Shown: in pieces, positions 1 through 36,927 of the stretch
Numbering within the stretch: position 1 is the first letter of the stretch
How the letters are laid out: each line of letters begins with the position of its first letter
NCBI GenBank assembly: GCA_002067705.1
Contig: MVRL01000155.1
Span: forward strand, 1 to 36,927
DNA: 36,927 bases
DNA from: Methanosaeta sp. PtaU1.Bin112
Lineage (GTDB): Archaea > Halobacteriota > Methanosarcinia > Methanotrichales > Methanotrichaceae
Reading direction: 5' to 3'
The notes under the pieces: model-generated
What the model was told of the DNA's origin: nothing
Database searches by the model: none
What the model saw: only the letters and a program-made list of their open reading frames with translations
Made by a program: the position numbers and the translations under genes

Positions 1-306
1 GTTGGACGGAATCTCGACGAGCTGGTTCCGGCGGAGGTGCTGCTAGCGGCCCGGGATGATATCCAAAAGGCGATTCCTGCGCTGGCCAAAGATCCTGCGG
101 CGACCGGGTCCATTGAGCGGGCAGCAAAGCGCGTCCCTGCGCGCCACCAATTGATCCTCGGCGACAGCAGACAGATGGACGAAATAGAAGACGAGAGCGT
201 TCATCTGGTGCTTACGTCTCCTCCTTATTGGACGATGGAGAACCTGCAAAGGACCTCGCTACCGCTCAATTTCTCACGGGTCTACTCGGCCATGCCGGCA
301 GCATAA
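1..306 (+). pseudogene. Truncated N4/N6 DNA methyltransferase, 5' end outside window
   Basis: The frame is open from base 1, so the gene begins upstream. It runs through LILGDSRQMDEIEDESVHL to LTSPPYWT and stops at 304-306. LILGDS followed about 20 residues later by TSPPYW is the binding and catalytic loop (motif IV) of PF01555-type DNA methyltransferases that act on exocyclic amino groups (N4-cytosine or N6-adenine). In intact enzymes about 150-250 more residues follow, carrying the SAM-binding FxGxG motif. Here only about 22 unrelated residues follow before the stop, so the catalytic fold cannot be complete. I infer a deletion right after the catalytic loop. A GTG at 37 could be read as a start, but the upstream codons continue the same protein-like sequence. 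It belongs to the restriction-modification remains that also fill 28.8-34 kb. Confidence 0.75.
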
Positions 307-325
307 AAAACATCAAAATCCAAGC

Positions 326-1918
326 CTAACTTACTTGTCTCACTACGGTCGCATTTATGGCAATAAAGAGCAGTATGGAGAAGAACCCTCCAAGCACTCT
401 CTCGGCAATAAATATGCACTTTGTCAGAGTCTTTGGCAGTCTTTGCACATAGGGGATCTCGGGAGGATCTATGAAGAACTTTGTGCCGGACAAAAAGACA
501 ATGACGCTGAAGTTCATGGCATTAAGCAGAGACGAGAGCATTCCCACCAAATTCCCCGCGACGGTTTGCTTTTTAGAGGGTTTCACTTGATTACTGCCGT
601 ATCTCTCAAAGATTCCCTGATTATCAATTACAGCATTCAATCCGCCCATCATCCAGATAAATCCAAATAATAGTATACTGCTTACCGACCAGATCAATGG
701 ATATAGCGGCTTTACGCCGTATCCGTAGAAGATCATTGCCAGCAGGTCAAAGGATGCAGGCAGGAATTCCGGCAGGTATTGTACCAGGTTTTCGATCCAT
801 CCATCAGGAGATGTCCCGCCAAGATATTCGCGCTCGAACTGCTCTACTCTGAATCGGTAATAGCAATCGTCGGCATCCTCGAAATAGCCCAAATCCTTAA
901 AGTTCCTGATCAGGGACATATAACCAGCGTCATCGGAAATCAGATTGCCGATGCTATTCCAGCGGATGTACATTTTCTTGTATCGAGTCCAGTTCAAGGT
1001 GAGATTGGAAAAGAACTCCGCTCCATCGAACATAGCGTCTGACTCAAATTGGCTGCCATAGAAATTGGCATTTCCCAGGAACGATGAATTGGAAAAATAA
1101 GCCTGCTTTTTAAAAGTAGCCCAATTGAATGAGGTGGTGTTATGGAAATCCGTTTCCCCAAAATCGATATAATCGCCAAAATCCGACTGCCAGAAGTCGG
1201 CATCATCCGAGAAGCTGGACCCCATGAAGGATGCATATCCGTCGAACCGGGCAAGTTCGAAATAGGCTTTCCCTTTAAATCTCGATCCATTGTGAGGGTT
1301 GGAATAGTCTCCGAAAAAGATGTTGCCGTTGAACTGCGAGCGATTGAAGTCAACGGTGCTGTTGAAGCTGGAGTTCTCGAAGTGAGCATCCTGCTGGAAG
1401 AGGGCAGAATCAAAATATGTGATATTGCCAAATTCGCTATTTACGAAGCCTGCAAATCCGTCGAACTGAGCGCCGCTGAAGTCGGCAATGTCGTTGAAAA
1501 CGGAATTGTCAAAGCAAGCTTCCTGCAGAAAGCAGGCGGAACCGAAATCGGAGATATTGTTGAATTTGGTTTTCTCGAAGCTGGCGATTCCATAAAACTG
1601 GGTGCCGCGGAGGTCGACAATGCCGTCAATTTCCGAATTTGAAATGATGATCCCTTCGTGCAATGCGGCATTTCTGAAGTTCAGATTTCCATTGATTGTG
1701 GAATTAGTTATGCTCAGCGGAGCGGTGATGCCCCTGCCGTCTTCCGGCAATAAGGACAGGTCGAGATCGCCTTTTACTGTGTAGCCATCGATATTTACCG
1801 ACGAATATCTATGGAGGGCATCCATGACCTCTTCGGCTTTGATGTCCTTGCAGCATGTTGCCGAGGCTATTGCTATCGTAACTGCCAGAGCAATTATAAG
1901 CCGGAATACAACTCCCAC
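326..1918 (-). CDS. Pentapeptide-repeat protein with C-terminal channel-like membrane region
   Basis: 530 residues from a GTG start. An N-terminal hydrophobic stretch (about 4-20) ending at Cys22-Cys23 resembles a signal or lipoprotein peptide. Residues about 60-320 are repeats of the form A/N-x-F-x-x (such as ADFWQSDFGDYIDFGETDF) that predict a right-handed quadrilateral beta-helix. A charged linker (about 330-385) is followed by hydrophobic segments near 386-425, 455-475 and 500-525. The segment FLSGTKFFIDPPEIP between the last two has the position of a pore loop in two-helix channels but lacks the TVGYG potassium filter. Similar pentapeptide-2TM proteins occur in Methanosarcinales; their substrate is unknown. 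The gene stands alone: the methyltransferase remnant ends just beyond it and the ABC operon starts on its other side. Ion conduction is a guess; membrane anchoring is well supported. Confidence 0.8.
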   Translation of the reverse strand: MGVVFRLIIALAVTIAIASATCCKDIKAEEVMDALHRYSSVNIDGYTVKGDLDLSLLPEDGRGITAPLSITNSTINGNLNFRNAALHEGIIISNSEIDGIVDLRGTQFYGIASFEKTKFNNISDFGSACFLQEACFDNSVFNDIADFSGAQFDGFAGFVNSEFGNITYFDSALFQQDAHFENSSFNSTVDFNRSQFNGNIFFGDYSNPHNGSRFKGKAYFELARFDGYASFMGSSFSDDADFWQSDFGDYIDFGETDFHNTTSFNWATFKKQAYFSNSSFLGNANFYGSQFESDAMFDGAEFFSNLTLNWTRYKKMYIRWNSIGNLISDDAGYMSLIRNFKDLGYFEDADDCYYRFRVEQFEREYLGGTSPDGWIENLVQYLPEFLPASFDLLAMIFYGYGVKPLYPLIWSVSSILLFGFIWMMGGLNAVIDNQGIFERYGSNQVKPSKKQTVAGNLVGMLSSLLNAMNFSVIVFLSGTKFFIDPPEIPYVQRLPKTLTKCIFIAERVLGGFFSILLFIAINATVVRQVS

Positions 1919-2053
1919 AATACATAATAAAGATATTAACTAGTTAATAAATTGTGCGGTAATCCGTGAATAACTGACTGAATTTAGTACTGATGAAGAA
2001 AAAGCTAGGCATCCTCGGATCAATTTCTCTCTACTAACTCCCACCTCCACCCT

Positions 2054-2815
2054 TCATCCTCCGCCCAGCAGCCCCAAAACCTCTTTTCTCATCTCCAGAA
2101 ACGGCCTGCTCATGCTGTCCCTCGGCCTCTCCATCTCTATATTCAGTATTCTCCTCACCATTCCCGGATTGGCGCTCAGGATCACCAGCCTGTCCGCCAG
2201 AAGTATCGCCTCCTCCACACTGTGAGTGACGAGCACTATGGCTTTGGCCGTCTTCTCCTGGATGCGAATTATGTCCGTCTGAATCTGCTTTCTGGTCTGA
2301 GGATCAAGGGCGGAGAACGGCTCGTCCATGAGCAGGAAGGATGGCTCCAGAGCCAGGGCTCTGGCCACCGCTGCCCTCTGCCGCATGCCCCCGGAAAGCT
2401 CATAAGGCCGGCTGTGAGAGCTGCCCTGAAGGCCCACCAGCTCCAGGTACCTCATCGCCTTCTCTTCTCTCTCGCTCCCGGAAACCTTCTGAATCTCCAG
2501 GCCCAAAGAGACATTATCTATCACGCTGCGCCAGGGAAGCAGGGCATGCTCCTGAAAGATCATCCCCATCTTCGTCCTTGCCCCGGGCCTGCTCACCTTC
2601 TTTCCGTCCAGCAGGACCTCTCCTTCCGTCGGCTGATCCAGCCCGGCAATTATCCTGAGCAGAGTGGTCTTGCCGCATCCCGACGGCCCGAGAATGCCCA
2701 CCACCTCCCGATCGTCTATCGTGAGGTTGATATCCTTCAATACCACCTTTGCCACCAGGCTTTTGCCGTCAGCCTGCTCGAAGCTCTTTGTTATTCCCAA
2801 CAGCTGCAGAGTCAT
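2054..2815 (-). CDS. ABC transporter ATPase, nitrate/sulfonate/taurine family
   Basis: 253 residues, energising import of a small anion or sulfur compound with the permease and binding protein encoded just upstream. Visible motifs are Walker A GPSGCGKTT, Q-loop FQEHALLPW, signature LSGGMRQR, Walker B LLMDEPF and the switch histidine in VTHSVEEA. These match SsuB/TauB/NrtD-type ATPases in order and length. The frame is open further upstream, but that part is low-complexity Gly/Arg sequence antisense-like to nothing conserved. I chose the ATG at 2815 because it overlaps the permease stop in an ATGA arrangement, the usual coupling in such operons. Substrate cannot be told from the ATPase. Confidence 0.9.
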   Translation of the reverse strand: MTLQLLGITKSFEQADGKSLVAKVVLKDINLTIDDREVVGILGPSGCGKTTLLRIIAGLDQPTEGEVLLDGKKVSRPGARTKMGMIFQEHALLPWRSVIDNVSLGLEIQKVSGSEREEKAMRYLELVGLQGSSHSRPYELSGGMRQRAAVARALALEPSFLLMDEPFSALDPQTRKQIQTDIIRIQEKTAKAIVLVTHSVEEAILLADRLVILSANPGMVRRILNIEMERPRDSMSRPFLEMRKEVLGLLGGG

Positions 2816-3537
2816 CGCTCTGATGCCCTCCAGGAAAACCATCTTCTCTCCACCGCCATGAAAAAGCGGTCGATCAGTATTCCCAGCAGGCCGATGGCCA
2901 CCATTCCCGCCACCACCACCTGGATCTGCCCCCAGCCATAGGCATACATGATCAGGTACCCTAGGCCTGAGCTGGTGCCGGGCAGCATCTCCGCCGCCAC
3001 CACGCACATCCAGGCGATGCCAAAGCCAACCCTCATCCCGGTCCAGATCTCAGGAGCGCTGCCTGGCAGGATCACCTTGGCAATGAGATCGGCATCATTT
3101 GCCCCCATCATCCAGACCGCCTCCTGCCAGGACCGCTTTACGCTTCTGACTCCCTGCATAGTGCTGAGCAGAATGGGAAAGAATGCACCCAGAGCGATTA
3201 TGAAGACCACCGATGCCAGCCCTATCTTCAGCCAGGCCATTGCCAGAGGAACCCAGGCCAGAGGAGGCACCGGCCGCAGAGCCGAGATCAGTCCCTCAGA
3301 GAGCTCTTTTAATCCCCCCCACTGGCCCATCGCCACCCCCAGGGGCACAGCCAGGAAAGCGGCAATGAGAAATCCCAATGCCACTCTGAATAGGCTCACC
3401 CTGGCGTTTTCCAGAAGAGAGCCGCTGCCCAGGAGATCCGCCGTCGGCATGAGAAGGACTGAGAGGATCGACCCCAAGGTGGGGAGCACAAAGGGATTGT
3501 GAACATATTGAGCCAGAGCCTCCCAAACCACTATCAA
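2812..3537 (-). CDS. ABC transporter permease, nitrate/sulfonate/taurine family
   Basis: About 241 residues with roughly six hydrophobic segments and the EAA-type cytoplasmic loop (EAVWMMGANDADLIAKVILPGSAPEI near 137-162), typical of SsuC/TauC/NrtB permeases. It forms the membrane channel of the importer. The first in-frame standard start is a TTG at 3537, without a clear ribosome binding site. The open frame continues upstream through KLILPLAL, which extends the first hydrophobic helix, and no ATG or GTG is available there. The true start is therefore uncertain: TTG 3537, or an unusual codon closer to the binding-protein stop at 3561. The stop overlaps the ATPase start by three bases. C-terminal length fits the family. 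Confidence 0.85.
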   Translation of the reverse strand: MIVVWEALAQYVHNPFVLPTLGSILSVLLMPTADLLGSGSLLENARVSLFRVALGFLIAAFLAVPLGVAMGQWGGLKELSEGLISALRPVPPLAWVPLAMAWLKIGLASVVFIIALGAFFPILLSTMQGVRSVKRSWQEAVWMMGANDADLIAKVILPGSAPEIWTGMRVGFGIAWMCVVAAEMLPGTSSGLGYLIMYAYGWGQIQVVVAGMVAIGLLGILIDRFFMAVERRWFSWRASER

Positions 3538-3560
3538 GGCCAGAGGCAGGATTAGCTTTC

Positions 3561-4883
3561 TTATTGCCTGATGCTTTCCGATGCCTTCACCCCCCGCATA
3601 CCGGATGCATTCAGAGCATCCTGAAATATCACATCAATAATGGTCCCCAAATCCGGATCGCCTATCCGCAGAGGCCTGCCCCGGTCAGAAGAGTCTCTGG
3701 CCAGGGAGACGAAATCATCCCAATCCTCTGCTCCCGATGTCCTGGACAGAACCAGCCCGCAGCCCAAATTCTGCACCGGCTGAAGAATATGAGCATTACA
3801 GCCCAAGCTGATCGATCCGATGGCCGGGGTTATGCCGACGATGGCCATATCCAGGTTGCCCTGCTCCATCAAAGTCATGAGATTCTGTCCGGTTGGAGCA
3901 GATACAAGCTCTACGTCGCAAGCTTTTTGGCCATTCTTCAATAGCTCCAGATACCGAGGCCGCTTGATATCCTCAACCGGCTTCAGTGCAATTGCATATC
4001 TCTCATGGAAATACCGCCAGTTTTTAACTGCGACGAAGAGAGGTGCCTGGTGATCGATCATCAGATATCCGATTCGAAGGCGATTGCCCTCCTGGATGCT
4101 ACAGCTGCTGCCATTGAAGCAATAGTAATGAGGATCTGGAGGATGATGAGAGGAATTATTATGCAGAGAAATCCAATCGGCGGCCCTGCAATAGGGCTCT
4201 AAATCCATAAACTCGGATATCGAAGTATTAAGACCATTATGTTGAGCATTATCTATGGTATTGAGAATATCCCCCATCCGGTCGACCAGTATTTGCGCTG
4301 ATGAATTCCATTCGTCATTTGACTTAGAAGAGAACACGAAACTGTAAAGAGATTGGCTAAAAATATCAATCGGCGAGATGATTCGGCTGCCCAGCAGATA
4401 ATCACGATCTCCCATAAGCCAATCGGCGGTGATCTTCGGCAATTCTTCCGGATGCTCCGCTGCATAGTTGCCTGCTGAGAGAAGAACCGCGCTCAAGGAC
4501 ACGCACATATCAGGACAGTTCTGCAAGAGGTCATCGCTCGCGACCAGAACGCAACATGGATGATTATGCCAAACCCCTTCCGGCGGAAAGTCCTGAGATA
4601 AAGCAACCACCTTGCCTATGCCGCTCATCTCGGCCAGAGACAGATAAGGCTGCCAGGCAATGTAGCCATCTATCTGCCCCGTGGTCAGCAGCACGGGAAG
4701 GATGCTCTGACCCTTGCAGAAGAGCAGCTCAACTTCAGCAACCGCCTTGTCAGTTCCGTCCTCTATTTTTAAAGTACCTTCCACGGAAGATGAAGAAGAA
4801 CAAAAGGAAAGCATAAAGATCAAAAGGGCTGAAGAGATAAGGATTCGGACAAAGCGGCAGGAATTGTGCAGAGCTGCGTTCAT
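3561..4883 (-). CDS. ABC substrate-binding lipoprotein, nitrate/taurine family, halves in permuted order
   Basis: 440 residues from the ATG at 4883, chosen because a TATA-like box lies at 4902-4913, which suits a near-leaderless transcript and would lie inside the longer frame. Residues about 8-28 form a signal peptide ending in a lipobox-like LSFC. The next part (about 35-250) holds GQIDGYIAWQPY and HPCCVLVASDDLL, features normally found in the second half of these binding proteins. Only afterwards, from about residue 280, comes RLRIGYLMIDHQAPLFV, then TGQNLMTLMEQGNLDMAIVG and GDPDLGTIIDVIFQDAL, which normally open the mature protein. Both lobes appear complete but in reversed order, with the break in the hinge. 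It would capture substrate outside the membrane for the downstream permease and ATPase. Alternatives are loss of the first part of a tandem protein or a rare lineage architecture. Confidence 0.82.
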   Translation of the reverse strand: MNAALHNSCRFVRILISSALLIFMLSFCSSSSSVEGTLKIEDGTDKAVAEVELLFCKGQSILPVLLTTGQIDGYIAWQPYLSLAEMSGIGKVVALSQDFPPEGVWHNHPCCVLVASDDLLQNCPDMCVSLSAVLLSAGNYAAEHPEELPKITADWLMGDRDYLLGSRIISPIDIFSQSLYSFVFSSKSNDEWNSSAQILVDRMGDILNTIDNAQHNGLNTSISEFMDLEPYCRAADWISLHNNSSHHPPDPHYYCFNGSSCSIQEGNRLRIGYLMIDHQAPLFVAVKNWRYFHERYAIALKPVEDIKRPRYLELLKNGQKACDVELVSAPTGQNLMTLMEQGNLDMAIVGITPAIGSISLGCNAHILQPVQNLGCGLVLSRTSGAEDWDDFVSLARDSSDRGRPLRIGDPDLGTIIDVIFQDALNASGMRGVKASESIRQ

Positions 4884-4901
4884 CAATTCTTTTATGCGGT
4901 T

Positions 4902-4913
4902 TATGTATATATT
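4902..4913 (-). promoter_or_regulatory. TATA-like box for the binding-protein operon
   Basis: On the minus strand this reads as an AATATATACATA-like stretch about 20-30 bases before the ATG at 4883. That is the archaeal spacing for a TATA box and a transcript with little or no leader. It supports starting the binding protein at 4883 rather than further upstream. Confidence 0.45.
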
Positions 4914-5076
4914 CAATGCGATCTCAGGCATGGTTCATTCATCATCAGGCCATTTGCAGAATGAATGCCTCAGAATATAATAGCTGCGGAAAGAGGATTG
5001 ATCAGCACAAAGCTTCTGAAAAAAAGGTTCATCAGGGGTCGTTCATCACCCTGACCCATTCAATACCATTGAGCAA

Positions 5077-5262
5077 TCAGTATCTTCTGGGTGGTCTGGC
5101 TGGCCTGTGCTTCTGGTAGCATTCGCTGCAGTACACCGGCCTGGAGCCATCGGGCTTGAAGGGAACTTGACATGTCTTTCCGCACTCTGCGCAGGTGGCA
5201 TCGTGCATCTCTCTTGGTCCGCGGTTAAAGCCGCCTCTGTTGCCGCTTCCGTATCTTTCCAT
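5077..5262 (-). CDS. CxxC-x17-CxxC zinc-ribbon protein
   Basis: 61 residues. It opens with an Arg/Gly-rich stretch (RYGSGNRGGFNRGPRE) followed by CAEC, exactly 17 residues, and CSEC, then a basic Pro/Arg tail. This matches the archaeal CxxC-x17-CxxC domain family (TIGR04272, also described as a zf_Tbcl_2-like zinc finger). Four cysteines predict one bound zinc, and the RGG-like and basic ends suggest nucleic-acid binding; that function is inference. Several such genes are common in methanogens. It lies just downstream of a 113-residue unknown gene on the same strand, so it may be the last gene of that unit. The longer frame over the same bases lacks the motif and is a shadow. Confidence 0.88.
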   Translation of the reverse strand: MERYGSGNRGGFNRGPREMHDATCAECGKTCQVPFKPDGSRPVYCSECYQKHRPARPPRRY

Positions 5263-5268
5263 TTTATT

Positions 5269-5610
5269 TCACTTACCTTTGGCATCGATTCCATGAATCG
5301 ACCCTACTACAAAGCATCCCATCAAACTCGATTGATTAGACGATATGCAGCACTCTTTTAGTGGGATGATTATTTGATATACCTTTCGGTCTATCCGCGG
5401 GATTTTTCTTTCGTTATACAGGGAAATATAATGATCGTGCAGCTTTTGTTCTTCTCTGGCTAAAGCCCGGCTCCAATCCCCTATGGCCGGCAAATCATAT
5501 TGATCCAATAGCAAATCATTTGGGCCGCATACTGATAGATAAGCTCTCGCACGACCTGGATCACACTCAACCCAGGTCTCCAGATCATCTCCATCTGCGA
5601 GCAAACTCAT
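5269..5610 (-). CDS. Small conserved-looking protein of unknown function
   Basis: 113 residues, not recognised. The first 75 residues look like a normal acidic, soluble alpha-helical protein (GDDLETWVECDPGRARAYL, then SRALAREEQKLHDHYISLYN). The last 30 residues are less protein-like (KECCISSNQSS), so the native C-terminus may have been altered by a frameshift or erosion. Its ATG overlaps the stop of the preceding 50-residue frame by one base, which argues that the two are translated together. The zinc-ribbon gene follows 7 bases downstream. No signal peptide or membrane segment is visible. Confidence 0.5.
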   Translation of the reverse strand: MSLLADGDDLETWVECDPGRARAYLSVCGPNDLLLDQYDLPAIGDWSRALAREEQKLHDHYISLYNERKIPRIDRKVYQIIIPLKECCISSNQSSLMGCFVVGSIHGIDAKGK

Positions 5611-5762
5611 TATTCTTCTCTGGACATCCAGACCCTTTCAGTCAGCACATATTTGGTGATGGGAATAAGCGACAGACACTTCTTCTCCTCGACCTTGAAA
5701 TAGCCCTGCTCATAAAGAGGCGGGCGTAAGTAATCAGTTGCATATTTCTTTAGGCTGCTCAC
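5610..5762 (-). CDS. 50-residue protein coupled to the next gene, unknown function
   Basis: Starts at a GTG and reads MSSLKKYATDYLRPPLYEQG, ending VWMSREE. Composition is that of a real basic, partly helical protein. Its TAA shares one base with the ATG of the 113-residue gene (TAATG), so translation is probably coupled. The two frames may have been one gene, since the join lies between two plausible protein segments and a single base change would alter it. The frame starts about 65 bases after the stop of hef, so it may share the hef transcript. No family recognised. Confidence 0.45.
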   Translation of the reverse strand: MSSLKKYATDYLRPPLYEQGYFKVEEKKCLSLIPITKYVLTERVWMSREE

Positions 5763-5827
5763 TGATTGAGAGAATTCTCTGGAACGGATGATTCTCGCGG
5801 CACTTCATCTGCCAATCAGCAGACTGC

Positions 5828-8185
5828 TTATCCCTTATACTCTCCGCCCACCAGCTCCCGGATGCGCTGCGCGATCTTCGGCCCAACCAGTTCCACCTCT
5901 TGCAGCTGCTCTGATGAAGCAGTCATGATCTTCTCCACAGAACCGAAGTGCCTGAGCAGATTTCTTGCCACCGCGGGCCCGACGCTGGAGATAGCCGAAA
6001 CCAGATACTCCTGCTGCTCTTTAAGCGTCCTGGCCGTCTTGTGGCCATGCACCTTGGGCTCGCGCCCCTCTCTCATCTCCCTGCGAGCCAGCTGAGCAAT
6101 GACCTTGGCAGTCTCCGACTGATCTTCTGTGGGAATGATGGGGACACCATAGTCCACCGCCACAGAGATCATAGCTCCGCGAATAGATGCTGCACTCATC
6201 TGCGTGGTGTAGAGATCTCTGCCCTCAAGGATCAAGACCGGCCGATCATAAGTCCTGGCCAGATCCGCCACCTGGCGAAATAGATTTCTCTGGGGATCGA
6301 TGATCGAGGAGACAAAATCCTGGGCGGTCTTGCGTTCGACGGCCAGCTTGTCGCTGATCACATAATCCGCCACCTCCAGATTCTGGACTGCAACCTCGAA
6401 TCCCTCCAACTCCAGCTGTTTTGCCATCTCTCTCTCCCTGAAGTCCACCGCGATTTTGCCCATGATTTTCCCGAAAGCAGCCACCTCGGGCGATTGCACT
6501 TCATCTCTGTGATCATCCGGCAAGCTTTTTTCATTCATCCCGCCAGGACCCGCCCCGCCAATCTCGGCTGCAGTCTCAGTTATCAGCAGCTGACGAGGGG
6601 ACGGCTCTCTTTGCGGCAATTCCTGCCCTGGAACGCTCAGGCCGCGGATCTGCCGGTTCATGGTCTTTTCCTTGCGGTCCGATATCCAGTAATAAGCCTC
6701 GTCGCGTGTGCCCTTGGCCATCAGTACTACTACTCTGCCTGCCCTTGCCCTGCCGGTCCTGCCCTTGCGCTGAATGCTTCGAATCTCGGACGGCACTGGC
6801 TCATAAAAGATGACCAGATCGGTAGCAGGAATGTCGATACCCTCTTCGCCCACAGAGGTGGCAATGAGGACATTGTGGTCGCCTGCCCGGAATTTCTGCA
6901 GAATCTCCGCCTGTTTTCTCTGGCTGAGACCTTCATCATTATCCCGGCTGGATTGGCCCACAAATCGCACCGCTCGTATAGACGGATCGGAATTCAGGAA
7001 TTTTAAAAGAGAGGTTGCTGTATCCCGATAATTGGTAAAGACCATGATGCGGGATTGGGGATTTCCGGCAATCTGCTCTTGCAGTATTCTCAAAACAGCG
7101 GCAGGCTTGGGATGCTCCACCTTCAGGTCCTGCAGGGCCTCTACAATCCGCCTGAAACTGGGGTCCTGCATTATCCTGCGAGAGGCTTTGGAGCCGCTTC
7201 GCGAGATGGCTTCCCCATCCAGCCGCTGAAAATACCTGGCCAGAGCATCCGGCCCCTGCGTCTCCGCGAGCTCTACAGCATGATGCAATTTGAGTATCTC
7301 AGCCATCAGAGAGATGGCCGCGAATGTTGATTTATTGGCCTTGGTCTTGGCAGAGGACATGAGGGCCGCCTGCAGCCCAAGGAGCTCTTTCTTTGAGGAC
7401 CTGGCATCAATCCTGGCTGCAGTCACGCCCAGCAGGTTAAGATCATCGATCCTGGAAATGAGCAGCTCCTCGATGGCTGTGCGGATCTCTAGAAGCTCTT
7501 TGGGAACGGTAAGCTTTACCCATTCGATCTCCCTATCATGAACAAATGGAGCTACATCAGGATCATTCTCCGTGCGGGTCTGAATAGCCTCGATGCCCAG
7601 GTTAGTGCAGATCTCTGCGATCTTATCGCTCTGGCTTCCTGGACTGGCGGTAATTCCCAGGACCAGAGGATCTTTTGCCTCGCGACGATAGCGATCGGCG
7701 ATATAAACATAAGCATAGTTTCCCACCGCCCGATGAGCCTCATCGAAGATCACCAAAGAGACGTCCTCAAGATCGATCCTTCGAGAGAGAAGATCGTTTT
7801 CGATTACCTGCGGCGTGGAGACTATGATTCTGCCCTTCTCCCATGATTCGATCCTCTTTTCCGGTGGGCTCTCCCCAGTCATCATGGCGACCATCTCCTT
7901 GTCTTTGAGCACACGCTGCAAGAAAGAAGCATGCTGCTCCACCAGCGGCTTGGTCGGAGCCAAAAACACAATCCGACCCTTATCCATTCGTGCCAGAATC
8001 ACCATAAGAGCGATGACCGTCTTGCCGAGGCCCGTAGGCACAACTATGAGACTGGAAGATCGCAAAGCAGCGGAGGCCAGATCCAGCTGGAAGAGCCGCT
8101 TCTCCACAGTCTGCGGCAATAGATGCGGATGCTCCAGGAAGGAGGACATAAGAGACTCATTTGCTCTTGTTGTATTTGATTTCAT
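5828..8185 (-). CDS. hef: Hef: XPF/FANCM-type helicase-nuclease
   Basis: 785 residues. An SF2 helicase occupies about 25-520: Walker A PTGLGKT (50-56), DEAH box (148-151), QRKGRTGR motif VI (471-478). After a variable linker, an ERCC4-type nuclease follows at about 575-700 with VDFRERE (579-585) and the catalytic ERKTAQD (616-622). Two helix-hairpin-helix motifs (about 725-785, SVGPAVARNLLRHFG and LVGPKIAQRIREL) close the protein. This is the euryarchaeal Hef order and size. Hef remodels and cuts stalled replication forks and flaps, and is the archaeal relative of human FANCM and XPF. The ATG at 8185 has no obvious ribosome site; the ATG at 8149 (MSSFLEHP) resembles usual Hef N-termini and is an alternative start. 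All catalytic motifs look intact. Confidence 0.95.
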   Translation of the reverse strand: MKSNTTRANESLMSSFLEHPHLLPQTVEKRLFQLDLASAALRSSSLIVVPTGLGKTVIALMVILARMDKGRIVFLAPTKPLVEQHASFLQRVLKDKEMVAMMTGESPPEKRIESWEKGRIIVSTPQVIENDLLSRRIDLEDVSLVIFDEAHRAVGNYAYVYIADRYRREAKDPLVLGITASPGSQSDKIAEICTNLGIEAIQTRTENDPDVAPFVHDREIEWVKLTVPKELLEIRTAIEELLISRIDDLNLLGVTAARIDARSSKKELLGLQAALMSSAKTKANKSTFAAISLMAEILKLHHAVELAETQGPDALARYFQRLDGEAISRSGSKASRRIMQDPSFRRIVEALQDLKVEHPKPAAVLRILQEQIAGNPQSRIMVFTNYRDTATSLLKFLNSDPSIRAVRFVGQSSRDNDEGLSQRKQAEILQKFRAGDHNVLIATSVGEEGIDIPATDLVIFYEPVPSEIRSIQRKGRTGRARAGRVVVLMAKGTRDEAYYWISDRKEKTMNRQIRGLSVPGQELPQREPSPRQLLITETAAEIGGAGPGGMNEKSLPDDHRDEVQSPEVAAFGKIMGKIAVDFREREMAKQLELEGFEVAVQNLEVADYVISDKLAVERKTAQDFVSSIIDPQRNLFRQVADLARTYDRPVLILEGRDLYTTQMSAASIRGAMISVAVDYGVPIIPTEDQSETAKVIAQLARREMREGREPKVHGHKTARTLKEQQEYLVSAISSVGPAVARNLLRHFGSVEKIMTASSEQLQEVELVGPKIAQRIRELVGGEYKG

Positions 8186-8328
8186 TGTTTTCTTGAATAG
8201 ATAGATCTATTGATATTCATTTATTATTCATAGTATATCAAATGAACTATACTAGCCATCTCTATGGCGCCCGAGGCCCATTACTGGATCAGAGGAAGAT
8301 TGATCTGTTTAAGGTGGTTTTGAAGGAT

Positions 8329-8348
8329 AAATTTATATAATATAAAAG
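8329..8348 (+). promoter_or_regulatory. TATA-box region for the secreted-protein gene at 8434
   Basis: AAATTTATATAATATAAAAG is a strong archaeal TATA sequence. Initiation about 25 bases downstream would fall near 8360-8368, where the hairpin at 8364-8396 begins, leaving a leader of about 70 bases before the ATG. Confidence 0.6.
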
Positions 8349-8363
8349 TAAGAGATTGGTAAA

Positions 8364-8396
8364 AAGCTAAATCTCGCTTATTTGGCGAAATAGCTT
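8364..8396 (+). other. Leader hairpin upstream of the secreted-protein gene
   Basis: AAGCTA at 8364-8369 pairs with TAGCTT at 8391-8396, and CGC/GCG pairs inside that. The hairpin would lie at the extreme 5' end of the transcript predicted from the TATA box, a position that can stabilise messages. The effect is inference. Confidence 0.45.
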
Positions 8397-8433
8397 AAAT
8401 TAATCGCTTAAAAAAAAGGGGGCGAAAAGAAAA

Positions 8434-9234
8434 ATGAAGGGAGTAATAGTAGTAGCATTCATGCTTGCAATTGCCCTTATGGGAGGTTGCAGCATCGTGC
8501 TAGCTAATCCACCACTGGTCCCTCCAGTGCAGTATGAGCAGTTCTGTGAAGCACAGAAAGTATCCGGAACAGGAGTTATTGATGTCAGCACATCGGTAAT
8601 TGACAAGAAGATCGCACTTGAATACTACAACACCATGGCTGGCGACGGCGACATGGAGCTTGACTCCGAACACGCCTACTCGCAGGATCCTGAGAAGCTG
8701 AAGAGGGTGGTAAGCTCAGTGAACGGCAGCAATGAGACCGGCTTTAACCTCTTTGAGACTACCAAGCTGACCTATGCAGGCGAAACGCCATTGACTGGCG
8801 GCAAGTATCTGCATTCCAAGGCATTCTACGGTGGCATAGGCGCCGATGTGCAGGAGATGTTCTCCGTAAACGAGATGGAAAAGGATGAAACTGCATTCTT
8901 TGCCTCGACAACGCCTTACCAGCCGGCCGGAAACGTCAGCCCGGAGAACCTGATCAAAAAGCTCAAAGAAGCGGGAAGAGATACCAAAGAAGTCGAGAAG
9001 CTGATGACTGCCAACAATGAGATCTACATACCGTCTCATCTTGTAGGCCTGGAGACCAAGAACTCCTTCAATGGTACCTGGGGCACCGACGCCAAGTGGC
9101 ATAAGATATTCTACAAGGATATCAAGGCCCACGAGATGTTCACCGGAACCTTCGAAGCTGAGAAGACCATAAAGTTCCATGAGAATCCCGTGCCGGATAT
9201 AATCCGTCCGCCATGTGATGGCATCGACTGCTAG
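8434..9234 (+). CDS. Secreted protein, member of a local paralogous pair, unknown function
   Basis: 266 residues. Residues 1-23 form a signal peptide (positively charged start, hydrophobic core, ANP cleavage area), with a Cys at 19 that could also be a lipobox. The mature part is hydrophilic and beta-rich. Around 120-150 it carries KAFYGGIGADVQEMFSVNEM, closely matched by SAVFGGVGAKVKESYDVSQM in the next gene, and it ends in PPCDGIDC, matched by EPCQEGDC there. The two share a C-terminal domain of about 200 residues, here without the Ig-like domain of its neighbour. The strong TATA box and leader hairpin suggest good expression. No enzyme motif is visible; a structural or cell-surface role is the likeliest guess. 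The family was not recognised. Confidence 0.85.
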   Translation: MKGVIVVAFMLAIALMGGCSIVLANPPLVPPVQYEQFCEAQKVSGTGVIDVSTSVIDKKIALEYYNTMAGDGDMELDSEHAYSQDPEKLKRVVSSVNGSNETGFNLFETTKLTYAGETPLTGGKYLHSKAFYGGIGADVQEMFSVNEMEKDETAFFASTTPYQPAGNVSPENLIKKLKEAGRDTKEVEKLMTANNEIYIPSHLVGLETKNSFNGTWGTDAKWHKIFYKDIKAHEMFTGTFEAEKTIKFHENPVPDIIRPPCDGIDC

Positions 9235-9254
9235 GCAGATAACGCCTGCAGTCG

Positions 9255-9275
9255 TTTCTTTTTTATTTTTATTTT
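9255..9275 (+). terminator. T-rich termination stretch after the first secreted protein
   Basis: TTTCTTTTTTATTTTTATTTT lies about 20 bases after the stop at 9234. Runs of T on the coding strand are the usual archaeal termination signal. The next gene starts 22 bases later, so some read-through into it is possible. Confidence 0.5.
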
Positions 9276-9297
9276 GGCCAAATCCAGGGGGGTTTAA

Positions 9298-10485
9298 ATG
9301 AAGAAAAAGATGATTGTGATCGCAATTATGCTTATGCTCATCCTGACAGCAGCCCAGGCAGAGGCCACAGTCGAGGATTCGGGAGCAGCTTTGGGCGACG
9401 TTTCGAGCAGCTGGACCGTCCCCACATCGCCGACCTTACCCACATATCTGCCCAGCCCATGTTCTGGGGATTCCGGCAACCTGGAAGTGAGAATCGGATT
9501 TACCGGGCCACAGCACGAGCAAGACAAATGGTATACAACTCCCGGCAAACCATTGGACTTCATGGTTACCGTAATCAACAATGGTATGACAGAGGTTGAG
9601 GCACAGGCCAATATCAAGCCGGAGAGCTGCCCCTTCGAATGGTTCAGCTGGACGACGACCTCTTTGGTCATCCCGGCAGGAGTCTCCAGATCCGCGGCCC
9701 TGCAAGTTCTGCCTGATGAGAGCGCGACAGCCGGAGAGTATAAGTTCGAGGTGGAAGCTTCAGCCAGGTGCCGCAGCCCCGGATCATCCCCTGCAATATT
9801 CAGGGTCCAAGCGTACGACTACGCATCAGAGACCTCTGTAAGCGGCTCCGGCCAGTTTCAGATAAATAAAGACCTCAGAAGCATGAACTCCGGCATCAAG
9901 TCCAACAAAAATGTGCTGTTTTCCGGCAGCGTGGATGCCCTGGTAAAGAACGAATACATGGTGGACAAGGCTTTGGGCAAGAATGCCAATTTCCACGAAC
10001 AGGATGCAGTTGATAACTACAATGCAGTCTCTCTTGGCGATGCCCTTGTAGGAACGGAGAGCTTCAAGAGTTCTGCTGTCTTCGGAGGTGTAGGAGCTAA
10101 AGTCAAGGAGAGCTATGATGTCTCGCAGATGGAGTTTAAAAGCCAGGATCTTGTCCTGCATCAGACGGGATCTCTAAAGAAGAACGCGGAATTCAAGACG
10201 GCAGACAACTTCACCGGATACTACCTGATAGACGCCAAGCAGATAGTGCCCGGCAAAAAGAGCATGAAGGAATTTGAGGAGTATTTCGGATCATTTGAGA
10301 TCAATCGGAGAATTCTCTTCCGGGATGCTACAAAATCAAAAGAGCCATGCCAGGAAGGAGACTGCTTAAAAGCACAGAGCGCCAGCCTACCTATAGCAAG
10401 CAGTCAAATCTTTGCCAGCCCCTGCTCAAGCGGCTCATGCAATAAATTCGCAAATGCCCTAAACGCCTTCACCAAATCGGCTTGA
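9298..10485 (+). CDS. Secreted protein with Ig-like domain plus the domain shared with its neighbour
   Basis: 395 residues with a signal peptide (1-22, ending AEA). Residues about 60-165 resemble an Ig-like or CARDB/NEW3-type beta-sandwich: KPLDFMVTVINNGMTEVEA, WTTTSLVIPAGVSRSAALQV, then AGEYKFEVEASARC. From about residue 190 the protein aligns with the upstream gene, including AVFGGVGAKVKESYDVSQM and EPCQEGDC, and adds a Cys-containing tail of about 40 residues (SPCSSGSCNKF). The ATG is set by a GGGG-rich ribosome site six bases upstream. The pair looks like a duplication in which one copy gained or lost the beta-sandwich. Probably an extracytoplasmic surface or matrix protein; no catalytic motif seen. 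Confidence 0.85.
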   Translation: MKKKMIVIAIMLMLILTAAQAEATVEDSGAALGDVSSSWTVPTSPTLPTYLPSPCSGDSGNLEVRIGFTGPQHEQDKWYTTPGKPLDFMVTVINNGMTEVEAQANIKPESCPFEWFSWTTTSLVIPAGVSRSAALQVLPDESATAGEYKFEVEASARCRSPGSSPAIFRVQAYDYASETSVSGSGQFQINKDLRSMNSGIKSNKNVLFSGSVDALVKNEYMVDKALGKNANFHEQDAVDNYNAVSLGDALVGTESFKSSAVFGGVGAKVKESYDVSQMEFKSQDLVLHQTGSLKKNAEFKTADNFTGYYLIDAKQIVPGKKSMKEFEEYFGSFEINRRILFRDATKSKEPCQEGDCLKAQSASLPIASSQIFASPCSSGSCNKFANALNAFTKSA

Positions 10486-10933
10486 TTTTTTTGCAAAATT
10501 CAGGGGATGTGAGAAGATCAGAAGGAATGAGGCGAAGATCTCGGGGGTAATGGAAGAGATACATCATTTAATTCTTCCATCGTTCTTCGCCCAATTCATT
10601 AAAGTCGTTCTTTATATTTAAAACTATTCTTTTTAATTAAGTAATATTCATTTGTGTTTCACTGAAATTTAATAAAACGATACATTAACGAAAAGATCAG
10701 GTGAAAACATATATCACTATTAATTTAATATAATTATCAAATATAATGCATACCGGAATAGATTATATCAAGAGTTCTTGTCATTGAATGTTTGCCAGCT
10801 ACCTCCAATAAGGATATCATCGGCATTGAGTCTAATGACCACGATATAAGCAAAAAGAATAAATGGTTAAAGCCCAAGTAGCTGAAAAAAGGGATATGAT
10901 TGCGCAACCCTTTAGAGTAAGGAGGTTCAGGAA
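10486..10933. other. 448-base intergenic region with nested hairpin and AT-rich promoter area
   Basis: No convincing coding frame. A run of seven T at 10486-10492 follows the upstream stop. A nested inverted repeat lies at 10531-10591 (separate entry). From about 10600 to 10760 the sequence is very AT-rich with several TATA-like stretches (for example near 10720-10745) that could drive the gene at 10934. A strong AAGGAGG ribosome site lies at about 10919-10925. Confidence 0.5.
10531..10591 (+). other. Two nested 8-bp stems: structured 3' end or small RNA
   Basis: GGCGAAGA (10531-10538) pairs with TCTTCGCC (10584-10591), and inside it ATGGAAGA (10550-10557) pairs with TCTTCCAT (10573-10580). 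Both stems are perfect. The element lies about 45 bases after the stop of the second secreted protein and is not followed by a T run. It may protect the 3' end of that message or be a separate RNA. Confidence 0.5.
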
Positions 10934-11341
10934 ATGAAGTTGATTCTTACATTATTCGTAGTTGCGATTCTCCTGGCAAGCGCGGCAGTTACGGCCAGCG
11001 CTGCCGATGTTCTGGAATTGAGCACATTAGGCAAAAAAACGAGCGTAGAGGCAGTCACACTTCCCAGGCTCTCGCCCACAATGCCGACAATCTCGCCAAC
11101 CAGTCTGGGAGGCAAACAGGATACAAATGTGCTGGATCTCAGCACACTGGGAAAGAAGACACAAACCAACGCAAATGCATCCATGATTAAGGGCGCCGCC
11201 CCGGTTACGGTTACACCCATGTTCTCAGTTAAGAATGGCAATGTGACAAATCAGGCAGGCTCTGTCTTTACCCTACCTCAAGCAGTTGCTGCCGCCCCAT
11301 CCGTCTATACTCCGCCCATAGCGATATTTGGCGGTGCTTAA
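10934..11341 (+). CDS. Small secreted protein with an internal LSTLGKKT repeat
   Basis: 135 residues with a signal peptide (1-23, cleavage near ASAADV). The mature protein contains VLELSTLGKKTS at about 25-36 and VLDLSTLGKKTQ at about 64-75, separated by a Pro/Thr/Ser-rich spacer. A Val/Ala/Pro-rich tail ends IAIFGGA. A strong AAGGAGG ribosome site lies 8-14 bases before the ATG. Low aromatic and charge content suggests an extended or surface-associated peptide. The family was not recognised. Only nine bases separate its stop from the next start, so the two genes are probably cotranscribed. Confidence 0.75.
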   Translation: MKLILTLFVVAILLASAAVTASAADVLELSTLGKKTSVEAVTLPRLSPTMPTISPTSLGGKQDTNVLDLSTLGKKTQTNANASMIKGAAPVTVTPMFSVKNGNVTNQAGSVFTLPQAVAAAPSVYTPPIAIFGGA

Positions 11342-11350
11342 AGAGGAAAA

Positions 11351-11503
11351 ATGAGAGTATCGCTTAAGGTTGATGAGAAGGCGATCGATTTAAATGCCTT
11401 TACCCAGGAGATCATCGGCAATACGGCTGCGGCCATGGCTGAATCTCTGCGGGGCGTCGGCCAGGATTGGAAAGGAATTGAGATCAAGATAGAAAAGCAT
11501 TGA
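11351..11503 (+). CDS. 50-residue conserved archaeal protein
   Basis: Reads MRVSLKVDEKAIDLNAFTQE, then IIGNTAAAMAESLRGV and ends EIKIEKH. The pattern of a short beta strand, x-LN-x-F-x-Q-x-I, a helix with SL(K/R)GV, and a closing IEIKIE strand matches a small protein family I know from methanogen genomes as conserved hypothetical. Its function is unknown to me. The start is supported by a GAGG ribosome site six bases upstream. The fold would be a compact beta-alpha-beta unit. It follows the secreted repeat protein by nine bases. Confidence 0.75.
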   Translation: MRVSLKVDEKAIDLNAFTQEIIGNTAAAMAESLRGVGQDWKGIEIKIEKH

Positions 11504-11537
11504 CTTCCTCCCTTGCCCCTCAAAGGGGCAGGGCTCT
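11501..11537. mobile_element. Possible IS200/IS605-type right-end remnant
   Basis: The sequence TGACTTCCTCCC followed by a short hairpin (TGCCCCT, loop CAA, AGGGGCA) and GGGCT resembles the 3' end of IS605-family elements carrying TnpB, where GACTTCCTCCC and a hairpin mark the right end and the guide-RNA scaffold. No tnpA or tnpB gene lies next to it here. It could instead be a plain hairpin terminator for the genes at 10934-11503. The likeness is from memory of such ends and not verified. Confidence 0.3.
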
Positions 11538-12371
11538 ATACATCAACGCATTGAAGTCCGGGTCCATCACCAGCCCAAATCAGGGCAAAGATGGATCATG
11601 ATCTGTCAGTGTCTTGGACATCCTAATATCGTACGGGGAGCATTTTTTTGGACTTTATCCCCAAGACACAGGCTCTACAATGATGCTGTAACAGAAGAGG
11701 AGCGCCCCGACCAAAGCCGCACTCCTCTGGGCGGCTAATGGCAGATGGCCAGGGCACATCATTCATCCATTTTTGGCAAGTGAGCGCTGCAAGAGCAATA
11801 AGGTAAAGGAGGCTGTTGCACTTCTCGCCCACATCTCTGCCATCATCGTACATAGTAATAAATCTTTTGCTATTAGTATGAATCCTATAAAAGGCGCCGC
11901 CCTGTATCCGGCATATTCCTAATTATTAATTCTGATCAATCTTCAGGAATAAATATGGTTTTCGCGACCGATTCCACGCCCTTCGTTTGAATTGCACAGA
12001 GAGGAATATCCCCATTCATCCTACTTGTTTTAAATAGGAGCACGATTCATCCTACTTCGTCTAAAGAGGATGATTTTGCATCCGCAGAAGATCCAATCAA
12101 GGGAAGCTAAAAAAACTATCGCAACCATGATCAGCAATAATTGCATCATGAATTATTGACTTGATATTGCAAGAGATGCAGTCATTAAACAAATATTCCA
12201 TGCTAATAAATGCAGATTAGTACCAAGTATTATATCATAAAAAAGTATTATTACCAAATATATTGCGCGGATTGACTTGAGGTTCAGCGGACTGCGCAGA
12301 TCTGAGCAAAGTTAAAAATCCGAATAGCATATCGCTATGCAGATATCTGATGCCATAAGGAGGTAAGAATA
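11538..12371. other. About 830-base intergenic region, mostly non-coding
   Basis: No convincing gene. A minus-strand 76-residue frame at 11623-11853 has poor protein character. An imperfect hairpin pairs TCCATC (11563-11568) with GATGGA (11590-11595), with GCCC/GGGC inside. The 13-base direct repeat ATTCATCCTACTT occurs at 12014-12026 and 12045-12057. From 12130 the sequence is AT-rich promoter-like DNA in front of the ATPase at 12372. A decayed insertion element is possible because of the hairpin at its left edge. Confidence 0.4.
12245..12258 (+). promoter_or_regulatory. Putative operator GTATTATTACCAAA before the ATPase gene
   Basis: GTATTATTACCAAA, about 115 bases before the ATPase start, resembles ATACTATTACCAAA at 22373-22386 in front of the FecB-like binding protein. 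A shared site would link the lone ATPase to its likely importer partners. The match is short and AT-rich, so it is suggestive only. Confidence 0.3.
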
Positions 12372-13148
12372 TTGGTAAATATTACAATAAGGAATCTTAC
12401 ATTTGGCTACAACAGCCATAAAATACTTGATGATCTAAATCTCATTGTTGAGAACTCCGAGATCTTGAGCCTGGTCGGTCCGAATGGCTCGGGAAAGACA
12501 ACGCTCATCAAGTGCATCGATCGCATCCTCAAACCGATGGGCAGCATCCTCCTTGACGGCAAGGAACTGGAGAATATGAGCCGCCAGGAGGTAGCCAGAC
12601 AGATAGGATATGTCCCTCAGTCCAGCTCCACTCCACTTGCTACTACTGTTTTTGATACAGTCCTCATGGGCAGGAGACCTCATATCGGCTGGAGGGTAAC
12701 CGATTACGACCTGGACAAGGTAACTGAGGTCCTGGAGAGGCTCCACCTCGGGGACCTGGCCATGCGCGACTTCTCTCAGCTATCTGGAGGCCAGAAGCAA
12801 AAGGTGCTCATCGCCCGTGCCCTGGCTCAGGAGCCAGCCGTCCTCTTGCTGGATGAGCCGACATCCAATCTGGATATGCTTCATCAGCTAGAGGTAATGG
12901 AGACGGTAAGTAGCCTGGTCAAAGAGAAGAAGATATCAGCAGTCATGGCTATTCACGACCTCAATTTAGCCGCCCGTTTCTCTGATAAACTGGTCATGCT
13001 TAAGGATGGAAAGGTCTATGCAGCAGGCGAACCAAAGGCTCTGCTCAGCAAGGCCAACATCAGTCGAGTTTTTGGCATAGAGGCCATAGTCATGAACGCT
13101 CTGGGCAGGCCCTACATCGTTCCTCTGCGGTCGCTGCATAGTGGATAA
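12372..13148 (+). CDS. ABC ATPase of the iron-siderophore/cobalamin importer family (FecE/BtuD-like)
   Basis: 258 residues from a TTG start supported by AAGGAGGTAAG just upstream. Motifs: Walker A GPNGSGKTT, Q-loop YVPQSS, signature LSGGQKQK, Walker B LLLDEPTSNLD, switch His in AIHDLNLA. GRRPHIGW after the Q-loop and VFGIEA near the C-terminus are typical of type II importers (BtuD, FecE, FhuC). No permease or binding protein lies next to it. The matching pair without an ATPase is at 22451-24752, so I infer they form one importer for a metal chelate, corrinoid or haem-like compound. It could also serve another importer elsewhere in the genome. Confidence 0.9.
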   Translation: MVNITIRNLTFGYNSHKILDDLNLIVENSEILSLVGPNGSGKTTLIKCIDRILKPMGSILLDGKELENMSRQEVARQIGYVPQSSSTPLATTVFDTVLMGRRPHIGWRVTDYDLDKVTEVLERLHLGDLAMRDFSQLSGGQKQKVLIARALAQEPAVLLLDEPTSNLDMLHQLEVMETVSSLVKEKKISAVMAIHDLNLAARFSDKLVMLKDGKVYAAGEPKALLSKANISRVFGIEAIVMNALGRPYIVPLRSLHSG

Positions 13149-13161
13149 TCATGCGGAAAAA

Positions 13162-13962
13162 TCATGCAGCCAACCGCAGTCCGATCCTCCGAATATCCTC
13201 TAGAAACTCGCATATGTCTCTTAAAACAATGGGATCCTTCACCCAGATTCCGCCTTCGTAGTTGCTCTCTGTGCCCCCTTTGGTGAGATTGGCGGAGGTT
13301 ATTATGGCCTCTTTTCGGTCCACCATGTAGATCTTGGCATGAAGCAGGTCCACCAGAATAGCCTCTCCCCCCAACTCCAAGATCTCCTCCTGCAAATTAT
13401 CGCTCAGTCCCTGGGAGTAGTCCGAATCGATTCCGCGCATAAATACGCTCAAGGTTCCTCCCTTTCGAGAGAATCTGCGCAAAGGCCCTTTGATCTTATT
13501 CCATGTCTGCTTTTTTATCCAGGGTGAGACGATCACTATCTCAAATTGGGCATCTTGCACCATGCGGCAGAGTCGGTCCTCGAATCTGTGCCCCCCTTGG
13601 GAAGGAGAGGTACCCAGGAAGAGAATGTCGGACCCTTTTTGAGACCTGTCGACAAAATCCTCCAGGAATTGCAGTCTCTGGGCAGAGGCATAATCCTGCG
13701 TATGCTTGGCCCTTTTGAGCTCCTCTTCCAGTTCCAGGGCCCTTTCTCTCCATTTGAGCAACTGGGAAAACTTGCGCTGCAGCAGATCAATGCTGCCTTC
13801 TTTTTGCCTCAGCCTGTCCTGCCAGAGGAGAAGGTCTTTTTGCAGCAGCCTGCGGTCTTCTTGCAGCCTCTTATTCCTGCCTTCCTGGAGCTCTATAATG
13901 CTTACTGATAATATCGCCAACGCTAGAAAGATCAGCCATATCAAGTAGCCCTCCAATTCCAT
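13162..13962 (-). CDS. Membrane-anchored phospholipase-D-fold protein with coiled coil
   Basis: 266 residues from the ATG at 13962 (GAGAGG ribosome site upstream; the frame extends to 14052 but without a better start). One transmembrane helix at about 6-22, then a long coiled coil rich in Glu, Arg, Leu and Gln (about 25-108), then a single PLD-like domain (about 115-260). The domain has one HKD motif, HAKIYMVDRKEAIITSAN (H208, K210, D215), with the usual SAN following. Enzymes with one motif act as dimers, and the coiled coil could supply dimerisation. Such proteins include nucleases and phosphodiesterases; the substrate is unknown. The topology would place the catalytic domain in the cytoplasm if the N-terminus is outside. 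The convergent ATPase gene ends 13 bases away. Confidence 0.85.
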   Translation of the reverse strand: MELEGYLIWLIFLALAILSVSIIELQEGRNKRLQEDRRLLQKDLLLWQDRLRQKEGSIDLLQRKFSQLLKWRERALELEEELKRAKHTQDYASAQRLQFLEDFVDRSQKGSDILFLGTSPSQGGHRFEDRLCRMVQDAQFEIVIVSPWIKKQTWNKIKGPLRRFSRKGGTLSVFMRGIDSDYSQGLSDNLQEEILELGGEAILVDLLHAKIYMVDRKEAIITSANLTKGGTESNYEGGIWVKDPIVLRDICEFLEDIRRIGLRLAA

Positions 13963-14132
13963 CGACCTCTCAAGAAAATCTTCCCACAAGTTATATAAAG
14001 ATAATGTAATCAATACGCAATGACTTCCATCCAGGAAGCCTGGTTGATACAAATAATATTCTGAATTATTTTAATATTGTCTGAGGAAAGATTTCCAAAA
14101 AATGCCTGAAAAAATTTGGGATAATTCCTGCA

Positions 14133-15833
14133 CTAGAACATCCCTGGTGGCATGCCGCCCATTCCACCCATGCCGGGTGGCATTCCCATGCCGCCCATAC
14201 CACCCATACCACCCATTCCGCCCATTCCCGGAGGCATTCCTCCTGCACCACGGGGTGGTGGCGTTTTGGTTGAAGCGAGAACATCATCGATGCGCAATAT
14301 GAGGCAGGCTGCGTCAGTGGCGGATAAGAGTGCCTGGACCTTGACGCGCAGCGGCTCGACGACGCCCATCTTTAACATATCCTGGATCTCGCCAGTATAG
14401 GCATTAAGGCCATTGTTCTTGTTGATGCCGTGCATGTTCTTCAGCTCGATAGTCTTGTCGATGGCATCAAAGCCGGCATTTTCAGCCAGTGTCTTGGGTA
14501 CTATCTCCACGGCTTCAGCGAACTTGATGACTGCCAGTTGCTCGCGACCCTTCAGAGAAGATGCATACTCACGCAGGCGCATGGCAAGCTCAATCTCAGG
14601 AGCGCCCCCGCCTGCAACCAGTTTCCCATCCTCAACAACATCGGCCACGGCGTGAATCGCATCATCCAGGGCCCTCTCCAGGCCGTTAAGGACCTGCTGA
14701 GTGCCTCCGCGCAGCAGCAGGGTGGCAGAATGGTTCCGGGTGCCGGTGACAAAGGTCATGATGCCGCTTCCCAGGCGCTTCTCCTCCACAAGGGCTGCAG
14801 TACCCAGATCGCTTGGCTTGAGCTCGTCCAGGCCGGTTACAATAGTGGCACCCGTGGCTCTGGCCAGCTTATCCAGATCCTTTTTAATGACGCGACGCAG
14901 AGCCAAAATTCCGGCATTGGCCAGATGATGCTGGGCCAGGTCATCGATGCCTTTTTGGCAGAAGACCACCGTAGCTCCGCTGGAGATCACTTTGTCGGCG
15001 GCCTCTTTAATTCTCATCTTCTCATGCTCCATGAATTGCTGGAACTGAGTGGAGGATGTTATCTGCAGCTCGGCCTTTGTCTCGGTATCCTTGGATTCAA
15101 TCGGTGTGGAGAGAAGAGCAATCCTGGCATTTTCGACCCTTCTGGGCATGTTCTGATGGACGATCTCCTTATCGATTACTATGCCCTCGATAATCTGTGA
15201 ATCCATTGTGCTCTCGCCCACCTTCTTCTCCACATTGACCCGATCCATATCAAAGCTCTTCTTGCCGCCGTAGTTCTCAACGGCATTGAGGACCAGGTCA
15301 ACGGCATAACTGGCCATCTTGCTGTCCGGAGACTCAGCCAGCTTTCCGGTCATGGCAGTCTCGGCAATCTTCTCCAGAAGAACGCGATCTTTTTCAGAGG
15401 CATCGATGGAGATTGATTTCACAATCTGCACTGCCTTTTCCGCAGCCATTCTGTACCCCTGCACAATCATGGTAGGGTGAACCTTCTGGTCTATCAGCAT
15501 CTCCGCTCTTTTGAGCAGCTCGCCAGCCAGCACGGCCACGGTAGTGGTTCCATCGCCTACTTCCTTGTCCTGGGTTTTGGCAGCCTCAATAAGCATCTTA
15601 GCCGCAGGATGCTGTACATCCATCTCTTTTAGGATGGTGACGCCATCATTGGTAATAGTGACGTCCCCAATGGAGTCTACCAGCAATTTATCCATGCCTT
15701 TGGGACCCAGGGTGCTCCTCACCGCATTGGCTACGGCGCGGGCAGCCATGATGTTATTCGAGATGGCATCTTTGCCCGACTCTCTCCGGGTGTCCTTTAA
15801 AATGATAATTGGCGATCCGCCCATTCCTGCCAT
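14133..15833 (-). CDS. ths: Thermosome subunit (group II chaperonin)
   Basis: 566 residues. Forms the double-ring ATP-dependent chaperonin that folds cytosolic proteins. Diagnostic motifs: [16 protein letters not shown] and TNDGVTIL near the N-terminus, the nucleotide-binding [15 protein letters not shown], and [19 protein letters not shown] in the second equatorial part. The C-terminus is a Gly-Gly-Met repeat tail that faces the ring cavity. Length and domain order are normal. An ACTGGAGG ribosome site lies a few bases before the ATG, and a TATA-like box at 15893-15905 fits a heat-shock-regulated archaeal promoter. It is transcribed away from the cold-shock gene. Which paralogue (alpha, beta or gamma) cannot be said. 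Confidence 0.97.
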
Positions 15834-15892
15834 TTTTGATAATCCTCCAGTAATTGCATATTTTGCGAATTCTCATGTTCACAGTATTTGAT

Positions 15893-15905
15893 CTTCTATA
15901 AAACA
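15893..15905 (-). promoter_or_regulatory. TATA-like box for the thermosome gene
   Basis: On the minus strand this reads GTTTTATAGAAG, about 60-70 bases before the thermosome ATG, leaving a leader that carries the GGAGG ribosome site. Confidence 0.4.
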
Positions 15906-16034
15906 TTTTCCCTAAAATACGACAGCATTCGATTGTTCCAGATTGTCTAGTGGTATGCTTTTGAGGGATCAGCCAGAAACTTTAAGTACAGGAAGATCAT
16001 GGTAGACATGCTAATCTAATCAGAGGAATAAAAA

Positions 16035-16229
16035 ATGGTAACTGGAACAGTAAAGTTTTTCAACAGAGTAAAGAGCTTTGGATTCATAGCAGGCGACGAT
16101 GGAAAGGATTATTTTGTGCATGTAACTGGCTTGAAGCCCGGCGTCACTATCGATGAGGGTGACAAGGTAACCTTCGATGTCATTGAGGGCGAGAAAGGCC
16201 CCAAGGCTGACAAGGTCGAAAAGCTGTAA
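16035..16229 (+). CDS. Cold-shock domain protein
   Basis: 64 residues, a single OB-fold cold-shock domain. TGTVKFFNRVKSFGFIAGDD carries the RNP1-like KSFGFI and DYFVHV is the RNP2-like motif; VTFDVIEGEKGPKADKVEKL is the usual C-terminal strand. CspA-type proteins bind single-stranded RNA or DNA and melt secondary structure. The canonical KGFGFI is KSFGFI here, a mild change, and the aromatic residues are kept. An AGAGGAA ribosome site lies just before the ATG. CspA-family genes are patchy in archaea, so bacterial ancestry is likely. It is divergent from the thermosome gene with about 200 bases between. Confidence 0.95.
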   Translation: MVTGTVKFFNRVKSFGFIAGDDGKDYFVHVTGLKPGVTIDEGDKVTFDVIEGEKGPKADKVEKL

Positions 16230-16261
16230 ATACTCACAATAATGGCATAATAGAAAAAAGA

Positions 16262-16327
16262 AAAAATCGGTAGAAGGGTCTTCGACTTTTCTATCAGTTT
16301 TCCTATTTTGTTTGTTTTTAGTTTTTA
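16262..16327 (+). terminator. T-rich terminator after the cold-shock gene
   Basis: GAAG/CTTC can pair around 16273-16283, followed by repeated T runs over the next 45 bases. This is the expected form of an archaeal terminator. It also lies at the 3' end of the convergent HxlR gene. Confidence 0.5.
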
Positions 16328-16331
16328 TATC

Positions 16332-16712
16332 CTATTTGCCTATTATATGATCCGGGGCCCTCCCGCAAAATGCGTTGCACTTATGATTATTGGAACTTCT
16401 GGTATCGGTCCATCTCAGGAGGGGTATGATAGCTTCTCTGAGATCGCGTCCGTCCATGGTCAACGTATACTCAACTCGTGGTGGTATCTCATCGAAGGAT
16501 TCCCTCTTGATCAAGCCCTCCGCTTCTAGATCCTTTAGGGTATCCGAGAGCGTCTTTGGACTTATGCCGGATAGTGCATCCATCAACCCCTTGAACCTCA
16601 GCCTTTCGTGATTTCCGATGGCATTTATAATTAGAAGAGCCCATTTCTTGCTGATGACATCTATAATGCCTTTGAGTGGACATAGGCACATTTGTTTGCA
16701 TTCCTGATCCAT
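16332..16712 (-). CDS. HxlR-family winged-helix transcription regulator
   Basis: 126 residues from the ATG at 16712. CPLKGIIDVISKKWALLII is the signature opening of HxlR regulators, and the winged helix continues through RFKGLMDALSGISPKTLSDT, LEAEGLIKRESF and PPRVEYTLT. Several cysteines flank the domain (three near the N-terminus, including CLCP, and NHKCNAFC at the end), which could sense oxidation or metals. The frame extends upstream to 16820 but runs through the promoter of the divergent gene, so the shorter start is preferred. It probably controls itself and the divergent Cys-rich gene at 16810. Confidence 0.88.
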   Translation of the reverse strand: MDQECKQMCLCPLKGIIDVISKKWALLIINAIGNHERLRFKGLMDALSGISPKTLSDTLKDLEAEGLIKRESFDEIPPRVEYTLTMDGRDLREAIIPLLRWTDTRSSNNHKCNAFCGRAPDHIIGK

Positions 16713-16809
16713 GCCAATACTTTCCTTGCAAATAGCTACTATGATACTATAAACTTGATAGCTTAAATACTTTCCAATTGATAGTTGGATCTCGGAGGTT
16801 TGAGATAGG
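16713..16809. promoter_or_regulatory. Shared divergent promoter between the HxlR and Cys-rich genes
   Basis: The 97 bases are AT-rich. GCTTAAATAC near 16761-16770 is a plausible TATA box for the plus-strand gene. AGCTACTAT and GATAGCT around 16734-16764 form an imperfect inverted repeat that could be the HxlR operator. The sequence shows only the arrangement; binding is inference. Confidence 0.4.
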
Positions 16810-17067
16810 ATGTGCTGCAAAGATGAAATGCATGGCAGACACGCAAGCCATATGGCCCAAATTATCCCTCATGAGCCATCGGATAAGGAAAAGTGCGATT
16901 GTGGCTGCGGAGAGCCATCGGATAAGGGAATGTGCGGTTGTGGCTGTGGAGGAAGAAAATTTCTGAGCAAGAGGGAACAAATTGAGAAGCTTGAAGAGTA
17001 TAGCAAGATGCTCAAGAGCGAATTGGAGGGCGTTGAGGAAAAGCTCAAAGAGATCAAAGGAACATGA
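16810..17067 (+). CDS. Cys-rich small protein with C-terminal coiled coil
   Basis: 85 residues. The N-terminal half carries MCCKDEMHGRHASH, then two near-repeats, EPSDKEKCDCGCGE and EPSDKGMCGCGCGG, giving eight cysteines plus several histidines, an obvious metal or cluster-binding pattern. The C-terminal 35 residues (REQIEKLEEYSKMLKSELEG) form a charged coiled coil like the tail of DUF5320-type proteins. The ATG is preceded by a GGAGG site. Divergence from a Cys-containing HxlR regulator suggests metal or redox response. The exact family was not identified. Confidence 0.8.
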   Translation: MCCKDEMHGRHASHMAQIIPHEPSDKEKCDCGCGEPSDKGMCGCGCGGRKFLSKREQIEKLEEYSKMLKSELEGVEEKLKEIKGT

Positions 17068-17112
17068 TCGGTACATTGAAGAGAGACAAAAGCCAATAGA
17101 ACTGAGATCAAT

Positions 17113-17934
17113 TTGAATGCCCAAGATGATGGCAGAACAGGCCGCAATCCCGCAATTGCAGAGAGAAATGGAAGACGAGTGGGTTCCCAGGCCCGGTTCT
17201 GGGAGGTGGACCTGCTGCGAGGCTCTGCCATCCTCCTCATGGTCCTCTATCACCTGGCTTTTGATCTCAACTATTTTGAAGTCTGTGATATCGATGTCTC
17301 ATCGGGCTTTCCGCTGGGGGTGGCTCGCACAGCCGCCTCGCTCTTTCTCCTGCTCGTCGGCATCTCTATCACCCTGAGCTATTCTCGCTACAGGCTTCTG
17401 GGAAAAGAAGATAGTTTTTTTCAACACCTTCTGAAACGGAGCGCCTGGATTCTGGGCCTGGCTCTAGGCATAACTCTCGTCACCTATCTTGCTATCGGCA
17501 GGGGATTCATCGTCTTCGGGGTGCTGCACCTCATCGGCCTCTCGCTGCTGCTGGCCTATCCCTTTCTCCAGCTGCAAAAAGAAAACTTCATCTTTGGCTT
17601 GTTGTTTATAATATTAGGAGAATACTTTGAAACGGTTCGCGTAGGCTTTCCCTGGCTGCTCTGGCTGGGGCTGGCTCCCAGAGGCTTTTATTCAGTCGAT
17701 TATGTTCCAGTCTTTCCCTGGTTTGGGGTAATTCTAATAGGTATGAGCTTGGGCTGTGTACTGTATCCAGGATACAGGCGCGCCTTTTCCCTGCCCGATC
17801 TTTCCGCCTTTCCTGCAGCCGGATTTCTGGCTTTTCTGGGCAGAAATTCGCTGGCCATTTATCTGATCCATCAGCCGGCTATCATCGCCCTTCTCTATCT
17901 CAGTGGCGTTTCGCTGATTTTGCACAGGAATTAA
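17113..17934 (+). CDS. DUF1624 / heparan acetyltransferase-like membrane protein
   Basis: About 273 residues from a TTG at 17113; a GTG at 17179 with GGAAG upstream is an alternative start and loses only a poorly conserved leader. RFWEVDLLRGSAILLMVLYH is the hallmark opening of DUF1624/HGSNAT-catalytic proteins, where the His lies at the end of the first helix. Seven or eight transmembrane helices follow, with FLLLVGISITLSYSR and NSLAIYLIHQP, both typical. Members are related to acyltransferase-3 proteins and are thought to move acetyl groups across membranes onto sugars. The acceptor here is unknown. It follows the Cys-rich gene by 45 bases and may be cotranscribed. Confidence 0.85.
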   Translation: MNAQDDGRTGRNPAIAERNGRRVGSQARFWEVDLLRGSAILLMVLYHLAFDLNYFEVCDIDVSSGFPLGVARTAASLFLLLVGISITLSYSRYRLLGKEDSFFQHLLKRSAWILGLALGITLVTYLAIGRGFIVFGVLHLIGLSLLLAYPFLQLQKENFIFGLLFIILGEYFETVRVGFPWLLWLGLAPRGFYSVDYVPVFPWFGVILIGMSLGCVLYPGYRRAFSLPDLSAFPAAGFLAFLGRNSLAIYLIHQPAIIALLYLSGVSLILHRN

Positions 17935-17956
17935 GAGACTGAAGACTGCCAAAAGC

Positions 17957-18214
17957 TCATCGCGTATATGTCTTATATTTTTTACTCCTCAGAATTTCAG
18001 TATCAATTCCAGGATGAAAACAAGCTACCAACTGACATTGCTCGAAGAACTTGCAGGCTTGCGTCTCTGGAAACTCCAGCACTTCCTCTCGCACTTCGTT
18101 GCCGCTGAAGCTGACTGGAAAGCCTGATGAATCCTGCAAATCAAATCGCTTCTTTGCCTTGTTGCATCTCCCAAGATAGCCGGAAAAAAACCCGTTAATG
18201 GCATTCTTAAGCAT
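17957..18214 (-). CDS. Small hypothetical protein
   Basis: 85 residues, not recognised. Starts MLKNAINGFFSGYLGRCNKA and continues with protein-like sequence (SGFPVSFSGNEVREEVLEF, then FFEQCQLVACFHPGID). A GGGTGG ribosome site lies six bases before the ATG and AT-rich promoter DNA precedes it. Three cysteines, no signal peptide. No opposing gene overlaps it, which raises the odds that it is real. Convergent with the DUF1624 gene. Confidence 0.5.
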   Translation of the reverse strand: MLKNAINGFFSGYLGRCNKAKKRFDLQDSSGFPVSFSGNEVREEVLEFPETQACKFFEQCQLVACFHPGIDTEILRSKKYKTYTR

Positions 18215-18424
18215 TATTTATCCACCCAATTTTCGCAGTGATGATCTTAGCTACCAAGATCTTCAAACGATAGAGATTTCTTTGCGTTGCCTGATTACAA
18301 ATCAAAATTGTTGGATTATAGTAATATTAAATTGATTTAAGGATTTTGGCCGAAATAAAATTTCGCAAGAATTTTAAAAAATTAATTTTAGAAAAATAAA
18401 TGCATCAATTTAACAATCGATCCG

Positions 18425-19162
18425 CTAAATGCTGATCCTCTTTAAAGTCATCATCCCACCAACTAGAAACGCCGCCAGAAATGCGAGAAGAACCAGGAAT
18501 GATCCCCAGGGCAGAGGCTGATCCAGTGCTGCGGCTCTCAGGAAAAGGCTGGAATGGGTAAGAGGAAGCAGGTAGAGAGCATACTTGAGCCCCAGAGGCA
18601 CCTGAGATAGTGAAAAGAACGTTCCACCAAGGAAGGTCATGGGCATCAATATCAGGCTTCCGAAGACCGCCATATCCTCATGAGACCTTGCCAGGAGCGC
18701 TGCCAAAACCCCCAGAAAAGCGAAGGCCAGGCAGGTGAGGAGAAGGCCGAGCAGAAATTGCGGGCTGATGTGAATATGAGGCGCAATCAAAAGGGCCACA
18801 ACGAGAAAGGCAACCGAACTCATAAGGCCCCTCACCACTCCGATCAGGGCCTTTCCCAGGAGAAGGGATGTCAGGCCAATGGGAGCCATGAGGCACTCAT
18901 CAAAGCTCTTGAAGTAAAGGCGGTCGACGTTGAGCCTCGTGCCTGCCCCATTGAAGCTGGTCGTCATGGCAGTGAGAGCGATGATACCCGGTATGACAAA
19001 TTCCAGGTAACTGGTTCCATTGAGATTGATGCCCCGACCCAGGCCCCATCCGAAGGCCACAAGATAGAGGATGGGACTGACCAGAGTGGTAATGAGGTAC
19101 CTGGGACCGCGGCGCTTCAGGGCCATGAGATCCGCCCAAAGGATGCTATAGGCATCTATCAT
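18425..19162 (-). CDS. ABC-2 type exporter permease
   Basis: 245 residues with six hydrophobic segments. An amphipathic start (ILWADLMALKRRGPRYL), YLEFVIPGIIALTAM at the end of the first helix pair and LPLTHSSLFLRAAAL near the C-terminus are typical of DrrB/NodJ-type ABC-2 permeases. With the ATPase encoded just before it, it would export a lipid, drug or other amphipathic molecule. The ATPase stop and this start overlap in ATGA form. It is third in a unit that begins with the ChlI-ChlD fusion. Confidence 0.88.
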   Translation of the reverse strand: MIDAYSILWADLMALKRRGPRYLITTLVSPILYLVAFGWGLGRGINLNGTSYLEFVIPGIIALTAMTTSFNGAGTRLNVDRLYFKSFDECLMAPIGLTSLLLGKALIGVVRGLMSSVAFLVVALLIAPHIHISPQFLLGLLLTCLAFAFLGVLAALLARSHEDMAVFGSLILMPMTFLGGTFFSLSQVPLGLKYALYLLPLTHSSLFLRAAALDQPLPWGSFLVLLAFLAAFLVGGMMTLKRISI

Positions 19163-20025
19163 GTTACTCCTCCCAGCACCTTCTGGCCGGTAAGCTCTAT
19201 GAATACATCCTCCAGATTTGATTCCCGCATGACAACTCTCTCAGTATCCGGCAAGCTTTTGATGAACTTGGCGGCCTGGGCTCTATCAGGGAAGTATCTG
19301 TATTCCGTTGCATTCCCGTTCAAATTCATCTCCACGGCAATCAATCCCAGCTTCTGCCGCAAGCTGAGCGGAGAGCCTATGGCAATAATCCGGCCGTGAT
19401 GAAGGACACCTACCCTCTGGCAGAGAGCTTCAGCCTCCTCAATGTAGTGCGTGGTGAGAAAGACAGTTGTACCATCGGCATTCATCCTGCGGATGAGTTC
19501 CCATACCTTGCGTCGAGTCTGAGCATCCAATCCCACCGTCGGCTCATCAAGAAAGAGAAGCTTGGGCCTGTGAATGAGCGCTCTGGCTATCATCGCCCGC
19601 CTCTTCATGCCTCCGGAGACATCATCGATGAGGTAGTCGATGTGATCGGATAGCTCCACATAATCGAGAAGATCTGCTATCCTCTCGGATCGCTCCTTTT
19701 TGGAGAGATGATGAAGTCTTGCATGAAGCTCCAGATTCTCGCCGATAGTCAGATCGCGATTCAGGCTGAGGTGCTGCTGAACAATGCCAAACTCGGACTT
19801 GACCCTCGCGGGCTCTCGGGCCACATCGATACCGTTGATGGCCACCATTCCCGAGGATGGCTTGGTAAGGGTGGTAAGAATGCGAATGGCTGTGGTCTTG
19901 CCAGCTCCATTCGGTCCCAGGAATCCGAAGAGCTCTCCATGCTCGATCTCCAGATCCAGGCCGTCAATCACCTTCTTTCCGGAATAGTCCTTATTCAGGC
20001 CTGATATCTCAATCATCTTGCTCAT
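19159..20025 (-). CDS. ABC-2 exporter ATPase (DrrA-like)
   Basis: 288 residues. Walker A GPNGAGKTT, Q-loop FGIVQQHLSL, signature DVSGGMKRR, Walker B LLFLDEPTVGLD and switch His in LTTHYIEEA fit the DrrA/CcmA group of export ATPases. A C-terminal extension of about 70 residues (from about 215) is normal for DrrA-like proteins and ends in LEDVFIELTGQK. AAGAGGC precedes the ATG; a second ATG three codons later is also possible. Only nine bases separate it from the ChlI-ChlD stop, so exporter and chelatase motor are likely made from one message. Confidence 0.92.
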   Translation of the reverse strand: MSKMIEISGLNKDYSGKKVIDGLDLEIEHGELFGFLGPNGAGKTTAIRILTTLTKPSSGMVAINGIDVAREPARVKSEFGIVQQHLSLNRDLTIGENLELHARLHHLSKKERSERIADLLDYVELSDHIDYLIDDVSGGMKRRAMIARALIHRPKLLFLDEPTVGLDAQTRRKVWELIRRMNADGTTVFLTTHYIEEAEALCQRVGVLHHGRIIAIGSPLSLRQKLGLIAVEMNLNGNATEYRYFPDRAQAAKFIKSLPDTERVVMRESNLEDVFIELTGQKVLGGVT

Positions 20026-20034
20026 AAATGCCTC

Positions 20035-22083
20035 TTATGTTGTCGCATATTGATTTATCGTCGAGCTCATCTTATTGAATAAAGTCTTTTGTTCGTTATT
20101 TACAATGCTGTAGAGAGCTTCCGTGCTCAGGCTGGATATGGGGTAGTACTTTCCGGCGCACCTCTCGGCGATCTCATGGCAATAGCCCAGCCGCATGTCC
20201 ATGAAGGAGCTATCCACAACTTCGGTATCAATGACGATAGTATGGATCCCCAGATTGCGGGCCCCCTCTGAGATCTCCATCAGCTCATCCTTGATCTTGC
20301 CGCCCATTCCCACATTTGCCCTGCCGTCGGAGATGAGAATCATCATGGGTTTGGTCTCTTCATCCTTCCTCAGCTCGCTTTGCAGTATCTGTAAGGCACG
20401 GGAGAGGCCCGCAGACAGAGGCGTCTTGCCTCCCGTGGGAAGCTCTCGCAAGCGGCTCAAGGCCAGATCGACGCTTGAGCAGGGAGGAAGAATGATCTCG
20501 GCATCTTTTCCTTTGAAGGCCACCATGCCTATCTTGTCCCTCTTCTGATAGGAATCCATGAGCAAGGATAGAACGGCACCCTTAGCACTCTGCATCCTCT
20601 GATTGGCACCCATAGACCCGCTGGCGTCGACCACGAAAAGGACGACTGCAGAGGTCTTTCCGACCCGTTCTTTCTCCCGGATATCCTCGCTCTTCACTCT
20701 GATGGCATTGGGGCCGATCCTGGCCTTCTGATAGGGAGCAGCAGCTCGAATGGTGGCATCGATGGCGATGTCTTTCCCATCCTGCGGCATCTTCTGGCGC
20801 AGGTATCTTCCCCGATTTCGCAACGCAAGAGTGTTCATTCTCCGGCCAGAGGTCTTGCGGCGGGCGATTCTGTCTCTCTTGCGGGGCATGTTTATGGCCC
20901 GGATATCAATGGGCTCGCCGATTTCTAAGACCTGCTCCTGAGGCTCGGAGGCCTGGGTTTGATTTGTGTCCTGCTGCTCGTCCTGCTCTCGGGGTTGCTG
21001 TTCATTTTTTTTTTGTTGCTTGTTTTCTTGATGCTGGTGCTGATGTTCCGGCTGATTCTGAGCCATGGACTTCTCCAGCTTCTCCTTGTTCAGAGTTGGC
21101 GGCTCAAAAGGCCTGCTTCTCATCCTGTGAGCCAGAGCCAGCTCCATTGCCTTCTTAACGTCTTCTCCATTGACCTCAGTCCGGCCGTCAAAGGCAGCAA
21201 TGGTCTTTGCGGTCCTGGTGATGACAATCTCCGCTCGATGGGTCTTCACACCCAGGTCGATGCAGGTGGAAGCAATGGACCTGAGAAGATCATCGCTCAT
21301 GCTCACATTCCGAAGGATTTTGCGGGCCTGAGATATCTTTTCCTTCAGCTCCTCCTGACTCTTTCGGCTCAGTTCCATGAAGCCGTCGGGATCGGAGTCA
21401 AAGGCCTCTGCCATCTTGGCGATCTGCATCCTTTGATCTACATCCTCAATGCCGACGACGCTCACCTGCAGTCCGAATCGATCCAGCAGTTGGGGCCGGA
21501 GTTCACCCTCCTCAGGATTCATGGTTCCAACCAGGATGAACTTGGAGGGATGAGCCACTGATACTCCTTCCCGCTCGACTATATTGACACCCATTGCAGC
21601 AGAATCCAATAGCACATCGGCTACATGATCATCCAGGAGATTGACCTCATCTATGTATAGAATGCCCCGATTGGCTGCAGCTAGAATGCCCGGCTCCAAT
21701 GCCTTGATACCTTCCTTGATGGCACGTTCCACATTCAATGAGCCGACTACTCGATCTTCAGTAGCACCCAGCGGCAGATCGATAACAGGCGTTTTTTTCT
21801 CAATTCCCTTTATCCGGTTAGCCTGATCCCTCTCGAAACACAGATCGCACATCTCTTCTTGATTTTCGGGATCGCAATTAAACGGACAATCTTCTACAAC
21901 TCTGATATTCTCCAAAAGATCCGCTAAAGCGCGCACAGCAGTCGATTTAGCGGTTCCCTTGTCGCCCCTGATCAGCACGCCCCCTATGCGAGGATTGATG
22001 GCATTTAAGATAAGAGAGAACTTCATGTCGTCCTGGCCAACGATGGCTGTAAATGGTATGGTCTTTCTCTTAAGATGATGCAT
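20035..22083 (-). CDS. ChlI-ChlD fusion: AAA+ and VWA subunit of a Mg/Co-chelatase
   Basis: 682 residues. The AAA+ domain (about 1-325) has Walker [10 protein letters not shown] (40-48), Walker [12 protein letters not shown] (140-150) and [19 protein letters not shown], with Cys66, Cys70, Cys79 and Cys82 in the first insertion forming a possible metal site. A Gln/His/Glu-rich linker (about 341-385, including HQHQHQ) leads to a VWA domain with an intact MIDAS, DASGS (486-490). Such fusions are the motor of three-subunit chelatases whose large subunit is ChlH/BchH or CobN. CobN is encoded at 24986 on the other strand, so together they probably insert cobalt (or another metal) into a tetrapyrrole ring. 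The His-rich linker may hold metal ions. The gene heads a unit with the ABC-2 exporter. Confidence 0.93.
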
Positions 22084-22450
22084 TTATATCTCCGTTTCAC
22101 AGGTCATCGTTTACGTATTTAAGACTTTACATTGTATTAATAAGTAGCAATTTTTCTATTTATTTAAGCTATTTGTGTGAACCAGTTTCTATATCCTACT
22201 ATAAATTTGCATCCATTTAGTGTATACAACTCTATTTTGATAATAAACCAATGCACTCGGATAAATGGCTAATTTAAAAGAGTTATTGATTCCCTTTTCT
22301 GCTCTTCATCGAGTTAGTCGCAGCATACAAGTGCATATATATAGTGTAAATAAAACCTATTGTGATCTAGTAATACTATTACCAAAAGACTTATTAACAT
22401 GTGTATACCTAACATAATTTGGCTTTAAAATTCGAATTTGGGAAATATCT
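22084..22450. promoter_or_regulatory. Divergent 367-base control region of the chelatase/importer locus
   Basis: No coding frame. It separates chlID (minus) from the binding protein (plus). The region is about two-thirds A+T with several TATA-like stretches. Besides the palindrome at 22370-22382 it contains TGTATACA near 22222 and TGTGTATACC near 22399, both centred on GTATAC. These repeated palindromic cores suggest binding by a dimeric regulator, possibly metal-responsive. No cobalamin riboswitch was recognised. Confidence 0.45.
22370..22382. promoter_or_regulatory. Perfect palindrome GTAATACTATTAC, putative operator
   Basis: Six-base arms GTAATA and TATTAC around one central base, followed by CAAA. 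It lies 68 bases before the binding-protein ATG. Related sequences occur before the lone ATPase (12245-12258) and, more weakly, before cobN (AGTTAATACT at 24861-24870). Confidence 0.4.
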
Positions 22451-23668
22451 ATGAAGATGATTTACGGTTCAGTTTTGTTTTTCTGCGTGTTCACCTCTTT
22501 GGGGCTGGCAGCCGCCTATCTGGATGTAACGGTTCCGGGAGACGCCAACGGAGACAGGATCATCTCTGCAGAAGAGCTGAAGGCGGCAGAAAAGGATTTG
22601 GGAGATGGAAAGATCAGCTCGGCTGAGCTTGAGAAGATCAAACTCATTCATGAGAGCTATCCCAGGATGATCAATGATTCTGCTGGTAGCGAGATAACCA
22701 TCTATAAGCCCATCGAGCGAATCGCAGTATTGACCACAGAAGATTATGAGATAATGCGCACCCTCAACTGCACAGACAGGATTGTCGCTGCCAGCAAGTA
22801 TGTTGTGCAGAGCAGAGAACAGGGGTGCGGAGACCTCTATACAGATGGCTCCGGCCTGGTCAACATCGGCTCTCCGACATCTTCGCTGGACTGGGAAGCA
22901 TTAATTAAGACTAATCCCGATCTTGTCATAACCTACATGAGCAGCCCTAAACAGGAAGATCTGGATCAAAATCTTAAGGACACCAATACAACCGTGATCC
23001 GTCTGGATTCAGGAAACATATCTCAATACACCGATATCATCAACAAAATGGGCTATCTGCTCGATAGAACGGAGGAGGCCCGGAAATACAATCAGTTCTT
23101 TGATGAAAAGCTTGGCAAGTACCTGAACCAAGTCTCGGAGCTGGCCGACAATGATAAGCCCAGGGTATATCTGGAGGCGGATTTTGGCGGCGGACAGACC
23201 TATTATACCTGCGGCACCGGTCATGCCCACAATGCCCTTCTTGTAGCAGCTGGAGGCAGCAACATATTCTCTGATTTGCAGGGATTCAAACAGGTTGATC
23301 CGGAATCCGTTGCCATGAAGAACCCGGAGATCATCGTGCGATACAAATACCTCAAAGATAGCCCGGGAATAGACAAGGACCTGAGCGATACCTCGGTTCT
23401 TGAGAGCCTGGTTGATGAGATTCTTTCCCGCAACGAGCTGAACCAGACCATTGCAGTCAAAGATAAGAAGGTCTACATGATCACCTGGGACTGCACCAAG
23501 GGCGGAGGAAGATTCTATCTGGGAATGGGCTACTTGGGAAAATGGCTGCAGCCGGAGATCTTCCAGGACTATAGCCCCCGTGAGGCATATCAAGAATACC
23601 TGAACCAGTTCCAGGGTACAGAGGTCGATGTGATCAACAAGGGTGTCTTTGTCTATCCAGAGGCTTGA
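22451..23668 (+). CDS. FecB/BtuF-type substrate-binding protein with N-terminal EF-hand
   Basis: 405 residues: signal peptide (1-22), then a calcium-binding loop DANGDRIISAEE (31-42) of EF-hand or dockerin type, then a second weaker one (DGKISSAEL). The periplasmic-binding fold follows from about 85: RIAVLTTEDYEIMRTLNCTDR, INIGSPTSS-type and NPDLVITYM segments, and a C-lobe with VYLEADFGGG and NPEIIVRY. It captures an iron chelate, corrinoid or similar metal compound for the permease at 23673. The EF-hand addition is known in some methanogen binding proteins and may help attach or stabilise the protein outside the cell. Four bases separate its stop from the permease ATG. Confidence 0.92.
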   Translation: MKMIYGSVLFFCVFTSLGLAAAYLDVTVPGDANGDRIISAEELKAAEKDLGDGKISSAELEKIKLIHESYPRMINDSAGSEITIYKPIERIAVLTTEDYEIMRTLNCTDRIVAASKYVVQSREQGCGDLYTDGSGLVNIGSPTSSLDWEALIKTNPDLVITYMSSPKQEDLDQNLKDTNTTVIRLDSGNISQYTDIINKMGYLLDRTEEARKYNQFFDEKLGKYLNQVSELADNDKPRVYLEADFGGGQTYYTCGTGHAHNALLVAAGGSNIFSDLQGFKQVDPESVAMKNPEIIVRYKYLKDSPGIDKDLSDTSVLESLVDEILSRNELNQTIAVKDKKVYMITWDCTKGGGRFYLGMGYLGKWLQPEIFQDYSPREAYQEYLNQFQGTEVDVINKGVFVYPEA

Positions 23669-23672
23669 GCAA

Positions 23673-24752
23673 ATGTCGTCTGCGTATTCCAAGGAGAAGC
23701 CGGACGCGGATTTGAGAGTGGAGTATCAGAAGTTCATCGGCAGAAAGATGCTCTTTCTCATCTCTCTTGTTTTCGGCATAATTCTGCTCGCGGGCTATGC
23801 GGCCACGCGAGGTTCGGCTGATATCAGCGTTATTGATGTATACACAACCATTATAGCCAAATTCCTGCCGGGCCAATTTGAGACCACCTGGTTTTCTGAT
23901 ACGATCGTCTGGGGACTTCGACTGCATCGTATTCTTCTGGCCATAGTAGGCGGTATCGGTCTTGCCATAGCCGGGGCGGTAATGCAGGGCATTCTTAAAA
24001 ATCCCCTGGCGAGCCCCTTCACATTGGGCATAGCATCTGCAGCAGGATTTGGCGCCGCTCTGGCCATAGTCCTGGGCGCAGGATTTGTGGGAGGAGAGTA
24101 TCTCATCGTAGGCAATGCTTTCATATTCACTCTTATCGCAACCTTGAGCATCTATGGCCTGGCAAAGTACAAGGGAATCACACCCGAGACCATGATCCTG
24201 GCGGGCATAGCCATCATGTACCTCTTCTCTGCCATGACCTCCTTTTTGCAGTACATCGGGCATGCAGAGCAGGTTCAAGAGGTGGTCTTCTGGATGATGG
24301 GCTCGCTTGGAAGGTCATCATGGGATAAGGTCTGGGTGGTAGCTGCAGTCATTGTTGCCTGTTTTCCCTATCTTCTCCTCAAATCGTGGGATATCAATGC
24401 CCTTGGAGCGGGGGATGAGACTGCCAAGAGCCTGGGAGTGGATGTAGAGAAGACCCGCGTGGTCTGCATGGTTCTGGTCGCGCTCATCACGGCGAGCGTG
24501 ATCTGTTTTACCGGAACCATCGGCTTCATCGGCCTTGTTGCCCCCCACATCACGCGCATGGTGATCGGAGGGGACCACAGGTTCCTGCTCCCGGCTTCCG
24601 CACTGGTGGGAGGGCTCTTGCTGCTGGCCGCAGATACCGTGGCGAGAACTATAATGGCGCCTGTGATTCTGCCCGTAGGAATAATGACTTCCTTCCTGGG
24701 AGTTCCGTTCTTCGTCTATCTGTTCATGCGCCGGAAGAAGCAGTTCTGGTAA
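23673..24752 (+). CDS. FecCD/BtuC-type importer permease
   Basis: 359 residues, about ten transmembrane helices. Family markers: GLRLHRILLAIVGGIGLAIA, MQGILKNPLASPFTLGI, GFIGLVAPHITRMVIGGDHR and LAADTVART. The ATG at 23673 is chosen over the one at 23643 because it lies just after the binding-protein stop; the longer form would overlap that gene. This protein forms the channel of a type II importer. No ATPase gene follows: the next gene is cobN. The FecE/BtuD-like ATPase at 12372 is the closest candidate in the window. Confidence 0.92.
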   Translation: MSSAYSKEKPDADLRVEYQKFIGRKMLFLISLVFGIILLAGYAATRGSADISVIDVYTTIIAKFLPGQFETTWFSDTIVWGLRLHRILLAIVGGIGLAIAGAVMQGILKNPLASPFTLGIASAAGFGAALAIVLGAGFVGGEYLIVGNAFIFTLIATLSIYGLAKYKGITPETMILAGIAIMYLFSAMTSFLQYIGHAEQVQEVVFWMMGSLGRSSWDKVWVVAAVIVACFPYLLLKSWDINALGAGDETAKSLGVDVEKTRVVCMVLVALITASVICFTGTIGFIGLVAPHITRMVIGGDHRFLLPASALVGGLLLLAADTVARTIMAPVILPVGIMTSFLGVPFFVYLFMRRKKQFW

Positions 24753-24875
24753 AGCTGCAATGAATGCGGCTTCCAGCAATACGGACAAAGCGCCGAGGTC
24801 CTGATCAACCTCAAATTTTTTTAATTAAGATCTCTTTTTGATTAACATCATAATCGAAATAGTTAATACTAGGAA

Positions 24876-24884
24876 CATATAAAA
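24876..24884 (+). promoter_or_regulatory. TATA box for cobN
   Basis: CATATAAAA lies about 100 bases before the cobN ATG. Initiation near 24905-24910 would give a leader of about 75-80 bases containing the small hairpin TGGGC-CGCA-GCCCA (24938-24951). GAAGGAG at about 24974-24980 is the ribosome site. cobN therefore probably has its own promoter even though it follows the permease. Confidence 0.5.
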
Positions 24885-24985
24885 CTATGAATTTAGTGAT
24901 AAAATATGACCATGTCAAGAATGCATAAGACTGGTTTTGGGCCGCAGCCCAGGGGCCAGAGACGTTCAATCGAGAAGGAGCGATC

Positions 24986-27900
24986 ATGATCCTCACCTGC
25001 CTTGTGGGCAATTCATATTTGCAGATCATCTCCAAGGCCTGCAAGAGCCTTGGATTTGACCTGAGGCTGTTTTCCACCCAACGGCTGAATGATCAGCCCG
25101 AGATGATAGATGATGCGATAAAGGCCATGGAGCAATCGGATCTCATCTTCACCCATAGGGGCAGCGAGGCCCTCTGGGACGAGATCGAGCCAAAGATGAG
25201 CGAGATCAAGAAGCGCACACCAACCGTATGCCTCGGATATGATCAATCGTACTGGCTGAACTCATCAGCTCCGGCGAGGGTTGTGGTCACGGCCAATGCC
25301 TACCTCACCTACGGAGGAGAAGACAACATCAGCAACATGCTCCTCTATCTCTGCCGGGAGCTGCTTTCTATGGATGTGACTGCCAAACCGCCCACCCCCA
25401 TGCCCTGGGAAGGGGCATACCATCCGGATGCGCCGAGCCACTTTAATAGTGTCGAGGACTATCTCAAGTGGTACGAGCCGGACGACTGCCCAACGGTAGG
25501 GTTGCTCTTCTCCCGTTTCTACTGGGTAAACCGAAATCTGGCTGTGGAGGACGAGCTGATCCGTGCCCTGGAAAGAGAGGGGTGCAATGTCATCCCGGTA
25601 TTTTCATATTCCGTAAAGGACGCGGATCTCGGCACCAGGAGCATGGCAGAAGTGGTCTCGGACTACTTCGTGCCAGCAGGCAGGCCTGGAATCGATGCCA
25701 TGGTAAAGACCTCCCCCTTCTTCCTGGGACAGGACAGAAGCAACATGGGCGAGGCAAAAGGGAATAAGACCGGCATCGCGCTCCTCAAAGCTCTAAACGT
25801 GCCTGTATTTGAGCCGGTTCTCTCCAATCACATGACCCTGGAGGAGTGGGAGGACGGCATCGGTCTTTCCAATGATATCGGCTGGGGAGTGGCCATGCCG
25901 GAGTTTGAGGGAATGATCGAGCCCATCATCATCAGCGCCGGCTACCGGAAAGGTGATTATGAGGAGCGGACGCCCATCTCTGAGCGCTGCGCGAAACTTG
26001 CCAAAAGAGTTAAGAATTGGATCGATCTGGCGAGAAAGCCTGCAATCGATAGGAAAGTGGCTTTTATCTTCCACAACAATCCTTGCGTCTCAGTAGAAGC
26101 CGCAGTGGGCGGCGGTGCGCACCTGGATACGATAGAGAGCGTAGCACTTATTATGAATAGGATGGCCGCAGCGGGCTACTCTCTGGATGGTGTCCCGGCT
26201 ACCGGAAAGGAGCTCATTAACACCATCATGGACCGAAAGGCCATCTCAGAGTTCCGCTGGACGCCTATTGAGGAGATTGTGGCCAAAGGTGGTGTCCTGG
26301 CCTATCAGACCAAAGAGGAGTACGAAGAGTGGTTCAACACGCTCACTCCCAGGGTAAAGGACCGCGTCTGCGAAGCCTGGGGCAATCCCCCAGGAGAGCT
26401 TAAGAACGACATTCCTGCCGCCATGCTCTACCAGGGCAAGATCGTGATCACCGGAGTTCAGTATGGCAATACGGTAGTCTGCGTTCAGCCCAAACGTGGC
26501 TGCGCCGGAGCTCGCTGCGACGGCCAGGTATGCAAGATCCTGCACGACCCGGATGTCCCTCCCACCCACCAGTACATGGCCACCTACCGCTACCTTGAGG
26601 AAGTTTTTGGTGCGGATGTGCTCATCCACGTGGGCACACATGGCAACGTTGAGTTCCTTCCTGGAAAAGGAGTGGGCCTGTCCAGGAACTGCTATCCTGA
26701 TATCTGCATCGGCACCGTTCCCCATCTTTACATCTACAACGCCGACAATCCGCCCGAGGGGACCATCGCCAAGAGGCGCAGCTATGCGACTCTCGTAGAC
26801 CACATGCAGACCGTGATGACCCAGTCAGGTCTTTACGATGAGCTGCTGGAGGTGGACCGGCTGCTGGGAGAATATGAGACTGCCAAATTCGATCACTCCC
26901 GCTCTCATGAGCTGAGGCACCTGCTCATCGATGCCATAAAAGCTGCCAACCTCGACAAGGGCATGAAGCTCGCCGACGACATGCCTTTGGAAGAGATTGT
27001 CACAAAGGCGCACAATCAGCTCAGCCGGGTCAGAAACACCCAGATCGACTCCGGCATGCACATCTTTGGCCAGCTTCCTGAGGGCGAAAAGCGAGTCGAG
27101 TTCATCAACTCTGTAATGCGCTTCGAGGGAAGCGGTGTTCCGCTGCGCAGCACAGTCGCAGCCATGATGGGCCTATCCATGGAAGAGCTGCTGGCCGACC
27201 AGGGATCGGTAAACGAGCGCTACGGCAAGTCGCACGGACAGCTTCTGGAGAGAATCGACAGCCTTTCCAAGAAGCTCATCGATATGTACCTGCAGGGCGA
27301 CGGAGCGAAGCCTGACGAGGTCCTGGGCCTTTCCACGGCTGGCTATGAGGGCCAACTGAAGGCAATTCGGGAGAAGGTGATCGATCTGCAGACCCGGATG
27401 GAGGCCTCAAAGGAGATTGAGGCACTATTCAACGGCATGGACGGAGGTTACGTCGAGGCCGGACCCAGCGGCCTGATCACCCGGGGCAGAGATGATGTCC
27501 TTCCAACAGGAAGAAACTTCTACTCTCTGGACCCCTACCGAGTTCCCACCAAGACCTCCTGGAAGGTTGGACAGAAGCTGGGCAGGTCCGTGATTGCCAA
27601 GCACCAGAAGGAGGAGGGCCGATACCCCGAGAACATCGCATTCTTCTGGATGTGCAATGACATCATGTGGGCCGACGGAGAGGACATGTCCCAGATGCTC
27701 TTCCTCCTGGGCACTGAGCCGGTGTGGCTCTCCAACGGACGGCTGAAGGGCTTCAAGGTGCTCCCGCTAGAGGAGCTGGGCCGGCCCAGGATCGACCTGA
27801 CCATCAGAGTCTCGGGCATCACCAGGGACAACTTCCCCAATTGCATCGACACTATCGATGAAGCAGTGCAGGCGGTGGTCGTCAGAAAGCACACTCTGGC

Positions 27901-28762
27901 CAATTTGGAAAACGGCACTGCCAAGGACTGGAGAGAAGCAACGCTGAGAATCTTCGCCAGCAAGCCGGGCACCTATCAGTCCGGCACAAATTTGGCGGTC
28001 TACGCCAGCGCCTGGAAGGACGAGAAGGATCTCTCTGACATCTTCGTCTACTGGAACGGCTATGCCTACGGAAAAGGGGTGGCAGGGAAGGAGTCGCACC
28101 AGCATTTCGTAAACACCCTCAAGAACGTCGATGTGACCTACAACAAGGTGGTCAGCGATGAGTACGACCTCTTCGGATGCTGCTGCTACTTCGGTACACA
28201 CGGCGGCATGACTGCCGCTGCCAGGCACCTGTCCGGAAAGGATGTAAAGGCTTACTACGGAGACACCCGCGAGCCAGAGCACGTCGAGGTGCGGGATCTG
28301 GCTGATGAGGTCCGGCGGGTCGTCAGGACAAAGCTGCTAAATCCGAAATGGATCGAGGGGATGAAGCAGCACGGCTACAAGGGAGCAGGCGATATCTCCA
28401 AGCGCGTTGGCCGGGTCTACGGCTGGGAGGCGACGACCCAGGAGGTTGACGACTGGATCTTCGACGATATCACCAAGACCTTCATAATGGATGAGGAGAA
28501 CCGCAAGTTCTTCGAGGAGAACAATCCCTGGGCTATGGAGGAGATGGCCAGAAGGCTGATTGAGGCAGAGCAGAGGGGATTGTGGAAGGCCGATCCTGAG
28601 GTTTTAGATGCTCTGAAGTCCACATATCTTGAGATCGAGGGCTGGATGGAAGAGAGGATGGGAGATGTCGAAGGCGAGTTTCAGGGCGGAGCGATCGATG
28701 TGATCACTGCAGATGAGGTGGCGGCCTGGAAGGAAAAGATGGCCAAGGTGATCGGAGCGTAG
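24986..28762 (+). CDS. cobN: CobN: large subunit of cobaltochelatase-type enzyme
   Basis: 1258 residues, the normal length for CobN. Diagnostic stretches include HVGTHGNVEFLPGKGVGLS (about residue 548), NADNPPEGTIAKRRSYATLV soon after, and CCYFGTHGGMTAAARHLSG (about 1063). CobN is the catalytic subunit that holds the tetrapyrrole while the AAA+/VWA motor (20035-22083) drives ATP-dependent metal insertion. In aerobic bacteria the substrate is hydrogenobyrinate diamide. Methanogens make corrinoids by the early-cobalt route with a small CbiX-type chelatase, so the role of CobN in an anaerobe is unsettled; possibilities are corrinoid remodelling, another metal, or another tetrapyrrole. Its place after a FecB/FecCD importer ties it to metal or corrinoid uptake. 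The sequence is intact throughout. Confidence 0.96.
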   Translation: MILTCLVGNSYLQIISKACKSLGFDLRLFSTQRLNDQPEMIDDAIKAMEQSDLIFTHRGSEALWDEIEPKMSEIKKRTPTVCLGYDQSYWLNSSAPARVVVTANAYLTYGGEDNISNMLLYLCRELLSMDVTAKPPTPMPWEGAYHPDAPSHFNSVEDYLKWYEPDDCPTVGLLFSRFYWVNRNLAVEDELIRALEREGCNVIPVFSYSVKDADLGTRSMAEVVSDYFVPAGRPGIDAMVKTSPFFLGQDRSNMGEAKGNKTGIALLKALNVPVFEPVLSNHMTLEEWEDGIGLSNDIGWGVAMPEFEGMIEPIIISAGYRKGDYEERTPISERCAKLAKRVKNWIDLARKPAIDRKVAFIFHNNPCVSVEAAVGGGAHLDTIESVALIMNRMAAAGYSLDGVPATGKELINTIMDRKAISEFRWTPIEEIVAKGGVLAYQTKEEYEEWFNTLTPRVKDRVCEAWGNPPGELKNDIPAAMLYQGKIVITGVQYGNTVVCVQPKRGCAGARCDGQVCKILHDPDVPPTHQYMATYRYLEEVFGADVLIHVGTHGNVEFLPGKGVGLSRNCYPDICIGTVPHLYIYNADNPPEGTIAKRRSYATLVDHMQTVMTQSGLYDELLEVDRLLGEYETAKFDHSRSHELRHLLIDAIKAANLDKGMKLADDMPLEEIVTKAHNQLSRVRNTQIDSGMHIFGQLPEGEKRVEFINSVMRFEGSGVPLRSTVAAMMGLSMEELLADQGSVNERYGKSHGQLLERIDSLSKKLIDMYLQGDGAKPDEVLGLSTAGYEGQLKAIREKVIDLQTRMEASKEIEALFNGMDGGYVEAGPSGLITRGRDDVLPTGRNFYSLDPYRVPTKTSWKVGQKLGRSVIAKHQKEEGRYPENIAFFWMCNDIMWADGEDMSQMLFLLGTEPVWLSNGRLKGFKVLPLEELGRPRIDLTIRVSGITRDNFPNCIDTIDEAVQAVVVRKHTLANLENGTAKDWREATLRIFASKPGTYQSGTNLAVYASAWKDEKDLSDIFVYWNGYAYGKGVAGKESHQHFVNTLKNVDVTYNKVVSDEYDLFGCCCYFGTHGGMTAAARHLSGKDVKAYYGDTREPEHVEVRDLADEVRRVVRTKLLNPKWIEGMKQHGYKGAGDISKRVGRVYGWEATTQEVDDWIFDDITKTFIMDEENRKFFEENNPWAMEEMARRLIEAEQRGLWKADPEVLDALKSTYLEIEGWMEERMGDVEGEFQGGAIDVITADEVAAWKEKMAKVIGA

Positions 28763-28845
28763 CTCAGACGGATCTGCAATGCTCATGATAGACTTATGAG
28801 CTGATATTGAGGTATGCCCCATCGGGATATTATATTTATATGCAT

Positions 28846-29085
28846 GATGGCAGCATCCGAAGAGATTGCAGACCCGAGAGCAATATGGTGTCCCATAAAT
28901 CAGGGCCACTGCAGCTAAAACCGAGGTTGACCAAATTCACTCACTTTGCAAAGGCAGCTCCAGTAGGCCCGCCCGCCTCAGGAGCTGGCAGCCCTCCAGC
29001 ACCCGGATCGGAGCCGCCGACCGCCGGGCAGACGGGCGGGCCTGCTAGCTTTGCGGGGTGACGGGAGAAGAGGGCGGGATTTTGT
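28846..29085 (+). repeat. GC-rich dispersed repeat, copy A (decayed methyltransferase tail)
   Basis: First of four related copies. It begins with GGCAGCATCCGAAGAGATTGCAGACCC, matching copies B and D, and continues through CCCATAAATCAGGGCC, CCCGCCCGCCTCAGGAGCTGG and GGGTGACGGGAGAAG. One plus-strand frame reads RPPQELAALQ, the start of a methyltransferase-like tail, but is interrupted by stop codons. It lies between cobN and the beta-propeller gene and supplies no intact gene. Confidence 0.75.
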
Positions 29086-29190
29086 GTAGGTAGATTGATG
29101 AATAGCTTTTTTTCGAAAAGACCCAGAATTATCGCCATTAATACGGATAGATGCATATACTACTTACGACATTTACCCTCAGTGATGCAT

Positions 29191-30474
29191 ATGAGCAAAA
29201 ATGTCACAGGCTTCTTATTGATCCTCAGTTTCTCCATCATGGTGCTATCATTCTCAGGCAGAGCGGTCCCTCCACCTCTGGAGGATGCCCCTTACTCAAT
29301 TCAAGAAACAGCCGAAAATGGATTCGTAATCGCTGGCACCACGGTCTCGGATAAGGTTGCTTGGACTAATGATGCTAAAATCTTAAAAATAAATTCTTAT
29401 GGAGAAGAGGAATGGAACAAAACTTTTGGAAGTCCTGACTACGATTCACTTAAGTCAATTACAATCGTTCAAGGCAATGGATACATTATGACGGGTGAGA
29501 CAGTTTCAACGGATTTGAGGAAGCTGTGGATTGCAAAAACAGATTTAAATGGAGCTATGTTATGGAATAAGACCTATGGAAGCGGATGGAGCAATGGGAA
29601 GTCAATTCAAGGGACCTCTGACGGCAATTATATTATCACAGGCTATTCAGATAAATATATTAGAGACGAAGATGATAATCATAAAAACTGGTTAAATACT
29701 GCTATTGATTTTGCACATGAACTCTTTGCTGATACAGATCTTCCTGGAACGGATAGCTATGATAGAAGTGAGGTTTATCTTTTGCTTATAAAAGTGGATC
29801 CTAATGGAAACGTCTTGTGGGAAAAAACCTTCCGACGATCTGGCTATGATTATGGGTTTTCTGTACATGAGACCGTTGATGGTGGATATATATTGGATGG
29901 AACAATAAAGAATGATAAAAACAGGAATCAAATATGGCTAATAAAGACAGATTTTAAAGGCGATGAAGAGTGGAGCAGGATCTTTGGCGGATCCAAAGGG
30001 AATTCCATACCTGCGGCTTCTATTTTGCAGACATCAGATGGCGGATATGTTCTAGCAGGATACACAGAATCCTTCGGTGAAGGCGGAAGCGATGTTTGGC
30101 TCATCAAAACCGATAAAAAGGGCGACGAGGTGTGGAATAGGACCTTTGGAGGCAAAGAGGATGATTTTGGAAGAGATATTCAGCCTGCAAAGGATGGTGG
30201 ATTTTTAATAACAGGAACGACCTATTCATTTGCTGACAAAGTATTGAATCCAGAACGTTGGGGAGATATTTGGCTTATAAGAACCAATGCTTCAGGCAAT
30301 GAACTCTGGAATCGAACATTTGCAGGCGTAAGCTGGGATGATGGATATTCAGTTCGTGAGGCCAGCGATGGTGGCCTCATATTGGCAGGAAGCACAATCG
30401 CTAATGGCGGCGAAGCATGGATTATTCTGAAGACGGACATGCAAGGAAATGAAGAATGGAGAAAGACTTATTGA
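29191..30474 (+). CDS. Secreted beta-propeller repeat protein
   Basis: 427 residues from the ATG at 29191; the frame is open to 29095, but the upstream part is not signal-like. Signal peptide 1-27. The mature protein consists of about seven repeats of roughly 50 residues with the pattern S-x-x-x-T-x-D-G-G-[YF]-x-L-x-G-x-T, then D-x-W-L-I-K-T-D-x-x-G-x-E-x-W-x-R-T-F-G-G. This predicts a beta-propeller, common among surface proteins of Methanosarcinales. A longer insertion (about 155-185) sits in the third repeat. No enzyme residues are evident; binding or a structural role outside the cell is likely. A+T content is higher than in cobN. Confidence 0.85.
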   Translation: MSKNVTGFLLILSFSIMVLSFSGRAVPPPLEDAPYSIQETAENGFVIAGTTVSDKVAWTNDAKILKINSYGEEEWNKTFGSPDYDSLKSITIVQGNGYIMTGETVSTDLRKLWIAKTDLNGAMLWNKTYGSGWSNGKSIQGTSDGNYIITGYSDKYIRDEDDNHKNWLNTAIDFAHELFADTDLPGTDSYDRSEVYLLLIKVDPNGNVLWEKTFRRSGYDYGFSVHETVDGGYILDGTIKNDKNRNQIWLIKTDFKGDEEWSRIFGGSKGNSIPAASILQTSDGGYVLAGYTESFGEGGSDVWLIKTDKKGDEVWNRTFGGKEDDFGRDIQPAKDGGFLITGTTYSFADKVLNPERWGDIWLIRTNASGNELWNRTFAGVSWDDGYSVREASDGGLILAGSTIANGGEAWIILKTDMQGNEEWRKTY

Positions 30475-30689
30475 AATTACTCAAGGGCGACCTCTTCGGC
30501 ATTCCGGATAACCGCCTAGTCGCTCGCCCCAGTGCTGATAGAAGCTGCCTACGGTAAAGCTAGAAAAATTGGAAGGCCGATCTGCTCCCTGTGTTCTTTA
30601 GAATCCAAAAAATTCAAAGAAAAAATACTTGCACGATCGCATAAATCTCCTGCCGTGTCAGACGCATTTCCCGCAAAGGCAGCCTCAGG

Positions 30690-30864
30690 CAAGGCCCGCC
30701 TGCAATTCCTTCATAGCGTACTTCTCGGCATCCTGGATTGCGGCCTTTTCTCTCGCTCCGGCAATGGTAAAGAATGCTTGCGGTTAGGCCAGAAGGAGTG
30801 CGAAATGATGCGATTGAGGTGCTTGAGTTTCCTCCGCAAGCTTTTTCGTGAGAACTGCGATTAG
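30690..30864 (+). repeat. Duplicated block, copy 1 (frame ending FLRKLF..NCD)
   Basis: Nearly the same sequence recurs at 31831-32004. In both copies the plus strand holds an uninterrupted frame, FLHSVLLGILDCGL followed by SRSGNGKECLRLGQK and ending FLRKLFRENCD and a stop (copy 2: FLRKLFDENHK and a stop). A minus-strand frame in the same DNA (AGAREKAAIQDAEKYAMKE) is broken by a stop in copy 2. Unrecognised. The block may be the tail of a lost gene. Confidence 0.65.
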
Positions 30865-31256
30865 TCCTCAACGAAGAGCAGAATGTTGGCGGCACCCAAA
30901 GAGATTGCAGACCCTGTGCAAAATTTCAAAGCCTTCAGAGAGCCCCATAAATCCGGGCCATTGCCGCTAAAACCGAGGTGGATTAAATGCACTCACTCTG
31001 CAAAAGCTGCCCTAGTAGGCCCGCCCGCCTCAGGAGCTGACCGCCATCCAGCGCCGGAACGGGGCCGCATACCGGCGGGCTGACGCGGGCCTGCGAGCTT
31101 CAGGGTGACGGAAGAAGGGGGAGCTGGATTGCGGAAGGAAATTGAAACGAATGACAATAGCATTGTGAAAAGACTCACAACATCGGAATAATCTCTTTGA
31201 AGACCAATCCGCTCAAGTTCGAGAACCTTCAAGACTTCATAAAATGCTACAATCCA
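30829..31256 (+). repeat. Dispersed repeat, copy B (longest)
   Basis: Contains all segments of the family in order: TTCCTCCGCAAGCTTTTTCG, a GGCGGCACCCAAAGAGATTG segment, the CCCATAAATCCGGGCC segment, the GC-rich methyltransferase-tail segment (QELTAIQRR readable, stops upstream), then NDNSIVKRL and the hsdM C-terminal start. It overlaps the hsdM remnant at 31197. Confidence 0.75.
31147..31191 (+). pseudogene. hsdM N-terminal scrap (TNDNSIVKRLTTSE)
   Basis: Fifteen codons reading T-NDNSIVKRLTTSE and a stop. The paralogous copy at 32865 reads MNDNSIVQRLNASE. Both resemble the first residues of type I methyltransferase subunits (x-SNIVQKLWN). The ATG has become ACG here. It is followed six bases later by the hsdM C-terminal fragment, as if the middle of the gene had been removed. 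Confidence 0.45.
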
Positions 31257-31487
31257 GAGAACAGACACCAAAGAGAGGAGAGCGAGAGGTTCAAGGCATT
31301 CAGCTACGAGGAGCTGGTGAGGCGCGACAAGGCCAGCCTGGACATCTTCTGGCTGAAGGACGAGAGCCTGGAGGATTCGGATAACCTGCCTGCGCCTGAG
31401 GTGCTGGCGGCGGAGATCGTGGAGAGCCTGGAGACGGCGCTGAGCGAGTTCCGGGCGATATACGAGGAGCTGGGGGAAAAGCAGTGA
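31197..31487 (+). pseudogene. hsdM: C-terminal fragment of type I restriction methyltransferase HsdM
   Basis: 96 codons from a TTG: TNPLKFENLQDFIKCYNPEN, then FSYEELVRRDKASLDIFWLK and LEDSDNLPAPEVLAAEIVES. This is the characteristic C-terminal region of HsdM/N-6 DNA methylases, in which D-K-x-S/N-L-D-I-F-W and D-N-L-P-x-P are strongly conserved. The roughly 400 upstream residues with the SAM-binding and NPPF motifs are missing. With no catalytic domain it cannot methylate DNA alone. The open frame may persist by chance or as a small protein. It is followed at 31543 by an antitoxin-like gene. Confidence 0.75.
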
Positions 31488-31542
31488 AGGACGGGCGCGA
31501 GGAGAGAGCTGACGCAGAGAATAAAGAGGAGATGATTGTCCA

Positions 31543-31710
31543 ATGGCAGCCAGAAGCGAGGTCATAGTAACAACAGATGAGCCCTTTGATGAGTTCGCAG
31601 CTCTTGAAGAGGAGGATGAATCCACGGCGGAAGAACTCCATGCGCTCATAGAACGCGAAAGAGGCGAGTTCATCAGCCTTGAAGAATACCGCGCTCGACG
31701 TGGCATTTAG
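31543..31710 (+). CDS. Small antitoxin-like protein, 55 residues
   Basis: Starts MAARSEVIVTTDEPFDEFAA and ends EFISLEEYRARRGI. The C-terminal motif, acidic-x-[FY]-[IM]-[SD]-[LF]-[DE]-E-[YF]-x-x-x-x-G-[IF], recurs in the small genes at 32507 and 33555. The leader GAGGAGATGAT before the ATG is nearly the same as at 32507. Size, acidity and the pairing of the second copy with a RelE-like toxin suggest an antitoxin family. No toxin gene lies next to this copy, so it may be an orphan. Function is inference. Confidence 0.6.
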   Translation: MAARSEVIVTTDEPFDEFAALEEEDESTAEELHALIERERGEFISLEEYRARRGI

Positions 31711-31830
31711 AAAATTTATTTGCCGTTTTCAAGAATCGGGTTCAAGCATCAGCCAGCCAATCCTGTAGCCCGGCGGATAAGAGATAGAGAAAATGACTGA
31801 TAGCAGTCATGTGCTGTTTTATGCTTCAAG

Positions 31831-32038
31831 CAAGGCCGCCAGGAATTCCTTCATAGCGTACTTCTCGGCATCCTGGATTGCGGCCTTTTATCTCGCTCCG
31901 GCAATGGTAGAGAATGCTTGCGATTAGGCCAGAAGGATAGCGAACTGGTGCGATTGAGGTGCTTTAGATTCCTCCGCAAGCTTTTTGATGAGAACCACAA
32001 ATAGCACTATGCGTAGGAGAGCAGAATTGGCGGCACCT
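31831..32038 (+). repeat. Duplicated block, copy 2, with 5' part of the dispersed repeat
   Basis: 31831-32004 repeats 30690-30864, ending FLRKLFDENHK and a stop, and continues into GGCGGCACCTAA, the segment shared with copies B and D. The GC-rich part is absent here and appears again only at 32738. The TA pair at 32203-32635 lies between, as if inserted into a copy of the repeat. Confidence 0.65.
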
Positions 32039-32202
32039 AAACAGAAATGTCAAGCACTACGATTGTGAAAGGAGACATGAGGCCATGAATAACGGCAATG
32101 TGGCTCAGTTCACCCGAATAACGTCAGACATAAGACGATGAATTGGCTGGCAAAAACGCAAAGAATAAATGGGATAAGAAGGGATGAACGAGAGGCAGCG
32201 TT

Positions 32203-32475
32203 GTGGCATTTAAGGTAGCGATTTCTCTTTCGGCCCAAAAATACATGAAGAGCCTCGATAAGCCTGATGCAAGGAAGATCAAGGCCCGTATCAATGAGTT
32301 GAGGCAAGATCCATATACGCCCCGGCCACAATGTGATATCCTGAAAGAAAAAGGAAAGAGACCGCCACTTTATAGAATGAGAGTCGGGAAACATCGCGTT
32401 GAGTTCTTCATCGAGGGGGACACGATTTTCGTATCCAGGATGTTCCTGAGATCTGGTGATTCAGATTATAGTTAG
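32203..32475 (+). CDS. relE: RelE/ParE-family toxin
   Basis: 90 residues from a GTG start with GAGAGG upstream. AISLSAQKYMKSLDKPDARK, INELRQDPYTPRPQCDILK and YRMRVGKHRVEFFIEGDTIF follow the RelE pattern of two helices and a four-stranded sheet, with the basic residues R-x-x-V/G-K-H-R used for ribosome-dependent mRNA cleavage. The ending (SRMFLRSGDSDYS) differs from the usual H-R-x-x-x-Y, so activity is uncertain. The antitoxin candidate follows 31 bases downstream, the reverse of the usual relBE order. Confidence 0.82.
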   Translation: MAFKVAISLSAQKYMKSLDKPDARKIKARINELRQDPYTPRPQCDILKEKGKRPPLYRMRVGKHRVEFFIEGDTIFVSRMFLRSGDSDYS

Positions 32476-32506
32476 ATCTATAAGGAAAGAGAGGAGATGA
32501 TAGTAC

Positions 32507-32635
32507 ATGGCCGCAGAAATTGCCAACCAAGTCCTCACGGATGAAGAATATGCCGATGTGGAATATAGGCGTTTTCTAAAAGAGAAAGACAAGTACATGG
32601 ACTTTGATGAGTTTTGCCGGGTAGAAGGGATTTGA
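32507..32635 (+). CDS. Putative antitoxin of the RelE-like toxin, 42 residues
   Basis: MAAEIANQVLTDEEYADVEY, then YMDFDEFCRVEGI. GAGGAGATGAT provides the ribosome site. It shares the closing [DE]-E-[YF] motif and C-terminal Gly-Ile with the gene at 31543. Toxin first and a short acidic partner second suggests a toxin-antitoxin pair. It lacks a visible DNA-binding domain, so it may only neutralise the toxin. Confidence 0.65.
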   Translation: MAAEIANQVLTDEEYADVEYRRFLKEKDKYMDFDEFCRVEGI

Positions 32636-32737
32636 TCACTTCGATTTCTATCCCCGTTTTTGATATCATAACTTAAAAAAAAAATACTTGCTTGAACGCA
32701 TGAATCTCCTTTTAAATCTGCTGAATTCCCCGCGAGA

Positions 32738-32975
32738 GCTGCCCCATGCGGCCCGCCCGCTTCAGGAGCCGGATCGAGGCCGCAGACCGCCGGACAGACG
32801 GGCGGGGCTGCGAGCTTTGCGGGGTGACGGGAGAAGGTGGGCGGGATTGTGAAAGGAAAATGAAATGAATGACAATAGCATTGTGCAAAGACTCAACGCA
32901 TCAGAATAATCTCTTTGATGACCAATCCGCTCAAGTTCGAGGACCTGCAGGACTTCATAAAATGCTACAATCCAT
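32738..32975 (+). repeat. Dispersed repeat, copy C (best-preserved reading of the tail end)
   Basis: Contains the GC-rich segment with a deletion of about 18-24 bases after CAGGAG. Its frame reads RIEAADRRTDGRGCELCGVT followed by GEGGRDCER, aligning position by position with the R-Q-I-E-A-T-D-R-Q-I-D-x-L-V-Y-E-L-Y-G-L-T-x-E-E-I ending of many DNA adenine methyltransferases. It then runs into the hsdM remnants at 32865-32977. Confidence 0.7.
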
Positions 32976-32977
32976 AA
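32865..32977 (+). pseudogene. hsdM: hsdM relic: N-terminus joined to C-terminal fragment
   Basis: MNDNSIVQRLNASE and a stop (32865-32909) is followed at 32918 by MTNPLKFEDLQDFIKCYNP and a stop. The first part resembles an HsdM N-terminus and the second the beginning of its C-terminal region. The same junction is seen in copy B, so the internal deletion happened before the duplication. Here the remaining C-terminus is lost as well. Confidence 0.65.
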
Positions 32978-33028
32978 CCAATCAGGGAAAACAGCCAAAT
33001 AGATTGTCGATACATACCAAGAGTGACT

Positions 33029-33553
33029 ATGAAGCTAAAGATAAAGATTGCTGGTCCAAAAGTGCATGATGTAGGCTACCGTGTATTCCTGCTAAAAAAT
33101 GCCATGAACCTTGCCCTACCCGGATTGTCTACCTACAACTGGGATGAGTGCGGCCAACAAGAGGTTATCGCCCTGGTGGAAGGTGATGAGGCCAGAATCG
33201 CGCCCTTCTTACAGGCTATTGAGAAGAATAAGCCGGAGCTGGCCAAAGTCTCTAAGGTGACATCTGAGCCCTACGACGGCGATGTTGGACGAACCATTGA
33301 GATGGCCATGCTCTGCTCATTTGTTCAACTGGATAAGGCTGTACCGCTACTTCTGAAGATCCAAGAGAATACCACCGTGATCCCTCAAATAAGTGAGGAC
33401 ATCAAGGCAGTGCGGAAGAATACCGACACAATTCCCCAGGTACTGGAAGAGATCAAGGGCCTGAGAGAAGACATCCAACCGGGATACGGAATGACTCTTG
33501 GGCAGGTGCAGTCAGATATCAGAGCCATAAAAGAACGGCTCGGGATGATATAG
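33029..33553 (+). CDS. Acylphosphatase-domain protein with helical tail
   Basis: 174 residues from the ATG at 33029 (a GTG two codons earlier is also open). KIAGPKVHDVGYRVFLL carries the acylphosphatase signature with its phosphate-binding Arg (VGYR), and TYNWDECGQQEVIALVEGDE matches the second signature with the catalytic Asn. Acylphosphatases hydrolyse acyl phosphates such as acetyl phosphate. From about residue 100 an alpha-helical tail with near-repeats (NTTVIPQISEDIKAVRKN, NTDTIPQVLEEIKGLRED) suggests a coiled coil and oligomer formation. Longer archaeal forms of this kind exist. Its stop is one base before the antitoxin-like gene at 33555. Confidence 0.8.
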   Translation: MKLKIKIAGPKVHDVGYRVFLLKNAMNLALPGLSTYNWDECGQQEVIALVEGDEARIAPFLQAIEKNKPELAKVSKVTSEPYDGDVGRTIEMAMLCSFVQLDKAVPLLLKIQENTTVIPQISEDIKAVRKNTDTIPQVLEEIKGLREDIQPGYGMTLGQVQSDIRAIKERLGMI

Positions 33554-33554
33554 G

Positions 33555-33671
33555 ATGGCACGCAAAGAGGGTTTAATGGCGGCTTATGCAGATGAGCAAT
33601 ACGGCAAGCTACAGAGAGAGAAGGATCAGCACATATCCCTTGATGAGTATTGCGCCAAACGCGGCTTTTAA
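33555..33671 (+). CDS. Small antitoxin-like protein, 38 residues
   Basis: MARKEGLMAAYADEQYGKLQ, then HISLDEYCAKRGF. The last twelve residues match the motif of the genes at 31543 and 32507. One base separates it from the acylphosphatase-domain stop, so the two are translated from one message. Either the acylphosphatase protein is its partner, or it is an orphan antitoxin carried along by duplication. Confidence 0.5.
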   Translation: MARKEGLMAAYADEQYGKLQREKDQHISLDEYCAKRGF

Positions 33672-33703
33672 AAGGGGCGGGGTTTAGGATCGAAATGGAC
33701 CAA

Positions 33704-34014
33704 ATTCCTCCGCAAGCTTTTTCGTGAGAAATGCAAATAGCTTTTTTTTGTACAGAAAATATTTGGCGGCACCCGAAGAGATCGCGGACGTTGAGTAGAG
33801 ATTCGAAAGCAATAGATCATCCTGCAAGTCAGGGGCTTTGCAGGGAAATCCAGGGTGGATCAAATGCACCGACTCTTGCAAAGGCATCCCCATGCGGCCC
33901 GCCCGCCTCACGAGCTGGCCGCCCTCCAGCGCCGGATCGAGGCCGCAGACCGGCGGGCTGACGCGGGCCTGCGAGCTTTATGGGGTGACGGAAGAAGGTG
34001 GGCGGGATTGTGAG
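33704..34014 (+). repeat. Dispersed repeat, copy D
   Basis: Opens with TTCCTCCGCAAGCTTTTTCG (frame FLRKLFREKCK and a stop), passes through GGCGGCACCCGAAGAGATCG, then the GC-rich segment. An open frame here reads MHRLLQRHPHAARPPHELAA, LQRRIEAADRRADAGL; a single frame change continues it as CELYGVTEE. That is the clearest match to a methyltransferase C-terminal tail among the four copies. It lies directly before the mrr gene and may carry its promoter. Confidence 0.75.
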
Positions 34015-34056
34015 AAAAAACGTTGGCCAAAAGGATGAATTATTAGAGGTTCAATA

Positions 34057-34983
34057 ATGCCTGTTCCGGATTTCCAAAGCTTCATGCTACCGCTATTGAA
34101 ATTTGCAGCAGACCACGAGGAGCATACGAAAAGTGATGCATCAGACGCATTAGCGCTTCACTTCAATATCGTTGATGCAGATCGAAAAGAAATGCTTCCA
34201 AGTGGGAGGCAGACCCGATTTAACAACCGCATCGCTTGGGCCATCGTTTATCTGAGGAAGGCAAAGTTCCTAGAAAGCACCAGACGTGGTCGTTTCAAGA
34301 TAACTGATCGTGGCTTTGAGATCCTCAAGTCGAATCCTCCCAGGATTGATGCCAAATACCTGATGCAGCATGGAGACGCAGAATTCAAAGAATTTCATCA
34401 ACCGTCTCGTCGCAATGGAAATCAAAGCGAGGAACATGACGATGCCGATGCAGAAGTAGTCCGTACACCAAGAGAGGTCATGGATGCTGGCTATCAAGAG
34501 ATGAGACGAGATTTATCCCAGGAACTATTAACCAGGGTCAAGAGCTGTCAACCTCAATTCTTTGAGCAGCTAGTTGTCGATCTTCTAGTCGCCATGGGTT
34601 ATGGTGGATCTCTAAAAGATGCAGGAGAGGCCGTAGGTCAAAGCGGCGATGGTGGAGTAGATGGCATTATCAAAGAAGATAAGCTTGGATTGGAGGCAAT
34701 CTACCTGCAAGCCAAGAGATGGGAGAACACAGTAGGTCGTCCTGTTGTGCAGGCTTTCGCGGGCAGTCTAGATGGCTATAGAGCAAAGAAAGGAGTGCTG
34801 ATAACAACATCTCAGTTCTCCCCAGAAGCGAAAGACTATGTCAGTAGGATCGAGAAAAAGATTGTTCTGATAGATGGAGAAGAACTTGCCAAGCTCATGA
34901 TCGATTATGGAATTGGCGTAGCTACTGATGCCGTCTATGAAATTAAGAGACTGGATATGGATTACTTTGAGGGAGAGCTATGA
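34057..34983 (+). CDS. mrr: Mrr-type restriction endonuclease
   Basis: 308 residues. An N-terminal winged-helix domain (Mrr_N-like, about 1-95, LPLLKFAADHEEHTKSDASD and SGRQTRFNNRIAWA) is followed by an acidic linker and a PD-(D/E)xK domain (about 165-285). Catalytic residues visible are FFEQLVVDLLVAMGYGG, D202 in GDGGVDGII and Q218/K220 in IYLQAKRWE; Q-x-K in place of E-x-K is the Mrr form. Mrr enzymes cut DNA carrying methylated bases. The next gene begins at the ATGA overlap, so the two products are probably made in fixed proportion and act together. All expected residues are present. Confidence 0.93.
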   Translation: MPVPDFQSFMLPLLKFAADHEEHTKSDASDALALHFNIVDADRKEMLPSGRQTRFNNRIAWAIVYLRKAKFLESTRRGRFKITDRGFEILKSNPPRIDAKYLMQHGDAEFKEFHQPSRRNGNQSEEHDDADAEVVRTPREVMDAGYQEMRRDLSQELLTRVKSCQPQFFEQLVVDLLVAMGYGGSLKDAGEAVGQSGDGGVDGIIKEDKLGLEAIYLQAKRWENTVGRPVVQAFAGSLDGYRAKKGVLITTSQFSPEAKDYVSRIEKKIVLIDGEELAKLMIDYGIGVATDAVYEIKRLDMDYFEGEL

Positions 34984-36764
34984 CCGATGTTGAGCGCCAA
35001 TATTGGCTATGGGTGACTCGCCCTGATTACTATCTGGATGAAGATGGCTGTGATCGAGAAGATCTTGATCCTACATTAGGGGCTGACTCAGATGGTTGGT
35101 GGACCTGCAATAAAGCAACCAAACAAGGGGATTTAGTCCTCTTATGGAGAACATCACCTAAAAAAGACATCCGCTATTTAATCCAGGCAGAGAGCGATGC
35201 TTATTCTATTGCAGACAATAATGATCATGGGTGGGACTATGGCTGCGATTATGAAGTGCTTTATAAATTCGAACATTCCCTTCATGTAAAGGACCTTCGC
35301 CAAAATCCCTATTTTGATGAGTGGGGGCCCCTTCGATGCAGTTTCCAAAGAAGTAATTTTAAAATATCTCCAGAATATTGGGCAAAACTCAATAATTTGC
35401 TTGCCTTGAACAATCCAGGATATCAAGAATTCATTGAGAAAACACAACGGCAGTCAATAGCGGAAAGCATAGGATTGGAGAAAGAACTAGAAGATGCTTT
35501 GGTAAGCAATTTAGGAATTTTAAAAAATTTTGGATATAATCTTGAATTATATGATGATCTGATTACAAATCAATCCGGAAGACAGTTTATCTGCAAAGGG
35601 AATGGCGGGCGGATTGATCTGCTTTGTTATGATCAAACAAAAAAACGATATGTGGTTATAGAGCTGAAAAACGTGCGTGCTAGCCAAAACACCTTTGGTC
35701 AAATCTCTAATTACATGGGATGGGTGCAAGATAGAATTGCTAAGAGTGTTCCTGTTAAGGGGCTTGTAATAAGCAGAGGTTATGATACTCGATTTGAGTC
35801 TGCTCTTAAGACAACGGATAAAATAGGCCACATTAACGTAGAAGAGCTTGGATTCTCAGTTGCACCTTCAATTAAAGCTCAGAAAGTTATTGATTTCAAG
35901 AATTCCGATCAAACAAAAATGAGAATCCCCAAATCCCGCGAAGCAAGCAAATGGGTCAAGAAAGGAGATGACTTATTTGATCAAGGGAAATATAACGAAG
36001 CCATTTCATGCTATGATAATGCCATAGAAAAAGATCCCAAGAACAAATTGGCATGGGTGAATAAAGGAGCCGCCTTATTAGAATTGATGGAGTCTGATGA
36101 TGCCATATCCTGCTTTGATAAAGTCACAGAGTTATATCCCAAATCTGCTGAAGCATGGAATGGAAAAGGCTATGCTCTAAATAGACTGGATCGGTTTGAT
36201 GAAGCCATAATCGCTTTTAATAAAGCCATTGAAATAAATCATAAATCAGCGGACGCCTGGAACGGCAAAGGCATAGCTCTGGACAATTCTGGAAAGCATG
36301 ATGACGCCATTCAAGCCTATGAAAGAGCTATAGCAATAAGACCCAAGTTCGATGAAGCATGGAATAATAAGGGTTGGGCTTTAGCTGGCATTGGCAGGAG
36401 CGAAGAAGCTATCCAGGCTTATGATAATGCAATTGCGATTGATTCCAAAAATCCAAGCTCCTGGAAATGCAGAGGAAATGCACTGGCTGACCTTGGCAAG
36501 CATGATGAAGCGGTAAAAGCATACGATAAGGCCCTTGAGCTAGATCCAAAAGATGCAATTCTCTGGAATAACAAGGGCACTGCACTATTTGGCCTGCTAA
36601 TGTATGAAGAGGCACTTGAAGCTTTTAACAAGGCTATTGATATCAATCCACAAGAGGCATTTATTTGGCATTTCAGAGGCGAAACCCTGAAGGCGCTTAA
36701 TCGGTCTGAAGAGGCAGATGCAGCCTTTTCCAAGGCCAAAGAGCTGGGATATAATGAGGAATGA
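34980..36764 (+). CDS. EVE-like domain + NucS-like nuclease + eight TPR repeats
   Basis: 594 residues. Domain 1 (about 5-145) opens YWLWVTRPDYYLDEDGCDRE, with WWTCNKATKQGDLVLLWRTS, and resembles EVE/PUA-like readers of modified bases. Domain 2 (about 165-295) is a PD-(D/E)xK nuclease like the NucS/DUF91 catalytic domain: E168/E171 helix, D213 in GRIDLLCYD, E228-x-K230 in VVIELKN and Q241. Domain 3 (about 322-590) is eight 34-residue TPR units with W-x-x-K-G-x-A-L and D-x-A-I-x-x-Y/F-x-x-A-I-x-x-x-P. TPRs usually mediate protein contacts, here perhaps with the Mrr protein. The start overlaps the mrr stop. The gene is AT-richer than those to its left, a sign of transfer. I infer recognition and cutting of modified DNA; the EVE call is the least certain part. 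Confidence 0.85.
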   Translation: MTDVERQYWLWVTRPDYYLDEDGCDREDLDPTLGADSDGWWTCNKATKQGDLVLLWRTSPKKDIRYLIQAESDAYSIADNNDHGWDYGCDYEVLYKFEHSLHVKDLRQNPYFDEWGPLRCSFQRSNFKISPEYWAKLNNLLALNNPGYQEFIEKTQRQSIAESIGLEKELEDALVSNLGILKNFGYNLELYDDLITNQSGRQFICKGNGGRIDLLCYDQTKKRYVVIELKNVRASQNTFGQISNYMGWVQDRIAKSVPVKGLVISRGYDTRFESALKTTDKIGHINVEELGFSVAPSIKAQKVIDFKNSDQTKMRIPKSREASKWVKKGDDLFDQGKYNEAISCYDNAIEKDPKNKLAWVNKGAALLELMESDDAISCFDKVTELYPKSAEAWNGKGYALNRLDRFDEAIIAFNKAIEINHKSADAWNGKGIALDNSGKHDDAIQAYERAIAIRPKFDEAWNNKGWALAGIGRSEEAIQAYDNAIAIDSKNPSSWKCRGNALADLGKHDEAVKAYDKALELDPKDAILWNNKGTALFGLLMYEEALEAFNKAIDINPQEAFIWHFRGETLKALNRSEEADAAFSKAKELGYNEE

Positions 36765-36927
36765 ATCAATGATTTGCAGCCATATCGCGCAGCTCACCCA
36801 AAGCATCAGCCAGTTATCCCTGAATCCGGGGTAAGAGGAGATCAAGAAAAAGGATGGTGGCAGTTCTGGAAGTAATTATAGTTAAAAACCTAACTAATTT
36901 AACTTATTTCTATGTTTAAAAATTTTT

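Follow-up and report, generated by a model that had tools for sequence, protein, structure and literature searches.

The gene at positions 3561 to 4883 (minus strand) of the window, by which we mean the whole 36,927-nucleotide stretch of DNA from a methane-producing archaeon analyzed here, very probably encodes a natural circular permutant that acts as the binding protein of an ABC importer. Its chain begins with the half that closes canonical SsuA/TauA/NrtA-type proteins (half B) and ends with the half that opens them (half A). Computation established this order, its conservation, the pocket motifs shared with canonical proteins, and the operon, and the permuted order was found in at least 89 archaeal genomes with 15 family codes of the phylum. 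ABC binding proteins are rarely permuted in nature, and such cases have usually come to light singly, from crystal structures. No description of permuted SsuA/TauA/NrtA-type proteins was found in the open-access literature and no NCBIfam model names a permuted family; it seems that this type has not been described before.

Gene and order of the halves

The open reading frame (ORF) spans positions 4931 to 3561 of the minus strand and encodes 456 residues. The ATG at 4883, which is the start in homologues, corresponds to residue 17 here, where a 49-row alignment shows an almost invariant Met; judged from this alignment it is the probable true start, giving a protein of about 440 residues, and it coincides with the end coordinate in the initial annotation. 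Residues 17 to 43 (4803 to 4883, minus strand) form a signal or membrane-anchor segment with a lipobox-like LSFC and Cys44. The homologues have clear AGC lipoboxes (consensus of the permuted profile A3).

Half B, equivalent to the C-terminal half of canonical proteins, occupies residues 65 to 259 (4155 to 4739, minus strand) and runs from the second part of lobe II (GQIDGYIAWQP) through a hinge near W121-H124 into the C-terminal part of lobe I (HPCC onward). A linker at residues 260 to 283 (4083 to 4154, minus strand), whose letters and length differ among homologues, joins the old C terminus to the old N terminus. Half A, equivalent to the N-terminal half of canonical proteins, follows at residues 284 to 449 (3585 to 4082, minus strand), with the N-terminal part of lobe I (RIGYL, GITPA), a crossing near N388-C391, and the first part of lobe II (GTIID). 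The motifs on which the initial annotation was based are all found in the translated ORF in the order claimed: GQIDGYIAWQPY at residues 85 to 96, HPCCVLVASDD at 124 to 134, RIGYLMIDHQAPLF at 286 to 299, MEQGNLDMAIVG at 355 to 366, and DLGTIIDVIF at 427 to 436.

Evidence for circular permutation

The Pfam profile NMT1_2 (PF13379) matches the window protein in two stretches, with a whole-protein E value of 5.7e-20 and a score of 72.6 bits against a curated cutoff of 24.7, so the motif resemblance is not due to chance. The C-terminal part of the profile (positions 166 to 242) falls at residues 80 to 162. A whole-genome search placed profile positions 166 to 242 at 4446-4694 and positions 4 to 148 at 3597-4091, each separately above the cutoff. 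Both halves of the profile are present in the protein, and the canonical order, with the N-terminal half first, is absent. The inversion is seen as well against PDB 3un6, where query residues 278 to 335 align with chain residues 30 to 86 and query residues 77 to 144 with chain residues 176 to 238.

Rotation scoring with HMMER was uninformative because domains are summed in any order, and we therefore took the best single collinear Smith-Waterman score against a profile of 27 canonical-order relatives, with the query rotated every 12 residues. The window protein scored 93 bits as written and 132 bits once opened in the linker; shuffled sequences averaged 15 to 17 bits. Six other permuted proteins behaved in the same way (L085 rose from 110 to 188 bits), and two canonical controls scored best unrotated. 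Against PDB chains, rotation of the window sequence brought only a small gain because the sequence is too divergent. The clear case is the homologue L116, which covers residues 23 to 208 of the TauA chain in one stretch when rotated and residues 23 to 119 only in its natural order. After rotation, 46 conserved columns are common to permuted and canonical proteins across both halves, among them GxxP(A), NxGS, GTIQD, IDG, W, and CC. The circular permutation first proposed from motif order is thus borne out: both halves are complete, the rotated sequence is collinear with canonical proteins, and homologues share the order.

Predicted structure and position of the cut

An AlphaFold2 model built from 10 rows was poor (pLDDT 53), but 80 rows, all of permuted proteins, gave a confident model with a pLDDT of 89.3 and a pTM of 0.82. 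Confidence is low at residues 45 to 60, just past the signal, and around the linker at residues 221 to 240 and 261 to 280, with a pLDDT of 62 to 64 in the latter segment. The top match to the model in VIA-align was Bacillus subtilis OpuAC (2b4l), with Z of 8.4 to 8.7 over about 202 residues (model residues 64 to 409), where 8.7 is a modest value near the level that the tool flags as a possible common arrangement. Canonical binding proteins ranked below it, SsuA (2x26) for example with Z of 7.4 over 178 residues. Foldseek returned no match to the model at an E value of 0.001, which is what a sequential search would be expected to give for a permuted chain but is no proof by itself. The structure prediction that had been proposed as a check yields a confidently modeled fold resembling that of substrate-binding proteins, with no sign of a fold other than the two-lobe one.

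In TauA, domain I comprises residues 23 to 104 plus 202 to 319, and domain II comprises residues 105 to 201 (PMC6906117). Mapped through the L116-TauA alignment, with a residue offset of 21 counted by hand from Gly61, Gly79, Glu106, and Thr132, the end of half A and the start of half B lie at about TauA residues 147 to 150, in the middle of domain II. On this mapping, lobe I is continuous here but split in TauA, and lobe II is split between the termini here but continuous in TauA. Very probably the linker joined the ancestral ends, and the new termini were created within lobe II. Because the cut lies within domain II, it is the halves of the chain that are swapped and not the lobes; the description of the protein in the initial annotation as having its lobes in swapped order holds for the chain halves, which are reversed, but not for the lobes themselves. 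Nor does the protein end at the hinge, as had been suggested, since it runs about 55 residues beyond the crossing from lobe I to lobe II and stops in lobe II.

Distribution among homologues

Homologues were searched for at the genus, class, and phylum levels, and the order of the halves was then checked for each ORF. This gave 135 permuted reads (129 BA and 6 BAA) versus 38 in the AB order; some of the 135 are one gene fetched in overlapping loci, and the second A match in the six BAA reads is a weak fragment of the one A half. The cut point is identical in every permuted member read. The matches listed include no permuted gene from a genome of family f7. The survey confirmed that the permuted order is real, and the protein turned out to belong to a widespread, conserved family instead of being an oddity of one genome. 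Canonical paralogues are kept alongside the permuted gene in the same genome (L103, L104, and L106). Plasmid-borne bacterial relatives gave the top 30 matches all in two pieces, and the five that were opened all have the canonical order. The SsuA family model TIGR01728 scores the window protein at 55.4 bits, under the NCBIfam cutoff of 163.5, and the permuted order accounts for automatic annotation splitting or under-scoring these proteins.

Two irregular genes were seen in the survey. The permuted gene at L015:1477-2505 (G014) keeps its first 186 or so codons, followed by unrelated sequence, and is either broken or misassembled. A canonical paralogue in the genome of the window (C181:26335-26948, minus strand; L002/L005) consists of two overlapping ORFs, a 177-residue N half and a 205-residue C half; the same split is found in L023 (G022), reflecting a frameshifted gene or recoding.

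Operon context and possible ligand

An ABC permease gene (BPD_transp_1; 2812 to 3537, minus strand) lies directly downstream and is kept beside the permuted gene, and an ABC ATPase gene at 2054 to 2830 (minus strand) belongs to the same operon; both adjoin the permuted gene in the window and in most loci. With its signal or anchor segment and these neighbors, the protein has the features of an ABC importer binding protein, and it very probably serves an SsuABC/TauABC-type importer in that extracytoplasmic role. A divergently read HTH gene recurs beside the permuted operon in f6, f10, f17, f33, and f35. The permease gene at L009:2850-3553 (G020) is broken into two frames.

Aligned through L116 with the hand-counted offset, TauA residues Gly61, Gly79, Thr132, and Trp176 correspond to G348, G366, T430, and W93 of the window protein, so that all three positions of the TauA backbone sulfonate contacts (Gly61, Gly79, and Thr132) are matched. 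Two TauA ligand positions are lost (Glu106 to Cys or Ser, and Asp205 to Cys). The Gln30 contact falls outside the aligned L116-TauA stretch, at a site where permuted proteins have GYL and canonical Methanothrix proteins GYQ. As an alignment, the correspondence of the four residues agrees with a sulfonate ligand. The two-lobe pocket would have been rebuilt from the same conserved motifs, and for that reason we infer that lobe closure should capture a small anionic solute, which the protein would then deliver to the neighboring permease and ATPase.

The likeliest ligand, put forward here as a tentative best guess, would be a sulfonate such as coenzyme M (CoM) or a precursor. This guess draws on CoM biosynthesis genes at two loci, with ComB-ComDE just upstream in L158 (f11) and cysteate synthase-ComDE just upstream in L169 (f31), each leading directly into the permuted operon, and on Methanosarcina acetivorans, in which CoM starvation changes the expression of ssuA and ssuC along with that of cs and comDE, and in which the authors regard ssuA and ssuC as encoding a CoM-specific ABC transporter (PMC12068725). 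CoM genes adjoin the permuted operon in only 2 of about 55 loci examined, and the window is not among them. Ligands of permuted proteins may differ between loci, since in L165:1-3296 (f10) the permuted operon comes after genes for a corrinoid protein, an AcsV-like activator, and an MtrH-family methyltransferase, a hint that the ligand at this locus is methylated. The locus L169:115-5931 holds in one run cysteate synthase, ComDE, a signal-less canonical NMT1-type protein, the permuted protein, the permease, and the ATPase.

Alternative explanations and origin of the permutation

Loss of the first part from a three-part A-B-A protein would likewise leave B and then A behind a signal peptide, but none of the fetched homologue ORFs has a leading A half, bar that of a single canonical protein whose second match scores a weak 9 bits. 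Six-frame translation of 130 upstream stretches showed no A half except in a separate, complete canonical gene at one locus (L169/L123), and no B half was found in 132 stretches downstream of permuted genes. With no clear A-B-A homologue among those fetched, this explanation is exceedingly improbable. An assembly or annotation artefact, which might be suspected in a 200-contig draft such as the window genome, is next to inconceivable given the same order in 89 genomes, including some in one or two contigs (e.g., G362, G397, G409, and G441). The protein might also be a sensory receptor that feeds a signaling protein and not a transport protein, as genomes of f4 and f6 carry a second permuted paralogue directly 3' of genes for a dCache histidine kinase and a receiver-HTH protein, without a permease nearby (L083, L084, L089, L091, L174, L175, and others). 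This placement suggests a sensing role for the second paralogue, but the adjoining permease and ATPase make such a role improbable for the window protein and most members, for which we retain the reading as a transport protein.

Canonical order is the ancestral state, and the permuted one probably goes back to a single event in a forerunner of these archaea, by a route that may have been tandem duplication with trimming. Quick unconstrained trees require the order to change twice, as though the permuted order had arisen at least twice, once in the Methanothrix-type proteins and once in a second clade. A single permuted clade is nonetheless not rejected (p-AU 0.5), and the one-clade tree has the higher likelihood when bacterial outgroups are added (p-AU 0.649), so one origin is favored; the common cut point likewise speaks against repeated origins, which we consider unlikely. 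We give about the same low weight to fission and re-fusion of separately encoded halves, possibly from different paralogues, in place of tandem duplication with trimming. The split paralogue of the window genome, divided near the same point into A-type and B-type ORFs, would speak for such a route, but it looks like a frameshift, and permuted proteins form the same two clades in separate half-A and half-B trees, as expected if the halves moved together.

Relation to other binding proteins

Permuted ABC binding proteins are already known elsewhere, and what seems new here is permutation within the SsuA/TauA/NrtA-type family. Members of that family (PF13379, TIGR01728; TauA, PDB 6ssy) share the pocket motifs and the type of permease and ATPase with the window protein, but have their halves in the opposite order, the new termini of the window protein lying in lobe II. 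The CoM-specific SsuABC of M. acetivorans is likewise an SsuA-family importer in a methanogen (PMC12068725), and its SsuA is presumably canonical in order. Glycine-betaine binding proteins, including 2b4l, have been reported to be related to other class II binding proteins by circular permutation (PMC2395249). OpuAC, from this glycine-betaine/molybdate permutation family, is like the window protein a permuted class II binding protein, and the structural match between them is sequential over most of the model length; it differs in its sequence family and ligand, with about 12 to 13% identity. TpMglB-2 of Treponema pallidum, a permuted Type I sugar-binding protein termed “Type Ic/Cluster Bc” (PMC4990184), is also a natural, membrane-anchored, circularly permuted ABC binding protein, and it retains binding. 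It has a sugar-binding Type I fold and comes from an unrelated sequence family, the window protein belonging by sequence to NMT1_2, which is not a sugar-binding family; unlike in the window protein, only N-lobe strands are shifted to the C terminus, adding a fourth lobe crossing. TpMglB-2 is absent from the structure matches listed, which excludes nothing.

A broader reading, which as a whole we regard as doubtful, is that a single ancient event gave rise to a separate class of class II binding proteins, inherited vertically in methanogens and their relatives and used for CoM or sulfonate uptake, with altered docking on the permease and a sensor-kinase role in one branch. If so, having the membrane anchor on lobe II and no longer on lobe I would change how the binding protein docks on the permease, and in one branch the permutation would let a binding protein serve a sensor kinase. 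Apart from this broader reading, the operon is a candidate CoM or sulfonate uptake system in methane-cycling archaea. The large conserved set of permuted proteins, with canonical paralogues in the same genomes, makes the origin, cost, and benefit of the re-cut testable.

Elsewhere in the window, a gene for a 530-residue protein with pentapeptide repeats lies at 326-1918, and genes for a different binding protein (Peripla_BP_2), a FecCD permease, and a CobN-type chelatase lie together at 22451-28762.

Follow-up and report, generated by a model that had tools for sequence, protein, structure and literature searches.

The gene pair at the contig end

The window analysed here, a stretch of 36,927 nucleotides, is the entire contig C155 of a 3.4-Mb genome, and it stops 163 bp past the second of two nuclease genes on the forward strand. 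The first gene (34057–34983) encodes an intact Mrr-type restriction endonuclease of 308 amino acids, and the second (34980–36764) an intact protein of 594 amino acids composed of an EVE domain, a PD-(D/E)XK nuclease domain and an array of TPRs. Both frames are open and the start of the second overlaps the stop of the first by 4 bp (ATGA), exactly at the coordinates given in a preliminary description of this DNA, which had reported two nuclease genes overlapping by four bases. The same description had called the pair AT-rich, which applies to the second gene and not to the Mrr gene (GC content 39.2% at positions 35001–36000 vs 46.2% at 34001–35000).

The Mrr polypeptide unites an Mrr_N domain (residues 6–91, positions 34072–34329; Pfam PF14338, 103.9 bits) and an Mrr_cat PD-(D/E)XK domain (residues 162–281, positions 34540–34899; Pfam PF04471, 133.3 bits), and it is matched over its full length by the PADLOC type IV mREase model (mREase_IV, 305 bits). 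The catalytic residues D202 and Q218-x-K220, previously described as intact, are all kept and are invariant across 29 aligned homologues. Mrr enzymes cut DNA with non-self methylation patterns. A sequence search of solved structures with Mrr yielded zero matches. A second Mrr of the same genome (G000:C182:3892-4368) is 80% identical and truncated to residues 1–159.

In the second protein, the EVE domain, a predicted modified-base reader (residues 7–137, positions 34998–35390), is matched by PF01878 with 26.2 bits (cut-off 23); the score rises to 27.8 bits with residues 1–310 alone as query, and the match is found in five of five rows of A1, an alignment of the EVE-nuclease relatives. The YhcG_C/NucS-like nuclease domain (about residues 166–290, positions 35475–35849) contains D213 and E228-x-K230 and is matched by YhcG_C PDDEXK (PF06250) with 34.6 bits against a cut-off of 32.5 (query residues 1–310), whereas NucS_C, with a cut-off of 24, reaches 22.8 bits in the window protein and 26.0 bits in a relative from genome G005. 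The TPR array (about residues 326–590, positions 35955–36749) is recognized by the Pfam families TPR_1, TPR_2 and TPR_8. The domain order deduced earlier from the letters, an EVE-like N-terminus followed by a NucS-like PD-(D/E)xK nuclease with these residues and eight TPRs, was thus recovered, with YhcG_C in place of NucS_C above the cut-off and 7–8 repeats in Pfam instead of a firm eight. EVE domains are members of the PUA superfamily, whose proteins read modified bases; they can bind modified RNA as well, so that DNA as the target is not certain.

The second gene is under purifying selection: dN/dS is 0.066 and 0.08 against two relatives over the EVE domain and the start of the nuclease, 0.144 for the remainder of the gene and 0.156 for the TPRs. 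The long frame, the three named domain types, purifying selection and the existence of homologues together indicate that this open reading frame did not arise by chance. An AlphaFold2 model of residues 1–310, computed from a two-sequence input only, had a pLDDT of 32, which makes the outcome of a Foldseek search with it (zero matches at E ≤ 0.001) uninformative; the A1 profile found zero matches among the sequences of solved structures. Relatives of the EVE-nuclease were absent from phage records and from viral contigs, and there is accordingly no sign that the protein is virus-borne.

Decayed methyltransferase tails upstream of the pair

The region before the pair had been described as a graveyard of restriction-modification (RM) genes, and it proved to be one with a definite structure, consisting of four decayed type IIG methyltransferase tails, a type I HsdM tail and a fragment of the latter, all on the forward strand. 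An nhmmer search with a profile of type IIG gene 3′ ends from related genomes detected four tail copies with 34.7–72.2 bits, compared with a best score of 6.3 in 300 shuffles. They are located at 28926–29103 (47.6 bits), 30977–31182 (57.9 bits), 32739–32915 (34.7 bits) and 33854–34055 (72.2 bits, E 1.8e-22), the last of which also matches a methyltransferase C-terminus in tblastn and stops 1 nt short of the start codon of Mrr. The segment at 31192–31743 comprises the last ~98 codons of a gene that we take to be hsdM, a naming based on family knowledge of the HsdM C-terminus and not on a family-library score, plus ~250 bp beyond; it shares 93% identity over 555 bp with contig C147 of the same genome (G000:C147, L179:1942-2496), where the tail closes a full-length HsdM frame. 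The second HsdM tail fragment, at 32910–32973, measures 64 bp and has the same 5′ start (L179:1942). Between the tails lie a ParE-type toxin gene (32203–32475; PF05016, 25.9 bits) and an acylphosphatase-domain gene (33023–33553; PF00708, 38.4 bits), and direct repeats of up to 169 nt extend between 28.8 and 34.0 kb. Mrr, with the EVE gene, is one cassette of this unusual array, in which a copied methyltransferase tail stands before each of the defence-type genes.

Several smaller features were seen in the same region. Three small open reading frames (31547–31711, 32508–32636 and 33556–33672), each in a different segment of the array, have similar end motifs (SLEEYRARRGI, DFDEFCRVEGI and SLDEYCAKRGF) that appear antitoxin-like by eye. 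Repeats at 28844, 30883 and 33760, just before tails, resemble the N-terminus of type IIG proteins (LAAPKEI...; tblastn E 0.01 for one copy) and look as if whole type IIG genes had lost their middle. A 64-nt repeat with 70% identity follows both the EVE gene (36801–36864) and the HsdM-tail cassette (31744–31807); it possibly marks a cassette end and is short enough to have arisen by chance. An interpretation of the repeats as a genome-wide element was rejected, as a 646-bp unit recurs five times more on the contig and at two short places in the rest of the genome.

Distribution of the two genes in related archaea

Conservation was surveyed in 50 genomes of the order and, with a profile, in 393 phylum genomes. 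Mrr was found in 26 of the 50 order genomes and the EVE-nuclease in about five, with close relatives of the EVE-nuclease region in G016, G005, G004 and G032 and shorter or weaker matches elsewhere; the search of the phylum genomes revealed no further protein spanning both the EVE and the nuclease domain. A scan of genome contigs for exact peptide patterns, a method of limited sensitivity, returned a single relative. The complete EVE-nuclease-TPR architecture is present in two other Methanotrichaceae genomes, the copy in G016 being split by a frameshift and that in G005 carrying one in-frame stop. Two of the three TPR-bearing copies are thus broken, which may mean that the family is decaying, the window copy being intact. 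The G004 copy ends straight after the nuclease and lacks TPRs, and the G032 copy is cut off by the contig end. Three EVE proteins (L021, L022 and L060) have an HNH nuclease in place of PD-(D/E)XK, the Pfam EVE score being below the cut-off in L021 and L060.

Tail arrays in related archaea

Orphan tails accompanied by toxin-antitoxin or defence genes are not confined to the window, but were seen in ten or more related genomes and also in a second family of archaea (L122, L123, L147-L160, L165-L167). The type IIG genes concerned are of the Eco57I/TaqI_C kind (PADLOC type IIG, 705 bits), and in 14 of the 16 examined the final 240 nt of the gene recur at least once, on the same strand, in the 7 kb that follow it. 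Among 102 other long open reading frames, four had such copies; two of the four are again type IIG genes and one is transposase-like, and the idea that long genes in general duplicate their tails was therefore rejected. The best-preserved copies start either ~224–236 nt (class 1) or 528–597 nt (class 2) before the stop, the two classes having been defined after the data were seen, and mostly end near the stop. The tail starts where the TaqI_C recognition domain ends (residues 822–970 of 1047, 985–1107 of 1296 and 769–886 of 962). At fourfold-degenerate sites the tails agree more often than the gene bodies (0.65 vs 0.46 in class 1, 0.65 vs 0.57 in class 2), and the recognition domain is the most divergent part of the type IIG genes, both of which are expected if the tails recombine. 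Either homologous recombination between tails or the action of a site-specific recombinase would fit the data. The arrays stem mostly from draft genomes, and one cluster (C0) mixes gene types.

The genes located between tails encode PIN, ParE/YafQ, HEPN, AF2212-like and Mrr proteins in Methanothrix relatives, and HicAB, PemK, GmrSD, Schlafen, TIR and NucS proteins in another family (L165-L167). The same cassettes reappear behind different type IIG genes in varied combinations. Mrr is found near tails in G034, G030, G016, G085, G094 and G260, and in G027 an intact type IIG methyltransferase gene directly precedes it. We also considered whether the tails are left over from methyltransferases that had different recognition domains and discarded this idea, since the end of a toxin gene is often situated 20–35 nt before a tail. 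In addition, at L164:2906-3859 (G094:C64) the last 243 nt of an open reading frame of 318 codons are repeated ~2.8 kb downstream with 97% identity.

We tentatively propose, at somewhat less than even odds, that methanogens and related archaea possess a gene-capture platform not described so far, which carries the pair as cargo and uses methyltransferase tails, of type IIG or of type I HsdM, as the recombination site. The capture site in a type IIG gene would comprise everything after the target-recognition domain; a captured toxin-antitoxin or defence cassette would bring its own tail, thereby restore the methyltransferase gene and displace the old tail downstream, and defence genes would in this way come to be strung behind an RM gene in arrays like those of integrons. 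The literature, which was covered in part, gave no description of such arrays, which is weak evidence of novelty, and the tail-cassette pattern seems more novel and surprising than the gene pair itself. If methyltransferase tails do gather defence cassettes, this would explain the growth of defence islands next to RM genes in these archaea and would make orphan methyltransferase tails a simple signature in the search for new defence genes.

Proposed function and alternative explanations

The window contains two intact overlapping nuclease genes, whose products probably target foreign DNA with modified bases. The reading that we prefer, with a probability of roughly 60%, and which is also the simplest, is that they encode two type IV-like modification-dependent nucleases which form one cassette of an archaeal defence array. 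It is favoured by the Pfam domains above their curated cut-offs, the PADLOC type IV mREase assignment and the invariant Mrr residues, by the low dN/dS of the second gene, by the recurrence of the EVE-nuclease in G016, G005 and G004 away from any Mrr, by the published EVE-PD(D/E)XK fusions and by the position of Mrr next to a type IIG gene or near tails in other genomes. Mrr, with its Mrr_N domain and D...QxK PD-(D/E)XK core, would cut DNA with a non-self methylation pattern; in the second protein the EVE domain would inspect a modified base and the NucS/YhcG-like domain would cut nearby, and the TPRs may provide a scaffold for oligomerisation or partner binding. Modified-base recognition, DNA cleavage, a role against viruses and the function of the TPRs are all properties that we infer for the pair. 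The 4-bp overlap implies co-transcription and translational coupling, so that the two products would share their dosage but need not form a complex. Their pairing would be a local assembly, as Mrr and the EVE-nuclease are each located elsewhere beside different RM genes.

Alternatively, the EVE-nuclease-TPR protein might be an accessory of type I, II or III RM operons, for example one that cuts DNA or RNA upon wrong modification, its adjacency to Mrr being incidental. In G016 the EVE gene sits 38 bp past a type III mod-res pair (L017:9126-15337), the NucS-domain relative on an Acinetobacter plasmid lies inside an hsdM-hsdS-x-Abi-hsdR cluster, the Sphingobium NucS-domain gene on pTK7 abuts a methyltransferase gene, and standalone EVE proteins have been found with type I systems (Bell, Wolf and Koonin 2020; PMC7641849). 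We nevertheless regard this role as unlikely, as no intact RM operon adjoins the EVE gene in the window, in G005 or in G004, and the nuclease residues argue for an effector in its own right.

The preliminary description had proposed a two-gene system. In such a dedicated system Mrr and the EVE-nuclease-TPR protein would form one complex, in which the TPRs hold Mrr and the EVE domain confers specificity on both. The ATGA overlap and the absence of a tail copy between the genes would agree with it, as would a loose and nearest parallel, the 3.6-kb contig of G085, which carries in order a type IIG tail, GmrSD, an EVE-HNH gene and, directly downstream of the latter, Mrr. The G085 Mrr is 70–79% identical to the window Mrr, compared with about 45–60% for other families of the phylum, and this contig may therefore be misbinned. 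Against a dedicated system stands the unequal distribution of the two genes, which adjoin each other only in the window at the level of family, order and sampled phylum, so that the pair is not a conserved system and the claim of one, which the preliminary description had itself made dependent on co-occurrence in other genomes, was not borne out; in G016 the EVE gene is ~0.88 Mb away from an Mrr remnant, and in G004 and in G032 (83% complete) Mrr was not detected. On this evidence a joint complex appears decidedly improbable.

That the pair is degenerating and has no current function in an RM graveyard is very improbable: the surrounding tails are decayed, the G016 and G005 relatives are interrupted and the second Mrr of the genome is truncated, but both window genes are open, their catalytic residues are kept and dN/dS of the EVE-nuclease-TPR gene is low. 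On the preferred reading of two modification-dependent nucleases in one defence cassette, the EVE-nuclease-TPR protein is an intact and testable candidate with a distinctive architecture, from a methanogen lineage in which few defences have been studied.

Comparison with known systems

The Mrr protein shares with type IV restriction endonucleases of the Mrr kind the full-length two-domain match and the D-QxK core; it differs in that its gene overlaps an EVE-nuclease gene, and cleavage of methylated DNA is for the window protein a prediction. NucS/EndoMS is distantly similar in the nuclease core (NCBIfam NucS, 25.2 bits, residues 209–277), but this score is far under the equivalog cut-off of 216 and the N-terminus of the window protein is an EVE domain. 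The NucS-domain proteins of bacterial RM loci from Acinetobacter (WP_058952590.1, aligned over residues 42–282) and Sphingobium (WP_081876348.1) combine a NucS/YhcG-like nuclease with a location in an RM cluster, but they lack TPRs, and Pfam reports EVE in neither.

The published EVE-PD(D/E)XK fusions have been interpreted as putative type IV restriction enzymes (Bell, Wolf and Koonin 2020; PMC7641849) and bear out the earlier statement that EVE domains are fused to restriction nucleases. They have in common with the window protein an EVE and a PD-(D/E)XK domain in a single polypeptide and a defence context, whereas the C-terminal TPR array and the overlap with Mrr set the window protein apart from them; the main text of that paper mentions neither NucS, Mrr nor TPR. 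The TPR fusion and the pairing with Mrr, for which the preliminary description had named no system, look like a new variant of the published fusions.

The arrays as a whole resemble integron cassette arrays in their tandem small toxin-antitoxin and defence genes, in the repeat shared at the cassette borders and in the reuse of cassettes behind different head genes. They differ in the nature of the repeat, which in the archaeal arrays is a 3′ coding segment of a methyltransferase of about 220 or 540 nt, and the likeness is based on the repeats and the reused cassettes.
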